Shown one piece after another: positions 1-64,000 of a DNA stretch of 64,000 nt (position 1 is the stretch's first letter; each line of letters begins with the position of its first letter). This stretch comes from Gracilaria domingensis. Its lineage: Eukaryota; Rhodophyta; Florideophyceae; Gracilariales; Gracilariaceae. The stretch is from positions 124,001-188,000 of the forward strand of contig VCMS01000016.1 of NCBI GenBank assembly GCA_022539475.1, read 5' to 3'. A program made the translations under genes and the position numbers. The notes beneath the pieces were generated by a model. The model searched no databases. It was not told the origin of the DNA and worked only from the letters and a program-made list of their open reading frames with translations.

Positions 1-409
1 TTTTGTTTAAACCATCATGACCTACTTTGTCCAAGAACCATTTTATGTACGGGCCCGGTAAACCATTGAGAGCGTTGAAGCAGAGACAAGTATCTTCCAC
101 CAACTGCGCAGAAGTCAAGTCTCGCGTATCTGTTAGCATCGACGTCCGCTGTACCACAGCGTGGATACGGAAGGGTCAAGATTGTTGCACACGTACCGTA
201 GGACCGCCGACTTCCTTCACAGCAAGCGCACATTTCTGTCTAGCAATATCCTCGACTTCACCCTGCAGTTCCGGTAGGTCAATTTTCTTTGCGACAATTG
301 AGAGTGCGGACTTTGCATCTGGGTCTGAGGCCAGGATTTGAGACACCTCCTTGAGTTTGTTCTGATTGCCAGTGACGAAGGTGATTGTCGACAATTTCAT
401 GCTGGGCAT
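1..409 (-). CDS. ITPA: Inosine triphosphate pyrophosphatase (ITPase/Ham1), partial, two exons
   Basis: House-cleaning nucleotidase that hydrolyses ITP, dITP and XTP to the monophosphates, normally cytosolic. Reading leftwards, exon 1 (409-197) opens with [15 protein letters not shown], carries the family N-terminal motif [10 protein letters not shown] and continues to [16 protein letters not shown] 93-nt intron (196-104, GTACGT...GCGCAG) is followed by exon 2 (103 to window edge) encoding [18 protein letters not shown] and IKWFLDKVG, the substrate-binding core. The open frame extends upstream to 577, but the family starts only a few residues before the beta strand, so I start at 409 (400 is also possible). 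The C-terminal half lies beyond base 1. Divergent from the SMARCC gene. The intron contains TGCTAAC as a likely branch site. Identification is firm. Confidence 0.9.
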
Positions 410-1366
410 TAATCTCGAACGGATGTTTTCCAATTGATACTTGTTCGTTTGAACGCGGGCACTGCAATGTTTGAACGCAATCTGGCGGCGCAGAGTGACG
501 CAGGGCTCAAGGAACGGGGAGCAGAAGCCAGCGAGTGAGTGCGCGGCGCTCGGCGACAGTCTCATGAAACTGAGCAAACTCTACTCAGCTTCGCTCAACG
601 CCAATGGCTCAGCGCCTCAAGACGATTCGAATCGCAGCAGAGCCGCACGCTTGAACGCAAGTTACGAAGCGAAGATGACTTCGGCGGAACGCAGACTACG
701 CTTTCTCTAGGTTACCGCCGGTTCCCTATGTAGAACGACAACGATAAATGTGTACCGATAGTGAACGGGGATTGGCCACCGCGACCGATCAAATGGCTCG
801 GTTGCCGCTGTGCTCCCGTCCCATCCACTTTTTGAGGCCGGCACGTACACAATGTGTACTACACATCGCCGGAGGCGTCCGTTGGATTACGCAGTCGCAT
901 CACGGAACTTTGGAGGACAACAGGGTGGCAGCCGACTGCCGCTTGCACTATGGGTAGCCAATGCAGAATGTTGGTTGGATTTTGCGGTGATCCGCGGGCG
1001 AAACATACCCCAGTCACCTGTGCCACGTGGATCTCCAATAGTAGCCGCGTGTCCAGCTTCTACCGCGCGCGCTGCAAAAGCGCGCGTCTTCGAGAGGCAC
1101 AAAGTCGTACCGAGCCACACTGCACGCTGCACGCGGTGCAAACCAACGCGCAGCTGCTCGTCGTTCAAAGTCTCTCTGCAGCTTCTGTGTCACTGTTGTC
1201 ACAGCCAGTAGAGCCGCCTCCCGAAGTGCTCAGCAAACCAGGGCGCGCACAGATCCACTTGCGTCGCGCCGCCATTCTTGTGTGCTGCAACTGCTGCCTT
1301 TTTGCACTGCCGCTTCGCGTACGCGTCGAACGTCGCACTTGTTTGCATGATTTCATCTGCATAAGC
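410..1366. other. Divergent intergenic region between ITPase and SMARCC
   Basis: The open frame that runs into SMARCC stays open from 854, but its translation here is Arg/Cys/Ala-rich and unlike any SMARCC N terminus, so I treat it as 5' leader. No TATA box stands out. A GC hairpin lies near 1065-1085 (GCGCGC arms). Confidence 0.5.
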
Positions 1367-4300
1367 ATGTCTTCTGCCAATTCAAAGTCGGGAACTCACA
1401 CCGCGCGCATCAAGTCGAGCTACCTTAACGTCAAAGAGTATGACGAGCCGCACATGCACAAAAGGTTTCAACCTATCTGCGACAATATGCACAGCCGTTC
1501 CGAACAGGAGTTAGGCTTTGAGCCCTCGGACATCACAGCCCGGTCCTTGAGTCTTCTGACCGGCCCGCTTCGCCTCTTCATCGAATCGTCGCTGGGCAGA
1601 GACTCGGACCCATCTATACGCACCATGACCAAGTTTCCACACAAGTTCTTTGTCGACTATCGTCCGGACGGCGCCTTGTATGTGATCCTCAAAGCGTGTC
1701 TCAACTTCAAGTATTTGCATGGTCTGCGTCGCTTTGAGTTTTCAAATCCGGACAAGAAGACCTCAAATTTTGACCTCTTGATGCGAATTGAGAAAAGCCT
1801 CAAGGAAGCTCGAATGCTCCCTTTGGTCAAAGTGTTTTTCGTCCGTGCGATTCCCTCCAGCTCTCAGCCGGAATTGCGCGCCATCGTTCAGAAGCGAGGT
1901 ACGGTCGTGTCAACTGCATCTGCCGCGACACATATTGTCTACCCGGATCCTCCGGGAACGACGGTTGCAGAAACAGAGGGCACGGATTACTGCCGCCCAT
2001 TAGAGCTCAAAGGGGATGTGGCTCTTGTTCATTGGTGGTATCATCCAGATTCGTATGATTCATGGATTCCACGTGGCGATGTTGACGGTGACCCCGAGCA
2101 AGCCGAAGATCACTCCGGCCCGTGGCACGTACAGCGAAGATGGCTTGAGGATACCGATTTATTCAACGAATGGATGAACGAAGCAGACTACGAGATACCG
2201 CACGAAAATAGAATCGAAGTTATTCCCGCTCCTAAGGGAGAGAACGTTTCAGTTTCACATGCGACACCGCCGAAGAGAAATGATGACGAGCCGAACGTTG
2301 ACAAGTCTGAAAAGGTATCCAAGAAACGAAAGAGGGTAACATCCACACTGACTTCCAAAGCGGAGAAAGATTCCGTATCTGAGCAGGGGTATCGGTCTGG
2401 TAAGTCAGAAGATTTGGACCCCGATTTCTCTTCTGACGAATCTGCTGTTATTGGCACCCCCAAGCGGACCAAGAAGGGGAGCGATGCCAGGGAGCGGAAA
2501 GGAAGGCACGGGCACTCTAGGCGACCCAGCGATGGATCCGCTGCACATCAAAGGAAAAAGGCAAGAGTATCTGATGAAGGACGAAGAGCAAACGCAAAGG
2601 ATAATACGAAGAGTGTGAAACTGCGCCTTACGCTTAAAGCACCAGTCGAGCGCTCAAGAACTCAACCAAAGGAAGGCAGAAGTCGCAGTTTTTCAAAGGG
2701 AGAGAAGAGAGAGGCCAGTGCTGACTCGAGGGGTGGTGCGCTGAAGGTGCGAATCAAGACATCCGGAAGAGGCGCAGCGGCGAAAGCGGCTCGGAAAGTT
2801 CAAGATCGAGATGAAGATGATGCGATGAGTACGTCTTCTAAAGATGAAATGCCTATCGCAGCGAGAAGAAGGGCTGAGAGGAAAGAAAAGCTGGAGCGAA
2901 AAGTGGAAGCAGACAAAGCGGATGGCGTTCCTGATTCAAAAACAGATGCTGCTCGTGACGATGAAGCGGTTGAACAAAGAAGACCATTCAGTAGAAAGAG
3001 GAAAAGAAAGGAGCGCACCCAACAGCTGCGAATGGCCGGGGTGACCGCCGTAGAAGACGCAATTCCGATTCCAGAGGGTGATTTACCTCGCATTCGAAAT
3101 ATATCCAACGAAGGTGCGGGTGCGGATACTCTCGAGGGCACGAAGGCAGGTCCGCAAACAAGCGGTAGTATTTCGGATTCAGGAGTGGCAGAGGGTAATG
3201 ATAACAAGAAAGAAGTTGAGGGTGAGGGTGAACAGAAGGACGAAGGAACAACTGCGGAAAAAGATGAGAATCGGATGGACGTTGATGAAAAGGCTGCGAA
3301 TGGACGCGCCATGGCCATATCTGAAAAGATGCTTACCGAAGAAGCAAACCTACCTCCTTCTGGTGCAGATCTTATTGAATCGCTGACGAATGTGACTATT
3401 CGTATGCCAGCGCACTCTCGATGGTTTCGGACAGACGCAATCCATGATATTGAAAAGCGCAACTTGCCGGAGTTTTTCAACAACCGCACAGAGTCCAAGA
3501 CACCTCTGGTGTACAAGAAATACCGAGACTTCATGATTGATGTGTGGCGACAGAGCCCAGAGAAGTATCTTACTGCTACAGCCGTGCGTCGGCATCTCGC
3601 TGGAGATGTGTGTGCCATATTGCGTGTGCATGCGTTCCTGGAGCATTGGGGCCTAATTAACTACGGCACAGAACCTGAAAGCAAGCCTCACCTTCATTCG
3701 TCCATGCGTTCTAGGTATTCGCGTCCGAAGCCAATCTTTCTGGATGGACATGTGAAGGAGCAGGTGAATGGGGTGCCACGTTTGCTGTTCTTTGATGAAC
3801 CGCGCTTTCCCAAACGCGAAAATGCGCCTGTGAGCGTGCAGAAGGCAGTGAAAATGGCGAAAGAGAAGAGGGCGAGGGAACAAGGCGGGTCTTCTATTTT
3901 ATCTCGGCGCGAATTGTATGCGACGGCGGCCGCGACCAAGTACGAATGTGATATGTGCGATGCGGATTGCTCGAAGATGCGATACCACTGCGTGGCAGGC
4001 GCTGAAATGGAGCTATGTCCAAACTGCTTTGCAAATGGGATGTACCCCGAAACTCTGACCGCACGTGATTTTGAGCAATTGACAACTGTGTTGGGTTCTG
4101 AGGCACATGATGGAAGCGTGTGGAGTGAGGCTGAGGTATTGCTGCTGTTGGAAGGTTTGGAAAAGTACGGGGACGACTGGAATCAAGTTGCTGATCACGT
4201 AGGCACCAAGTCCAATGAGCAATGCGTTCTACAATTTCTGCGTATGCCTATCGAAGACTCGTTTCTGGGAGATCAATTGGGAAAATGGGATATGAAAGTA

Positions 4301-5296
4301 AGCGACGACGAAGAGCAGGTGGATGTGATACAGGAAGGGGATTTTGATGGTAAGCACAAGTTTGCTGGACCTATGCTGCCATTTGCCGACAGCGCGAATC
4401 CAATTTTGGCACAGGTGGCGTTCTTAGCGGCGTCTGTATCACCAGAGGTGGCTGCGGCAGCGGCGCAGGCAGCGTTACAAAAGATTATGACTGAATGCGG
4501 TGGTCAAGCGGGCGGCAACAAAGAGGATCGATCGGCACAGGCCAGCGCGCTGATGCAGGGGGGAGAAGGGAAGGAAGAAGATGTGTTACAGAACGGGTTG
4601 GGAAGCAAAGAAAGGGTGAATGGGGCGGAAACGAATCTGGCAAATCTACCTAAGACAAAATTGGACGCAGTTGCTGTAGAGGCAGCGGCGGCTGTAGGGC
4701 TGGGGGCGGCAGCGGCCAAGGCGAAGAAGCTTGCGGACGCGGAAATGCGGGAGATGGAGAGGGAGTTTGCAGTGGTGATCGAGACAAAGATGCGAGCGGT
4801 GGAACTGAAGCTGCGCGAGTTTGACAAACTGCAGGATCACGTGCGGAGGGAACGGGAACGGCTGGAGAAACAGCGACAGAGCGCGTTTGCAGAGCGTGTG
4901 GAGGTTGCGATCATGCGGGCAAATAGCTTGAACGAGCACAAGGCGCGCATCTCAACGGCGCACGAAATGGCGGCCAATGCGGCGGCGGCGGGGGCGATGG
5001 GGCACATGTACGCGGTTGGGGCGATGGGGGGCGTGGCGCCGGTAGGGGCGATGGGGGGCGTGGCTCCGGTAGGGACAATGGGAGGCGTGGCTCCTGTGAG
5101 GACAATGGGGGTAGGGCGCATGGGCGCAGTGGGGGCGATGGGAGCGAACGTGGGGCTGACCACAGTGGGCGGAATGGGGCGGATAGGAGGGGTTGGGGGG
5201 GTTGAGGCGGGCGGCGGGGCGGCGGCGGCGATGGTGGGTGGGGGCCTGATGGCGGTGGCGCACCCGGGGGGGGCGGCAGCAGCGGCGGGGCTGTGA
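1367..5296 (+). CDS. SWI3: SWI/SNF chromatin-remodelling core subunit, SMARCC/SWI3 type
   Basis: Core scaffold subunit of SWI/SNF (BAF/RSC-like) remodellers in the nucleus, about 1309 residues in one exon. Residues roughly 85-285 match the animal SMARCC N-terminal module (KFFVDYRPDGALYVIL, HIVYPDPPG, HWWYHPDSYDSWIP, FNEWMNEADYEI). A long charged, disordered stretch follows (about 290-660). SWIRM is at about 667-764 (SRWFRTDAIHDIEKR...FLEHWGLINY). A ZZ-type zinc finger is at about 858-905 (YECDMCDADCSKMRYHC), SANT at about 917-965 (VWSEAEVLLLLEGLEKYG), and a coiled coil at about 1104-1198 (EREFAVVIETKMRAVELKL). The tail is Gly/Met-rich repeats. ATG 1367 is chosen because recognisable sequence starts there; the frame is open from 854. 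GC content climbs sharply towards the 3' end. Downstream gene is convergent. Confidence 0.93.
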   Translation: MSSANSKSGTHTARIKSSYLNVKEYDEPHMHKRFQPICDNMHSRSEQELGFEPSDITARSLSLLTGPLRLFIESSLGRDSDPSIRTMTKFPHKFFVDYRPDGALYVILKACLNFKYLHGLRRFEFSNPDKKTSNFDLLMRIEKSLKEARMLPLVKVFFVRAIPSSSQPELRAIVQKRGTVVSTASAATHIVYPDPPGTTVAETEGTDYCRPLELKGDVALVHWWYHPDSYDSWIPRGDVDGDPEQAEDHSGPWHVQRRWLEDTDLFNEWMNEADYEIPHENRIEVIPAPKGENVSVSHATPPKRNDDEPNVDKSEKVSKKRKRVTSTLTSKAEKDSVSEQGYRSGKSEDLDPDFSSDESAVIGTPKRTKKGSDARERKGRHGHSRRPSDGSAAHQRKKARVSDEGRRANAKDNTKSVKLRLTLKAPVERSRTQPKEGRSRSFSKGEKREASADSRGGALKVRIKTSGRGAAAKAARKVQDRDEDDAMSTSSKDEMPIAARRRAERKEKLERKVEADKADGVPDSKTDAARDDEAVEQRRPFSRKRKRKERTQQLRMAGVTAVEDAIPIPEGDLPRIRNISNEGAGADTLEGTKAGPQTSGSISDSGVAEGNDNKKEVEGEGEQKDEGTTAEKDENRMDVDEKAANGRAMAISEKMLTEEANLPPSGADLIESLTNVTIRMPAHSRWFRTDAIHDIEKRNLPEFFNNRTESKTPLVYKKYRDFMIDVWRQSPEKYLTATAVRRHLAGDVCAILRVHAFLEHWGLINYGTEPESKPHLHSSMRSRYSRPKPIFLDGHVKEQVNGVPRLLFFDEPRFPKRENAPVSVQKAVKMAKEKRAREQGGSSILSRRELYATAAATKYECDMCDADCSKMRYHCVAGAEMELCPNCFANGMYPETLTARDFEQLTTVLGSEAHDGSVWSEAEVLLLLEGLEKYGDDWNQVADHVGTKSNEQCVLQFLRMPIEDSFLGDQLGKWDMKVSDDEEQVDVIQEGDFDGKHKFAGPMLPFADSANPILAQVAFLAASVSPEVAAAAAQAALQKIMTECGGQAGGNKEDRSAQASALMQGGEGKEEDVLQNGLGSKERVNGAETNLANLPKTKLDAVAVEAAAAVGLGAAAAKAKKLADAEMREMEREFAVVIETKMRAVELKLREFDKLQDHVRRERERLEKQRQSAFAERVEVAIMRANSLNEHKARISTAHEMAANAAAAGAMGHMYAVGAMGGVAPVGAMGGVAPVGTMGGVAPVRTMGVGRMGAVGAMGANVGLTTVGGMGRIGGVGGVEAGGGAAAAMVGGGLMAVAHPGGAAAAAGL
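5015..5110 (+). repeat. 27-bp coding minisatellite in the SMARCC tail
   Basis: About 3.5 tandem copies of a 27-bp unit starting at 5015, 5042, 5069 and 5096, encoding VGAMGGVAP-like nonapeptides. The units differ by a few transitions, so the array is not brand new. Further GMG/VGG-like degenerate units run on to the stop codon. Confidence 0.8.
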
Positions 5297-5476
5297 TGGG
5301 GGGGATGGGCGGCGGCGGCGAGCAACGAGGGTGACAAGAGGGCACGCCGTGGGGAGGTGTGCTGTTTTACTGCGCTGAGAGACGACAATGGCGCTGGTGA
5401 GGAGTGGTAAAAGACTGTTCGACGCGCGTGTGGCGTGTGCGCGTGGCGGGGGGGGGGGGGCTGGGGGTGTGTGGCG

Positions 5477-5862
5477 TCACGGGGGGTGGCGGTGTTGCGG
5501 CGGCGGATGCGACGTGTGTGGGGGGTGTGGGGGGGAGGGGGGAGGCGGCGAGCGCGGGAGGGGGGAGGAGGCGGCGGTTTGGGGGGAGGACGGGCGCGAG
5601 CGCGGCTGGGCGGCTGCGTGCAGCGGGCGCAGCGGCGAGCTGGGCAGCCACACGATGCGGCGCGGCGGCAGCTTTGGCGGCGGGCGCGGCGGCTGCGAGC
5701 CGTCGGGGGGGAGCGGCAGCAGCGGCGTGCGCGGCGCCGCCTGCGCGCGCGGCGGCGCGCCGTTGAGCGTGGCGCAGACGGGGCACAGCACCGCGTCGAA
5801 CTCGCCGCTGAAGCGCAGCAGCAGCGCGCAGCGCGCGCACAGCAGCGCGCGCTGCGCGCCGC

Positions 5863-5902
<40 letters not shown>

Positions 5903-6016
5903 GTCGCGCGCGCGCAGCAGCGCGCCGCACGCCGGGCACAGCTGCAGCGCCGCGCGCGCGTGCAGCAGCAGCAGCCGCGCGCACGCCGGGCAGTTGCTGA
6001 GCCGCCAGCGCGTCAT
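5477..6016 (-). CDS. LSD1/LOL-type zinc-finger protein
   Basis: Small (179 aa) protein with two zinc fingers of the zf-LSD1 kind known from plant LSD1/LOL cell-death regulators. Finger 1, about residues 9-31, has CPAC, LLLL and CPAC. Finger 2, about residues 56-80, reads LLCARCALLLRFSG then AVLCPVCATLN, matching the family pattern of two CxxC knuckles separated by LL and G/V positions. A poly-Ala run (GCC repeat) separates the fingers; the C-terminal half is Pro/Ser/Arg-rich and probably disordered. The start MTRWRLSNCP at 6016 puts the first finger at the N terminus; the frame is open further upstream with Arg/Ala-only sequence. Third codon positions are almost all G or C. The ordered Cys pairs favour a real gene over GC-driven open frame. 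Convergent with SMARCC. Confidence 0.6.
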
Positions 6017-6307
6017 GGCCGCGGCGCGGCCGCGCGCCGCGCCGCCGATGCGCCGCGCGCCGCCGCCGCCTCTTCTGCGGCTGCGCCCGCCGCGCCGGCG
6101 GCGCCCGCCGATGCGCGCGATGCGCGCGCGCCGCGGCGCCCGAGCTCCGCGCGCGAGATATTTTGGCCAACAGCCACGCGTCGAGCGCGCGCCGCGCGCG
6201 CCCCAGGGTTCGCGCCCGCGCTGCTGCGCGCGCCTGCCATTCATCTCCGCGCCGCCGCAGATCTTCTGATGCTAGATACTGTAGCCCTACTTGACCGCTG
6301 CCCGCTG

Positions 6308-6380
6308 CCCCCCCCCCCGCCACGCGCCTTGTCCTCCTGCTTCCTGCTTCCCCGTTCCCCTCCACCCCCCCCCCCCCCCC
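6308..6380 (+). promoter_or_regulatory. Poly-C tracts upstream of psaO
   Basis: A C11 run (6308-6318) and a C16 run (6365-6380). The second ends only six bases before the psaO ATG in the context GTCGCCATGG. Similar runs precede SBPase, the sigma factor and the 45469 gene, so this looks like a shared leader or promoter element rather than chance. Confidence 0.5.
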
Positions 6381-6386
6381 GTCGCC

Positions 6387-6836
6387 ATGGCCTTCATCTC
6401 AGCCGCTCCGCTCGCCGCCGCCCGCCCGTCGCCCGCCGCCGCGCGCTGCGCGCTCGCGCGCTCCGCCTTCGCGCCGCGCCCCGTGCGCGCCGCCGTCGCG
6501 CCGCGTGCCGTGCCGCCGCGCCGCGCCGCCTCGCCGCGCATGGAGTTTGAGATCTCCGAGGGCGTCGAGTTCGAGCTCAACCCCATCGTGTTCGCACTCG
6601 CCTTCTTCGGCTGGGTCATTCCGTCCTCCATCCCCGCGGGAATCCCGCTCACCAACGGCACGGGCCTCACGCAGGCCTTCTTCGCCTCCATTCAGGAGAA
6701 CCTCGCGCACTGGCCCAAGGGCCCTGCGGGCGATGACCCGTTCTGGCTCTTGTTTGTCTTGTGGCACATTGGCATGTTTGCCTGCCTCATTTTTGGAACC
6801 ATCGGGTACAACACTCGCACCAAGGGCTCTGCGTAG
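6387..6836 (+). CDS. psaO: Photosystem I subunit O (PsaO), plastid precursor
   Basis: Nuclear-encoded thylakoid membrane subunit of photosystem I that in the green and red lineages sits near PsaL/PsaK and helps dock antenna. The 149-aa precursor has an Ala/Arg/Pro transit peptide of about 51 residues, then the mature start MEFEISEGVEFELNP. Two membrane segments are visible: IVFALAFFGWVIPSSIPAGI and FWLLFVLWHIGMFACLIF, ending IGYNTRTKGSA. Start ATG 6387 has a GCCATGG context directly after a C16 run. Codons are almost entirely G/C-ending. Stop lies only 77 bp from the stop of the convergent ABCG gene. Confidence 0.92.
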   Translation: MAFISAAPLAAARPSPAAARCALARSAFAPRPVRAAVAPRAVPPRRAASPRMEFEISEGVEFELNPIVFALAFFGWVIPSSIPAGIPLTNGTGLTQAFFASIQENLAHWPKGPAGDDPFWLLFVLWHIGMFACLIFGTIGYNTRTKGSA

Positions 6837-6913
6837 CCCGCGCCCGCTGCCCGCGTTTATAGTTCGTTCCTTGTAAAACCTCCCCTTGTCATTTTGTTAT
6901 TTTCGTTGTGTTT

Positions 6914-9057
6914 CTACAAAGTGCGATCGAATCGCGGCTTGTTTGCGCGCAGCGCAAGGAAGTACAGCAGCTTGAACCCGACGCCAAACCCAAACAGTAC
7001 CCCAATCGCCTCCCACTTGCTCAAGTTGAAGCCCTGCGCACTGCCCTCCGGGTTGTCTCCAAACTCGTTCAGCACCGCCGCATTGAACGCATAGTACATG
7101 AAAGTGGCCCACCTCAACCACGCAATGTACCCAGGAAGCGCGTTTGGCTGGATAAAGAACCCTCCAAACAGCAACTGGAAGATCACCGCCACCGGCACGA
7201 TTGCCGCAGCCGTCTGTTCGTCTCCGCCAAACACGCTCAGCGCCTGAGCCATTCCTTCTCCGGATACGGACACTACCACCGTGATCAGCAGAAGCGTGAA
7301 GAACGCCCCGGCGCTGGAGTTCAGCCCCACCATAAAGTACAAAATCACAAGCAAAAGCAAGTTGAAGAATATTGCTCTGGGCAGTTCGCACAGCTGCTTT
7401 CCGACAAAATACGACACATCTCGATAGAAACCGCTGGCTCTTTCGCGATTCACGATTGCCCTTTCTGTGGGATACGCAAACACCACCCCAAACGCCGAAT
7501 CAAAGCACCTGTTCAAATGCACAAGCCGTTAGTAGTTAGTACGAGAGAAACTCTACCACAAACCGATCGTGACGCTTTGTGGTGCAAAACGTACTGATTC
7601 ACCACCACGAAGAAAAGCACACCTTCTACGGCTGCCCGTTCGGCATCGCGTCCGGAATTCAACCAAATAAGCCCGAGCAAGATGGCAAAGAACAAAGTCT
7701 GTCCAAGTCGCGTAAAGTTAATTTGGCGCTCGCGACGCATAAGTTTGCTCGTGCGTTGAACCAGAATGGTGAACTCCTTGAACACGCCATTTCCAAACTT
7801 GGCCATGCTTGCAGTCGGCTGCATCGAATGTGCCGATTGGTAAGCATCCGCGTTGGACAAGAAATCAGGCTCCACGTTTTGTCTGTAGTGATCCGATACA
7901 TATTCGATGCGTGACACCGTTTTCACCTCGCGTTCTTCTGTGCGGTGGTCCACCGACAGTACATCTATAACGTAATCTGCAACGTTGAAATGCGGAGGAC
8001 ATTGGAAGCCGAGGCCATCAAAGTACTCACACACACTTGCAGCAGGGCCAAAGTACACTGTACGTCCCTCGGCAATGAGACAGAGCATATCGAACAAGTG
8101 GAATATACTTGACCTAGGTTGATGGATGGTAGTGACGATCGTTCTGCCGTTCTTAGCAAGATGACGAAGAGATGACATCACATTGAGCGCATTAAAACTG
8201 TCCAGGCCTGTAGTGGGCTCATCCAAAAAGATAAGTGACGGATCAGTTACGAGCTCGACACCGATGGCCACTCGTCTTCTCTCGCCGCCGCTCACGCCAC
8301 GCGTGAGTTCATTTCCAATGAAGGTGTCCCTACACTTGGAAAGGCCAAGTTCCTGGATAATTTTCTCCACCCGCGCCTGCTTGCGCTGTTCTGGCACATC
8401 GCTGGAAAGAGCCAGTCGAGCAGCAAACAGGATTTGCTCGTGCACGGTGAGCTCAGCAAACATGGTGGTATCATCCTGCTCGACGAATTTGGCAATGTGA
8501 GGGAAGGTAGTAAAGTTGCGAGATTGCCCGTTCACGTAGACGTGACCGCCCGTGGTGCACTTACTACTGGACTTGAGTCGGCCAGAAAGCATATTGAGCA
8601 TGGTGGTTTTCCCGCTTCCCGACGCTCCCTGCCGCCAAAACGCAAATCACAGAAGGAACAGGGCAAATAAATGTAAGCAACAGAAGAAACGAAGAACAAT
8701 GACTGGTGTACAAATGGAATACTAATGACGCACCATGATGGCAAGCACCTGTCCAGAGCGAACCTGGCCGCTCACGGCGTGCAAAATGCGGCGCATATTG
8801 GGCTTGAGCGGTGCGACACCAGGCGGCAGCTCTCCATCCGACGAGGCAGGTTCAATGACAGGTTTCTGTCCCTTCTTCTGCTTGGGCGCCGGGACGTCAA
8901 ACGTAAGATTTCGCCATACGAGGTCTACCGGTATGGCATTCTCACGCGACGTGACGCTCTCCGTGATCTGCCTAAACTCTCGGTTGGCCTCCAACGCATC
9001 AAATTCGATGTTTCTGCCGAGGTGGTGCATGACGACCGGCTCGTCGCTGACGCTCAT
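6914..9057 (-). CDS. ABCG-family half-transporter, three exons
   Basis: ATP-driven membrane exporter of the ABCG (white/WBC) subfamily, nucleotide-binding domain first and then a six-helix membrane domain; works as a dimer. Exons on the minus strand are 9057-8734, 8628-7595 and 7508-6914 (1953 nt, 650 aa). Intron 1 (8733-8629, 105 nt) falls just before Walker A GASGSGKTT; intron 2 (7594-7509, 86 nt) joins VVVNQ to CFDSAFGVV. Visible motifs: signature VSGGERRRVAIGVEL, Walker B SLIFLDEPTTGLDS, and the ABCG membrane motif FAYPTERAIVNRERASGFY. Both introns start GTRCGT; intron 2 has tandem TACTAAC branch sites. Length is normal for an ABCG half-transporter. Substrate cannot be told from sequence. 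Confidence 0.9.
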
Positions 9058-10004
9058 GGTGGGCCAGACTAAAGCGGCACGACTCGGAGAAAACTGAACG
9101 GAAAGGGCGACAAGTGCGGCTGGGCGGCGGTGGGGTCAAGCTGGCAACAATCTGCGCTACCGTCGGGGTGGATGGGCTTTTATGCGGCGTTTGGAGGGAT
9201 GTGCTCAAACGGGGGTAAGATGGCGTATGAAGCAACAATAATTGGCGCGAGCAAATGAGGATTGCGCGTGGCGCTGCCAGGGTGGCGGTTGTGGATGCAT
9301 GGCATGTCTCGTGGCGGCGACGGAAACCGAACTCAAACGGCGCGTTGCGTTGTTCGCTGCCGCCAATGGACGCGTAGCGCATGGAGCTGCAGCCATTTGC
9401 GCCTTTGCTTTGTGCCATTTACAGCGCTGCGCGCAATGTCGTCTACGCTGTAATGAGACGGTTAAACGTTGTGCAACCTTGAATGGCAACATTGGTGACC
9501 TTCGATATGTTCCAACGCTGTCCCGCCTCGGGACGGACAGAACAACTGCTCGCGTGCAGCGTCGCCGCCATAGCATAGTCCTTCTGACGGTGAATGCTCG
9601 CCGCGGGACGGGGGCGCTCTTGAGCGAAGTCTGAGGCTGCCCGGCGAATCGCGCTGATTTACGGGCTGTCATGTCATTGGTATCCAGCTTGGATGCAAAA
9701 TGCAGCGCTCTCAAGTCATGGATACGCCCTTCCCCTGCCCGGCAAGGCTGTAGTGCTCACTGAGCACTGCTCAGCATTGTTTCCAAAGCCGTATTTATCA
9801 GTGCGCACTCAGCTGGGTCAAGACTCAACCCGTCGTTGAAGAGTTAAAAGTCCATTACGGCTCCATCGCAACTAATCGACAAGCTGGTCATCTTCTCACC
9901 GAGGCACCGCTTGCTTCTACGCCTCGTGTCACGTGATCATAATATGTTTGTACCTTCTGCGTGCCAAACTTCGATGCATGATTACTGCCTTCACCAGCAT
10001 ATTC

Positions 10005-10080
10005 ACTCTTTCTCTCTCTCTGTTTATGGGTGTAATAGTCTAATTCCGGCATACTACAGAGCGTTTCTGTTGAAAGAAAC
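10005..10080 (-). repeat. Short dispersed repeat with GA-rich tail, copy A
   Basis: On the minus strand: ACAGAAACG, TCTGTAG, GCCGGAATTAG, TTACACCCATAAA, then an AG-dinucleotide run. The same order with few changes recurs at 23525-23590 on the plus strand. Confidence 0.6.
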
Positions 10081-10221
10081 GTTCTCTCACCAGGAAGGCC
10101 AAAACATGAAAAGTTCCGGCCTCCGTTGGAGACCCGACCGCAGATCCGTTTTGCTTCCCGAAGGAAGACAGGCTCACCAACGTGAAGGCGGATCGCATGA
10201 GCCCATTCACTCTTTGACTCG

Positions 10222-10322
10222 CGGCGGCTGTTACTCTATCAAGCTCCTGGAAGTACGATCCTACTGAGCATCTGACTAGATGCGGTTGTTACTTTATCAC
10301 GCTCCTTGAAGTACATTCCTAT
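10222..10322. repeat. Degenerate tandem duplication, about 59-bp unit
   Basis: Two copies beginning GCGGCTGTTACTCTATCA and GCGGTTGTTACTTTATCA and ending GAAGTACGATCCTA and GAAGTACATTCCTA. Differences are mostly C/T changes. Non-coding. Confidence 0.6.
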
Positions 10323-10664
10323 AGACTAGAGGTTATATAGCAAACAAAATACTTCTATACAGATACAAACATCCGCCTACCATCAGTTGCTCCACCGTTA
10401 GATGTTACAAGTACAACGTCGACAAGGGGCGGCACACATCTGCTGCAGCAGATGATCACCCGTCGATCAGTGCTCTCTTCGCATGATGCAAAACCTGCCT
10501 CACACGGTACCGCTCCCAAAGTGCTCACTTAGAAAGTATTGAGTTTCTAACTGGAACAACATTATCTTCCATGGCGCAAGTCCTATCGTACAGCTTGTCT
10601 CAGGGTCTCAGGCCGTTATTCGCTCACGGAAAAGGTCCTGACGTAGTGGTTACAGCTGCGTAGT

Positions 10665-11834
10665 CTAGATGCAGCTAGAAGACCGCAACTGACTGAACGC
10701 CTTTCCAAACACAACAGCAATCTCATTTGCCATACTAAACGCTTTGGGATCGTAGTCCCTCCGTTCGGTATCAAAGAACTCTACAACCATTTGTACACTG
10801 CCGTTCACGATGACGGGAACAGCAAACGTCACCTCCACACCTTGTCTCATGGCATGCGGTGCGCGAAGAAACGCAACCGGATCGCTAAGGAGAGGAAGCC
10901 ATTCCGGTCTTCGGGTAAGGAACACCCGTCCTGGTACGCCGGTTCTCGGAGCGAACTTGTATTTGCGTGAATGACTTCGATATGTTCTCAGCCTTGTTAA
11001 TGTATCCCCCTCTACGGTAGGTGGAACAACTCCTGTCAGGTATCTGAGTAAAATAGACGACGTACCGGGGCGCATTTGAGGCATCCATAGCTCTGCATAC
11101 TTCCAGTTGTTAGTGAGGCATATCATCGCCATGAAGGACTTGAGCGCGTCCTTGAGACTGGGTGTGCGCGTGACCACCGACTGCACCCAGCGATGCATCG
11201 CAGCGGGCGATCTGAGGGCAAGCTTCATTTCCAGCTGCCTGTTCTTACAGCTAACATGGCGGTAGTAATCGATCGCATATTGTAATATCTGCGCTTTGTG
11301 CCTGATCTCCACGCCTTCTGGCGGCTCCGGTAACACTTCCAGGAGACGTTCAAAGTTAGAGTTCAGCTTTGCCCGACAACGGCGAGTGTGTGAAACATTC
11401 GGTCGCACGGCAGGCTTTGGTGGAGGAGATGCATCTGGCGCGGTAGCGAAAGTGTATGATGATGCCTGGGCTGAACTGTCATCTACGGAATGACTGTCAG
11501 CGTCCACCCCTGTGAAACTGTCAACGTTCAGGTGCTCGGTAACGTTTAGATTGTCTAGAATTAGTTCGGAACTTGTGACGTCGGAAGTAGAATGATAGGG
11601 AGTGAAGGGGGTCTTGCTGTGAGCCCTGTCTGGTTCTTGTACAAAGGCTGAGTTGTCGTGAAATTGAAGGGGGTAATCCAGGTCAGCGGTGTGTGCTTGT
11701 GGTAGTCGGAGCGAGCTTGATTGATGGCCTGACGTTAGACAATCATCATCAAACACTAGAACATGGGATGGGAAATCGACCACAAGTTGTGCACTGGACT
11801 CCATGAGGGAGGATGTTGTCGATGAACGGAACAA
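10665..11834 (-). CDS. bHLH transcription factor with C-terminal GAF-like domain
   Basis: Probable nuclear DNA-binding regulator of 389 residues. After a Ser/Asp-rich N terminus, a basic helix-loop-helix region occupies about residues 145-205 (TRRCRAKLNSNFERLLEVLP, then KAQILQYAIDYYRHV). From about 220 the chain reads like a GAF-type sensory domain: TNNWKYAELWMPQ, RTGVPGRVFLTRRPEWLPLL, GVEVTFAVPVIVNGSVQMVV and EFFDTERRDYDP. The loop is long and the basic region is short of the classical E-box-contacting Glu, so DNA specificity is unclear. The start could also be the Met at residue 11. No close plant family member is recognised. Neighbouring genes are not obviously related. Confidence 0.7.
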   Translation of the reverse strand: MFRSSTTSSLMESSAQLVVDFPSHVLVFDDDCLTSGHQSSSLRLPQAHTADLDYPLQFHDNSAFVQEPDRAHSKTPFTPYHSTSDVTSSELILDNLNVTEHLNVDSFTGVDADSHSVDDSSAQASSYTFATAPDASPPPKPAVRPNVSHTRRCRAKLNSNFERLLEVLPEPPEGVEIRHKAQILQYAIDYYRHVSCKNRQLEMKLALRSPAAMHRWVQSVVTRTPSLKDALKSFMAMICLTNNWKYAELWMPQMRPGTSSILLRYLTGVVPPTVEGDTLTRLRTYRSHSRKYKFAPRTGVPGRVFLTRRPEWLPLLSDPVAFLRAPHAMRQGVEVTFAVPVIVNGSVQMVVEFFDTERRDYDPKAFSMANEIAVVFGKAFSQLRSSSCI

Positions 11835-13214
11835 AGTCGATGGCAGACGGCGTCCGACGAACTACATGCCTGGGCTTATAAGAGCACTGGTAAGCCCTGA
11901 TATTCACGTTACGCTTGAACAATCGAGATTTGCGTATCTTCACTGCTCAGCCTACAGCAGAGCACTTGTGAAAAAGATGCGCACGTGTTTGTGGCTGGAC
12001 TCAATAGCAGCGTGGCTCTTGCGCAATAGCTTTGCCAAGGAAATGCCGAAGCGCAGAGCCGCACGGTCGCAGCCTGCAATTGCACTGCTGCCACGGCATT
12101 GCGCAATTCCGCCCCTTCTGCACCGCTCCGACGAGCGACAACGGGTGTCAGAGTTCCAGCTGGACACGCAGTCCACAGGAAACGTTCTTGCCTTGTTGTA
12201 CATCACATGACCCATTCATTCATTCAATACCACCGTACCCTACTCTAATAGGGTACCTTTGTACAGCTCGTACGGAAAGTACGTTTCTGACATTGGTTGG
12301 CTACAAACCACAATGCATGTTCCACTACCACCTGCAAACAAATCCGTCTTCTTTAGCAATAACAATGCACAATCGTGCAGCCGTGATGCGAGAAGGGGTT
12401 TGATGGCAACTCTGTACGACAAAGATAAGGAAATACAGTTTTACCGGTAGGAACTTGATCTCAATGCGTGCTAAGCGTCTTCTCCCTCTCTGTCTGTCCG
12501 TCTCTGTGTATGCCGGCCTCACTATGACAGGGCACATCTTACTTGTCCATGAATTCTGAATTCAGGAGTTCCGATGTTCATTTCAGGGGCATTGGAGCCT
12601 GTGGCAGAAACGGTAACATAAACGCCTGCGTAGACAGTCCGCTTGGTACTTCTTGCAATGAACTAGTTGCGAACTGCGAGTCTGACGTGAGAAGAGCCCG
12701 GAACATTTTGTTCTTCGCTGCCCTTTGACGAACGCTTCCAGGAGGCACACAATCCCTCCTTTCGCCAATCAACGCGAATTGGATTTGCAAACGCCGATCA
12801 GAGAACATCCTCATCAGTTCTTAGCCTTCTCAGCCAGAGAAAACTATCTGAAGATATTTTTACGCTAGTCCTGCAATTGAAGACGACTATCCGCCATAAA
12901 GAAGAAGTGAGTCCCACGAACTGGTTGTTGGGCTCCGTTGGAGATCCATCTCCTGACTCATTTCGCCCTTATCGCTGTAGCGTTCGGACCCAGGCACACC
13001 AGGGAATCGAGTAGCACGTGCCCAGTGAGTGACAAACTGTTTCGATCACCGATATCATTTTCCCATACCTTTCGGGAATCAAGACATTCGAATTGGTCTG
13101 GTCGTATAAAAGACTCACACATCCGATTGATATACTACCAGCACACCCTTACATCCGATCTCATTGAACACAGCATTGATCGGAATCGCTTTTGCTACGT
13201 CAGATGAGCTCAAA
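11835..13214. other. Intergenic, no gene recognised
   Basis: Short open frames only, none with recognisable domains. Includes the presumed promoter of the bHLH gene (11835-12000). Confidence 0.4.
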
Positions 13215-13534
13215 TGTAGAGATGCATGCGACGATGGTGTTCATTTTAAAGCAGCGACAGCCTGGCGGGGTCGTCGGTGTTGTAGAACAGCAACCATATC
13301 GAGTGGTGGCCGTTACAACAAGCACAAACGCCAGACGAGGACGCGGCCTCACGGGAGGGGTTCCCTACAAGAGGAGATACCGACGGTAAACAACGACCTT
13401 CTGGGACACTGACCATCAACAACAGTGTGACTCAACCAACCCCTCTGAAAGTGACCAGCAGAAGTCCCTACAAATATCTCGCCATATCTGAGATATTATA
13501 TCTCTCCTTTTCTCAGATAGGTTATCGATCCACA
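13215..13534 (-). mobile_element. Solo-LTR-like element, copy 2
   Basis: About 320 bp, beginning TGTGGATCGATAACCTATC and ending ATCTCTACA on the minus strand, so TG...CA termini. Flanks TTCGA and TTTGA form a near-perfect 5-bp target-site duplication with one C/T change. It shares internal blocks with copy 1 (TGTTGTTGATG, CAGAAGGTC, CTGTTCTAC, GACGACCCCGCCA). Confidence 0.65.
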
Positions 13535-13644
13535 TCGAAGCATGCGCTACAAATGCAAGCAATTCTCTCTATCTTTTCTCTCCCTCATTATGACCAGAAG
13601 ATTAAAGAAAAGAGAGTTCCCCAAAACGATGAACAGTACAAGAA

Positions 13645-13754
13645 TGTAGAGACGCGAGCAAGAGACGGTGTTTATTGCGTAAAAGAGAAAGAACAGAACC
13701 TCGTACAATCTCCCGCCATATCTCCTCTTGTCCCCGATAGCTTATCGATCCACA
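13645..13754 (-). mobile_element. Solo-LTR-like element, copy 3 (internally deleted)
   Basis: 110 bp with TGTGGATCGATAAGCTATCG at one end and GCGTCTCTACA at the other. The middle is missing between TCTTTCTCTTTT and ACGCAATAAACACC. Flanks ATCTT and TTCTT resemble a 5-bp target-site duplication. Confidence 0.6.
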
Positions 13755-13957
13755 AAGATATATAATAACGTTTGTCATCGTGATCATGATCGGCCTCTGA
13801 TTCCATTCCTGCGTTCTGCTGAGCAATCGAGTCTACTTCGATTCAAACTTCTGAACCTCATTGCAAAGTGGCCAGCTGCACTTCTTACTGTATTAGAGCC
13901 TAATTGGAGCTTTGCATTCATCAGAGAACAAATGATTTGCTCGACACTATGCCTCGC

Positions 13958-14302
13958 TGTGGATCGATAACTATCGGGGACAATGGGAGGTATGGCGGGG
14001 GATTGTATGGGGTTTTGTTCTGTCTCTTTTGGAGAGGTATTTATTGTGCGACGGGTGGAGTCGAGACTGTTGTTGATGTTCAAAGTTTCAGAAGGTCATT
14101 ATTACAATCGTGCTCTCATTCTGAAGTGAACGCTTCTCGTGAGGTCGTTCGGTGCCTGTGCGCCGTTCAAACTGCCACCCCTCGACATGGGTGCTGTTCT
14201 ACGACAATGACGACCCCGCCATGGCCGCCAGCGCCCGCCTACCGCGGGAGTTAGAGCCGCTACTCTACGCAATAAACACCTTCTCTTGCTCGCGTCTCTA
14301 CA
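13958..14302 (+). mobile_element. Solo-LTR-like element, copy 1
   Basis: 345 bp from TGTGGATCGATAACTATCGG to GCGTCTCTACA. Flanks CTCGC and CTCAC differ by one G/A change, consistent with a decayed 5-bp duplication. It contains GCAATAAACACC near the 3' end, placed like the polyadenylation signal of an LTR. Opposite in orientation to copies 2 and 3. Confidence 0.65.
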
Positions 14303-14470
14303 CTCACGCCGTCTACTTCTTCATCTTTCTGAACTTCGTACTCCATTGTCGCCACAACTCAAAACGAGAAAAGCGTATCTTCGACATTACATGTTCGACA
14401 TTGATTCTCAACTTTATCTAGCATGGTTCTGTATTCTTTATGTCGCTCTTCCTCTCTCATGTTCTCAACT

Positions 14471-15322
14471 TCAAGGACGTCCCAAGGTGAAAATGTCCGC
14501 TCCGAACTTCGCATCAGCACCCACATGTCCCTCCACCGCCGCACAGATTTCGATCAACTCATGCCACTCCTTCAACCTATCGGTGGTATCAACAAGATGA
14601 CGCAAAAGAACTTTCACGTTGATATTCATATCTGTAATTGTCTTCTCCTTCAAGATAACATAATAAGCATAAAACGGATACCCTTCAGCTACCACATCAT
14701 GCCCCCACACTTCGTACCGCCCATCGTTATCGTAGTAATCCTCAAATCTATGCGCCCCTGGTCGAATTCCATTGTCGTACCGGTTCCACACATTGATCTC
14801 AATTGTGAACGGCCAGATAGGTGTCCTTCCATCAGATTCGTAATTTCCTGGATCATTCAGCCAAATATAAGCCCCGTTATATCTTGCTCCACGAGGTGTC
14901 TGTCCAGCGTTTGGTCCATTCGTTCTCGATGTCCACCACGCCCTATAGGACAGATATCGACCTCCCTCAAGCCCAAGGTAATCCGAAACAGATATTGGAT
15001 ACCCGGGCGTATGCTGTTGTGTAGTGGTACCTTCTGACATTCGTGGCCACACCTGGGAAGTCGTGGACCCTGTTACCAACATATCCGTTGTGAATGTCCA
15101 CGCACCCTCACTTGCCCATGAATCCAAGTATCCCGTAAACGCGCTGGATACCTTGTTCCCCAGTGAGCGATAATTGTCTGCAGCAGGGAGTGACGAACCT
15201 GTGCAATGTGTCGGCGTGCACAGTTCGGTGACAAACACCGAACCTGCGTGTGAGCAAACCACGTTTATCGCAAACACTGTTATGAGCACATACATGATAT
15301 TGATGCCAGTATACATAACCAC
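14471..15322 (-). CDS. Secreted protein of unknown function, possibly GH12-like
   Basis: 283 residues. An N-terminal hydrophobic signal peptide of about 25 residues (IMYVLITVFAINVVCSHAG) predicts export or entry into the secretory pathway. The body is rich in Trp, Tyr and Asn (YRAWWTSRTNGPNAG, GAYIWLNDPGNYESDG, TIEINVWNRYDNG, GRYEVWGHDV), a composition seen in beta-sandwich carbohydrate-active proteins. The IWLN...EINVW...YEVW spacing is faintly like glycoside hydrolase family 12, but I cannot point to a sure catalytic pair, so I do not claim an enzyme. Single exon; GC content ordinary, unlike the islands. Confidence 0.55.
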   Translation of the reverse strand: MVMYTGINIMYVLITVFAINVVCSHAGSVFVTELCTPTHCTGSSLPAADNYRSLGNKVSSAFTGYLDSWASEGAWTFTTDMLVTGSTTSQVWPRMSEGTTTQQHTPGYPISVSDYLGLEGGRYLSYRAWWTSRTNGPNAGQTPRGARYNGAYIWLNDPGNYESDGRTPIWPFTIEINVWNRYDNGIRPGAHRFEDYYDNDGRYEVWGHDVVAEGYPFYAYYVILKEKTITDMNINVKVLLRHLVDTTDRLKEWHELIEICAAVEGHVGADAKFGADIFTLGRP

Positions 15323-15629
15323 ACTTCAACGTTGTGTGTGTGTGAAGCTAGCTTGACCTGCCGGGGATGAGATTCGTTCGCAGTCACTTTTTGACATTGT
15401 TATCAAACTCATGTGTTATGCGTTCTATCCAATTGGTTCCGTTTAGTTGGCTTGTGATCTGGTCCCAGATTTAGTATTGAGGTACATGAATTTGGGCAAA
15501 ACCATTCACCAGGGGTATACAGCAGGGAGCAGAACAACTGGTTTTTAACGAATGCTTCTGTGCAACCGATTCCAGTTTTTCAGTTCTTTGCCAGCAAAGT
15601 TTACCTTCGTAGATGCAGTATGTCCGAAT

Positions 15630-16916
15630 CTAAATGTTTCCCTCGCGCACTGCTGGCAAGTCCCGTCCAGCACTGCGCGTGTGCTCGGGAATGAAATCTA
15701 TGCCTCTGCGAGGCTGATAACTTGGTCCAGGATGAGGAGTATACATTCGATGAGCATTACAATTCTTAAATCCTAGGCCATGACAATGCGTTTTGCACGA
15801 CACATTTGAACATTCCTTCTTCGTCGATTGCGGACATGAACGAACTACACAACCATTGTGGTTTGCGAAGCTGGGATCATAATCAAGATCTGCCGAACGA
15901 GCGACATTTGTTCGTATCTCCACTACTGTCAGCGGTCTTGGATTTCTTTGTTGCACTGTTGGTTTCTTTCCGCTATGCAAGTTTTGATAAATCTCGGTGT
16001 ACACTTCTTTGCAGAATATACGTTCACAAGCACTTCGCAGAAACTCATCTCTGCTCTTTTGGCTCCATCGTCGATTAAACGCCACTGCGCTTTGATGGTG
16101 ACGTTCCAATACCAATTGAAAGATGGCCGAGGCATACTCTTTATCCAAGTCATTTGATAACTTGATCGAGCTCGAGTTGTGTTCCATACTACCATCTCCG
16201 CATTGACATCGATTCAATGAATTGCTGGGGTCGCGATAATTGCATCTGCACGAAGACCGTTCAATAGCACGATGTAGGAAGAGACTGCGGCATATCAAAC
16301 CAACTTCTTCCGGCTCTAACAGCATCGAGTACTTGTCGATCTCTTGTTCGTGTTCGCGAGCATACATGCTTTCCAAGGGATACAAAAGGAGCGCTCCTGT
16401 AACACTAGCGCAATCGTTTTCAGTAAGCATACCAGACGTAACCATAGTGCTGAACAGCACTTTACCCATGTCTTGCTTCGACGGTTGCTGTTCGCTTGGA
16501 AGTAAATACAGCCAATGACCAAACAATACGGAATCTCTCTTTGAATACTCCCACATGGTAAAAGCATGAAGTTCAAAAGACGGTTGCCAGTTCTTGTAAA
16601 CCAAATTCATAAACTTGGAGCCGCCCGCGCATTGACAGCATTCACGAAACATGGGCTTGGCGTATGTAAGCATAAGAAAAACACAGACTTCATCATAATC
16701 CCATTCCGCGAAAGATATTCTGCGAGTGTCCAACACTTCGCGGAGCAGCTTGGCTCGGCCGGAATCGGTAAGGGGACTCAGCTCTTCCTCTATGTTCTTT
16801 GGGACATCTTGAAGAGCGAAATGAAACATACGAATGGCATCAAGAACTTCTGAATCATATCCATAGGGCGAAACGATGGTAGGTGAAATCATAGAAGGCG
16901 AAACCATGATCAGCAA
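15630..16916 (-). CDS. Hypothetical protein, Cys-containing C-terminal region
   Basis: 428 residues, not recognised. The first 300 residues look helical and globular (KLLREVLDTRRISFAEWDYD, FMNLVYKNWQPSFELHAFTM, FQLVLERHHQSAVAFNRRW). A short Cys cluster (SSCRCNYRDP, CQCGDGS) lies near residues 230-250. The last 100 residues hold more Cys/His pairs (CVVRSCPQSTKKECSNVSCK, THCHGLGFKNCNAH), which could bind a metal. A first Met at 16916 directly follows an in-frame stop; the second Met is three codons on. The length makes a chance frame unlikely. No membrane segments or signal peptide seen. Confidence 0.55.
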   Translation of the reverse strand: MLIMVSPSMISPTIVSPYGYDSEVLDAIRMFHFALQDVPKNIEEELSPLTDSGRAKLLREVLDTRRISFAEWDYDEVCVFLMLTYAKPMFRECCQCAGGSKFMNLVYKNWQPSFELHAFTMWEYSKRDSVLFGHWLYLLPSEQQPSKQDMGKVLFSTMVTSGMLTENDCASVTGALLLYPLESMYAREHEQEIDKYSMLLEPEEVGLICRSLFLHRAIERSSCRCNYRDPSNSLNRCQCGDGSMEHNSSSIKLSNDLDKEYASAIFQLVLERHHQSAVAFNRRWSQKSRDEFLRSACERIFCKEVYTEIYQNLHSGKKPTVQQRNPRPLTVVEIRTNVARSADLDYDPSFANHNGCVVRSCPQSTKKECSNVSCKTHCHGLGFKNCNAHRMYTPHPGPSYQPRRGIDFIPEHTRSAGRDLPAVREGNI

Positions 16917-18620
16917 CTAATGCCTTTCCTCGCCGCGGCTAAACGACCGGTTGGCTTCGGGTTGCAAGAACACGAAGCCTGCAAACACCCGAAGCCTGCG
17001 GCACAAAGACCAAGGGCGAGCCAGAGGAAGTCGATGAGGCTGAACACCAGGTTCGGAGGAGATACTGAGAGCAAACGGCTTCGAGATGCACAGGTCTGTT
17101 ATGGATCGCAGGATCAATTGTTTCCAGTTCGCGCCAAAATGGCAAAAACATTTCCGAATTTCTTTCATGACGTCATCATTAAGTGAAACCTGTACCCACC
17201 TTATAACCCTAATATGAAACAAAATCCCTACCCCTGCAAAAGCCCCTAAAATCAGGGTTCTTTTTCAAATCTGTACCCACCCAAAACCCCCTAAAATCGC
17301 ACCCCGCTAAAAAAACCTCTAAAATCTGGGTACCTTGATGCCTTCCAGAGGCAACATTTGCTGACACGTGTATTTGGATTTTTAGGCAAAAATCTATGCG
17401 AAGGGTACAGATCACCGATTAATATACCATTGACGCCACAGAAAGCTTCGTGACGGAACGGGAAAAGCGCAGGAACACGGAACGGCTTCAGCGGATCGAA
17501 GGAATGCTTTCAAGACAGTCTGCTCTCCATCATTTTCACCAGCGCGATAATCGCGCTCGGTTCGAATCGGAACACACCGAACGGAGTACCCAAATTGCAG
17601 GATCGGAACTTTACATGTTTTCGGTGATACCTTCCGACTTGGAGAGGATGTTCAAGCCTTGCCTCAAGAATCGCGCGTCGGGTCGGCTTACGCGAACAGC
17701 ACAAACCTGATGCCCCGCCAAAAGAGTTGCAGAGTACTAGTAGAGGCACACAGCTGTACCGCAAATATCTCGAGTGCTAAGCGGCGGCGTCACGGTTTGA
17801 AATCTTCTGTCAGTTGTCGGGGCCGAGATGATATCTACGTGTAAGCACATCCTTCAAGGATAAGTCGACTAATGCTAACTAGCATCTACCAAAGGTACCG
17901 AAGGTAGGTACTATGCATGACTCTGAACGAAGTATGTCTGAAATCAATACATGTAGAGTCAACTTTACAAGTATCGATGTATCGTTGCGGGATTGCATTC
18001 CCTGACTGCGCAAGTTTTTAACCTGCGTCCTGTGCTGGGTGGAATGAGGAGAACAGGCGAATAACGATACCGAGTCCCCTGTACTGTAACGAGCTTTGAT
18101 CACCCCAAATCCTGCTGTCGTCCCATCGGGACGTCAAGATCATTTTAATTCCCCTCCTTGGAACCTTCAAATCGCACTGCATCATTGCTTTGGCAGTTTT
18201 TCAGTGGATGTCGATGAACTGCGCACGTAAGTGAATTCAAGAGAATGCTTGCCCTCCGTACGCGACTACTCCGACGCAATTGGCCGCGCACATACTATTT
18301 GGAACCGAATATTGTCGTTTGCGCAATTCAAGCCTGACTGATGTCTTATCCGTGGCCCAACAGATTCGATATCTGCGAGGGTATCTCACTCAGCACTTCA
18401 GCTGAGACGTTACGTGCTCGTGTATTGGAAACAAGCGGTGTTAATGCCATTCTAGCTCGTATTACGGCATCCTGGTCGGGGCGTAGGCCAAATGGCAGGT
18501 ACCCAGGGCTTGGCGACGACACATCGGTAATCCGTCCGTAACATGCAGTTCTCGGTCAAACAAACTCTTTTATCATAACACACACAGAAACAGCCCTCCA
18601 ATAGAATAAACTTACATAAG
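16917..18620. other. Intergenic with degenerate repeats
   Basis: No secure gene. An 86-codon frame at 17450-17710 (charged, Arg-rich) is not supported by any motif. A degenerate repeat lies at 17189-17336. Confidence 0.4.
17189..17336. repeat. Degenerate CTAAAATC repeat block
   Basis: CTGTACCCACC occurs twice (near 17190 and 17270), and three copies of a CCYCTAAAATC core lie near 17247, 17284 and 17314, each followed by variable G/C-rich sequence. Looks like an old, partly decayed duplication about 80 bp long. Confidence 0.5.
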
Positions 18621-19961
18621 TTAGAATGAATCTCTCCGTAGGCATTCTGACGATTTCGAAGGCCGTAGCGATGGTGAAGTCGGCACAAACTCCTTTGCAA
18701 TGAACATGAATGGTACTCTGCGCGAGTCCAGGAACGTTTGTATTCTACGCTGCTCTCGCTTTGAAGATCTTGCTGCAGCTCCAGCCTGCAGGTGTTCATT
18801 AGACACGATGTAGGCATTGTGATCCTGAGCATACTTAAGCATAAATTCTTCCCTTCTTGAATGCGAATTGGTGACAGCAACCAAACCACTATCGACAAGC
18901 TGTGCAAGAACTGCAACTCGCGAACTTTCCCGCGAGGATTTGCCAAGCTCTAGCGCGCGCTTCGATACGACGGCCACTGCGTTGAATCCTCTGGAGTGAT
19001 AATACTGTAACGCGACAGAGATTCCGTGCGGTCTAAACTTTCCTCTTCCGTAACTGTATGCGACGGAGTGGCCATCAAGAACCACTCTCCTTCGTTTGGC
19101 ACTAGAAGACAGAGGTTGTACTTGTACTTGGGGTTGCTCCTTCGCACCTGCCACAGCTTGCTTCACTTGTCGCAGTTGCTGCTGCATTTGAGAGAGCTGC
19201 GAGGCAAGATCGCCCAGACAGCGAGAGAGATTAGCGCGTTCGACAGCTGCGTTGTCAGCATCCTTTTTGAGTTGGTGAGTAGTTGGGACGAATTGAAGCG
19301 TTTCACAAAAGCGCACTTTAGTATGTCGTTTCGATCGCTTCGATAAGAAAGAATCAGAGCCAAGCGGAGAATCGTCATCGGCTGAATCTCCCTCCTCCGA
19401 CACGCTGGAGAAACTGAGATCGACCGGACGCGACGTTGGGCGAGAGTCGGACGTCGAGACGGATAAGACTTGATCGTCCACGACAGAGATCAGCGAATCT
19501 TCCTCCGTGCATGTGTATGACGGCGGTTTCAGAGATGCCTCGTACGCAAGTTGGAGTCCGCTTTCTGAAGTGACGGCCAAATGGAGCGTGTGCTCTGGGG
19601 TAGACTGCAGCTGGTTGTAAACGTGAGCGGTGTCTATGGAGAAGCTGAGGAGGGCGGTTGCACTGTTGGTGACGCTGGCGGAGCGAGAATTCAACGCGTA
19701 GAGCACGAAGGAATGGCGAGGTTCGGCAGTGTGCAGCTTGCAATCTATCGAAGACGAGAACCGACATGGGGCGGTTGCACGCACGACGGGAGAAAACTCA
19801 CGACGAGCGGCGCGATAGAACTGCACGACCACATCACTCGGCTCGAATTCAGGCGCGTCATATCCCGTGAAGCGCAGCCACAACGGCGACGACGACGGCG
19901 AAGAAGAAGAAGAAGAAGAGGAGGAGGAGGAGGAGGAGGGCATTGACTTGAGCTCACACAT
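18621..19961 (-). CDS. NYN-domain (Regnase-like) protein with N-terminal C2-like region
   Basis: 446 residues. A poly-Ser tract (GAA/GAG-rich DNA on the plus strand) opens the protein. Residues about 27-150 read like an NT-C2 lipid/membrane-associated beta sandwich (LWLRFTGYDAPEFEPSDVVV). An acidic linker and a coiled coil follow (LSRCLGDLASQLSQMQQQLRQ, about 245-270). The C-terminal NYN/Zc3h12a-type RNase fold starts at VVLDGHSVAYSYGRGKF and runs through YYHSRGFNAVAVV, LAQLVDSGLVAVTN, AYIVSNEHL and VPFMFIAKEFVP. The first acidic residue (LDG) is kept. Where Regnases and the second NYN gene here have Asp-Asp and SND, this protein has RREEF and SNE, so activity is doubtful. Paralogue of the gene at 25457-26804. 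Confidence 0.7.
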   Translation of the reverse strand: MCELKSMPSSSSSSSSSSSSSPSSSPLWLRFTGYDAPEFEPSDVVVQFYRAARREFSPVVRATAPCRFSSSIDCKLHTAEPRHSFVLYALNSRSASVTNSATALLSFSIDTAHVYNQLQSTPEHTLHLAVTSESGLQLAYEASLKPPSYTCTEEDSLISVVDDQVLSVSTSDSRPTSRPVDLSFSSVSEEGDSADDDSPLGSDSFLSKRSKRHTKVRFCETLQFVPTTHQLKKDADNAAVERANLSRCLGDLASQLSQMQQQLRQVKQAVAGAKEQPQVQVQPLSSSAKRRRVVLDGHSVAYSYGRGKFRPHGISVALQYYHSRGFNAVAVVSKRALELGKSSRESSRVAVLAQLVDSGLVAVTNSHSRREEFMLKYAQDHNAYIVSNEHLQAGAAARSSKREQRRIQTFLDSRRVPFMFIAKEFVPTSPSLRPSKSSECLRRDSF

Positions 19962-20747
19962 GATTCGAAAGCGCGCTCAACGAGAACAAAACGCACGGCG
20001 CGTGGAAAAAAGACACGCGCAAAAGGTTGAAGAGCGGTGCAAGAGCGGTTGAGGCGGGGGCGACGACGACGAGCGACGAGGAGCGACGCGGGCGCGGAAA
20101 GGGGGGGCGGGGCCAGCGCAGTGGTTGAGGCGCAAGCAGCAGAGAAAACTGGCCGCGGCCCGAGTTGGCGGCGGAGGCGACTTGACGCGTGTTGCGCTCA
20201 GCGGCGCGTTGTCAGTCGCTGCATCTAGTTGGGTCGAGCGCGCGCCGGCCGACACGGCGACGTGATTGGTCAAGCCCTTCCCATTGGACGCGCGCGCGCC
20301 GACGCGCCGTGCCGCGTGACACGTTGGGCGCGCGTGTGCGGTGCGGAATGCGGCGTGGAAACGGCGCGCTGGCCCCGCCGTGGAACGTCCCGCTCGCTGC
20401 CGCGCTGCACGCCGCCCGCGGCGGAAGGCGGTGAGCGCTGATCGCTCATCATGGTGATCACGCCGCTGCCGTCACGGCTCTGCCGTGCTCGCGCGCGCTG
20501 GCGCGCGTCGTGCTTGTAGCGCGGCGGCAAGCGGCAGCCGCCGGCTGCTCGGCGCTGGGTCGAGTTGCAAAGCTGTTAAGATACAGGCGGTTGATATGTC
20601 CGCCGCGCTGTCAGCGCGTCGTGGCGCTTCCGCCTTGACGGCAGTCCCGTGATGTTCACGCGCGCTGTCGAGCTGGCGCGCTGTCGCGAGAGAGCTTAGT
20701 CGTCGCCCATTATTCGAATTATACCTTGGTTAGAACACAAATAGCGA
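19962..20747. other. GC-rich intergenic region, putative promoter of NYN gene 1
   Basis: CpG-rich with several palindromes (for example around 20480-20515, CGCGCGCGCTGGCGCGCG). No domain-like open frame. Confidence 0.4.
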
Positions 20748-22118
20748 TCACGTCTCTCGCGCCTCCTTCCAAAACGTGTAGCTGCGCACCAGATCTTTGA
20801 ATTCTTCTGCCCGTCGTTGATGCAGCAGTTGCGTCGCGTTCCCACGCGCCCCCACCATCTGTCCACAGTCGTTGATCTTCACCTCTACCGCGTCTGTCAT
20901 TGCCCCGAGCCAAAGCGCTGCATCCGCAAAACCTGACCTGAAAAACACCATCGATTCTGCCAACGCCAGCACGCCCAGATCCACGAACACGCCCTCGAAC
21001 TTTGCCCTCTTCTCGTGTGCTTCGAACACGCTGGTGCGACTGTGTAGTGCCTTCAGATGAGTTGCTCTGATCGAGCTATGAGCAACGTCTGCCTGCGGCA
21101 ATACATCGCGGATTCCGGCCTCCAGCCACTTCCTTGCTGCATCCGTGTCTGTTGCCACAAACACTCGCTCGTGCCCATGCTTTAGCGCCGATATACCACC
21201 CAGCGCACCGAGACACTTCGATGCGCTGCGAAGAGTGAGCCCCTTCTCTTCGAAATCGAAACGTCCAGTGTTCTCTCCTAGACCCTGACCGAGACGAGCG
21301 TGCACAGAGATGTACGATTTCCCTCTGAACGGCACTAGATTCTCAAGCGACTCCCGCAACGACGGCGTAGTTCGGAACAGTGCTTGCAGAAGGAACGGTG
21401 CCACTTCGTTTCTGTCTAGTGTAAAGTGTTCGAGCTTTGCTTCTTTTATTTTCTGCGATAGTTCCAGTTCAGGATAACGACCGGGCACACTCAAAAAGCG
21501 TTTGAACGCGAAGATGTTAACCATTCTCTCAACAAGCACTCGTTTTGAGGACATGTAAATGTCAAGATTAGAGTATTTTGGTGGACCATATATGATTTCC
21601 GTTTCTTCTTTACGGCACTTGAACAAAGCGTCATCAAAAGTGAAATTGTATTCGGGCGGACTTTGGAGCACGCTCGTCACGGGAAGTGGCTCTTTCCAGT
21701 CGATCAAAAACAAGCGTTTCGATGCCACTGCTACCAGATATGTGTAGAGAATCGCTCGAATCCGATCGCCCACACCAACGTGCCCATTGTACCGGAAAAC
21801 AAGTAATGGCATGCTGCGAGCATGCGTCGAGTTCAGGTCACATAATCGCCGTTGTTCCCGATGCCAACTTGTGTATTGTGTTATGATTATGTCCAAATAC
21901 GACTGCAATTCGAGAACGAACTTATGATCGTATTGCCGTTTTTGCGATAATCTGGAGCCACTGGGAAGAGTTTCAAACGGAAGCATTGGTTTTGGAGAGG
22001 TAGAGAAAGAAGCTTTTGTGTGTGTGCTGTCGATGTAACCGATGCGGCTTAAGATCAGAATCCGTGGGAAAGATACAAGCACAAGAAGCACAAAAGAAAA
22101 TTTTAGACGACCTTCCAT
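20748..22118 (-). CDS. Type II membrane glycosyltransferase, fucosyltransferase-like
   Basis: 456 residues. A single N-terminal membrane anchor (LKFSFVLLVLVSFPRILIL) fits a Golgi type II enzyme. The motif FRYNGHVGVGDRIRAILYTY then LVAVASKRLFLIDW matches the N-terminal nucleotide-sugar region of many fucosyltransferase-fold enzymes (GLGDR...FLIDW). Later blocks SYISVHARLGQGLG, RVFVATDTDAARKWL and DLGVLALAESMVFFRSGFAD correspond to the donor-binding half with the usual TD and the C-terminal SxF-like motif. Donor and acceptor cannot be assigned, and some other GT families share this fold. Single exon of normal length. Divergent GC-rich region upstream of the NYN gene lies downstream of it. Confidence 0.65.
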   Translation of the reverse strand: MEGRLKFSFVLLVLVSFPRILILSRIGYIDSTHTKASFSTSPKPMLPFETLPSGSRLSQKRQYDHKFVLELQSYLDIIITQYTSWHREQRRLCDLNSTHARSMPLLVFRYNGHVGVGDRIRAILYTYLVAVASKRLFLIDWKEPLPVTSVLQSPPEYNFTFDDALFKCRKEETEIIYGPPKYSNLDIYMSSKRVLVERMVNIFAFKRFLSVPGRYPELELSQKIKEAKLEHFTLDRNEVAPFLLQALFRTTPSLRESLENLVPFRGKSYISVHARLGQGLGENTGRFDFEEKGLTLRSASKCLGALGGISALKHGHERVFVATDTDAARKWLEAGIRDVLPQADVAHSSIRATHLKALHSRTSVFEAHEKRAKFEGVFVDLGVLALAESMVFFRSGFADAALWLGAMTDAVEVKINDCGQMVGARGNATQLLHQRRAEEFKDLVRSYTFWKEARET

Positions 22119-24077
22119 AACAGGATACGCTCCGCTCTCGCATTTCTATCAGTTTTGGGCTCCAAAGAAAGGCTAGCATACTCATAGAAGAATGCGTGTG
22201 TGGGTGTGTGAGAGAGAGGCTTTAACCTTCCAAAGTTGTTAAGATTCGTGTACAATGTTATTTCTGCGTTACATTGAGAAAGCAGAAGGCCCATGAGGGC
22301 AAGATGGACTTACTTTTCAATACTTCTGCATCGTTTGGCTTCTAGGTAGACAGTACTTGACAACTTTTATTTCTTTTTCTGTGGGCCACTACGACCGGAG
22401 TGCAAGAAGAAGGTAAAGGTTCTTGTCCCGACTGTTCTGCCTGCCCTTGCTTTCAACAGCAATCTCTCTCTCTCTCTCTCATCTATGGTCATCTACCCCC
22501 AATTACGAGGCAGAAGCAAGGCTTTATCTAAGAATAGAAGTAACTGTTCCAATAGCAATGTTTTGCATCGTTTTCCTTTTAGTAAGCGCAAAACAAAATG
22601 CTGAACGCCTTTTTTTCTTTTTCTTCTGTATCGGTAAAGGTGTGGTTTGCTACCTCTTATCCCGCTCTTACTACTGAGTAGTGGGCGAGTTGTATTTTCT
22701 AAAAGAAACCCTTTCTGTTGAACAAGGCCAAATCCTTTAATTGCCACTGAGTGCTTCCCGTGGTTCTTGGCCAAAGCCTACAGACAAGCAAGAATTCCTG
22801 TCCGTTCAAAAAAGTAGCCACAAGAGCGCCCAAATTGTGAGCCCAACATAAAGCTGCATCAAAGTTACGTTCCCCGGAAGGATACGTCTTCAATCAAAGC
22901 CTACGGTATATGGTCTAGCTAGCAAGGGTTTGTTCTCTTTTGTAACTTGAATAAGCTGCTTTGGTAGCAATTAGATCAACAAAACAACCAACAAGTGAAC
23001 CATTTGCGGGTTTTCAGGACAATGTGTGCTACACTGTCAAGTGTCTGTCGGACAATAGATCAGAAGATCCGGGCAAGGATCACCAATAATTCAAGTTCAA
23101 TTTGTTAGCAAGAAACTCACTGTAACCTTCGAAGTGATAGAGCTGGGTGAAGAGCAAGAGGTATAAGAAGGTTACCCCTCTTTCCTTCGTATATGAAGTA
23201 TCGAACATATCATACGCGTACAGTCCACTGTACCCGTTTATCGTTTACGCCTTCTTCTTCTAGTATACAATTTTAAAGGGTTTGAATAGCATAACAAATG
23301 TTCAGTACAAAATCTTTGCAAAGGGATACTGAGCTCGGCTTTGTCATGACAGCTAATATATCTTCAATTGATGTGGGTGGATTAAGGACTAACGCACTGC
23401 AGTTGTCGCGTGAACAGCGAGACTTGTGCTGCCGTGAGGCCGTTCATGTCTTTTCCGCACCATGCAGCAAATGTAATAGCAAGGGTAGTATTGCTCGCAG
23501 ATACCGGCTTTTATAGTGAGAGAAAACAGAAACGTTCTGTAGCACGCCGGAATTAGGCTGTTACACCCATAAAGAGAGAGAGAGAGATAGTGAGAGAATG
23601 CATCTTTATGAAGATGGTTACACTTAAAAAAGGCGGAATTAGGCCGATGCGCCCATGAAGAGAGAGCAAGGGAAAGGAAGCACTCTCAGATTCAACGAGT
23701 AGAACGTAGAAATTGAACCACCGGACCCTTAAACTAGCTAGAGAGAAAGAGAGAGGAAGGAGGAGAAAGGATACTGCTGACCGCTCCTGTACGTGTACTG
23801 TATCTATGACGATAGCCTTCCCAGGGCTACCCTTGGTAGGCGACAGATCGATGAAATCGCGATCACCTTTTCGCTCACCCTTGTTGGATCATTCCCAGCC
23901 CATTCGACGCACATCCTCACCTCTTTTTTTCGATCTTGAACAAGGGGTTTGAATTCGACAAGAGGCTTCAATTATATCCTTCTACCTGTGAGCAGGGAGT
24001 CATAATCATCGCTCGCTGCGATATAACACACACTTGGCAATCCAAGCCCCTTCTAGTGTAGCATCATTTCATCAACT
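22119..24077. other. Intergenic, about 2 kb, with repeats
   Basis: No gene recognised. Contains a pyrimidine CT run near 22462-22480, two copies of the GGAATTAG/GA-tail repeat (23515-23675), and the promoter region of the pyrroline-5-carboxylate reductase gene. Confidence 0.45.
23515..23675 (+). repeat. Short dispersed repeat with GA-rich tail, copies B and C
   Basis: Copy B (about 23525-23590): ACAGAAACGTTCTGTAG, GCCGGAATTAGG, TTACACCCATAAA and a GA run. Copy C (about 23632-23670): GGCGGAATTAGGC, GCGCCCATGAAGAGAGAG. Relatives lie at 10005-10080 (minus), 39230-39276 and 52290-52335. Confidence 0.6.
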
Positions 24078-24932
24078 ATGGCAGATCACAGTGTTATCCC
24101 AGAAGTACGAGTCGGTTTCTTCGGAGGCGGCATGATGGCTGAAGCTATCATCCGAGGCATTCTTCACAAAGAAGTGGTTGAGGCCCAATCAATATTTGTA
24201 TGCGAATTTCTCCCACAACGCAGACAACTTCTATCGGAATTGAACATTAACACTACCGACGATGCTAAAGAAATGCTGAAGTCCTCCAATGTCGTTGTAT
24301 TAGCCATCAAGCCCAATGATGTACCCAACGTCCTTCGAACCATTAACGACAACCAGTCTGCCAAAGAAGATGATACTTTGTACATTTCTATATGCGCTGG
24401 TATAACACTTACCGCACTCTCTGAAGCACAGCCCGCACATGGAGAGACCAAGAAGTGGGCGAGAGTTATGCCCAATCAACCGTGCGTGGTGGGAGCAGCT
24501 GCATCTGCATTCACAATGAATCATAAATGCGATGAATGTGACAAGACAGTAGTTGAAGGCCTCATGGGAGCTTGTGGCATGGTTGTCCAGGTCCCGGAGA
24601 AGAATCTAGATGCCGTCACCGGATTGAGCGGCAGTGGACCAGCATTTGTATTTATGATGATTGAAGCCATGACCGACGCGGGCGTGCGGAAGGGGTTACC
24701 ACGTTCTACTGCGTACAAGCTTGCTTCACAAACAGTCTTTGGTTCGGCAAAAATGGCCCTCGAGTTTGACAGACACCCAGCTGAACTTCGAAATCGCGTT
24801 GAATCGCCAGGCGGGACTACTATTGCCGGAACAGTCGCCTTAGAAAGCGGTGGTTTTCGAGCAGCAGTGATCGACGCCATATCCAAGGCTGTAGATCGTT
24901 CAGCAGAACTAGGCAGAAAGAATGCCACGTAA
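24078..24932 (+). CDS. P5CR: Pyrroline-5-carboxylate reductase
   Basis: Catalyses the last step of proline synthesis, NAD(P)H-dependent reduction of 1-pyrroline-5-carboxylate to proline. 284 residues, full length for the family. The N-terminal Rossmann motif is VGFFGGGMMAEAIIRG (residues about 10-25). The NADP-loop region VLAIKPNDV and the conserved VMPNQPCVVGAAASAF follow. The C-terminal dimerisation/catalytic domain carries AVTGLSGSGPAFVFMMIEAM, DAGVRKGLPR and the signature SPGGTTIAGTVALE. No plastid transit peptide is visible; MADHSVIPEV leads straight into the fold, suggesting a cytosolic enzyme. Single exon, moderate GC. Confidence 0.95.
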   Translation: MADHSVIPEVRVGFFGGGMMAEAIIRGILHKEVVEAQSIFVCEFLPQRRQLLSELNINTTDDAKEMLKSSNVVVLAIKPNDVPNVLRTINDNQSAKEDDTLYISICAGITLTALSEAQPAHGETKKWARVMPNQPCVVGAAASAFTMNHKCDECDKTVVEGLMGACGMVVQVPEKNLDAVTGLSGSGPAFVFMMIEAMTDAGVRKGLPRSTAYKLASQTVFGSAKMALEFDRHPAELRNRVESPGGTTIAGTVALESGGFRAAVIDAISKAVDRSAELGRKNAT

Positions 24933-25456
24933 GTAAACACATCTTCGTCACTAACAGGAAGGTTGGCCACCCCTGTCTGAGCCTCGAGATGTAACTTCTA
25001 TCCCGTCGCTGTGGAACAGAAGGATCTCCATGCAAACTGAGTGCTAATGTCAAAGCTCTCTAAGATCTACATTCCGCACGTGAAGACTCATGTTAGCGGA
25101 AGCTCAGTCACAGAGTTCGCGTAGATGGAGATGTGATAGACTGCATTCGGGCACTACGAGCTTCATTTCCTGTTATATACAATAGGTATAATCTGCTTAC
25201 CGTTGTGTCTTAGGCCCAAGAAATCCACGTTCGGAATCCTGGTAACAGCCTGAAGGCTCCTATTTCACATTCCGAAGAATGTCAAGGAGGACGGGTTTCG
25301 TCCACTGCGATATCAGGCATCTTCCCCTTCCAAAACTTTCAACGCTATGATTCCCGGAAGCACGTGACACTCGTAGCCGACACGCCGAAACGAGCACAGG
25401 CGAGATTCACACAAGGCCTATTCATGCAGCTCTACAACTTGAAGATGCCTGGTTTC

Positions 25457-26804
25457 TTATCTTCTATGTTTTCGATGTCTTCTGTAGCGAGGTTCTCGAC
25501 TGCAGTGCTCAGAGCGGCTAAGTTGGCGCGGATTTGGATTCGGCAAAAACTCTCTATTCACAAAAGTATACGGTATGAGATGTTCGTTCAGAAAATTCTG
25601 TAAGACGTTTGCAGCCTCGGGGGTTTCTTGTCGATCAATCTCTTTCTTAAAGCGGTCGTTTGAAACGATATCAATATTCTTTCGCTTCGCATACGCCAGT
25701 AGGAAATTATCGTCATGTGAACCCACTGGAGTAAATGAAAGACGGCCTTCTTCGGCAAGTCTGTTCAAAAGATCAGCCTCGGCGCCCTCTTCGGGGACCA
25801 CCTCTCCATGCGGGCACCATTGCCACCGCTTTTAAGCCTCTACTCTCATAGTAGTCGAGAACAACCTCTACGCCCCTTGCGCAAAACTTACGATTCTTTC
25901 CACCACCTTGATGATATGAAAAACCAACATTTTGTCCGTCAACAACCACAACTGGCGCTGTAGAAGCCGAAGGAGTTGCTGCAGTCTCGCTCGCATTAGT
26001 TGTTTCAGGAGAGGGGCAGGCCTCTTCTTCTACAACGTTTTCTAAACGACGTCTCCTTTTGGCATCGGAGTCCATGCGCTGATGTACAAAGAAGCGCCTA
26101 GGGGATGCTTCTTGCTGGAATGCTTGCGATGCGGGTGTAAGAGGGCTACCGCTCGCTGATGCGCCAACGTTCTCGTTTAAACCACCTTCTTTTCGCGAGG
26201 TTACTGCGTCATCATATTGCAGACGGAGCTGTAAATCTCTCTCCTTGAACTCATCTTCCTCCTGCTTTTGCAAAAGGCGCGCAAGCTCTTCGTCGCTAAG
26301 TGTTTTGTCTACTTCTCCCGTTTTCCGAGACGGGGGGCTTTGCGATTCTTGTTGCTGGGGCGCTTGAGAGGAGGGCCCAGCAGTTGCTGATGATTGAACA
26401 TTTTCACGGGAACTCCCTTCGCTATGCAAGGCAACTTCATCTTCACATTGCGTAGGGTGCTCTGAGTTCGTTCCCCTGAGCTGAGCTTCTTCTTGTCTTT
26501 GTAAACTGCGTGCAATCTCTTCGTCGGAAGGCGCGTTATTTTCTGCTTGAAGGTCGGAGTGATTGCTGGGTTGTGATTCCGTATTGGGATTAGCCGAGTG
26601 ACAGAGACTCCTTTCAAGCATAAGGAGCTGCTCTCTTTGCATGGCACGAGCTATTTCTTCGTCCCTGGTGCTTATGCTTTCTGCTAAAGCTTTTGCAACC
26701 ATTGCTTCCTCCAGGTTGGTTTGCTCAAGGCTGCGTTGCAGAGCCTCCTGCAACTCGCGGTCTTCCACATCTATGGTTTCCGTCATCGTAACGCTGTTGG
26801 TCAA
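25457..26804 (-). CDS. Ubiquitin-interacting-motif / NYN RNase-like fusion, with frameshift
   Basis: The N-terminal half carries several UIM-like helices: RELQEALQRSLEQ, VAKALAESI, DEEIARAMQREQ, SDEEIARSLQRQEE and SDEELARLLQKQEE, separated by Ser/Gln-rich linkers. A basic KRRRR stretch follows, and then a Regnase-like NYN fold: VVVVDGQNVGFSYHQGG, ARGVEVVLDYYESRG, AVAMVPAW. The reading frame is lost near 25795-25812 (frame 1 runs into Arg/Gly and a stop), while the next frame continues exactly where the fold should: VPEEGAEADLLNRLAEEG, LSFTPVGSHDDNFLLAYA, IVSNDRF and PYTFVNREFLPNP. The Asp residues of the active site are intact. A 1-2 nt sequencing error, a real mutation or programmed frameshifting would all explain this. 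Ends at 25457. The start could also be the Met at residue 7. Confidence 0.7.
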
Positions 26805-27104
26805 CTTGAGGGAATACTACTAATGTGAAAAAGGGCTTGTCCTAGAAGACTAGACATAAGCTGTTGTGCGTCGAGTTGTAGCGGATGACGTGAAAAGTCC
26901 TCCTCGTGCGAAAGATTGCAAAGGGAAGGTGAGGGCGGAAACATTAACGTGCGTGAGGTGGTGCGGAAGCTCAACACTGAGCGAGCGAGTTGGTCTCTCA
27001 GAAAGAAGAGGGCGACTTTTTATACCCTGCATCGCACCAATGCATTATTGATTTCTAAAATAAATAAGTTAGATGAACCTCTGTTTTTCAGGCGTGGCCA
27101 GCTG
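26805..27104. other. Intergenic between NYN gene 2 and tRNA-Glu
   Basis: Presumed promoter of the leftward NYN gene and upstream control region of the tRNA. No other feature seen. Confidence 0.4.
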
Positions 27105-27177
27105 TTCCCGTTGGTCTAGTGGTTAGGATGTCCCGCTTTCACCGGGAAGATCGCGGGTTCAAACCCCGCACGGGAAG
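27105..27177 (+). tRNA. tRNA-Glu (UUC)
   Basis: Complete cloverleaf without intron. The acceptor TTCCCGT pairs with ACGGGAA over seven pairs. The D arm is GTCT/GGAT, with box A-like sequence in GGTCTAGTGGTTAGG. The anticodon stem is TCCCG/CGGGA with loop CTTTCAC, giving anticodon TTC. The T arm is GCGGG/CCCGC with loop TTCAAAC (box B GGTTCAAAC). The sequence closely resembles eukaryotic cytosolic tRNA-Glu. CCA is not encoded. Confidence 0.95.
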
Positions 27178-27185
27178 GGCAAAGC

Positions 27186-27191
27186 TTTTTT
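27186..27191 (+). terminator. RNA polymerase III terminator of tRNA-Glu
   Basis: T6 run nine bases after the tRNA. A near-duplicate GTGAAGCGTGCAAAC / ATGAAGCGTGCGAAC with a second T5 run (27207-27211) follows and could serve as backup. Confidence 0.75.
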
Positions 27192-27893
27192 GTGAAGCGT
27201 GCAAACTTTTTATGAAGCGTGCGAACTTCTGCCACCAGATTGATTACTCCGGAGGAAGCCAGCAATCATGATATGGCGAACATCGACTTCTTTATGGACT
27301 TCGTCTATCGTTGAGCGAATAGGAATATGTGTGGTAATATGTTGCCTTTCCTCGTTACAAAACAAAATGCAGTGGTTGATAAAGAGCCTTTTGGGTAATC
27401 CTGTTACGTATCACCAGGTAAGCGTGCGTCTCCTTCTATGCTCTCATGTAGTAACAACCAGGTCGGCAATACAAAGATATGTATGCACTCCGAAACTGAG
27501 CCTGAGGCTCAAATCACGCTGCTCCTCAGCTATTGCCATCATCGCGATTTGAAATCCATCTGCTCGTTACTGCTGGGTGCAGCCTTTGTTCGAAGCAAAG
27601 CTTTCCGCATTCTCATTTGTTTGAGGAATCAGAAGCAATCTGTCGTTTCGTTTGAGGCCAAGACGCAGTTCAGACGTGACAGATACTGTGTCACTCCGAC
27701 CAGAAAGTCATACTAGCTGATCATTGAAACCTTTTCCCCCTTGTCGCCACCATGGTTATTCATTCCTACCAGGTTTTGCTTCCTCAACCTGAAGAAGATC
27801 TCTGACGAGCTCGTTGCAATACTGCATACCAAGAGCAGCGCAACACGTTTATGCCGTTAGTTTAAGACTTCAACCTAGACGCTTCTGTAACCA
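27192..27893. other. Intergenic between tRNA-Glu and the P-loop gene
   Basis: No gene recognised. Short overlapping frames only. Confidence 0.4.
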
Positions 27894-28766
27894 TTATCTG
27901 AGTTGCTGACGGACGTATTCGAGAAAGTCTTCCACGTCAATATCTCTCGAAAGAGAAAAGGCAGCAGGCACGGTAATGTGTGCCAGTTTGGCGTATCGTT
28001 CCCTTCGTTGCTTCAACAAGCCTGGATAACATCGTCTCATGGCTTCAATTGGTGTTTCGTACTCACGGGGGTTAAATGCGTCGCCCCATACAACGGGTTT
28101 GGGTGTCTCAAAGTAGTTGTCTGTCATCATCTCGAGCATTCCGTCATTCGCTTCTAGGTGAATCACAAGATAGTCCGTTCTCAACTGACGTAGTATCTTT
28201 TCAGAGAGGTAAACTACACTTCCAGTGGTATCCAAGACAGTATTTCTGTTGGGTTTTGGTGCGGCACGCGATGTGATGCGCTCTTCATGCATGAGGTAGC
28301 GGTCTTGGTTTGCCGCGAAACGCTCATCACTTGGAAATCCCATCCACTTTGCCATACCATTAATACCCGAATATCCAAGTTGTGCAAGCTCTGGTGTAAT
28401 CTGCTTTTCAATTTGGTCATCAACGCAGATAAGATGAAACCTTTTGTGGCTTCGCAGCTGCGAAGACCAGTGTGATTTGCCGCAGTTTGACATACCAACA
28501 AGACACAATGGGAGGTTGTTCGATTCCAACTTGTCGTCAAAGGAATCGGGGGTGAGAGATTCCCAAGAGGAAGCGCTAGAAATGGTGTTTGATGCCCGAG
28601 GTAATTCGAGGCGGTTGCGCGCAACTTTGATGAGATTCTTAGCCTTTCGGGAAACAAGGAAAGAAGTTTTAACAAGCCGAGGCCGTTTCAAGGATCGAGT
28701 TTGTGTGGGTGCATTGGTGTATGTGGGTAGTGGCACCCCTAGAAAGGCAACGTCGTACGAGATCAT
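27894..28766 (-). CDS. Shikimate-kinase-like P-loop protein
   Basis: 290 residues. After an Arg/Ser/Lys-rich N terminus of about 80 residues that could be a transit peptide, a P-loop nucleotide-binding domain begins: LCLVGMSNCGKSHWSSQL (Walker A GMSNCGKS), then FHLICVDDQIEKQI with the Asp pair placed as in shikimate kinase (D32/D34-like). VLDTTGSVVYLSEKILRQL and YLVIHLEANDGMLEMM follow. The C-terminal part (PREYETPIEAMRRCYPGLLK, RERYAKLAHITVPA) matches the RxxLY...A substrate lid region of the family. An insertion (GINGMAKWMGFPSDERFAAN) is longer than in true shikimate kinases, so the substrate may differ. Divergent from a small open frame at 28845. Confidence 0.65.
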   Translation of the reverse strand: MISYDVAFLGVPLPTYTNAPTQTRSLKRPRLVKTSFLVSRKAKNLIKVARNRLELPRASNTISSASSWESLTPDSFDDKLESNNLPLCLVGMSNCGKSHWSSQLRSHKRFHLICVDDQIEKQITPELAQLGYSGINGMAKWMGFPSDERFAANQDRYLMHEERITSRAAPKPNRNTVLDTTGSVVYLSEKILRQLRTDYLVIHLEANDGMLEMMTDNYFETPKPVVWGDAFNPREYETPIEAMRRCYPGLLKQRRERYAKLAHITVPAAFSLSRDIDVEDFLEYVRQQLR

Positions 28767-28844
28767 AACGGCAACGTTAACACAGCACGTTTGTTGACGA
28801 TTGCCTTTGAACTCTACACTAGTGCTCCCACTTTGATCACTTCA

Positions 28845-29111
28845 ATGCCGGACGACGGTATCTATGAAGGTATAACGATAACCGGAGGCGAAGCGTTCGA
28901 AAGAATGCTCCTGATGTGTCGGTTGAGGTTTTGGGCCATTGAAGAAGGGGTGCACGTGTTTCGGTCGATTCCGTCGTCTGTTGAGATTCCGTTGTCACGT
29001 ATCGATACGGGTAACATTCCTTTCAGAAGTGTGGACAAAGGAATTCGATCCAAATGGGGAGAATCGGACAAGCACTTGACTTATCCGAAACAATCACTTT
29101 GCATCCCATAG
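28845..29111 (+). CDS. Small hypothetical open frame
   Basis: 88 codons from MPDDGIYEGITITGG to KQSLCIP. Composition is protein-like (no low complexity) and it has a consistent start, but no family is recognised and no longer exon partner is seen. It could be a chance frame. Confidence 0.25.
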   Translation: MPDDGIYEGITITGGEAFERMLLMCRLRFWAIEEGVHVFRSIPSSVEIPLSRIDTGNIPFRSVDKGIRSKWGESDKHLTYPKQSLCIP

Positions 29112-29701
29112 GGCACGCAGACAAAACCAAATCCTTCGCGTATTTTCGCAGCAGAACAACCCGATCTACAATTTTCCATATATCCAATAAATATAGAGAA
29201 AATATAGATCATTGATGCTCAAGATTGATGAATCAGCAGCGTACCGAAAACCGGAGAATTGATAATTCACCAACAGCAAACTAGTGAATACACTAGCTCT
29301 TCCCTGGATCCATTCTTCGAGATTATTGGAACACCACAAATTTGAGAAATGAGGAGCAACGATTACTCAGCTTCCGTTTCACCGAAACTTTCACGAGGAC
29401 GGAACTGGATGTTGCGCCGATAGAACCGAATCGAGAAGCAATTTATCTAACCGATAAGGCAATTCACTAAAAGAGTGAGTGGGTATCGACCGGTCGTAAA
29501 GCCGGGGGAAGTAGGCAATCAGAGTGCATCCAAGTTCGATCCTCTCATCGCCCAGTGTATCAAACAGCTCACCAGCTCACCATCTCACATTCCATATAAG
29601 AGAGTTCGTGGGTCCAGAAGGGTTCAAACGCGGTGGCCATTGTCCGATCACGTTCTGATTCTGTTATTGGAATTCCTGTAGAAACACATTAGGCCACAGC
29701 A
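29112..29701. other. Upstream region of ATP-citrate lyase B
   Basis: AT-leaning, no gene. Probably contains the ACLB promoter; no clear TATA box can be assigned. Confidence 0.4.
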
Positions 29702-31612
29702 ATGCCTTCTCTTTCGCAGCCTAGTTCGGCTGCTGCCAAAGCGGGAGCTCTTTTCTCAAGGGACTCAACTGCAATCTTTTACAACTACAAACGCAATCCG
29801 ATCCAGCGTATGCTCGATTTCGATTTCATTTGCGCCAGGCCTACCCCATCGGTTGCGGCAATCGTTTCCCAAGGGGCTGCACCTGGTGGCTTTCAGAAGG
29901 CGTTCTTTGGCAAAGAAGAAGTTGCTATTCCCGTGTATGGATCTACAGAAGCTGCATGCACCGCCCACCCGAATTCGGATGTCTTCATTAACTTTGCGTC
30001 ATATCGTTCTGCTTACCAGAGCTCTTTCAATGCTCTGCAGCAAGCTAGTATCAGAACCATTGCAATCATCGCGGAGGGCGTTCCGGAGCGTGACACGAAA
30101 AAGCTCATCTCGTACGCGAACAGAACGGGAAAGGTTATAATCGGTCCTGCCACGGTCGGTGGGGTCCAAGCCGGCGCATTCAAGATTGGTGATACCGCCG
30201 GCACCGTCGAGAATATCATTAACTGCAAACTTCATCGGCCCGGTAGTGTTGGTTTTGTTTCAAAGTCTGGCGGACTGTCCAATGAAATGTACAATGTTCT
30301 TGCAAGAGTCACTGATGGACTTTACGAAGGCATCGCTGTTGGAGGTGATGCGTATGCAGGATCTGGTCTTGCGGATCATGTCCTTCGTTTCCAAACATTA
30401 CCGCAAGTAAAGCTGATTGTTCTGCTCGGAGAGCTAGGGGGAACGGATGAATATGGGGTTGTTGAAGCTTTGAAAAGCGGCCGCATTACAAAACCGGTTG
30501 TTGCATGGGTGAGCGGAACCTGTGCCAAGTGGTTCAATGCTGCCGAGGTACAATTCGGACATGCCGGTGCGAAAACCGGAGGCGCCGATGAAAGTGCAGA
30601 AGCGAAGAACGATGCTCTAAGAAAAGCCGGAGCACATGTACCGGAAAATTTCGATGGATTCGCAGATATGATCAACAAGGTCTATAAGAGTATGGCTGAT
30701 GAGGGATTGCTGGAACCTGCGAAAGATATCAAACCTCCAAATCTCCCACAAGATCTGGCTTCGGCAGTTAAAGCGGGAGCAGTTCGAAAGACCACAAATG
30801 TCGTTTGCACAATCAGCAATGACACTGGAGAAGAGCCGACATATGTTCGGGTTCCTATCTCGGAAATCATGAGTGATCACACTATCGGTGACGTCATTTC
30901 TCTGCTGTGGTTCAAGACACTTTTTCCAAAGTGGGCAACGAAGTTCATCGAACTGGTTCTCGTCACTGCTGCCGACCACGGACCTTGTGTGTCAGGTGCG
31001 CACAACACCATTGTTGCAGCACGTTCTGGAAAGGACTTGATCAGTTCGCTTTGCAGTGGTTTGTTGACTATTGGGCCTCGTTTTGGAGGCGCAGTTGATG
31101 CTGCTGCAATCAACTTCAAGACAGCAAACGACAACAATATTCCTCCTGACGAGTTTGTCGAAGCTCTGAAAAAGAAGGGGCAAAGAGTCGAAGGAATTGG
31201 GCACCGAATCAAAACTGCGGAGAACCGCGATAAGCGCGTCGAACTTTTGGCAAACTATGCCAAGGAACACTTTCCAAGGATGGATACCTTCAATTACGCG
31301 AAGAAGGTTGAAGAGTACACCCTGCAAAAAGCGAATAATTTGGTGCTGAACATCGATGGGGCTATTGGGTCTTTGTTCGCAGATATGCTCCGTGGAGTAG
31401 GCAAGTACAGTGATACCGAGGTGATGGAGGTCCTCCAACTTGGGGGGCTGAACGGACTATTCACGTTGAGCCGGAGCATTGGCTTCATTGGTCACGCGCT
31501 TGACCAGAAGAGGATGAAACAACCTTTGTACAGGCATCCTTGGGACGATGTTCTCTATGCCGAACCTGAACGTCCAAATAGATTGAATGATCGCGAGGAC
31601 ATCCTTGAGTAG
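29702..31612 (+). CDS. ACLB: ATP-citrate lyase subunit B (plant-type)
   Basis: Large subunit of cytosolic heteromeric ATP-citrate lyase, which makes acetyl-CoA and oxaloacetate from citrate, CoA and ATP; it needs a separate ACLA subunit not in this window. 636 residues, slightly longer than land-plant ACLB because of an N-terminal Ala/Ser extension. The succinyl-CoA-synthetase-like half shows FYNYKRNPIQRMLDFDF, IIAEGVPERDTKKLI, GPATVGGVQAGAFKIGDTAG and the phosphohistidine loop VQFGHAGAKTGG (His about residue 287). The citrate-synthase-like lyase half shows DHGPCVSGAHNTIVAARSGK, GLLTIGPRFGGAVDAA, GIGHRIKTAENRDKRVELL and the end RMKQPLYRHPWDDVLY. The two-gene arrangement is typical of plants, algae and some fungi, against the fused animal enzyme. 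Single exon. Confidence 0.97.
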   Translation: MPSLSQPSSAAAKAGALFSRDSTAIFYNYKRNPIQRMLDFDFICARPTPSVAAIVSQGAAPGGFQKAFFGKEEVAIPVYGSTEAACTAHPNSDVFINFASYRSAYQSSFNALQQASIRTIAIIAEGVPERDTKKLISYANRTGKVIIGPATVGGVQAGAFKIGDTAGTVENIINCKLHRPGSVGFVSKSGGLSNEMYNVLARVTDGLYEGIAVGGDAYAGSGLADHVLRFQTLPQVKLIVLLGELGGTDEYGVVEALKSGRITKPVVAWVSGTCAKWFNAAEVQFGHAGAKTGGADESAEAKNDALRKAGAHVPENFDGFADMINKVYKSMADEGLLEPAKDIKPPNLPQDLASAVKAGAVRKTTNVVCTISNDTGEEPTYVRVPISEIMSDHTIGDVISLLWFKTLFPKWATKFIELVLVTAADHGPCVSGAHNTIVAARSGKDLISSLCSGLLTIGPRFGGAVDAAAINFKTANDNNIPPDEFVEALKKKGQRVEGIGHRIKTAENRDKRVELLANYAKEHFPRMDTFNYAKKVEEYTLQKANNLVLNIDGAIGSLFADMLRGVGKYSDTEVMEVLQLGGLNGLFTLSRSIGFIGHALDQKRMKQPLYRHPWDDVLYAEPERPNRLNDREDILE

Positions 31613-32678
31613 GAGAACACAGGTATCTGCTGAAGCTTTTTTTGTGCTACTTGGGGCTGCGAAATTACCGATCAGACGGGTTGTAAAGTGATTCTTCAAA
31701 CGTATGTTTCCACCCAATCGTGCCTTGAGAGAAGCTCTATATCGTTTATCGCTTTTGATTTAACAAACGAGGGTCCTCTTGGCGAAACGAGACATCGTCC
31801 ATGATATTCGCAGAAAGGCAGATGCCAAATAGTTGCCTGTGTACGAGGGATGAAATAACAGCTTCTCCATGCATGTTCGACGCCATTGGTTTAATCGGTT
31901 CGGGAATCACCCAACCTCTACAGAGGGCATGTTGTACAACTGACACGGTTTAACGGGGTTATAAGGATAGCCTTATCCTTAAGGACACCCTTACCTTGGC
32001 CAAAAGAAAGACGGTTGTCGTGGACAGAGAGGGTGAAAGCAACCTTTCACGTAGTAGAAACCTTCACCTGACATCATGAATTTATGGAAATCATCATGTA
32101 AATGGATTTGTTGCGATAGATATGATACGAAGAGGATTTGAGGATTTCGCATATCCATGTCCATTCCTTACAGGAACCAATGGTTGGGAGTACACTCAAA
32201 ATATCTCGTTTTCCTAGACCAATTATTTTGCACAGGCCTTCGAACCTTTTCTGAACCGACGCGCTTGGACTGTTCATGGTGATGGTTTGCAATGGGCGAA
32301 CCGCCTCCCTCGCAGGTAAAATACTGCGAGTGGTCTTCTACATCTTGCATGTCAGGCTTCAGACGTCACCATTCGTGCAGCTTTCGCGTGGAACTTGATG
32401 GTTAGCGAAGTTTAGAAGGCCGGCGGCCAGACGTCTGGTAGGTCTAGAAGTTACAAGGATACCTCGTACCGCAAGAGTGTGGCTCTCCTGGTCATAGGTG
32501 CAAGTGCTCCTCTCATTCCTCTCTCTTTTCGGGCAATACTTCACTCCCTCCTCTATTGCCCAGGTAATTCGCATAAGAGTAAAAGCACCTAAACTACGAG
32601 AAATCTACGAAGCCAAGCCTCGCAACACCAAGGGTAGGCAAAGTAGACTCTGTGACTCAGGTCAAACGGAATGCCAAA
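31613..32678. other. Intergenic region downstream of ACLB
   Basis: No gene recognised. A small palindrome TAAGGATA-GCCT-TATCCTTA lies near 31965-31985. Confidence 0.4.
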
Positions 32679-33767
32679 ATGCGGACTGCGTTTCTAACCT
32701 CGGTGCCGATAACTGCACGCAATGCAAAGAAAGAATTCATCCGTCGCAAAACTCGCAATGATTTGCTTCCTCGAGCTCAGTTTTGCAACAATGTCGGACC
32801 ACACAGACTGAGCAGAAGGGAATTGCTTAAGGGCATATCTGTGGCAACTTTGGGAGTGGGATTCACTGCTTCAGATGCCCAACCTGCACTAAGTCGGCAG
32901 TTCGCCGATTCTGACTTTGTTTTCGACGCAAAAAGTGGATCGTTTGTTCCCCCATCAGCTATCCACAACCTTTTAATTCGAGATCGGGGATCTCAATTCG
33001 ATCGCTGCATTGTCGCTGGAGAGATACATGACAATATGAAGACGCATGCGGCGCAGCTGGCAATAATCGACAGCGCTCGACGTTTGTCTGATGGCAAACA
33101 ACTTGTTGTCGGATTTGAGCAGTTTTATCGCACCCATAATCATCTTCTTGACCTTTACGTGAAAGGTCTACTTTCAGTGAACTCTTTGCTGCAGGTTACA
33201 GACTGGGAGCATACATGGGGCATGGATCCCAAGTTATATATCCCAATTTTCGAGTACTGCCGCATCTATGAAATTCCCATGATTGGTCTCAACATACCAC
33301 GGCAGTTTGTCTTTCACGTTTCCCAACTTGGTCTTGATGGGCTTCCGGAGGAATTAAAGGAGTTTCTGCCCCTTAATATGGACTTCAGCAACCGTGAGCA
33401 CTACAAGCATTTTGTAGAACTGATTCAGGAAGGCCATGGAGATCATGTTCTTAGCAAGGCGGTCCTGGATCGGTATTATGAAATACAGGTCCTATGGGAA
33501 GAGTGGATGAGCCAGTCAGTGGCTCAATCGTTACAATCAAGACCTGATACTCGAATGGTGGCACTAATTGGAAGCGGGCATGTGGAAGGAAGGTATGGCT
33601 TCCCTGATCGAATTGAAAAGAGATGTAGCGAGCGCCCATACACAATTGTACCCCGTCCGGTGGCTTGGCAGCGGGATGAAGGTTACAGCTTACCGCAGAT
33701 TCCAGGACCGGAAAGAAACATCGCAGACCTTGTTTGGTACACACGAAGACGAGTTGATCTTGTGTAA
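32679..33767 (+). CDS. ChaN-like haem-binding-family protein with twin-arginine lumen signal
   Basis: About 362 residues from the Met at 32679 (an in-frame start at 32652 is also open). The N terminus is bipartite: a basic, Ser/Thr/Arg transit-like stretch (RTAFLTSVPITARNAKK), then SRRELLKGISVATLGVGF with a twin-arginine and hydrophobic core ending near AQPA. This is the classical signal for Tat import into the thylakoid lumen. The body fits the ChaN/Cofac_haem_bdg family: CIVAGEIHDNMKTHAAQLAI (the GExHDN motif), VVGFEQFYRTHN, HTWGMDPKLYIPIFEYCR, MIGLNIPRQ and VALIGSGHVEGRYGFPDRI. Bacterial ChaN binds haem and is linked to iron uptake; the plastid role is unknown. Single exon. Confidence 0.75.
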   Translation: MRTAFLTSVPITARNAKKEFIRRKTRNDLLPRAQFCNNVGPHRLSRRELLKGISVATLGVGFTASDAQPALSRQFADSDFVFDAKSGSFVPPSAIHNLLIRDRGSQFDRCIVAGEIHDNMKTHAAQLAIIDSARRLSDGKQLVVGFEQFYRTHNHLLDLYVKGLLSVNSLLQVTDWEHTWGMDPKLYIPIFEYCRIYEIPMIGLNIPRQFVFHVSQLGLDGLPEELKEFLPLNMDFSNREHYKHFVELIQEGHGDHVLSKAVLDRYYEIQVLWEEWMSQSVAQSLQSRPDTRMVALIGSGHVEGRYGFPDRIEKRCSERPYTIVPRPVAWQRDEGYSLPQIPGPERNIADLVWYTRRRVDLV

Positions 33768-35043
33768 AATGGTTGTGCCGGTGTACGGAGGTCAACTCGC
33801 TTCGCCCATAAGTTATTTCCTTTACACATTGGGGGGTTTTGAATTGCGCAGATGAAGAATGATGCTTGAAGCTTAGACTGAACAAGCTCTCGAGAAACAT
33901 CTGATCCATCTCAGAGATAGATGCATAAACTCAACATTTAGCCATACGTATCTATCATGCGCGAGATCGTGTCCTAATCGATTAGATTAGGGTCGCCATC
34001 GATAGCGTCAGATTTGTAAGTCTAGGAAGGCGTGATGAGAAACAAGCCACTTGAGTTAAATGAAATTCGTGGTCGCACAACCTTCATCCTCATTGTCAAC
34101 TGCTCGCATCTTATGGGGTTTGCGTTCCTTTTTGCCGATCCAGATCTTCAGTATCGGCAAAGAGGAACGCAAACCCCATAGGAAGCGAGCAAATAAGCAA
34201 AACGTGTCTCCAATAAAGAAAGAGAAAGAAGAAGAACGCAAAATCATGTCGATAACACTCGGAAAGGTGATTCCAAGCAACAAGAACTGTGTATTTCTCT
34301 TCAAATGACATATGAAAAGTGCACACCTGTTAGGGTTATCCATTCTGTTAGCATTGCCGAGCGATGCAGAGAGAGGAAGCCTTGATTTGATAAAGAAGAT
34401 AAGCAAATCTTCGTTTCGATTATTTGTATGTCTCGAGGAGGGTTAAAGAACAGAGAAAGGCAACGTCAAGTTGAGATCTTAAACTTGTGAGTTTGCGCAG
34501 GTGGAATCCTGTAGGAGACGCGGAAGCTTCGCCAGCACAGTTATTTGTTGGACGCTCGCTGTTAAACATCCTCTGAGCACGCATCTACAACGAAGAACGC
34601 GTCTCTGCCCTTGCCGACTTGGAGTTCTGAATACATCTGAGCATTGCATTCTGAGATAGGCAACGAGTAGGCGCCTTGTTTGCCTGCAGTACTTGGTTGA
34701 CAAAGTCTTGCTGTTACTGAGATTGTCAGTACGACTTCTGAAAGGGAACTGGACTTTCTCGTGAGCGACCGTCCCTTTGGGCCGAAGCGCTCTACACTAT
34801 TAAGTGATTCAGACTGCACAGAACCCTGTGCATCACTAAGCACTTCTTCCTCATATCTCCTCTTGCATCGCAACTCAACTTCGGTCTCGGCTTATCAATA
34901 GAGGCCATGAGACGTTGATGCTTCGCCTTTTGCTTCCGTTTTGCGTACATACTCCATCATCTTGTACGGTGCCAAACCGAGAACCGACTGGAAGGACCAC
35001 ATTCCTTGTTCACACCTCTTACACATTGGTTGGTTACCAAATC
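33768..35043. other. Intergenic with long hairpin
   Basis: No gene is secure. A 103-codon leftward frame at 34562-34873 has no recognised motif. Contains the hairpin at 34101-34191. Confidence 0.4.
34101..34191 (+). ncRNA. Candidate RNA hairpin, 39-bp stem, 13-nt loop
   Basis: The left arm 34101-34139 and right arm 34153-34191 are inverted copies over 39 positions (TGCTCGC outer end, ATGGGGTTTGCG middle, TTGCCGAT inner end). In a plus-strand transcript 36 pairs are Watson-Crick, two are G-U and one is mismatched. A minus-strand transcript would have the two G-U pairs as C-A mismatches, so a plus-strand RNA is favoured. It lies 334 bp after the ChaN-like stop. It could be a small-RNA precursor, a hairpin in a long 3' UTR or a small inverted-repeat element. 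Confidence 0.45.
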
Positions 35044-37647
35044 CTAAGATCCAGGATCTGGCAGATTCTGCTGACTGCTGCTCTTTAACTTAACGTGACC
35101 AGTTGTGGCTGCGGAACTTCGATCAACGTCACTATGATTGTTAATCAGCTCAATTGCACGATACGCAACAATTGGGTCTTTGTCTTCGACAAATGGCGCC
35201 AAGATACCAGAACCTCCCTTAGAAGACCCAAGAAATTCCACAAGACACTGCCGATTTTCGGAAAGACGCTTGCACGGCACTTTCATGTTCGACGCTAATA
35301 GAAGTAAGGAGAACATTGAAGGATTAGCTTCCATTAGTAATTGGCGAGGCACAGAGATCGAACCTTTTAGAAACATTTTCGCAGTTGAGTCCCATTGAAC
35401 CGACCGCGATCTGCTCCGTGAAGCAAACGGAGTGACCATGACAAAAAATTCGATGATCATCTCGCTCATACGTAGTAAGCATTTCACGCTCGATCTACCC
35501 GAGGTTATCTCAACCACAGACGCATATAACTTATTCAAAACATCAGAGTGATCGCCATCTGTATCCCCTCGTCTAGCGAAAGTGAATCTCAAAATCTTGA
35601 AGTATGTCTCCCGAAGAATCTTCCACTCTCTCGCATGATCCATAGTTTCCCTTTGGCACAGAACCTTTGAATGATGCAATGCCATTCTCTCAATCTCTCT
35701 GAGTATAGATATACAGAACGGTTTATCCAGGTATTTCACGAGAGCTCGAGTCGACGAAATGTATCTTGAAGCGGGAGCTCGGTAAGGTTTCCCAACTTGA
35801 CTTCCGAGTCTCGAATCGCTGGCTGAAGCACTCCCGGTTTTCTCTTGGAAAGCTCTCCTTCCGACGGTTGGATCTTCGTCACTCGAATTCTCTGCACGTG
35901 TTCCAAGATATTCGTACGTCAAAGGATTGAATAACAATACGCGCAACATGTCGACCACGAAACCATCCCAAGGGCCCACCTTAAACACATGGGTCAGCAC
36001 GCTTTCCATTTCGTGAGCTTGAAGAAGAGCACGGAAACTATCAATATTATCACGATGTCGCACTACAACATCCTCTGTGAGCCCGTCCAGATATTTCAGT
36101 ACGGCAAAGTCGTATATCAAGACAAACAATTGGCGTCGGGCAGAAGGGGAGAAGGTATCTGCAAACAACGTCAGGATTGTCTTGAGGCCCCCAACATCTT
36201 CGAAATAGTCCATATTCAGTTTTGCTGACGTGAGAAATTCATCCCATGTTTCATGTAATCTTGGATAGAGACCATCGCAAATAAGGACGTGATCCACGTC
36301 CGTGTGTGTCAGTTCATTCATACGGAGAGCAAGGGCTGCTAGGCATTTCGAGGATATGTTAATGCTGGGATGCCTATCGCTTGACTTTAGCAGGAATATA
36401 TAACATCTCAAGGCACGTTCCCACATGACGTCGTCATCCTGACGACCGTGCATATCCTCCACAACATCGGAGAAAACCTTTCGAGCAACTTCCTCCACAC
36501 GAGACCAAGAAGAGCCCTTGACGAAGCTGGCATGGGCAGCGATGTTTACTAGAAGCGTGAAGACAGATCCATCCCGCTCACTACGTTCCGCGCCACGCAT
36601 TCTGCGCACAATTTCTGTCAATAGATTGATACCTGTTTCCATACCCTCAAGACATGCTCCGACGACGTATCCTGTGAGCAATAACAAAGCCCTGTTTCTC
36701 CCATGTGTCTTCAAAGAGTCATTTGTAAGGTATTCGTGCAAAACCTTCCACGCCTGGCCTGTCGGCTCGCGGCTTTCGTAAGGACGCCATTGAACAGGAG
36801 CTCGAGGTCGAAGACTCGAGGACAGGGGACGCTTCACTCGTCGACGACTAACAGCAAAAGCCCCATAAAGGGCGTCTTCTGCATTCTCAGCCGACAAAGT
36901 TAACAATGAGGCATCGTTCAGATTCTCGTTTTCTTCTGACACGTTTAGCGTTTGGTACAATGAAGCTAATCGGTAGCAACGAAGAGGATACGGCGGCTGC
37001 GGTAAATTAGTCTGTAGCTTCGGAAGTTGATCCGATAGAAACGGTGCATTCAACTCTGTAGCTTCCATACCAATAGAGGAACGATGTACATCCCCATCGG
37101 AAACAATTGTCGGTTCTGGTGGCTGTGGAGGATCGAGTTGACTTCGTTCGTCGGGAAAGCTGGGCACCCAAGAACCCTCCTCCCCATAACTCGGTTTGTG
37201 CTCAGAAGTTGGAATTGGCGGAACGGGTCGAGTTGGCGGTGGCGGTATAGAGTTTTGAACGGCAATGTCGTGTGATACATTTGTTGAGGAGAATGGAAAT
37301 GATTTGCGCTTCCTAAGAGCATCTACAGGCTTGTCAGCTCTAGCAAAGTCTGGCTTCGGAGGAAGCGGAGGAGGAGCGCTCTGTGGGATAAGTCCAAGGC
37401 GTGCGAAATCTGGCTTTGGCGGAAGAGGCGGTGGCGCTTCGGATTGCAGGCGAGCGAAAGCGGGCTTTGGTGGTAGTGGGGGCGGAGTATCATCCTGCCC
37501 AGTATTTCGCCCTCTTTCTGGAAACTTGGTTGCGGGTAACCTGATTGCAGAGCTGCATGGTTCCTCTGAGTCCTCAACGGTTTCAGCCTCTTCGTAGGAC
37601 CAGATTTTTAGGTCATCGCTGACTTGCGGAAGTGGTGTGGAAGACAT
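35044..37647 (-). CDS. Proline-rich (SH3-ligand-like) helical-repeat protein, unrecognised
   Basis: 867 residues in one exon. Three near-identical motifs of the form PPPLPPKPxFARL (residues about 55-105) look like type II SH3-binding peptides (PxLPPKP), followed by more Pro clusters (PPPPTRPVPPIP). From about residue 290 the chain is long, helix-rich and probably armadillo/HEAT-like: AWKVLHEYLTNDSLKTHGRN, GVEGMETGI-type helices, YFEDVGGLKTILTLFADTF, ARRQLFVLIYDFAVLKYLDG and SRYISSTRALVKYLDKPFC. The tail is basic and Ser-rich. No catalytic motif, signal peptide or membrane span. I do not recognise the family; a cytoskeletal or signalling scaffold would fit the PPPLPPKP repeats but is a guess. 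Confidence 0.7.
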   Translation of the reverse strand: MSSTPLPQVSDDLKIWSYEEAETVEDSEEPCSSAIRLPATKFPERGRNTGQDDTPPPLPPKPAFARLQSEAPPPLPPKPDFARLGLIPQSAPPPLPPKPDFARADKPVDALRKRKSFPFSSTNVSHDIAVQNSIPPPPTRPVPPIPTSEHKPSYGEEGSWVPSFPDERSQLDPPQPPEPTIVSDGDVHRSSIGMEATELNAPFLSDQLPKLQTNLPQPPYPLRCYRLASLYQTLNVSEENENLNDASLLTLSAENAEDALYGAFAVSRRRVKRPLSSSLRPRAPVQWRPYESREPTGQAWKVLHEYLTNDSLKTHGRNRALLLLTGYVVGACLEGMETGINLLTEIVRRMRGAERSERDGSVFTLLVNIAAHASFVKGSSWSRVEEVARKVFSDVVEDMHGRQDDDVMWERALRCYIFLLKSSDRHPSINISSKCLAALALRMNELTHTDVDHVLICDGLYPRLHETWDEFLTSAKLNMDYFEDVGGLKTILTLFADTFSPSARRQLFVLIYDFAVLKYLDGLTEDVVVRHRDNIDSFRALLQAHEMESVLTHVFKVGPWDGFVVDMLRVLLFNPLTYEYLGTRAENSSDEDPTVGRRAFQEKTGSASASDSRLGSQVGKPYRAPASRYISSTRALVKYLDKPFCISILREIERMALHHSKVLCQRETMDHAREWKILRETYFKILRFTFARRGDTDGDHSDVLNKLYASVVEITSGRSSVKCLLRMSEMIIEFFVMVTPFASRSRSRSVQWDSTAKMFLKGSISVPRQLLMEANPSMFSLLLLASNMKVPCKRLSENRQCLVEFLGSSKGGSGILAPFVEDKDPIVAYRAIELINNHSDVDRSSAATTGHVKLKSSSQQNLPDPGS

Positions 37648-39930
37648 GCAGAAGAATTCAAAATTCTGAGTCGAGCTTGCAATGTGTCAGAATGCAGCCT
37701 TGGTCGCCGTTAAAGGTCGGCGCAGAAACAGAAAACGTCATAGTTTGCATTTGACATCACACGCATCGGAAACTTCAGCGACTTCTATCTTGAGGAATTG
37801 TCTCGAATTCTCGTCGTCTCCAGCACAACTTCCGTGTGAAGACTTCTCAGAGCTATACGGAGGTCACGCTCGATGATTTCCTGGTCCCTTTTGGTCTGCA
37901 AAAGACACTAAGGTATCTTTCGAGACTCTAGAATCGCGAGGGCTAGTCCTCTAACGTTCATACAGAGGCCCCGGGCCGGCTTTGGGAATATTTTAGAAAC
38001 TCCTTGCTGCTCAGAACTGGCAGGACTTTTTAAGAGAAGCCGCTATACAAGAATTATAGAAGAAACATCATTCTAAATCGCAGCAATAGAAACATTTTTT
38101 TGCAAGGCCACATCATTGTCCTTACCAGCTCTTTGGGCTAGAGACCTTGCCTTTTTGCTAGTGTTTTCTCCTTTAGTGTACCATTTCACTATGCCATGAT
38201 TGCAGCTTCCAGGCTCGTCATTCTCACCGGTGCATACTGTAGCTAAAGATCTCGAGCCGTGAGGCTTCACGCGGGTTCTCAGTGAACTTCTCACCAAATA
38301 ACATATTATACTATTCGGGCAGAAGACAGACGTGAAGGGTCTGTCTAGAAATACATTCTAAATGTAACTATGTAATGTTCTTGTTATACTAGCCAGTCTA
38401 TGAATCACAGAAAATGGAGTTTCAACGTTAGCCACTGTTTTGGTGACATTCTACAAAGGTTGGTCTCATCCTTCCTGAAAAAGCGTTAGTCGCTCTGATG
38501 GCAATTTGACCCACTCATTTGTAATCAAAGTTATCAAGTTTGTCAAATCACCTTACCCTCACCGCAAGAAACGGTTTTGTCGAAGACAATTGCCACCGGC
38601 TAGGGCTTCTACAATTACCGAGTTGCTAAAAGTTTCCCTGAAAAACAGTTCGAGAGGCGGTTTATATGACCTTGTTCAGTTTATATTCTTCTTTGATGTG
38701 GACAACAGCCTCTGATTCCTAGAGGTTGCAGTAAAACTCTCCACAGAAATTTATCTCTAATTAAGAAGGCCAACCTTCTGTGCGGGTATTGTCTAATCAG
38801 CTCGGGAAGACTAAGATTCTGTGTATCGATGAGGTTCGTCGTCCTACGACTCAATGATTGACTTGCGGGTTTCTAGGAAGAACAACAATAGCACGAGGGT
38901 CGCCGATATTCGCAGATGCACCCATTCTATGGGACCTTCCGGCGGCCTCGACAAATGTGCCTTCGAAAGCCGGCTCCTTCTTACATGCTTTCGACCGCGG
39001 GCTTTTTGCCATCGACCCTTGTTCCCCTTCTTTCTGCCCTAATCTCTTCGTGCATCTTCTAGAGACCGTTGGCAGAGGTGCACACCACGACAAGGCGCTG
39101 CGCATGTACTCAGTATACCTAACGCTTTCTCGTCGTAGCCCAGCAAGTGTGGTGCAGCCACTGATTAGTGCTCAGTGGCTGCGATATAGATGTATTATAG
39201 GTCGTTCGGTCTTCGGCGAACCCAGGCGCAGAAGTCCATGATCCTCACCGTTCATAGACTGAAGAGAGAGAGAAAGCCGGATTCCATTGTCCCGGGTACG
39301 CGTCATGATCGATCGAGCCCCATTGAGCTTCGAGATTGAATGGACCGGGATGTCGGCTTCCACCAGTTCTCTTATGCAAGCCCCTCGGCGGGAGATATTG
39401 CCAGGTTTCAAGTTAGAAAAAGTAATGTTGAATAGTCGCTCCCAGCGGCGTTTCTATTAAGGCCAGCTTGTATCCACGGAGATCACTCTTTTATATTGCC
39501 ACTATCTCGCGTGTGCATGAGAAACAATTTTCGCTGCTCATGTGCTTCTTGGGGAGAGAAAAAAAGACTGTTAGAGCTTTGTAAAGAATCCATCGAATTG
39601 GACTTGCCCTGAAACCTAAAGACCTTCCCTTTGACGCTAGAGGATATCCCAGATCAGGCCGCATTCCATCACTTTCGTGAAGCGAAGCATGAACAACCGT
39701 TTCATGCAACGAATCTTGGTGGAAATGCTTTCAGAATCGAACCGACGCGAGCACTCGCGCTTTAGCAATCACGGGCGAACTCTACCACAGACATGATTTC
39801 TTAGAACGCTTGCTGCCAGATCGTTCTGGTGCGGTTCCAGCCCAGACCTTGTCTTGGAGGGTGAAAATGATACTATAGTCACTTGGGGTACGTCCCACAG
39901 GGCTGCACGACACAGCTCGTTCTCTCCTTC
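37648..39930. other. Intergenic, about 2.3 kb, with dispersed repeat
   Basis: No gene recognised. Contains one copy of a structured dispersed repeat (39117-39276). Confidence 0.4.
39117..39276 (+). repeat. Structured dispersed repeat, copy 1
   Basis: Aligns over about 160 bp with 52163-52335: CGTAGCCCAGCAAGTGTGG against CGTAGTCCAGCTAGTGTAG, TGCGATATAGATGTATTATA against TGCGATGTAGAGGTATAATA, then GGTCGTT, GGTCTT and a GA-rich end. A perfect 11-bp stem (GCAGCCACTGA/TCAGTGGCTGC) lies at about 39153-39181. Confidence 0.6.
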
Positions 39931-41298
39931 TCAGTACCATATCCCGCCTTCTACTTCAGATTTTAGTTTGCGCTTCTGAGAATCTTTGACAATATTTCTC
40001 TTGGCCAGCTGACGTCTCTTGGCTTGATTGGATCTTTGCCTCCGCACTCGCGTTTCAATGAGAGATTTGTTTATGGTGGTACTCGGATTGGCGCACTCGG
40101 TTGAGTGGATATCGGTGTCCACCTGCTCAGACCGTTGTTGCGTCTCTTGCTCGGAAGCTGCCTGCCGCTGAACAAGTTGGGGCTCAGTTTTGGAAACAGT
40201 ACCAACTACGTGTTTCTGCTCCATTGCGGCAGACGTGGAAACTTGCAGGCCGTTGATGCCAACTGCTAACAAATCGTGCTCTGCTTCTTGCTCGGGCAGG
40301 TCATGAACGCCGTAGAAGCCGTCTTGATGAAGATTGTTGAACCCGCTCGCTGAGAGCACAACGTCCAGCTGCTGCTGTTGGTCTGTTTCCCGAGCAATAT
40401 CGGCCAAAGAGGGGTTGAGCATACGCTGGGCAGGGACGGCAAACTTGTGTGCAAAGAAGTTTCGTATACCGTCCACGTCGCGCGCAAACAAGTACTCTGC
40501 ATCAGCATGGCGCGTAGAAACCATTTGGGGAAAGTCGATGACATTGACGTTTCCATCGTCGTCAACAAGCACGTTGAACTCGTTGAGGTCACAGTGAACC
40601 AAGCCGTGCTCCGCAAGCCTGACTGCAAACTGTATGAGAGTGTTTGCGACTTGTTCCGGCTCGGGCATTTGGTTGATGTGGGTGAGCAGGGTGCCGGGAC
40701 ACAGCTCCATGATGACGACGTGGCGCGACTGGCCCAGCGGCCTGGGCACTGGGAAGTGCCGGGCGTGCAAGGCGCACATAAAGGCGTATTCCTTGATGGC
40801 AGCCAGCCTGGAAAAGTAGATCCAACTGGCGGACTTGCGGTGGACCAGGTAGTCCCTCTTGCTCTTGACTGCGCGGAAGGAGGTGCGCCCCAGGCGGTGC
40901 AGCTTCATGGCCAGATGCGGGGTGTCCGCCAGCTCCGGGTGCTGGTCCACGAGCGACTCCGAGGCCGAGACGACAAACACGTCGGCCTCCTTGCCGACGC
41001 CCAGCGGGCGGCCCACGGCGTGGATGACGCCGCGCTTGACCAGCGCGTTGAGCGCGAGGTAGTCGTAGCCCATGGAGGTGAGCCTGTAGCCGGCGTAGGG
41101 CTTGCTCTCGCGGTGCAGCAGCTTGTGCTTGTGGACGTGCTTGAGCGCGCGCATGTAGCCGCCGTGCTTGAGGCCGGAGATGGTGGCAATGAGCGGGATG
41201 GGCACGACCTCGTGGTTGCGCATGCCCATCTCCACGGCGGTGAGCGCGCGGAAGTCATCGTCGGCGAGGTAGCGCAGCGCGGCCGGATCGAGCTTCAT
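39931..41298 (-). CDS. RIO2: RIO2 atypical protein kinase/ATPase
   Basis: Cytoplasmic factor for late maturation of the 40S ribosomal subunit (20S pre-rRNA processing). 455 residues from MKLDPAALRYLADDDF, the usual RIO2 start; the open frame upstream (to 41484) is Ala/Pro filler. Winged-helix N domain: RALTAVEMGMRNHEVVP, SGLKHGGYMRALK, YAGYRLTSMGYDYLAL. Kinase domain: GRPLGVGKEADVFV (flexible P-loop), AMKLHRLGRTSF (catalytic Lys), ICE-type SRLAAIKEYAFM, catalytic loop VHCDLNEFNVLV and metal loop VIDFPQMVS. The C-terminal tail ends in basic QAKRRQLAKRN. Codon use switches from extreme G/C third positions in the first half to ordinary in the second, near 40650. Confidence 0.93.
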   Translation of the reverse strand: MKLDPAALRYLADDDFRALTAVEMGMRNHEVVPIPLIATISGLKHGGYMRALKHVHKHKLLHRESKPYAGYRLTSMGYDYLALNALVKRGVIHAVGRPLGVGKEADVFVVSASESLVDQHPELADTPHLAMKLHRLGRTSFRAVKSKRDYLVHRKSASWIYFSRLAAIKEYAFMCALHARHFPVPRPLGQSRHVVIMELCPGTLLTHINQMPEPEQVANTLIQFAVRLAEHGLVHCDLNEFNVLVDDDGNVNVIDFPQMVSTRHADAEYLFARDVDGIRNFFAHKFAVPAQRMLNPSLADIARETDQQQQLDVVLSASGFNNLHQDGFYGVHDLPEQEAEHDLLAVGINGLQVSTSAAMEQKHVVGTVSKTEPQLVQRQAASEQETQQRSEQVDTDIHSTECANPSTTINKSLIETRVRRQRSNQAKRRQLAKRNIVKDSQKRKLKSEVEGGIWY

Positions 41299-41930
41299 GG
41301 CGGCGGGCGGCGGGCGGCGGCGGGCGGCGGCGGCAGCGGCGACGGCGACGGCGGCGGCAGCGACGACGGCGGGCGGCGGGGCATGCGCTGGGTGTGTGTG
41401 TGAGCTGCTTGCGGGCAGGGCTTTGATGGCTGGAAGAGCAACGATTCGATTTGCATCGACGGGGGGCGGCGGGGCAGCAGCCAATGGCGTTACTGCATGG
41501 GCGTGCGGCGAGGCTGACAGCGGGGCGTCACTCTGTAAGGCGGGGTTGTGAAAATGATCTTGCTGCTGATCTGGGGACTCGCCAGACTCGCCATGGGAGT
41601 GAGCACGAGGAGTGTGTTTTAGATACCATCTTATCTACGAGTTGGCGCGCGCGCGCGCGGAGCGCGAGATAACAGCGTGACAGTTTGGCAAACTTGCCGA
41701 AAAGGCGCCAAAATGCGGCGACCACACACGCAGCTGTGAGCTCACGCACACGCACACACGCTGATCAAGCACAGCCACATAAACGCGCGTAGCTCTTTTG
41801 CGCACAGGCCTATACCTGCAAGCCCCCCCCCCACCCCCCCCACCTCCGGCATCCCCGTCCGGCACCCCCCCCCCCCCCCACCCAGCGCGCCGCCCAGTTG
41901 AAGCAGCGCCGCCGTCGCGCAGCACACACC
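41299..41930. other. Divergent promoter region between RIO2 and SBPase
   Basis: About 630 bp serving two start codons facing away from each other. Contains the C-rich tracts at 41823-41879 close to SBPase. Confidence 0.5.
41823..41879 (+). promoter_or_regulatory. Poly-C tracts upstream of SBPase
   Basis: C10 (41823-41832), C8 (41834-41841) and C15 (41865-41879), ending 51 bases before the ATG. Same arrangement as upstream of psaO, the sigma factor and the 45469 gene. Confidence 0.5.
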
Positions 41931-41995
41931 ATGAACGCGTTCATCCCCGTCCTGGCCGCGCCCGCGCGCGCGCGCGCCGCGCACCGCGCCGTCTG

Positions 41996-42026
<31 letters not shown>

Positions 42027-43103
42027 TCGTCGTCGTCGTCCGGCCTGCACGGCCGCCGCTCGCTGCGCGCGCGCGCGCCGTCCGCGCCGCGCGCGGCCGC
42101 GCCCGCGGCGGCGCGCGCGCGCGGCCGCGGGCGGTGGAGCATGATCGCGACGGGCGAGCCGCTGGAGGACTGGCTGCACCGCGTGGACAAGGACCTCGGC
42201 AAGTGCACGCGCTCCATCTTTGCGGCGTGCAAGGAGATTGCGTACAAGATTCGCACCGCGTCGTGCGACAAGATGTCGTGCTTCAACGACTTTGGCGACG
42301 AGCAGCTGGCGATCGACGTGCTGGCCGACAAGGTGATGTTTGACAACCTGGCGGCGTCGGGCGTGGTGGCCATGGCCAGCTCGGAGGAGGTGCCGCAGGA
42401 GAAGAAGGTGACGGACGGCGGCCAGTTCTCGGTGGCGTTTGACCCGCTGGACGGCAGCTCCATCATCGACACCAACTTTTCGGTGGGCACCATCTTTGGC
42501 GTGTGGAAGGGGCAGTCGTTTGTGGGGCAGGACGGGCGCGGCGTGGTGGGCGCCGGGCTGGCCATCTACGGGCCGCGCACGACGATCACGCTGGCCATCG
42601 ACGGCGTGGAGGGCGCGCACGAGTTTCTGCTGATTGACGACTTCTCGGCCAAGCACGGCTCGTGGATCCACACGGCGGCGTTCCACGCGGTGAACGAGGG
42701 CAAGCTGTTCGCGCCGGGCAACATGCGCGCGGCGCAGGACAACCCGGGCTACGCCAAGCTGCTGCAGCACTACTACGCCGAAAAGTACCAGCTGCGGTAC
42801 ACGGGCGGCATGGTGCCGGACGTGAACCAGATCCTGGTCAAGGGCAAGGGCGTGTTCTGCAACCCGGCGTCGCCGTCGGCCAAGGCCAAGCTGCGCGTGC
42901 TGTACGAGGTGCTGCCCATTGGGTACGTGGTGGAGAAGGCGGGCGGCAAGAGCAGCAACGGCGCCGGCTCGGTGCTGGACATGAAGATTGCGGGCTGCGA
43001 GGAGCGCTCGCAGGTGTGCTACGGCTCGGCGGGCGAGGTGCGGCGCTTTGAGGAGCTGGTGGGCGTCACGTACGCGGCGGAGGAGGCGGCGGCGGCCAAG
43101 TAG
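41931..43103 (+). CDS. SBPase: Sedoheptulose-1,7-bisphosphatase, plastid precursor
   Basis: Calvin-Benson cycle enzyme of the stroma; removes the C1 phosphate of sedoheptulose 1,7-bisphosphate. 390 residues: an Ala/Arg/Pro transit peptide of about 65-70 residues, then the catalytic body. SBPase rather than FBPase is indicated by KIRTASCDKMSCFNDFGDEQ, SVAFDPLDGSSIIDTNFSVG, IYGPRTTITLAIDGVEG, HEFLLIDD and LRYTGGMVPDVNQILVKGKG. The metal-binding DPLDGSS is intact. The two Cys of the C-x4-C pair (CDKMSC) that allow thioredoxin control in plant SBPase are present, so light-redox regulation is likely. Almost all codons end in G or C. It faces the same direction as the next four genes. Confidence 0.93.
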
Positions 43104-43207
43104 CAAAGTGTTTTTTTTTTTTTTAAAAGGATATCGCACGCTGAGCCTGGTATCATATAGGTTCACTTGCAAACTTGTGTGTATCTATCGTCGTTTGCTT
43201 GGCGACA

Positions 43208-43664
43208 TGGCGGCGGCGCGCAGCGACGAGGATGACGTGCGCACGCTGAGCAGCGCGCGCGCCGACGGCACGGAGGCGCGCGTGTACGCGCTGCTGCTGG
43301 CGCTGCAGGGCCCGACGGCGCGGCGGCCGCGCGCGACGCGCGGCGGCGGCCGCCGCGCGCGCGGCTGCTGCTGGCGGACAGCGCCGACAGCCGCGCCGAC
43401 TGGGAGCTGTGCATCTGGGGCGCGCAGGCGCTGCACTGCGCCACGCTGCGCGTCGGCGACGTGCTGGAGCTGCGCAACGTGCGCGCGCTGCGCGCGCAGC
43501 GCCGGCTGCTGTTCGCGGCGCACAGCTGCGTGCGGCGCGTGTTCGCCGCGGAGCGCCGCGCGCTGCGCCGCCTGCTGGCGGTGCGCGACGCGCGGCTGCG
43601 CGACTGCCTGCGCCTGCGCATTCGCACGCGCGAGTGGGCGCGCGCCGCGGACGTGGCCGAGGCG

Positions 43665-43719
<55 letters not shown>

Positions 43720-44225
43720 ACGAGGCGCGCGCGGCGGCGCGCGGCGAGGTGGTGGCGGTGCGCGTGCTGTGGCTGCGCGCGCGGCGCGAGCGCGGCGATG
43801 GCGATGGCGACGGCGGCGGCGGCGGCGACGCGCTGCGCGCGCTGGCGGACGCGCTGCGCGGCGGCGTGCGCGCGCGCTGCGCGCCGACGGGCGCGCGCGC
43901 GCCGTGCGCGTGGCGGCGGCCGGCGCGGCTGGCGGCGTGCTGCGCGCGCGCGGCGGCGCGGCAGTGGCGCTACGGCGCGCTGTACGCGGGCGCGCGGCGG
44001 CTGGACGCGCGCGGCGGCGAGCTGGTGGCGCGGCTGGACGCCGACGCGGTGGCCGCGCTGGCCGGCTTCTCGCCGCGCGCCGCGTGGGCCGCGCCGGCCG
44101 CCGCGCGCTGGGCGGCCGCGTCCGCCGCCAGCGCGGTGGGCGCGCGCGCGCGCCTGGCGCTGCGGCCGCGCGCCGCCGCCGCCGCCGCCGCCGCCGTGGC
44201 GGACGTGCGCGAGCTGCTGGTGTGA
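43208..44225 (+). CDS. OB-fold protein, POT1/telomere-end-binding-like, with frameshift
   Basis: Starts MAAARSDEDDVRTLSSARAD and reads as an OB fold: EARVYALLLALQGP, then in the next frame RLLLADSADSRADWELCIWG, LHCATLRVGDVLELRNVRA and RRLLFAAHSCVRRVFA. The order of a strand entry (LSS...G..ARVYALL), a nucleic-acid-binding hydrophobic strand, WGxxA and RVGDVLELRNVR resembles the first OB domain of POT1-type telomere proteins, but single-strand DNA proteins of other kinds share it. The two frames meet inside a CG-dinucleotide stretch near 43351-43371, where one CG unit more or less restores continuity; a sequencing or slippage indel is likely. The remaining 230 residues include a (GA)n dipeptide run from a GCGGGC hexamer array (43675-43720). 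Total about 338 residues. Not plastid-targeted by appearance, and unlike its neighbours it has no poly-C leader (an AT-rich leader instead). Confidence 0.5.
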
Positions 44226-44350
44226 GGCTGCAAATGTATTGGCCGCGCTGCGCGCGCGCCGCCGAATCGATTTGCAGCGCCGCATAAACGAGCGCGCGCC
44301 GCGCGCGCTTGCCCGCCGCGCCGCGCCGCGCCGCGCCGCCCGACCCGCCA

Positions 44351-44367
44351 CCCCCCCCCCCCCCCCC
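44351..44367 (+). promoter_or_regulatory. Poly-C tract upstream of sigma factor
   Basis: C17 ending 16 bases before the ATG in the context GCCGCCATG. Confidence 0.5.
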
Positions 44368-44383
44368 ATCCACCCCCGCCGCC

Positions 44384-45340
44384 ATGTGCCGCGGCGCGCT
44401 GTCGGCGTTCGTCGCGCCCGCGCCGCTTGCCGCCGCCGCCGCCGCCGCCGCTGTCGCGCCCGCCTGCGCGCGCGCGCCGCCGCGGCTGGCGGCGCCACCG
44501 CCACCGCCGCCGCCGCCGGCGACGCCGTCGGCGCGCGCGCTGCTGCGCGACATTCGGCCGCTGTACCTGCGCCACAAGCGGCAGCAGCAGCAGCAGCAGC
44601 AGCAGCGCCAGCGCGGCGGCGGCGGCGGCGGCGCGCCGCCCGACGACATGCCGCCGGCGCAGTTGCAGCGCGCCATCCGCGCGCGCAACCAGCTGGTGGC
44701 GCTGCACCTGCCGCTGGCGCGCGCGGCGGCGGCGCGCGTGGCGGCGGCCACGGGCGCCGAGCGCGCCGACCTGCTGCAGGAGGGCGCCATCGCGCTCATC
44801 CGCGCCGCCGAGCGCTTCGACGCGGCGCGCCGCCCGCGCGCCAAGTTCTCCACGTACGCGTACCGCGCCGTGCGCACGGCGACGTGGCGCGCCGTCGCGC
44901 CCGCCTGCGACATGGTGCGCGTGCCCGCGCGCGTGCGCCGCGCGCTGTTCGGCGCGCCCGCCGCGCCGCCGCTGTCGCGCGAGCGGCGCGCGCGCGCGGC
45001 GCGGCTGCTGGCGCCGCGCCGCCTGGACGCGCCGCTGGCCGCGGCCGGCGGCCGCACGCTGGCCGACGTGCTGCCCGCGCGCCGCGCGACGCCGCCGCCG
45101 CCGCGCGCGCCGCCGCCGCGCGAGCAGATCCGCGACGCGTGCCTGCGCAGCCTGCCGCGCCGCTGGGCCGCCGTGCTCATCTGGCGCTACGGGCTGCACG
45201 TCGACCCGCCGCGCGGCGTGCGCCACGTCGCCGCGCGCCTCGCCATCTCCGAGCCGCGCGTCACGCAGATCGCCGCCGCCGCGCGCGAGCGCCTGCGCGC
45301 GCGCGAGCCCGGTCTGGCCGAGCTGCTGCCCGACGTGTGA
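44384..45340 (+). CDS. Plastid RNA polymerase sigma-70 factor
   Basis: Nuclear-encoded specificity factor for the bacterial-type plastid RNA polymerase. 318 residues. An Ala/Pro-rich N terminus looks like a transit peptide and is followed by a Gln run (CAG repeat). Region 2 is at about residues 105-175: ARNQLVALHLPLARAAAARV, LLQEGAIALIRAAERFDAA and KFSTYAYRAVRTATWRAV, matching the core-binding and -10 melting helices. Region 3 is short and degenerate. Region 4 near the C terminus: LRSLPRRWAAVLIWRYGL, GVRHVAARLAISEPRVTQIA with a helix-turn-helix for -35 recognition. Region 1 is absent, as in most plastid sigmas. Codons are nearly all G/C-ending, so substitution by Ala and Arg is heavy and the class (SIG1-6) cannot be assigned. 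Confidence 0.85.
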   Translation: MCRGALSAFVAPAPLAAAAAAAAVAPACARAPPRLAAPPPPPPPPATPSARALLRDIRPLYLRHKRQQQQQQQQRQRGGGGGGAPPDDMPPAQLQRAIRARNQLVALHLPLARAAAARVAAATGAERADLLQEGAIALIRAAERFDAARRPRAKFSTYAYRAVRTATWRAVAPACDMVRVPARVRRALFGAPAAPPLSRERRARAARLLAPRRLDAPLAAAGGRTLADVLPARRATPPPPRAPPPREQIRDACLRSLPRRWAAVLIWRYGLHVDPPRGVRHVAARLAISEPRVTQIAAAARERLRAREPGLAELLPDV

Positions 45341-45408
45341 CCGCCTTTTTTTGACAGCGCAGCAACCCGCCCGCCGTAAATGCCATCGCCTCCGCGTTTC
45401 CCGCGCCG

Positions 45409-45428
45409 CCCCCCCCCCCCCCCCCCCC
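45409..45428 (+). promoter_or_regulatory. Poly-C tract upstream of the 45469 gene
   Basis: C20 run ending 40 bases before the ATG, again with a GCCGCCATG start context. Confidence 0.5.
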
Positions 45429-45468
45429 GCGCCCCCTCGATACCCGTCGCCGCGCGCCGCGCGCCGCC

Positions 45469-45870
45469 ATGCCGCGCGCCGCCTTCGCCGCGCATTGCCC
45501 CTGCGCCGCGCCGCGCACGCCCACCGCCGCCGCCGCGCCGCGCCGCGCGCGCGCGCGCGCGCGCCCCCCCCGCGCCGCGCGCCTCCGCATGCGCCACGAC
45601 CGCGAGCCGCAGCCGCAGCCGCCGCCGCCGCCGCCGCCGCAGCCGCGCCGCGCGCGCCAGCCGCCGCGCGACGACGTGCGCGAGCACGCCGCCGACGACG
45701 ACACGCCCGTCGAGCTGGCCGACGCGCTGCTCGACCCGGCCGCCAGCCGCGCGCGCCTGCGCGTCGACGCCGACGAGTGGCTGCTGCTGCGCCGCCTGCG
45801 CCGCACGCTGCACCGCGACGACTTTGCCCGCATCTTCGACGCCTCCGACCGCCGCATCGGCGAGCTCTGA
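45469..45870 (+). CDS. Small hypothetical protein, probably plastid-targeted
   Basis: 133 residues. The first 60 are Ala/Arg/Pro-rich with a single Cys pair and look like a transit peptide (though GC pressure alone gives similar sequence). The remaining half is plausible folded protein: DDVREHAADDDTPVELADAL, LDPAASRARLRVDADEWLLL, RRLRRTLHRDDFARIF and DASDRRIGEL. Acidic then basic, with no motif I recognise. It shares the poly-C leader and Kozak-like start of the neighbouring plastid genes, which supports a real gene. The function is not stated because none can be supported. Confidence 0.5.
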   Translation: MPRAAFAAHCPCAAPRTPTAAAAPRRARARARPPRAARLRMRHDREPQPQPPPPPPPQPRRARQPPRDDVREHAADDDTPVELADALLDPAASRARLRVDADEWLLLRRLRRTLHRDDFARIFDASDRRIGEL

Positions 45871-46154
45871 GCCGCGCCGCGCCGCGCCGCGCCGCGCGCG
45901 CGCCGCCCGTGGCCCGGCGCGCGCGCGCGCGCGCGCTCTCGCGATGCGCGCGCGCCGCGCCGCCTCCGCCCAAAACGGCAGTAAAATGCGCGCCCCGCCG
46001 CGCCGTCCTCGCTTGGCGCCGCACCCGCGCCCAGCCGCCCGCCCCGCGTCCCGCCGCGTCCCGCCGCGCCGCCGCCGCCGCCCCGTTCACGCCCCTTCGC
46101 GCGCGCGCCCCGCGCCGCCCGCCCGCCCGCGCGCCGCTGCTCTGGCGCGTCGCT

Positions 46155-46192
<38 letters not shown>

Positions 46193-46373
46193 GTAGAGCT
46201 GTGCGCGCGCGCGCGCGCGCGCTCTTCATGTCTGCCGCCGCGCGCGTGCTTACAAGTGCTGCCGCCGTTCCGCTGCTGCGCCGCCCCCGCCCCCGCCCCC
46301 GCCCCCGCCCCCGCCCCCGCCCCCGCGCTCGCTCTCTTCTCCCCCGCTCACGGCGGCGCGCGCCCTTCCCAAC
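45871..46373. other. Extreme-GC intergenic region before the Na+/H+ exchanger
   Basis: Dominated by CG dinucleotide and GCC trinucleotide runs (46150-46192 is a GCC array). Includes a C5G hexamer array (46283-46325) 48 bases before the next ATG. Open frames here on both strands are composition artefacts. Confidence 0.5.
46283..46325 (+). repeat. C5G hexamer array before the exchanger start
   Basis: Seven tandem CCCCCG units. Like the poly-C tracts, it lies 15-50 bases upstream of a start codon. Confidence 0.6.
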
Positions 46374-48362
46374 ATGCCCGCCGTTCTCCCCGATCTGCTG
46401 CACGGCGCGCGTGAAGCCGCCACCGCCGCCACCGTGCTCGTGTCGTCCGTCGCGTCCCTCACCTCTGCCACCGTGCGCTCTGGCGGCGCCGCCGCCGCCG
46501 CCGACGCCGCGCACGCCGGCGGCATCCTCGGACCGCTCAACGGCGCCGACATTGTCATGATTCTGCTCTCAATCTCGCTGTCGCTGCACGTCGTCAACAA
46601 CCACTTCTTCGAGATTCCCTCCTCCGTCGCCATGGCCTTCGGCGCCATTCTCATGACGCTCGTGCTGCTCATTCTCAGCCACATCCCCATGCTGGGCGTG
46701 TACACCCTCGTGGAGGCCTTCCGCTCGCTGCTCAAGGACTTTCCGGAGCTGCTGCTCAACTACATGCTCGGCTTCCTGCTGTTCGCCGCCGCCATCGAGG
46801 TCGACTTTCGAAAGGTGGAGCGCATTCTCTCCACCGTCATTGCGCTCAGCGTCGTGTCCACCTTCCTCTCCACCTTCATTGTGGGCACCATGACCTACTT
46901 CCTCATGCAGAACATTGCGCACATGGACTTTGCCTGGTGCCTCCTGTTTGGCGCCATCGTGTCGCCCACCGACCCCGTCACCGTCATGTCCATCCTGCAG
47001 CAAAAGCCAGACCTGCTGCCCGAATCCGCAAGATACTTTGTCATTTGCGAGAGCCTTCTCAACGACGCCGTTGGCGTCGTTCTGTACTTTACCTTCAAGG
47101 AGATTGTCACCACCCCGGACATCACAGCCACGGGAATCATATCCATCATGTTTGAAAACATCGTCATGGAATGTGGCGTGGGCGCCATCATCGGCGTCTT
47201 GTTTGCCTGGATTGCCTACTCTGCCATCCGCACCACAAAGGAGCCGCTGCTGCAGGTTCTCATCACCTTTGTGCTCGTCGGCAACATCAACATGGTGTGC
47301 CGCCTCGTTCACGCCTCCATTCCGTTGGCGTCGGTGGGTGCGGGACTCTTCATCGGCACCTACGCCCCCAAGTTTGCCATGGATGAAGCGACAGATACCT
47401 TCCACAAAGTCTGGCACTTGGCAGACGAGACGCTCAACTCTGTCCTGTTCCTGCTCATTGGCGCCGCCGACCTTTTCTGGAACCCGCAGGACCTCGGCTG
47501 GGAAAACGTGTTGCTGCTCAGCGTCTCCACCGTGTGCATTTCCCTTTTCGCCCGCTTTGTGGCCGTCGTCATTCCGCTTCTCGCTATCATTCTACTAGAG
47601 TGGATGTTCAATCTCCAATTGCGACATTCTACCGTCAAGTACAGAGGCGGTACAATTGCGGTGCTAACGTGGGCGGGAATGCGAGGCGGTATCAGCATTG
47701 CATTGGCACTTGGTGTACCAGACGCGTTCGTCAAGCATGCCATACCAGGCCATATGACTTACGGACAGCTTATTTTCTTTATGACCTTTATTCTAGTGGT
47801 GTTCTCAATCGTTGTACAGGGCATGCTGTTTGAACCGGTTGTCAACATGATCAACCGAGTCAGCTACCAGATCCTTCCTAGTGGAGGTCTGAGCACCATG
47901 GAATCTCAAATGAGTCTGGTTCCGGAATATGGAGCAATTGGCTTTGAATCGGGAGATGAATCAGCCATGTCAGGGGACCTCATGTGGGGCGACAACGATC
48001 AATTATTCAAAGACTATCCTGATGGATCAGATTCTTCAAGCCCCCCAATTGAGTACGAGGAGCGTGAAGGCCTCCCGCGAGCTCACACCGACACCAGACT
48101 GCATGATGCAGTGGGAAACCTTCAACAGATGGGCCATTATCGAGAGCCGTCCAACATCTTCAACGATCTTCCCAAGCTGCGCGAGCCGCCGACAATCCAA
48201 CAGGTTATCTCAAACATCCAGCGTGGTACTTTTTCGTTCAACAAATTGTTTGGCGCGCGGCAGCCAAAGGAGGAAGCGGGAACAAAGAGTCGTCTAAAAC
48301 GTTCTCGTACAGAGCCCGATACACACAGGTTTTTGGCACACGAGTCACATGGATCTGGCTAA
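46374..48362 (+). CDS. CPA1-family Na+/H+ exchanger
   Basis: Membrane antiporter exchanging Na+ (or K+) for H+, 662 residues with about 12 hydrophobic spans. Key motifs of the cation:proton antiporter fold are visible: LLFAAAIEVDFRKV, LLFGAIVSPTDPVTV (proton/ion-site Asp in the SPTDP motif), VICESLLNDAVGVVLYF (ESLLND active site), GLFIGTYAPKFAM, FLLIGAADLFW and GGTIAVLTWAGMRGGISIAL (conserved Arg/Gly). The C-terminal 160 residues are cytosolic, acidic and Ser-rich. The ESLLND and TWAGMRGGISIAL pattern resembles bacterial NhaP/plant NHX-SOS1 relatives; location (plasma membrane, vacuole or plastid) is unclear. Third codon positions are extreme G/C until about 47580, then ordinary. Confidence 0.92.
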   Translation: MPAVLPDLLHGAREAATAATVLVSSVASLTSATVRSGGAAAAADAAHAGGILGPLNGADIVMILLSISLSLHVVNNHFFEIPSSVAMAFGAILMTLVLLILSHIPMLGVYTLVEAFRSLLKDFPELLLNYMLGFLLFAAAIEVDFRKVERILSTVIALSVVSTFLSTFIVGTMTYFLMQNIAHMDFAWCLLFGAIVSPTDPVTVMSILQQKPDLLPESARYFVICESLLNDAVGVVLYFTFKEIVTTPDITATGIISIMFENIVMECGVGAIIGVLFAWIAYSAIRTTKEPLLQVLITFVLVGNINMVCRLVHASIPLASVGAGLFIGTYAPKFAMDEATDTFHKVWHLADETLNSVLFLLIGAADLFWNPQDLGWENVLLLSVSTVCISLFARFVAVVIPLLAIILLEWMFNLQLRHSTVKYRGGTIAVLTWAGMRGGISIALALGVPDAFVKHAIPGHMTYGQLIFFMTFILVVFSIVVQGMLFEPVVNMINRVSYQILPSGGLSTMESQMSLVPEYGAIGFESGDESAMSGDLMWGDNDQLFKDYPDGSDSSSPPIEYEEREGLPRAHTDTRLHDAVGNLQQMGHYREPSNIFNDLPKLREPPTIQQVISNIQRGTFSFNKLFGARQPKEEAGTKSRLKRSRTEPDTHRFLAHESHGSG

Positions 48363-48713
48363 ACCTCAAGTGCAGCTCCTGGATATGTTTGCATTGCGTT
48401 AAGACAGAAAGAAGGATGAATTATTGGGCGGTGTCGCTTGTTTTGAGGTGATACGCGATTGACGTGAAGAAAATTTTGACCTCCCATGACAGCTTGGGCG
48501 AAATCGGAGATTGCACACTTGTGGTGCCACAGTCACGAGTCTGACATGAGAGAACTTGTTTAGGTGCACCTCCATCTAGCGCGCACGATGAGAAGTTATG
48601 TTTCGAGACGATCCGTGGCGCCCGAGGTGGATGTGACCTTCGAGGCTTGGAGTGATACAAGAGAAAGAGCTACTTATTATACCACGATAGATTATTCTCG
48701 GCGCGGTGCCACA

Positions 48714-48755
<42 letters not shown>

Positions 48756-48877
48756 CACAAGCACACAATTTCCAAACTCGACTGCGACTTTGCGGTTGAC
48801 GAGATACTGCAGCGTGTTTTGCGCGCTTTGTAAAAGAACATGAGACAGCTTAGAATGCGTCGTAAAGGAGAAAACAG
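48363..48877. other. Intergenic between exchanger and Josephin gene
   Basis: Convergent gap; contains a CA repeat and no gene. Confidence 0.5.
48711..48753. repeat. CA dinucleotide microsatellite
   Basis: About 20 CA units with one ACAAACAC interruption at the left end. Confidence 0.9.
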
Positions 48878-49450
48878 TTACGTGACTTGAGTTTGTGCGT
48901 CGGACCGCTGCTCCCGTTCAACTATGAATACGTGTGCCTCTTGGGCACTGATCTGCTGAAAGTAGTTTAGGAGATGTGGATTTGAAGGAAACTTCCAAGG
49001 CCGAACACCTTTAGAATCCACAAGGTAGAAGCTGGTGGAATATCTCGGAATGGCCACCCAGTGTCTGTTATCCTCGAACAAAAAGCTAAAGGTCCTCGCG
49101 AGAAAAGAAGTTGATCGCAGATTGACCAAAAAGCCGACAAGATTGGGCGAGTCAATCACGCTTTGAATGTGCTCCTTCTGCGAGAACCAGCGCGCGGACA
49201 GGCCATGCTGCTGCAGGGCCACAAGCAACACATTGATGTCGTAATCTCCCATTCCGAACATGGACCTGTGAGGATGGCGAAAGCGATTGGAGTCTGCGCC
49301 GTGGTGGGCGCGCAGGTTGTCGGCTATGGCGTCCAGTGAGGCGGGCGTGTGGGCCGGGTACTTGAGCAGCGCATTTACGGCGTGCAGACCGCAGCGAAAG
49401 CGGCTCTGACGTTCGCTGTACACTACTGGAGGAGATGGGATTTCCGTCAT
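48878..49450 (-). CDS. Josephin-domain deubiquitinase
   Basis: Cysteine protease that removes ubiquitin (ataxin-3/Josephin family). 190 residues, essentially just the catalytic domain, like JOSD1/2. Catalytic triad: Cys in SERQSRFRCGLHAVNALL with the oxyanion Gln five positions before it; His in NRHWVAIPR; and Asp/Asn in FYLVDSKG. FGMGDYDINVLLVALQQHG and VGFLVNLRSTSF are the family core. No C-terminal UIMs or Cys-rich extension. The start MTEIPSPPVVYSERQ is the only sensible one. Ubiquitin link with the UIM-NYN gene elsewhere in the window is coincidence as far as sequence shows. Confidence 0.88.
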   Translation of the reverse strand: MTEIPSPPVVYSERQSRFRCGLHAVNALLKYPAHTPASLDAIADNLRAHHGADSNRFRHPHRSMFGMGDYDINVLLVALQQHGLSARWFSQKEHIQSVIDSPNLVGFLVNLRSTSFLARTFSFLFEDNRHWVAIPRYSTSFYLVDSKGVRPWKFPSNPHLLNYFQQISAQEAHVFIVEREQRSDAQTQVT

Positions 49451-52107
49451 GGCGGTTGCCAGCGTCGCAACCCTCAGGACTCCTGAGCGTCAAGGGATGG
49501 AGTCGCGCGCGCTGAAGGGATGAGCGACTGCGGGTGGCACAGGCACGCACATGTATGACAAACGCGCACTTGGGCACAGCGTCAGGCATTGCGCAATGCG
49601 AACGGCGCGGTGCTTACAGACCTCACCAAATCAAGTTGATATCTGATCACCTTCTGCAGCTGTCCGCTGCTCACGTCGCGCTTCCAGCTTCTGCCCATCA
49701 ACTTCATACAACGGTAAAACTTATCGAGCATGAAGGTAATATTATAGGAGGTTCATTCCACCGAGACGCTGACGTAAAGCGCTGGGAAGACGATAGGAGA
49801 ACTAATGTGCCCAGTCACACTTAAGAGCCTCTTAATGAGAGGCCTGCTAATGCCCGCAGCATCCGCTGCCACTCAATCGAGGCCAACTGCAAAGGGTAGG
49901 AGGGCTACAGTTGTGACAGCAGTCCACAGAACGTTCTAAAAACAGTAATCCAATCCAACACCCGATGAGCGTGAATAATGTTTGCCCGCAAAGTTGAGCT
50001 TCTTGCAAGCCGTCATCGAGATCAACGGAAGGAAGGCTCATTGACTTCTTTCGAACGAAAAAGGCGGTGCGGGGTTTCGAAGAAATGCTGTCAATGTCTT
50101 CTGGAAACCTTTCGAGAGTCTGAACATCATCTCTGAAACTGCTCGTAAGGATGCAGTGAGCGTGCTCAAGAACGCCTTGTTATCTTTTTGTCAGAAGCAT
50201 CTCGTTGATGGCTCCCGTTGGCATGGTAGAAAGCTGACACTTCACCTTATTGAAAGACTACAAATGCTCAAGAGCATCAAGAAAGGTACGATTGCTCTCT
50301 GCGAGAAACGAAAACACTACTTTGCAATGGTTCGCTTCCGGTTGCCGGATCATACCCACAGGGATGTTGGGTTTTTCTTCTTCTTCTTTTTAGCAGGAGC
50401 CTTCTTGCTGTGACCGCTGTCTGAACGACTCGTTTGCCTAAATATCTCAAGACATAACAATCCCTATGGGAGGGAGGACGTGCAGAACTATCGCGAGCAA
50501 CCAGATGTGCCGTTTGCGCGTCTGTAACAAACTTTGTAGGCCAACGAACGTTACAGATCAAAATGTTGATCACTGAGCCGCAATGAAGACCGTCGTTGAG
50601 CTTCAGCTGCAGAAGCAAGCACAAAGCGATTGCCTGCATGCGCACAGACAAATCAACAGCTGCACGAGCCCATCGTTCCATCCGTAGTAGACAAACAAGC
50701 TTTCAAGGCATTGGGAGAAGTTCTCAGATGTTGAGCGGTATTCTGTACTCAAGATAGCAGTTGCTCTGATGCGGAAGATAGAAGTGAAGAACAGAGAGTC
50801 GAAAGAAGAGGACGGATGCTCAAAAGCCGTAGCTTATCGATCCATAGAAAATTTCCTTCTCTTTCTCTCTCCCCAGTGCAGCATATATGCCCTGATGTGC
50901 GAATGTATGCCAGAACTGATATGGGTCCTCTGTTGGGAGAACACTTCATAAGCGCAATGCCCCGTATCGGTGCCGATACAGGCCTGCACAGACTCGTGCA
51001 AAACGGCTGATGGAGAGGCTTTCACCTGGAAGATGAGTACAGCAAGGGTGTCAAAAAACAACCATGACAAACCTGTAGTTTTAAAAGTAGGAATTCTACC
51101 GAAGGTAGCTATCCTCTTTCGCGACCTTTTCCTCAGCGTTCTTTGTTCGATGGCAACTGCAAATGCCGTGGCCTCTCATTCGTCGTCACGTCTAAAAGCA
51201 TTCACGTCAAACCACTCTTTGTCAGGCTTTTATTCTCCAACTTTCTTCGCCCTGACTCCTGTAGTGATAGTGATTTTCCCGTGACAGGGACGGCACCGAC
51301 AGTAGGCCTCAATACTCCCAAATGGCATACATGGCATCTCAAGCGAAATAAGCAGTAAGAGTGACGATCACTCGATTCGACGTTTGACCTTCCGTATATT
51401 TGCAAGTCATGAAAGGTTCCAGTACTTCTCAAAATACTTTCCTCGGGCGTTAAGACCGCCGTTCTCATGGGTAAGCATCCATGATAGGGGTGTAGTCCAA
51501 TGGCGACAAGCACTGTGCAGATTTCTAAAGAACGTGCCTTTATTGCGAGAGACAGATACTCTTCCGGGTAAATCATGACGCATGATATTTCTATGTATTC
51601 GTGGTACAAGATGTTCTTCAAATATCCAGACCCCGCTGAGTATGTCCATAGGTTTTTAAGACCATGTTCCGCCAAGGAGTAACTTATTTAATGTTGCGAA
51701 TCCGCTTACTGGCGAAGGGACATGGGAAGCTGAACTTTGATCGGCCATGTCAAAGAATAGAAGTACGAGGATGTGGGTAGATTTGCTTCTTGTAGTCGGA
51801 CGCCCCTCTGAGTGATCGATTCATAGTGACGTAGAGATGCTCACCATGTACAAAAGTATGGTACTCAACCGCATTATGAAGAAAAACCGAAGAGAGGAAA
51901 TTCATTGGATTGAAACAAGCTCCCCAGTAGCGACAGCGGTCCTGAGAGATAACCTTGTATCATAGGATGATCCCATGTAGTCGTTGACGGACTGTTGAAT
52001 ATCTCTTTCACCATCTTGATGTATGACAAACACCGTAGCTTTCGACGGATTGGGATGTCCTAGACATCCCGGTGTGGGTAATGTTAACCCTTTTGGGACT
52101 AAAAGTT

Positions 52108-52133
52108 CTTATGTCTAGCTCACTAGACATAAG
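52108..52133. repeat. Perfect inverted repeat, 11-bp arms, 4-nt loop
   Basis: CTTATGTCTAG, loop CTCA, CTAGACATAAG. It lies just upstream of dispersed repeat copy 2 and might belong to that element. Confidence 0.6.
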
Positions 52134-52162
52134 TGCAATGAAACGCCCGCGGTCGGAAATAC

Positions 52163-52335
52163 CTAAGATATCTAATACTTCTCATCGTAGTCCAGCTAGT
52201 GTAGTACGGCTACTTCGTTGTGGTCAGTGGTTGCGATGTAGAGGTATAATAGGTCGTTGGGTCTTGAGCAAACCCACGCGTAGGAGCGGAATTAGCTCCA
52301 CCGTTTCCACAAATGAGAGAGTGTGTGTGAAATGT
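52163..52335 (+). repeat. Structured dispersed repeat, copy 2
   Basis: Homologous to 39117-39276, ending GCGGAATTAG, CACCGTTTCC and a GA/GT-rich tail. The stem of copy 1 is kept here mostly through G-U pairs. Confidence 0.6.
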
Positions 52336-52584
52336 CGAGATCTGCTTTCCTGGTTTTGATTCATTGACTCAAGAAGTCGAAGAGAGTAAAGGGTAAGGTC
52401 AGCCTTCCTTGTGAATGCGGCACAATAAGAAGAAATCGAAGTGCATGTTGTCCTATCCTATGGTGAGGCTGAAGTTCTCTGAAGTGTTTTGTTGCCCCCC
52501 TTCGCACCTTAAAAATGCTTGTCATGGTTTTAGAGGTGTTTATTGTAGGCAAGTAGAAAGTAACTTCTTAGCAGATCCTCGAAT

Positions 52585-52774
52585 GGATTATGCATCTCTT
52601 CCTTCTTCTTGCTTCTCGTATTTATTGACGAGGGTCTCGACCATTGGGCTTGCAGAACCGTTTACAACAGATGGGGCAGGATTATGCATCTCTTCCTTCT
52701 TCTTGCTTCTCGTATTTATTGACGAGGGTCTCGACCATTGGGCTTGCAGAACCGTTTACAACAGATGGGGCAGG
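52585..52774. repeat. Exact 94-bp tandem duplication at the 3' end of the PPK1-Nudix gene
   Basis: Two identical 94-bp copies (52585-52678 and 52679-52772) plus the shared two bases. The second contains the last codons and stop (TAA at 52682-52684) of the kinase gene; the first is now 3' untranslated. Perfect identity indicates a recent event or an assembly artefact. Confidence 0.85.
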
Positions 52775-55700
52775 GGTCGAACTGCCAGAATGAATTGAGC
52801 TGACGCCATGCGTTCCGCTGTGCACACTGCTATCATCCCTATTTCCTTCACCCCAAGACCTGACGGCAACGATTGCTCGTTCTAATGCTTTGGCGGTGAA
52901 TTCATGCCGGTGCTCACCGATTGAATATTCGAGCGCTTCTCGAATCGGCATCCACTTGCGCCTTCTATTGCGACCAACGGTTGTACCCAGTTCCTTGGCA
53001 AGCAGGACAACTGTTTGGAAAGCGGCATGTTTTTGCCCTTTGTCCACTTCGATCCACCCAAGGTTCGCGAGAACTTCATAGCTGGAAACACCTGCTTTTT
53101 CCCGTGCGATCCTGATTGTAGCCCCAATCTGAGTTTCGCCTTCATTCTGACCACCTTTTGGAACAGCCCAAGGATCATCGGGTTCACGTGCGACCATTAG
53201 CACCTGAATTCCATCCACATCTCCATGCGCTGAAACAAACCGTATAGGCACTACTCCGACGGCAATCTTATCTACTGTCTTCGTGTTACCCTTAATATTG
53301 ATAATGTAACGAGGACGGGATCTGCCTCTCTTAGGAGACTTCTTCCCTTCTACAGGAATTTCAAACCTTGGCATTGAGTCTCTCACGTCCGATGCTTCAC
53401 GAATGGAATCCTCCACTGTGTCACTCTCAATAACCGCAGATCCATCGGGGGTTGGCACGAAGTCCAGCAGCTCATGACTCCGTTCATCTCCGTCGCTGTC
53501 ACTACTTCTGATCTCAGACTTCTTGGATTTGGATTTGAAGACATCTTTGGGCCTCGGGGCGATAGAGACTGACACCGGTGGTGATGTAGACGCTGGGAAT
53601 CCTTTGTAATAGTGTCCATCTGGAGCCATTCTCCATATCCATTTAGCGTCATCGATGAGCTCGAACGCCTTAGACAAACGCTTCCGCAGGTATGCATCTT
53701 TGATAGGGACGATAACTTCGACTCGGCCTACGAGGTTTCTCGTTCTCCAGTCTGCAGATCCGATAAAATATTTTCCTTCCCCACCAGCATGGAAATAATA
53801 CACTCGACGGTGTTGCAAAACCTGGCCAAACCAAGAGTAAACGTTAATGTTTTCGCTCAAGCCTTTAATGCCAGGCCTAATTCTGCACGCAGCTCTGACT
53901 AGTAAGTCAATTTTGACCCCTGCTCGTGACGCTTCGTAGAGTTCTTCAGTGATCTTCTTGTCGGATAAACCGTTCATCTGACACGCAATTCTCGCTGGCC
54001 GTCCCTCCCTGGCATTCTTCGCTTCCTCTCGAATTAGTTCGATAAAGCGATCCTGCATGTTAACCGGGGATACCAGCAGACACCGAAAGTCTGTATTCTC
54101 TGAGTACCCTGTCAGATGATTGAAGACATCGAGCACATCTGTACAGATGTCCTTATCGCAGGTGAACAAACAGTAGTCTGTATACAACTTTGCGGTTTTC
54201 GGATTGAAATTCCCGGTTGAGATGCTGCAGTAGGAACACAAGTTTCCATGGCTTTCTTCGCGAACTACTAGCATTATCTTGCTGTGGACCTTGAGCCCCA
54301 TCATACCGTAGGTCACATTACAACCGGCAACTTGGAGAGCTCGAGCATATTCAGAGTTCTGAATTTCATCGAATGAGGCCTTTAGTTCAATGATCACGCT
54401 GACTTCCTTGCCGTTCTTCGCAGCACGAATGAGAGCAGCAACAATTGGGGAGTTCTCTCCTCCCCGATAAAGAACCGATTTAATCGAGCGAACCTTAGGG
54501 TCGCGAGCAGCAGCATGCAGAAAAAGAACGGCAGAGTTCTCGAAATTGTCCCTTGGGTACTCCACCAATACATCTTCCTTTCCGATAACTCCAAAAATGG
54601 CCCCAGGGTGGGCAATTAGACGATTCTGCAGGCCCTTGAAAGCAGAAGGAACGACAGGATCTCGTATGACTTGACGAAGCCATGGCAGTGGGACAAATGC
54701 CAGTGACATGCAGCTGGAAAGATCAAGATATGGAGTGTCCACGACGTAAACATCGAGTTCGTCGAGGCAGAGTTTGTTCACCAACAAATCAATCATTTGT
54801 GAAGGTGCATCGCTCATTACCTCCAGTCGAGTGGCTGGTGCCTGTCTTCTTCGATGAACTTCGTCCACGATGAAGTCTAACAGGTCGGTCATATCACTGA
54901 GACTCTCGTCTTCAATAGAAATCTTGGTGTTTCTGGTAACTCGGAATGGATAGGCATTCATGATGGTCATTGAGTGACAGACAAGATTCAGATTGGCGAG
55001 ACAAACATCCTCCGATGTGATAAACTTTAGACCTGTATCATCTATTGGGATGAGTCTATTCTTTGATGGACATCGGAAAAGAACTATGCGCTTGGAGCCG
55101 TTCTTTGGGTTGAACAGACGAACATAGATATATATGTCATGACTCTGAATGAGAGGGAAGGGATGGGTAGCATCAATGATGGTTGGAGTTAGAGCGGGAC
55201 GGAGGTTTTGCTTGAAATAAGCAGTCATGTTGCCCTTTTGTTCTGCCGTAAGGCGGTCATGAGGAACAATTTGAACGCCGCGTTCCGCAAGCTGTGGCAG
55301 CAGCTCTGTGGTCAAGCACTCACTCTGCTTTTCCATGATGGTACGCAGCGCAGCGGTGAGATCTTCTTCGTACCTGGTCTTCGGCCTCACATGACGACGA
55401 AGATTGATAGTTGCGGTCTTGAGGTCATTGAGGTCGAGCTTTGGAATGGAGCCCAAGCGCTTGGAAAAATGCTCGTCCAGAGAAGAAGAAACGATACAGA
55501 GGAATTTGAAACGGTCAAGAAGCGGAACGAAAGGGTCCATAGCCATGGAGAGCACGCGACACATCATACTGAGCTCTGCGAATTCCTTGGAGAAGATGAT
55601 GTCACTCTGAGCCAGCTCCTTGGCACCCAGCGAGGAGAGCTCGGAATGCGGAGCGTAATGAACTCGTTCGTCAAACGGGCAGATTATACTTTCGTACGAG

Positions 55701-56083
55701 TGTCCATCAGGTGTTGTGACGATAGCCTTGGAGTTGAGGTCGTTCCCATGCACGCTAGGAGAAAGAACCTCGGCAGATGGGTGACGCACGACAGGCTGAA
55801 CTGCATTGCGCGTCTGCTGGAGATTGAGAGACGATGAGGAATTCTGCGAGGTGAGATGCGGTTGCGGGGACTGGTGCGAGGCGGACAACGCGGCAAAGAC
55901 AGCCTCCGCGTCATTGCCCTTGGCACGCACGGCGACCAAACCAGAGGCGGGCGATGACAAGGGAGTATTGGCGAGAGTCCAGTCGCTGAAGTTGTGCGCC
56001 AGCACGGCACCATTGGCATCCGAGACGGGACTAGATTCGAAAGCGGCCTGCGCGCGCGCTGAAAAGGCAGTGGATTGCGGCAT
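52682..56083 (-). CDS. PPK1: Polyphosphate kinase 1 fused to a Nudix-like domain
   Basis: Bacterial-type PPK1 reversibly polymerises ATP gamma-phosphate into polyphosphate through phosphohistidine. 1133 residues in one exon. The N domain begins about residue 160: SKEFAELSMMCRVLSMAMD, then LKFLCIVSSSLDE-type FKFLCIVSSSLDEHFSKRLG. Catalytic part: ENSPIVAALIRAAKNGKEVS, GLKVHSKIMLVV (first catalytic His), STGNFNPKTAKLYTDYC, IACQMNGLSDKKI, RPGIKGLSENINVYSW and LQHRRVYYF (second His), ending about 820. An acidic Ser-rich linker follows. A C-terminal Nudix fold at about 939-1075 reads VGVVPIRFVSAHGDVDGIQV, PWAVPKGGQNEGETQIGATI, RIAREKAG, KWMPIREALEYS. The Nudix box has Ile and Lys where the consensus has two Glu. 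PPK1 motifs are complete, so activity is expected. No clear transit peptide. The 3' end lies in an exact tandem duplication. Confidence 0.88.
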   Translation of the reverse strand: MPQSTAFSARAQAAFESSPVSDANGAVLAHNFSDWTLANTPLSSPASGLVAVRAKGNDAEAVFAALSASHQSPQPHLTSQNSSSSLNLQQTRNAVQPVVRHPSAEVLSPSVHGNDLNSKAIVTTPDGHSYESIICPFDERVHYAPHSELSSLGAKELAQSDIIFSKEFAELSMMCRVLSMAMDPFVPLLDRFKFLCIVSSSLDEHFSKRLGSIPKLDLNDLKTATINLRRHVRPKTRYEEDLTAALRTIMEKQSECLTTELLPQLAERGVQIVPHDRLTAEQKGNMTAYFKQNLRPALTPTIIDATHPFPLIQSHDIYIYVRLFNPKNGSKRIVLFRCPSKNRLIPIDDTGLKFITSEDVCLANLNLVCHSMTIMNAYPFRVTRNTKISIEDESLSDMTDLLDFIVDEVHRRRQAPATRLEVMSDAPSQMIDLLVNKLCLDELDVYVVDTPYLDLSSCMSLAFVPLPWLRQVIRDPVVPSAFKGLQNRLIAHPGAIFGVIGKEDVLVEYPRDNFENSAVLFLHAAARDPKVRSIKSVLYRGGENSPIVAALIRAAKNGKEVSVIIELKASFDEIQNSEYARALQVAGCNVTYGMMGLKVHSKIMLVVREESHGNLCSYCSISTGNFNPKTAKLYTDYCLFTCDKDICTDVLDVFNHLTGYSENTDFRCLLVSPVNMQDRFIELIREEAKNAREGRPARIACQMNGLSDKKITEELYEASRAGVKIDLLVRAACRIRPGIKGLSENINVYSWFGQVLQHRRVYYFHAGGEGKYFIGSADWRTRNLVGRVEVIVPIKDAYLRKRLSKAFELIDDAKWIWRMAPDGHYYKGFPASTSPPVSVSIAPRPKDVFKSKSKKSEIRSSDSDGDERSHELLDFVPTPDGSAVIESDTVEDSIREASDVRDSMPRFEIPVEGKKSPKRGRSRPRYIINIKGNTKTVDKIAVGVVPIRFVSAHGDVDGIQVLMVAREPDDPWAVPKGGQNEGETQIGATIRIAREKAGVSSYEVLANLGWIEVDKGQKHAAFQTVVLLAKELGTTVGRNRRRKWMPIREALEYSIGEHRHEFTAKALERAIVAVRSWGEGNRDDSSVHSGTHGVSSIHSGSSTPAPSVVNGSASPMVETLVNKYEKQEEGRDA

Positions 56084-57447
56084 GGCTCAGCGGAGCGCCT
56101 CTCGCACCGGCGGCAGAGGAGCGGATGGGTCGCGAGCACAAGCAGCGAGAAGCGCGCGGAAGAAGAACAGGAGAGGGGTGCGGGCGCGGTGCTACAGGCG
56201 ATACGCTCTGGGCTGTGGCGGCGGCATCTACGCGAGGGTATAAGGATAACGGCTACGGAGAGCCCCCCGCTGCGACGACGACGGCCGCGCGCTTTTAAAG
56301 GCGCGGGCAAAGAGGTCTGTCGACGGCGCGGCGCGGCGCCAGGGCGCGGCTGTGGCCGACAGGGAGCGAGCGCGCGATGAGGTGTCGTTCGTTCCACGCG
56401 TCGGACGCGTGCCGCCCGCGGGCGCGCGCGCGGCGCGTGGAACGGCACGACGCGTGTCCGCGGCGTGCGAAAAGGCGCCGCAGGTGTTAATCGCCTGTTC
56501 GGCGCGGCGCGTTTGAAGGCGCGACGCGGGCGGGCGCGCCGCCGCGTGTCGTGGTGGCCGCTTCATCAGAGGACGCGCGCCGGCGGCAAGCGCGCTGTGA
56601 ATTGCGCGACGGAAACCCTGCGCTGACGTGTTGTCTGCTTGGCGCGATTGCTTTCATGCAGCGCCTCGGGCGCTGAGGCGGACGCCGCGGCCGCGCCGCG
56701 GAGATTGGCTTCCGCGCTTGGTGGGTGGCGGATGCTTGCAACCGAAGGTATCCTTCAGGATATCTTCCCCGGCGGCGGCGGCGGCGATTCATCGACCGGA
56801 GATTGCGTGTCAGGACGAGGACGGTGGTTTTAATGAAAATATGCGAGCTGTATCACGAGCGTAAAACGTTGTGGCAGAATGCAAACAATATGCATCACCG
56901 CGAGATACAACGTCGAGTCGGCGTTAGAACGTCTGTATCCGCAACGGGAGATCGGCAAAGTTGCAGCAGCGCGCCAGCGCGGGAACACGCAATAACTTTA
57001 GCCCACACGCTGTATCGAAAACAGCTCCTCTGGAGGTGTAAAACATAGATAAGGCGGAGACCCCCGTTGGCCACACTGTTTGCGTGGTCTGCTATGATTG
57101 GCCCGTCCGCCAACAAAAATCGTGCCGTTCACAAACCAAAACGACGCGCTCCACCAAGTGTATCTAAGGTTACCAGAGGTGACTTACCTCTCCGGCGGCG
57201 GTCCCTTCGCGTTCCCTTCAATTCAAACATTCGAGCCGCTCCGTGCAGACATCTCTCGCTGTACATGTCACTGGGGCACACCCCATGTCGCAGTTGATCC
57301 ACTGCCATCGTGACACAGAGATTGTGCCATTACTCTCGCCGTCGAGAATCGCGGCGAGCAAATGCAAGTGGCCGTCGACGGCGCGACGCCGCGAGTTCGG
57401 CGGCCATTATCGTCTCCGCAGCTTTGCGCGTCGACCGCCTCTCCAAC
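56084..57447. other. Divergent promoter region, PPK1-Nudix and CCDC137-like gene
   Basis: About 1.36 kb between start codons facing apart. CpG-rich in 56100-56700. No gene. Confidence 0.5.
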
Positions 57448-58239
57448 ATGCCGGTCGTCGTAGCCACCGCCGTTCCTTCATCTCTTTCAGCCGCCCGAGC
57501 AGCGGACAACCTTCCATCGCCGTCCCGCACCCCCGATCAACCGCCCAGCAGTCAATCGCAGCCCCCTTCCAAACGGAAGCGCAAGCGCCCAAGAGTCAAG
57601 GGAAAGAAGCGCGTCGTCCTCACTGCAGAGCAATTGCCTCAACAGAAAAGGCTTCGCAATGGACGAGTGCGATCCTACGACATGAGCATCCCTCAACAAC
57701 AGCCCGACAAGCAACCGCCCATGTCTCGGAGTCAACGAGAGTTTGCCGCACTCTTGTCAGCCACAAATCAACCAAAAGCTGCACGAAGTGTTAAACAAAC
57801 AAAAGAAAAACGTTATGGAGATCTTATCATCAAGCCGGGTGAGACGCAGCAGCAGTTCATGAATAGGGTCAAACAAGATACGCGCAAACAAGTTTTGGCC
57901 ATTGCCCGTCGCGACAACAAGCAGCGCATCAAGAAACGGGCCTACTATGAGCGCAGGGAGCAGCGCATGCTGCGTCGCAAGAAGAGGCGAAATGGGGAGC
58001 TGAGCGACAGTGATGTGGAACAAATCACTGACACTCAGGGAACAACCACTGCTCCAGGCGTCAATCTCAGTCAGTTGCCGTTGTATTGGCAGGACATTGT
58101 CAGAAACAATGGTCGTCCCGTGTCTAAGAAGAAGAAAAGCCGTCAAGAGCAGCAAGATATTGTCAAGTTTGGCGAACAGGTACAGCGCCCACCTAAACTT
58201 GAAAATGTAGTCGTACGCCACCGTCAGCGGAAGCCTTAA
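57448..58239 (+). CDS. CCDC137-like nucleolar protein
   Basis: 263 residues from MPVVVATAVPSS; the open frame upstream is Arg-rich leader without family sequence. Highly basic with nuclear-localisation-like KRKRKRPRVKGKKR. The two hallmarks of the CCDC137 family are visible: IKPGETQQQFMNRVKQDTRK in the middle and FGEQVQRPPKLENVVV at the C terminus, separated by basic coiled-coil stretches (RRDNKQRIKKRAYYERREQR). Family members are nucleolar, chromosome-periphery or pre-ribosome associated; precise function is poorly known. Single exon. Confidence 0.75.
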   Translation: MPVVVATAVPSSLSAARAADNLPSPSRTPDQPPSSQSQPPSKRKRKRPRVKGKKRVVLTAEQLPQQKRLRNGRVRSYDMSIPQQQPDKQPPMSRSQREFAALLSATNQPKAARSVKQTKEKRYGDLIIKPGETQQQFMNRVKQDTRKQVLAIARRDNKQRIKKRAYYERREQRMLRRKKRRNGELSDSDVEQITDTQGTTTAPGVNLSQLPLYWQDIVRNNGRPVSKKKKSRQEQQDIVKFGEQVQRPPKLENVVVRHRQRKP

Positions 58240-58888
58240 CTGGGAAAACGACCATGCCCCCCTTCGCACATGTGGTAAATAACATCTAACCATCGGTTAT
58301 CCAAGAGTCTGCTACATATGGTCAGCATCTGATATCGGAATTCTTCTAAAGTCCTCGCACGCTGCGCCTTCTACGAAATATCTACGCGGTGCAACAAAAA
58401 TCCGTCGAGCTTTACTCCACGCCTCAGTCTGAGCGAAATAACGTTTGCTACATTAGAGGAGCATGGAGAAGCAAATGGAAAAAAAAGAATCGTAAGAGCG
58501 GTAGGCTATTACTGACGAAGTTGATGTTTTCTTCAATGCATCATGGGACGGCACAATTTGTTGGAGCCTTCAATGCTGATGATATCCCTAGCAATGAGTA
58601 GTACGAACAATATGCAGGCAAGTACAGAATACAAAGCGTTGACCGGCACTGATGCACCGACTATCAAGCACACCTCGCCACCGCGCACAAACGCCCTAGG
58701 TTGGTTACGAATATCTAAAGGGATGGGGGTGGCGTACAAAGTCAAAAGCGTTATGAAAAAGTAGATGCAGGATAAGAGGCTTAGTGAGCATAAATGGCTT
58801 GAGCGAAACAGTTGAACTTCTGTACAACAACATCGCTTCGCGCGAGAGGGCTTGAAAAGTATGGCACAGCGTCTGCAGACAACACATG
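58240..58888. other. Convergent intergenic region
   Basis: Between the CCDC137-like stop and the SNARE stop. Open frames at 58533-58985 overlap the SNARE 3' end and have no support. Confidence 0.45.
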
Positions 58889-59685
58889 TTATTTTGTGGC
58901 CCTGACCACGGCACCAACGATGATCGAGATGATGATGAGCACAAGCACAGCGATTGCGATTTGCCACTTGACGTTTCTCCACCACATCTTATCCTTTGCA
59001 CGGTTCGCCGATCTGTGAAAACCGGTGGCTTCGTTCTTCATGGTGTCCGACTGATCAAGTAATGTTTCAATATTCTCTTGATTGCGCAGCACCGACTCGA
59101 TGTTGTTTTGCATGGCACCCTTCACTTCTTCAACCTGCAAGCTGACAGATGCGACCTTATCCACATTTTGAATGGTATTGTACTTGTCACAAAGCGAGGC
59201 AAACAGCTGTTTGGCGGAGCGCGACAGGGAAGAGTGCCTTGCTGTGGCAACCTCCGCGCGGAAACTCTGGTCAAACTCGTTGCGGACCTCAGCGAGGAAT
59301 CGGAAAGCGGTGCGCTGTTGGTACTCGCGCGCGCACACGACGAGATAGAGACACACTGGGTCGGAGTCGTAGTGAATGCTACCAACGTCTCGATCTGTTA
59401 TTGTGAGACGCGTATGCTCGCCAATGCGGCCGGAACGCAGGACCTTTTCGAGCTTGTCGTGCAAAAGTTTGGAAGGAAGTTGGCTGGAGGAGGTGGCGGA
59501 GTAGAGGGCGATGGGAACGCGGTCGGCTAGACGGGCGACGGCCACGAAGCGAACGTTGGGAAGGTCGTCCTGCGCAATAGGGAATAAGGCGGGGCGGAGG
59601 CGAGTGTCAGGACCATGCGGTTTGCCAGGGCGGAAGTGCGACGCGAATGCGGCGGAGGTGCGGGAGGGGGGGTTTGACGTACCAT
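58889..59685 (-). CDS. Longin-domain R-SNARE (VAMP7-like), ATG-only first coding exon
   Basis: Vesicle-fusion SNARE. The coding sequence is ATG (59685-59683), a 113-nt intron (59682-59570, GTACGT...GCGCAG), then 59569-58889, giving 227 residues beginning MDDLPNVRFVAVARLADRVP. This splice removes an unlikely Pro-rich N terminus and gives the normal VAMP7 length. The longin domain covers about 1-120 (VPIALYSATSSS, VCLYLVVCAREYQQRTAFRF, LAEVRNEFDQSF). The R-SNARE motif is about 140-200 (NIQNVDKVASVSLQ, VEEVKGAMQNNIESVLRNQE, zero-layer Arg in LRNQENIETLLDQSD). The single C-terminal membrane anchor is IAIAVLVLIIISIIVGAVV. A branch-site-like CTGAC lies in the intron. Confidence 0.9.
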
Positions 59686-60282
59686 TGAGAAGAGTAAATA
59701 AGTTAGCAAGGAAAGTAGTAAGGGGTGCTTGCCGCGGTGTGCTGAACGGAAGCAGCAAGACGCGAGTACGGTGGGTAGGCGCGGGGGGGGGAGGCGAAGG
59801 TGCGGAGATGCGAAGCGGGCAAGGAGAAGCGCGAAAGAGGGAGGTACGAACAACAGCGGACACAGCGACAAAAAGGCGGCGCGAGAGCAAGCAACGGTGC
59901 GAGGAAGGAGCTTTCGAGAGCGGGACGGGTTAGAACGCGCAGGCGCGGCGTGGAGGCGACGTGGGAACGGCGGAGACTGCTGCGGGGGGTGCGCGCGCAA
60001 CGCGGAGAGCCGTGGCGAAAAGATTTAAAGTGCGAATTTGCGCGGTGCGCGCGACGGCGCCACTGCGCTGTGGTGGCGTGGCTGTGCGGCGCGGCGCGCA
60101 TGGCCGCATTGCTGGCGCGCGCTGGTTGGCTGTGCGTGCCGGCCTGCGCGCGCCATTGTGTGGGCCGCCGTGACTTGCGCCTGCGCGCGGGAGCCGGCGC
60201 GATGCGCCAGGCTGTATCTACCCGCGGAATGTGCGCCGCCTACTTGGCGGCGGCGCCGCCGCGCCGTCTTCCGGCCGGCGGT
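59686..60282. other. Intergenic, GC-rich
   Basis: Upstream region of the SNARE gene and downstream of the eIF2B gene; both read left. No separate gene supported. Confidence 0.45.
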
Positions 60283-61275
60283 TCACCCCTCGTTGACGCG
60301 CCCGGCCCGCGGCGCGAGCACCTTGAGGAAGTCCGTCGCGAAGCACCCGCGTTCCGTCAGCACCGTGTGTACCCGCTGCAGCACCACGCGGTCGTACGCC
60401 GGCGCCACCACCGAGATGGCCTGTCTGCCGCGGTCCTCGCGGCACTCCTCGTACTTCCAGGTGGCTCCGGGCTGTCGCGACTTTTTGCACATCACGTTCA
60501 TGGCCGTGCTGCCCTCCGCCGTTATCGTGTGAGTGCCTCCCACCAGCATCAGTGGCACGCGCTGTAGCGACGCCGCCGTGCTGATCAGCCCGGAGCCGTG
60601 CACGCACAATGCTTCTTCTTCGGCTTGCATGCCGACCGCGCGGATGATTGCTATGTCGCACTGTCGGATGGCCGATTCCACCTCCGCGTCGCTCACCGCT
60701 GTCGCCGTCACGCCCATTTTGGACAGGCGTTTTTGCATGCTTTCTGCCGCTGACTGCATCTCTTCGCACGCAACTACGATAGTCACGTCCACTCCGATAC
60801 CCTCCGCCAAAGCCTGGTCGATTCCATTTTCGATCACTCCGCCGTCATGTTCGGCGAGTAACATCACGCTACAGTGATCGCCGTCCGCAGTCAGGCACGA
60901 CGCCAAGCTCTCCAAAAGGCCGCCTTCCAACGCGCTAACCTGCGACACCAAGTTATCGATCCTACTTTGCACCGTGCCAAAATCGTCCGAATCTCCGACG
61001 GCCACAATGTCCAACGCGGTGGCGGCCAACGCCTCAACGATACACTTCTCCTGCACTCTCTTGCTGATTTCCTCGCATAGTTCGATGACGGCGCTTCTTG
61101 CATCCGTGCTTTGGAGCACGGCGACTCGAAGCAGCTTTGCAACGCCGTCTGCTAGGCGGAATTCGTCGAGCGATCCACTCTCGTACTGACGTAGCAGTTC
61201 GTAGGTGGTCTTGATCAGCGCGTCGGACAGCGTTAGACCATGTTCCGTTGATTCTTCGTCGCTGCTTGACGTCAT
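60283..61275 (-). CDS. eIF2B alpha/beta/delta-family subunit, probably beta
   Basis: Regulatory subunit of the guanine-nucleotide exchange factor for translation initiation factor eIF2 in the cytosol. About 330 residues from MTSSSDEESTEHGLTLSDAL; the frame is open to 61332. N-terminal helical domain: TYELLRQYESGSLDEFRLAD, VIELCEEISKRVQEKCIVE. C-terminal Rossmann-like domain of the IF-2B family: TIVVACEEMQSAAESMQKRL, MGVTATAVSDAEVESAIRQC, DIAIIRAVGMQAEEEALC and GSGLISTAASLQRVPLMLVG. The strand order and the VSDA...IIRAV pattern are family hallmarks. Sequence is diverged; alpha, beta or delta cannot be told with certainty, and a methylthioribose-1-phosphate isomerase is less likely as its catalytic Cys/Asp motifs are missing. 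Confidence 0.6.
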   Translation of the reverse strand: MTSSSDEESTEHGLTLSDALIKTTYELLRQYESGSLDEFRLADGVAKLLRVAVLQSTDARSAVIELCEEISKRVQEKCIVEALAATALDIVAVGDSDDFGTVQSRIDNLVSQVSALEGGLLESLASCLTADGDHCSVMLLAEHDGGVIENGIDQALAEGIGVDVTIVVACEEMQSAAESMQKRLSKMGVTATAVSDAEVESAIRQCDIAIIRAVGMQAEEEALCVHGSGLISTAASLQRVPLMLVGGTHTITAEGSTAMNVMCKKSRQPGATWKYEECREDRGRQAISVVAPAYDRVVLQRVHTVLTERGCFATDFLKVLAPRAGRVNEG

Positions 61276-61643
61276 GATGAGGAAGCGTTGATGGCGCGCC
61301 GAATCATTAGCGTGCGCGTCAGTGGCGCCCAAGCTTTAGAGCCACTCGGTGACGGGAGCGCTTCTTCCCTTGCGGTTGCACACTAGCACAGGAAGCGAAA
61401 GATGAACTGATTTCATTTCACTTATGATTCGTCTTCGCAACGTGGTATACTGGTACAAGTGTGGAGCTAACGAGATCGCCTGCATTGCTGTGCGTTGCTC
61501 CACTACGTGTACATCTCCCGCGCGAGCTAACATTGCAAGCGCTATCTTCCATGCGGGATGGAGTTCTTCTTTCTTCTTTTTGTTGTGGACAGTAGTTTCC
61601 TATTACTAAACTACAGTAGAGCCTCAAAGGAGGCTCTCTCTCT
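61276..61643. other. Intergenic
   Basis: Upstream of the eIF2B-family gene. A perfect 7-bp hairpin (GAGCCTC, AAAG, GAGGCTC) near 61620-61637 marks the 3' side of the retroelement fragment. Confidence 0.4.
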
Positions 61644-62118
61644 TTAAAAGACCAGGAAGTTTTGTAAATTATGTCGTATCAGGTACTGGACTGATGATTT
61701 TGCTTCATGTGGCTGTCCAGCGAGCAGAAGTCGTCGAGACGTATTCAGCAGTGGACATCGTAGGACCACATGTTCGCAGTCTTTCTTCACGATTGTCCCA
61801 CAATTGCACCGCAGTGTTTTATGGTTCAAGTAGGAAGCAACAGGGTGAAGTGACGGTACGTGACCTGTAAAAAATTGTGCCATTACAACTGCAGCCTGTC
61901 GAACCGCTCCATTCTCCTTAATGAACTCGGGTCGCTCTGGCAGCAGAGAAAGAGTCTTCTTTCTCGAGGATAGGAGAATCTTGACGCCTAACATATCCAA
62001 TAGACCCAAGATCTGCTCAGACAACGGCAGTCTTAGTCCATCTTTTGCTAGATTATCAACCCCTTCGTTTCTAAGAATTCTTCAGTGGCTCGGTATCCAA
62101 TTGACAAATACCTCGTTC
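61644..62118 (-). mobile_element. Decayed LINE-type retroelement fragment (RNase H end plus zinc knuckle)
   Basis: Minus strand translation reads FVNWIPSH, an in-frame stop, then RILRNEGVDNLAKDG, which is the C-terminal RNase H motif (PSHxGIxGNExADxLAK) with both Gly codons changed to Arg by G-to-A. This leads into an open 126-codon frame: VVMAQFFTGHVPSLHPV, LRCNCGTIVKKDCEHVVLRC, the Cys/His knuckle that follows RNase H in many non-LTR elements. No intact reverse transcriptase is adjacent. Inactive remnant. Confidence 0.65.
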
Positions 62119-63559
62119 GTTCTGCTTAGGTGGGGATGGGAGTTCGTGAGGCCAGAGACCACAAGAGATATACCGAAGGTAGATGGAGACAAAGCTCAGC
62201 TTTCAGCGGGGCACGTGCTGCTCCCTCCACCCAATGGAAGCTTTCGTTGGTAAAAGCAAATCGCGGTAGGCATGAGTTCAAGTAGAACCATTCCAGACAA
62301 AGAAGCCCGTCTCTCGCGAATACAGCAGAACCTCCTCTACATGAGCCTTAGAAGCGATTTGGCTTCAACGCATGGTTTCTACAGAGCTCCAATGCCTCAT
62401 TACATTCCCACATTCATTAAGACATTAACAAAACTGGAACCCTCATATGTCCATCACGAAATATCTGCATACTCATCATGCTCCCTACAATCACCCCACG
62501 CCAAGAAAATCTACAGTAAAAGTTTTCTCAGCGTCAGCCTCCTCAGTAATGAAGTCAAGACAAGCAGCTATCCTTGTGTAAACGAACCACTAGTTTTCAT
62601 AAAAACAGAGTATAGAAATGAGTTGAACAGTGTCAGTAATTGAAGACCATCGAAAATATGAAGAACTGTCAAGTGTTTGCGTTGGGGTTCGCATTTGGGA
62701 TTCGAATCTGTTTTCACTTATCCTTGAGGATACGATATGGTACAGGATTCAGCATGCACAAGCATCCATCAGAGAACTGAGATCTACAGCGTGCATCCAG
62801 ATACCCTTGGTGCGCCTAACATTGTTTTCAGTATCGATAAGCATCCTCTAATGAGCAACAATGCCTCGTGCCTCCCTGGTGCTTTCCTCTCTCTGTGTTT
62901 GTGTGCAACGTCTGGAAAAAGAACTGATCTTTAAACGAGCAAGGCCAATAACTTCTTCAGGCCATTTCTCAACATCTAGATTAACAGCAAGATTCTCACG
63001 TGCACAAAGCAAGGGCAAGCATAAACGTCCGGACAAGGTTTTTTTCGGACACCTTAAGATGTCATGTTCAGTACTGTTCAGTACTCCAGGCCGGCAAGTG
63101 CGAGCAGGTCTTTTGCGGTGAAGATGCGTAACATTACACAGAGCTCAACATGTATAAGCACACCTCACAGAACTGAGATATACCGCGCGTACCTGGGACT
63201 TGATACTCATCAGCTGATTAGCAGCCACATTTCGTGCCTCTAAAGACTATAGTTCTTGAACCACAATGTCATCACGTGGAAAGTGTCAGCGCTAATCAAG
63301 TCGTACATCTTGGCCCTATTCCTTCATCCCCAGATGATGGGACTGTGTTGTTAAAGAGTATGAGTCATCATCTGGGTGTCAGAACCCGTGGACTTCAATT
63401 GGAGTTTACATCTAAAACCGACGTGCTGGAAGCAGAGTGCTGGACTCCAAAACGCTTTAGAGCAAAGACGAATTGTGTTTCTAAGCATCACTTTCAAACG
63501 TTGCAATTTCTACGGCAACAGTAGCATTCGAGACAGACAGAGAAAGTTGACAGTTGGAT
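62119..63559. other. Intergenic, repeat-derived
   Basis: No gene. Two diverged copies of a block containing CAGAACTGAGAT lie at about 62745-62800 and 63135-63195, suggesting old duplication of retroelement or satellite sequence. Confidence 0.4.
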
Positions 63560-64000
63560 TCTCTTGTTAGCCGTATTCCGATTATAGGTATTGAACGGAA
63601 AGCGGGTCCTAGCATCATGCCAGGGACATGTGTCTATACGTAGGGTGATGTCGAAATCGCGGGAAACGGCCTCTGAGCGCGAAAAATCGAAGTAGTTCAC
63701 TTTGGGGTTCTAGCTAGGGGCCAGGACTCTGTAAAGTTGTCAGCTTGGCCCTATATGCCACATCCACAAGGATGTGCTTGCAAGACAGGGGAGGATATAA
63801 GAGCTTAAATGGTGTCGGACAGACACTCGAAAGGTTTTGACATGCGTTTCACGTGACGGTAGGGAGGGGAATTCGTCCAAGTCAGAATGACTAGAGATGT
63901 TGTCCGGGCTTCGAGGGCCTGCTAAAGGGTTCGGTTCTTGCGGGCACACTTGCCCCGCTTCATCGGCGCTTGCGCGAAGCACATCGTATATTTCTTGAAG
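63560..64000 (-). mobile_element. Possible second retroelement remnant
   Basis: Minus-strand frames contain TFRVSVRHHLSSYILP, then in a neighbouring frame HPCGCG, and in another RDFDITLRIDTCPWHDAR. This order (RHHL...ILP, CxCG, FDITV) resembles the C terminus of reverse-transcriptase elements found in algae and oomycetes. The frames are broken by shifts and stops. Runs past the window end. Confidence 0.35.

Follow-up and report, generated by a model that had tools for sequence, protein, structure and literature searches.

Does a red-algal protein in which a polyphosphate kinase (PPK1) is continued by a Nudix domain make polyphosphate, and does it trim or sense the product? This question is raised by one gene of the window (the whole stretch of Gracilaria domingensis DNA that was analysed, 64,000 nucleotides). 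The coding frame (52682..56083, minus strand) is an ORF of 1133 codons without interruption, giving a protein of 1133 amino acids with PPK1 first and Nudix second, just as the first-pass annotation had described a single uninterrupted frame for both domains. An in-frame TGA stands two codons ahead of the ATG. The first 155 residues (55619..56083, minus strand) form an N-terminal extension without a Pfam match, and 26 of these 155 are Ser. An exact tandem duplication of two 94-bp copies (52585..52774) spans the 3' end of the gene and its stop codon. The genome search found this gene as the sole full-length copy, and the second copy of the 94-bp duplication also turned up in it. Bacterial contamination was ruled out, because the adjoining frames on the contig are of eukaryotic-type families (RIO2, ATP-citrate lyase-like, synaptobrevin) and the contig belongs to a genome of 77.9 Mb. 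Phycobilisome and phycoerythrin genes are present in the same genome; the phycoerythrin alpha chain comes nearest to PDB entry 1eyx (about 16 differences among 157 positions, counted by hand) and phycocyanin alpha to 5y6p.

The PPK1 core comprises residues 164–827 with the N, middle, C1 and C2 domains (53603..55594, minus strand). It matched the whole TIGR03705 equivalog model with 607.3 bits (curated cut-off 465.85), all four Pfam PP_kinase domains exceeded their cut-offs, and the PDB search retrieved E. coli PPK1 (1xdo) with an E-value of 1.6e-90. We compared its residues, as the one red-algal sequence, with 86 prokaryotic PPK1s. H600 (54284..54286) and H758 (53810..53812), both on the minus strand, correspond to E. 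coli H435 and H592, which are His in all 86 sequences; the R375, Y468, D470 and R564 positions (E. coli numbering) are also retained. Three other positions have changed to Ser: S201 (55481..55483) at N45, S570 (54374..54376) at R405 and S620 (54224..54226) at H454, all on the minus strand. We take N45, R405 and H454 to be active-site residues with catalytic roles. The earlier description of the PPK1 motifs as complete is thus right for the two histidines but not for these three positions. As the replaced residues are conserved in 83, 86 and 86 of the 86 homologues, respectively, polyphosphate synthesis by the fusion is in doubt, and its kinase may be impaired, the substitutions being known from one red-algal sequence.

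These data bear on the reading that the fusion is a fully working bifunctional enzyme, whose PPK1 makes polyphosphate with a rearranged site and whose Nudix part trims polyphosphate or inositol pyrophosphates. The intact frame agrees with it, as do the conserved PPK1 columns of the 86-sequence set: the fusion keeps 98 of 116, H435 and H592 among them, and departs at 18. The invariance of Arg and His at the R405 and H454 positions argues against it. E. coli PPK1, which is an active enzyme, departs at more conserved columns (27 of 122), yet keeps all the listed catalytic positions.

The two domains are joined by a linker of mixed charge, rich in Ser (residues 828–935; 53279..53602, minus strand). 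It had been called acidic and Ser-rich. The latter holds (15 Ser among the 96 residues 840–935), but the same segment has 18 Asp and Glu against 20 Lys and Arg and is not simply acidic.

The Nudix domain was modelled as residues 925–1090 (52814..53311, minus strand). PF00293 matched residues 960–1063 with 29 bits (cut-off 21.1), and the best PDB sequence matches were DIPPs (best E-value 4.7e-6). A structure model from the single sequence was poor (pLDDT 47.7) and was set aside in favour of one built on aligned rows, namely the fusion itself and 30 of the 31 bacterial Nudix proteins linked to ppk1; the omitted one, L051, came from a plasmid collection. The resulting model had a mean pLDDT of 83.7, and all 50 among the Foldseek matches listed had a probability of 1.00, led by MutT1, DIPP3, DIPP2 and DDP1. 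The Nudix fold, for which structure prediction had been proposed as the check, is therefore supported, and the likeness to DIPP-type enzymes claimed at first was borne out by both the sequence and the fold matches.

The Nudix box, in contrast to the consensus GX5EX7REUXEEXGU, is degenerate. It covers residues 977–999 (53087..53155, minus strand) and reads GGQNEGETQIGATIRIAREKAGV. R991 and E995 are retained, while the Glu of RE (E16 of the consensus) is I992 and the final Glu of EE (E20) is K996. With Ile and Lys in place of two of the three RExxEE glutamates, hydrolysis by the Nudix part is unlikely. A strict box is also absent from other Nudix matches of this genome (8 of 16, the fusion included). 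In yeast Ddp1, E80 corresponds to I992, E83 to the retained E995 and E84 to K996. According to the available text on Ddp1, the E80Q mutant loses catalysis and retains substrate binding; ligand binding by the algal domain may therefore persist, as far as can be judged from a few residues. The basic residues R41, H91 and R115 of DIPP1 have basic counterparts in R966, H1019 and an Arg within RNRRRKW (alignment read by hand). DIPP1 R89 is Q1017 in the fusion, and R10, K18 and R20 fall beyond the DIPP alignment used for this comparison. Ddp1 E84 holds Mg2+ and is absent among the Ddp1 mutants described in that text. The Lys found at this second lost glutamate likewise has no counterpart among them.

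The bifunctional reading gains from the retained R991 and E995. Set against it, two of the three glutamates are lost, at one of which E80Q inactivates Ddp1 in the text cited above, and we consider a fully working enzyme improbable.

The substitutions themselves appear to be real. The Ser codons (TCT, TCA and AGC) are each two base changes away from the nearest codon for the expected Asn, Arg or His, which makes a sequencing error behind them unlikely. The ATC codon of I992 is three changes from Glu, and the AAA of K996 is one change from GAA. For four of the five substitutions, K996 being the exception, no codon of the expected residue can be reached with fewer than two base changes, and so these are not single read errors. 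A search of titles and abstract beginnings found no publication on these substitutions.

With both active sites altered while the frame stays open, it is conceivable that neither half is catalytic and that the protein is a scaffold or sensor for ATP, polyphosphate or inositol pyrophosphate, with little or no PPK-made polyphosphate in the alga. This fits the PPK1 tree, where the branch of the fusion is long (2.47; median 0.33). H435, H592 and the four further listed residues, however, are retained, and the losses are seen in a single sequence. We regard such a double loss as doubtful.

What else the genome encodes is relevant to each of these readings. A search with the PPK1 middle domain gave a single match, the fusion, and no match to VTC was found in the genome search. 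This favours a working PPK1 in the fusion, the genome having no other PPK1 or VTC match for making polyphosphate. In such an alga, without another PPK1 or a detectable VTC, the fusion might instead have become a double pseudoenzyme. A type of chain that elsewhere both makes and trims polyphosphate would then report the phosphate status by binding polyphosphate or inositol pyrophosphate, with no catalysis of either reaction; this version we hold to be rather unlikely. The candidates for inositol-pyrophosphate kinases are one match to the PPIP5K N-domain and three IPK-family loci. Each of the three has IPMK as its best PDB match, with IP6K weaker or near-equal. The Nudix protein of this genome nearest to the fusion (L009) is a stand-alone DIPP-like frame. 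Because its box is intact, trimming can occur elsewhere.

We weighed these readings against a PPK1–DIPP fusion in which a non-hydrolytic, ligand-binding Nudix domain is joined to an altered or weakened kinase, and we favour the latter at a probability of about one half. Since both halves carry replacements at key catalytic residues, the fusion may bind ligands without textbook catalysis. The Nudix part would have ceased to hydrolyse pyrophosphate bonds and would still bind inositol pyrophosphate or polyphosphate, serving as a regulatory module on the same chain as a PPK1 with altered or strongly reduced activity. The candidate PPIP5K and IPK-family loci of the same genome could supply the ligand. 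The initial proposal was that one chain both makes polyphosphate and senses or trims it. Trimming is unlikely with two glutamates lost, making is in doubt with three serines, and sensing may persist, being the most economical use of what is left. If the residue losses are also losses of activity, the alga would pull apart the question of making polyphosphate and that of sensing inositol pyrophosphate, since one half could then be studied as a pure binding module. As a caution, membership of the PPK1 family by sequence is no proof that an alga produces polyphosphate.

As to where the fusion comes from, Actinomycetota show the same order of genes, and descent from a bacterial ppk1–Nudix (mutT1-like) pair can be proposed on this ground. 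Among the 86 PPK1 loci, 31 are followed by a Nudix frame in the same orientation, all of them actinobacterial (31 of 38, against 0 of 48 others). Of these 31 Nudix frames, 29 match the strict box pattern and the remaining two keep RExxEE; 18 continue for more than 220 residues past the box, and a C-terminal histidine phosphatase domain was found in two of the five scanned. The algal Nudix part also scored nearly equally against the best of them (L076, 28.7 bits) and human DIPP2 (29.7 bits; 20.0 for its own-genome relative L009). However, a tree constrained to unite the fusion PPK1 with the actinobacterial rows was rejected (p-AU 0.018; the branch is long and the group was named after the tree had been seen), and the fused domain is called DIPP-type in the accessible part of a review (PMC12526157). 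Origin from the actinobacterial pair is thus disfavoured, and we consider it highly improbable. A cyanobacterial origin of PPK1 was not rejected (p-AU 0.17). The search for the same domain order among bacterial PPK1s, proposed along with the first reading, found no fused Nudix among the 86, where pairing is by neighbouring genes; only one frame (L052) extends more than 120 amino acids past the PPK1 match, and its listed letters contain no Nudix box. Two scans of viral_contigs (3 and 33 stretches) confirmed no viral relatives. The ppk1–Nudix gene order, found at 31 of 38 loci from Actinomycetota, suggests that the pairing of PPK1 and Nudix arose more than once.

One of the closest known systems is the PPK1–Nudix fusion of another red alga, Cyanidioschyzon merolae. 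This enzyme is reportedly required for polyphosphate in vivo, and mutation of its Nudix catalytic residues is said to alter the polyphosphate content. Such data suggest that this relative of the Gracilaria protein is a working bifunctional enzyme. Should the same serines occur in it, the kinase half of the G. domingensis fusion would not be impaired. The G. domingensis protein likewise has PPK1 followed by Nudix on one chain in a red alga and is presumably its orthologue. Compared with that description, the G. domingensis protein has a degenerate box. The first-pass annotation knew of no standard family with this architecture. According to the accessible part of the review, most eukaryotic PPK homologues are joined to DIPP-type Nudix domains (PMC12526157), and the C. 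merolae fusion has been studied (Yagisawa et al., Plant Mol Biol, doi 10.1007/s11103-024-01539-5, as cited in PMC12526157 and PMC12345225). The architecture as such is already known.

Bacterial PPK1 (E. coli 1xdo; TIGR03705) shares with the algal protein the four Pfam domains and the residues H435, H592, R375, Y468, D470 and R564. Unlike it, the fusion has Ser at N45, R405 and H454, an N-terminal extension and a C-terminal Nudix domain. The DIPPs (DIPP1, DIPP2, DIPP3 and yeast DDP1) share the fold and, for the DIPPs, the best PDB sequence matches; in contrast to DIPP1, the counterparts of E66 and E70 are I992 and K996, and the Nudix domain lies within a larger chain. The actinobacterial ppk1–Nudix pair (MutT1 type, with solved structures of M. 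smegmatis MutT1 and Rv2985) has a gene order equal to the fused domain order, and M. smegmatis MutT1 is the top Foldseek match of the algal Nudix model, but the pair consists of separate genes and not of a single chain. Going by these alignments, what is changed in G. domingensis is the catalytic residues of both halves, within a known type of fusion.

We observed that the fusion gene (52682–56083, minus strand) runs through 1133 codons without interruption in the ORF analysis, with an in-frame TGA two codons 5′ of its ATG. In the whole genome (77,892,253 bases, 680 contigs; the window is 124001–188000 of contig C16), it was the only full-length match and the sole match to the PPK1 middle domain. 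The Pfam scan gave matches in 9 of the 10 larger frames of the window and none in the other one; the neighbours include SWIRM/Myb, RIO2, ATP-citrate lyase-like, FBPase, sodium/hydrogen exchanger and synaptobrevin genes. From its sequence setting, the fusion gene is taken to be nuclear and eukaryotic. An exact 94 bp tandem duplication (52585–52774) covers the 3′ end of the gene together with its stop codon, so that roughly the last 31 codons recur directly behind the stop. As the copies are exactly identical, a recent duplication is suggested. Elsewhere in the window, G+C reaches 0.83 (44001–46000), and long frames overlap on both strands (42000–46500), one of them a sigma-factor-like candidate by eye.

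The gene content identifies the genome as that of a red alga. The phycobilisome linker family had 14 matches in the genome and the phycobiliproteins 12, 10 of the latter being on contig C680 (179,836 bases). This contig, which carries phycobilisome linker and phycobiliprotein genes (L030–L032, L037–L044, L046), is probably the plastid genome. PDB searches with C680 genes gave as nearest entries R-phycoerythrin alpha (1eyx) for one gene, a phycoerythrin-type beta chain (R-phycoerythrin beta second) for another, and phycocyanin alpha for a further one.

The PPK1 core (residues 164–827) matched the TIGR03705 equivalog with 607.3 bits (cut-off 465.85), and this part also matched all four Pfam PPK domains and E. 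coli PPK1 (1xdo). The fusion protein was aligned first with six plasmid-borne PPK1s, and its PPK1 core then with 86 prokaryotic PPK1s, comprising those six and the best 80 of at least 592 confirmed among at least 594 stretches in the genome_contigs scan. Both scan patterns accepted serine in place of R405 and H454, and therefore were not biased against the state of the fusion protein. E. coli residue numbers are the 1xdo chain index plus one, which agrees with the numbering of the two histidines, His435 and His592, that PMC6416319 gives for the E. coli structure. R375, H435, Y468, D470, R564 and H592 are retained in the fusion and identical in 86/86 sequences (including the best 80 of at least 592). 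In the same 86, again with the best 80 of at least 592, the N45 position is N in 83 and S201 in the fusion, while R405 and H454, invariant in all 86, are replaced by S570 and S620. According to work on E. coli PPK1, R405, H454 (H460 in older numbering) and N45 are important for catalysis. At columns ≥95% identical among these 86 rows (including the best 80 of at least 592), the fusion deviates at 18 of 116, the median row at 2 and the next most deviant prokaryotic PPK1s at 7; at 27/122, E. coli PPK1 lies far outside this range. The end branch of the fusion in the PPK1 tree is 2.47, compared to a median of 0.33.

The Nudix part exceeded the PF00293 cut-off, and its top PDB sequence matches were DIPP2 (2duk, titled MS0616; 7nnj), DIPP3 and DIPP1 (E 4.7e-6 and weaker). 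A structure model built from the fusion sequence and 30 ppk1-linked bacterial Nudix rows had a mean pLDDT of 83.7 and a pTM of 0.76. Foldseek against the PDB returned probability 1.00 for all 50 matches listed, led by MutT1, DIPP3, DIPP2 and DDP1; the rank of MutT1 may have been favoured by the bacterial rows behind the model. We compared the Nudix box, GGQNEGETQIGATIRIAREKAGV, with the pattern GX5EX7REUXEEXGU, taken from PMC8064635. R15, E7, E19 and G22 are retained, while E16 is replaced by I992 and E20 by K996. These correspond to E80 and E84 of yeast Ddp1, and the retained E995 to E83. E84 is a Mg2+ ligand and does not figure among the mutants described in passages of PMC8064635. Because the Ddp1 mutant E80Q, at the I992 position, lost catalysis but not substrate binding, loss of hydrolysis with retained binding is a documented state of the Nudix fold, though not for the exact I992 and K996 pair.

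Eight of the genome's 16 Nudix matches carry the strict box; the fusion belongs to the eight that do not. Some of the other non-strict matches resemble, by eye, other-box Nudix branches or single exons. The nearest own-genome Nudix, L009, is stand-alone and has the strict box.

Taken together, the sequence comparisons indicate that the protein is a red-algal PPK1-DIPP fusion with catalytic residues changed in both halves. Considering the residues retained in each half, a fully functional enzyme is possible; considering those replaced, a double pseudoenzyme is possible as well. Most likely, the Nudix half would bind its ligand without cleavage and the kinase half would be altered or weakened. 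Gracilaria domingensis could plausibly synthesize inositol pyrophosphates: its genome has three IPK-family kinase loci, all nearest to IPMK in the PDB (IP6K nearly equalled IPMK for L022 but scored lower for L020 and L021), and one PPIP5K N-domain match. Five SPX matches lie on two contigs. The VTC search of the genome gave no match; its 14 control genomes were all bacterial or archaeal, with no positive control from a eukaryote, and a weak case could be masked by introns.

A same-strand Nudix frame lies 3′ of ppk1 in 31 of 86 loci (L114:6106–6552, L076:2533–3354 and 29 further loci), that is, in 31/38 actinobacterial and 0/48 other loci, the 86 including the best 80 of at least 592. Of the 38, 36 were assigned by title; the other two are L051, an actinomycete plasmid record, and L131, whose title names Rhodococcus. 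Some Nudix frames may have been missed, because the flanks extended to 4 kb at the most, with less on small contigs and 1.5 kb on plasmids. PF00293 was present in 5/5 of the ppk1-linked frames scanned with Pfam, and a histidine phosphatase domain also in 2/5. A common origin of the fusion and the actinobacterial pair is disfavoured on the tree, since the fusion PPK1 does not group with theirs (p-AU 0.018, on a long branch and with the group defined only once the tree had been inspected). Nudix scores by themselves do not separate DIPP from ppk1-linked actinobacterial affinity.

A review (PMC12526157) states that PPK homologues of eukaryotes are mostly fused to DIPP-type Nudix domains, and cites a study on the fusion of C. 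merolae. In this C. merolae PPK1-Nudix study, deletion reportedly made polyP undetectable, and polyP is said to have risen when the catalytic residues of the Nudix part were mutated. PPK1 is present in C. merolae and Porphyra yezoensis, according to PMC3680246. Titles and opening lines of abstracts gave no account of the degenerate residues. The first-pass annotation had known of no standard family with this architecture; the PPK1-Nudix arrangement is, however, already known from the C. merolae fusion and is common to the Gracilaria domingensis protein. What the latter adds is its degenerate residues, and not its architecture.
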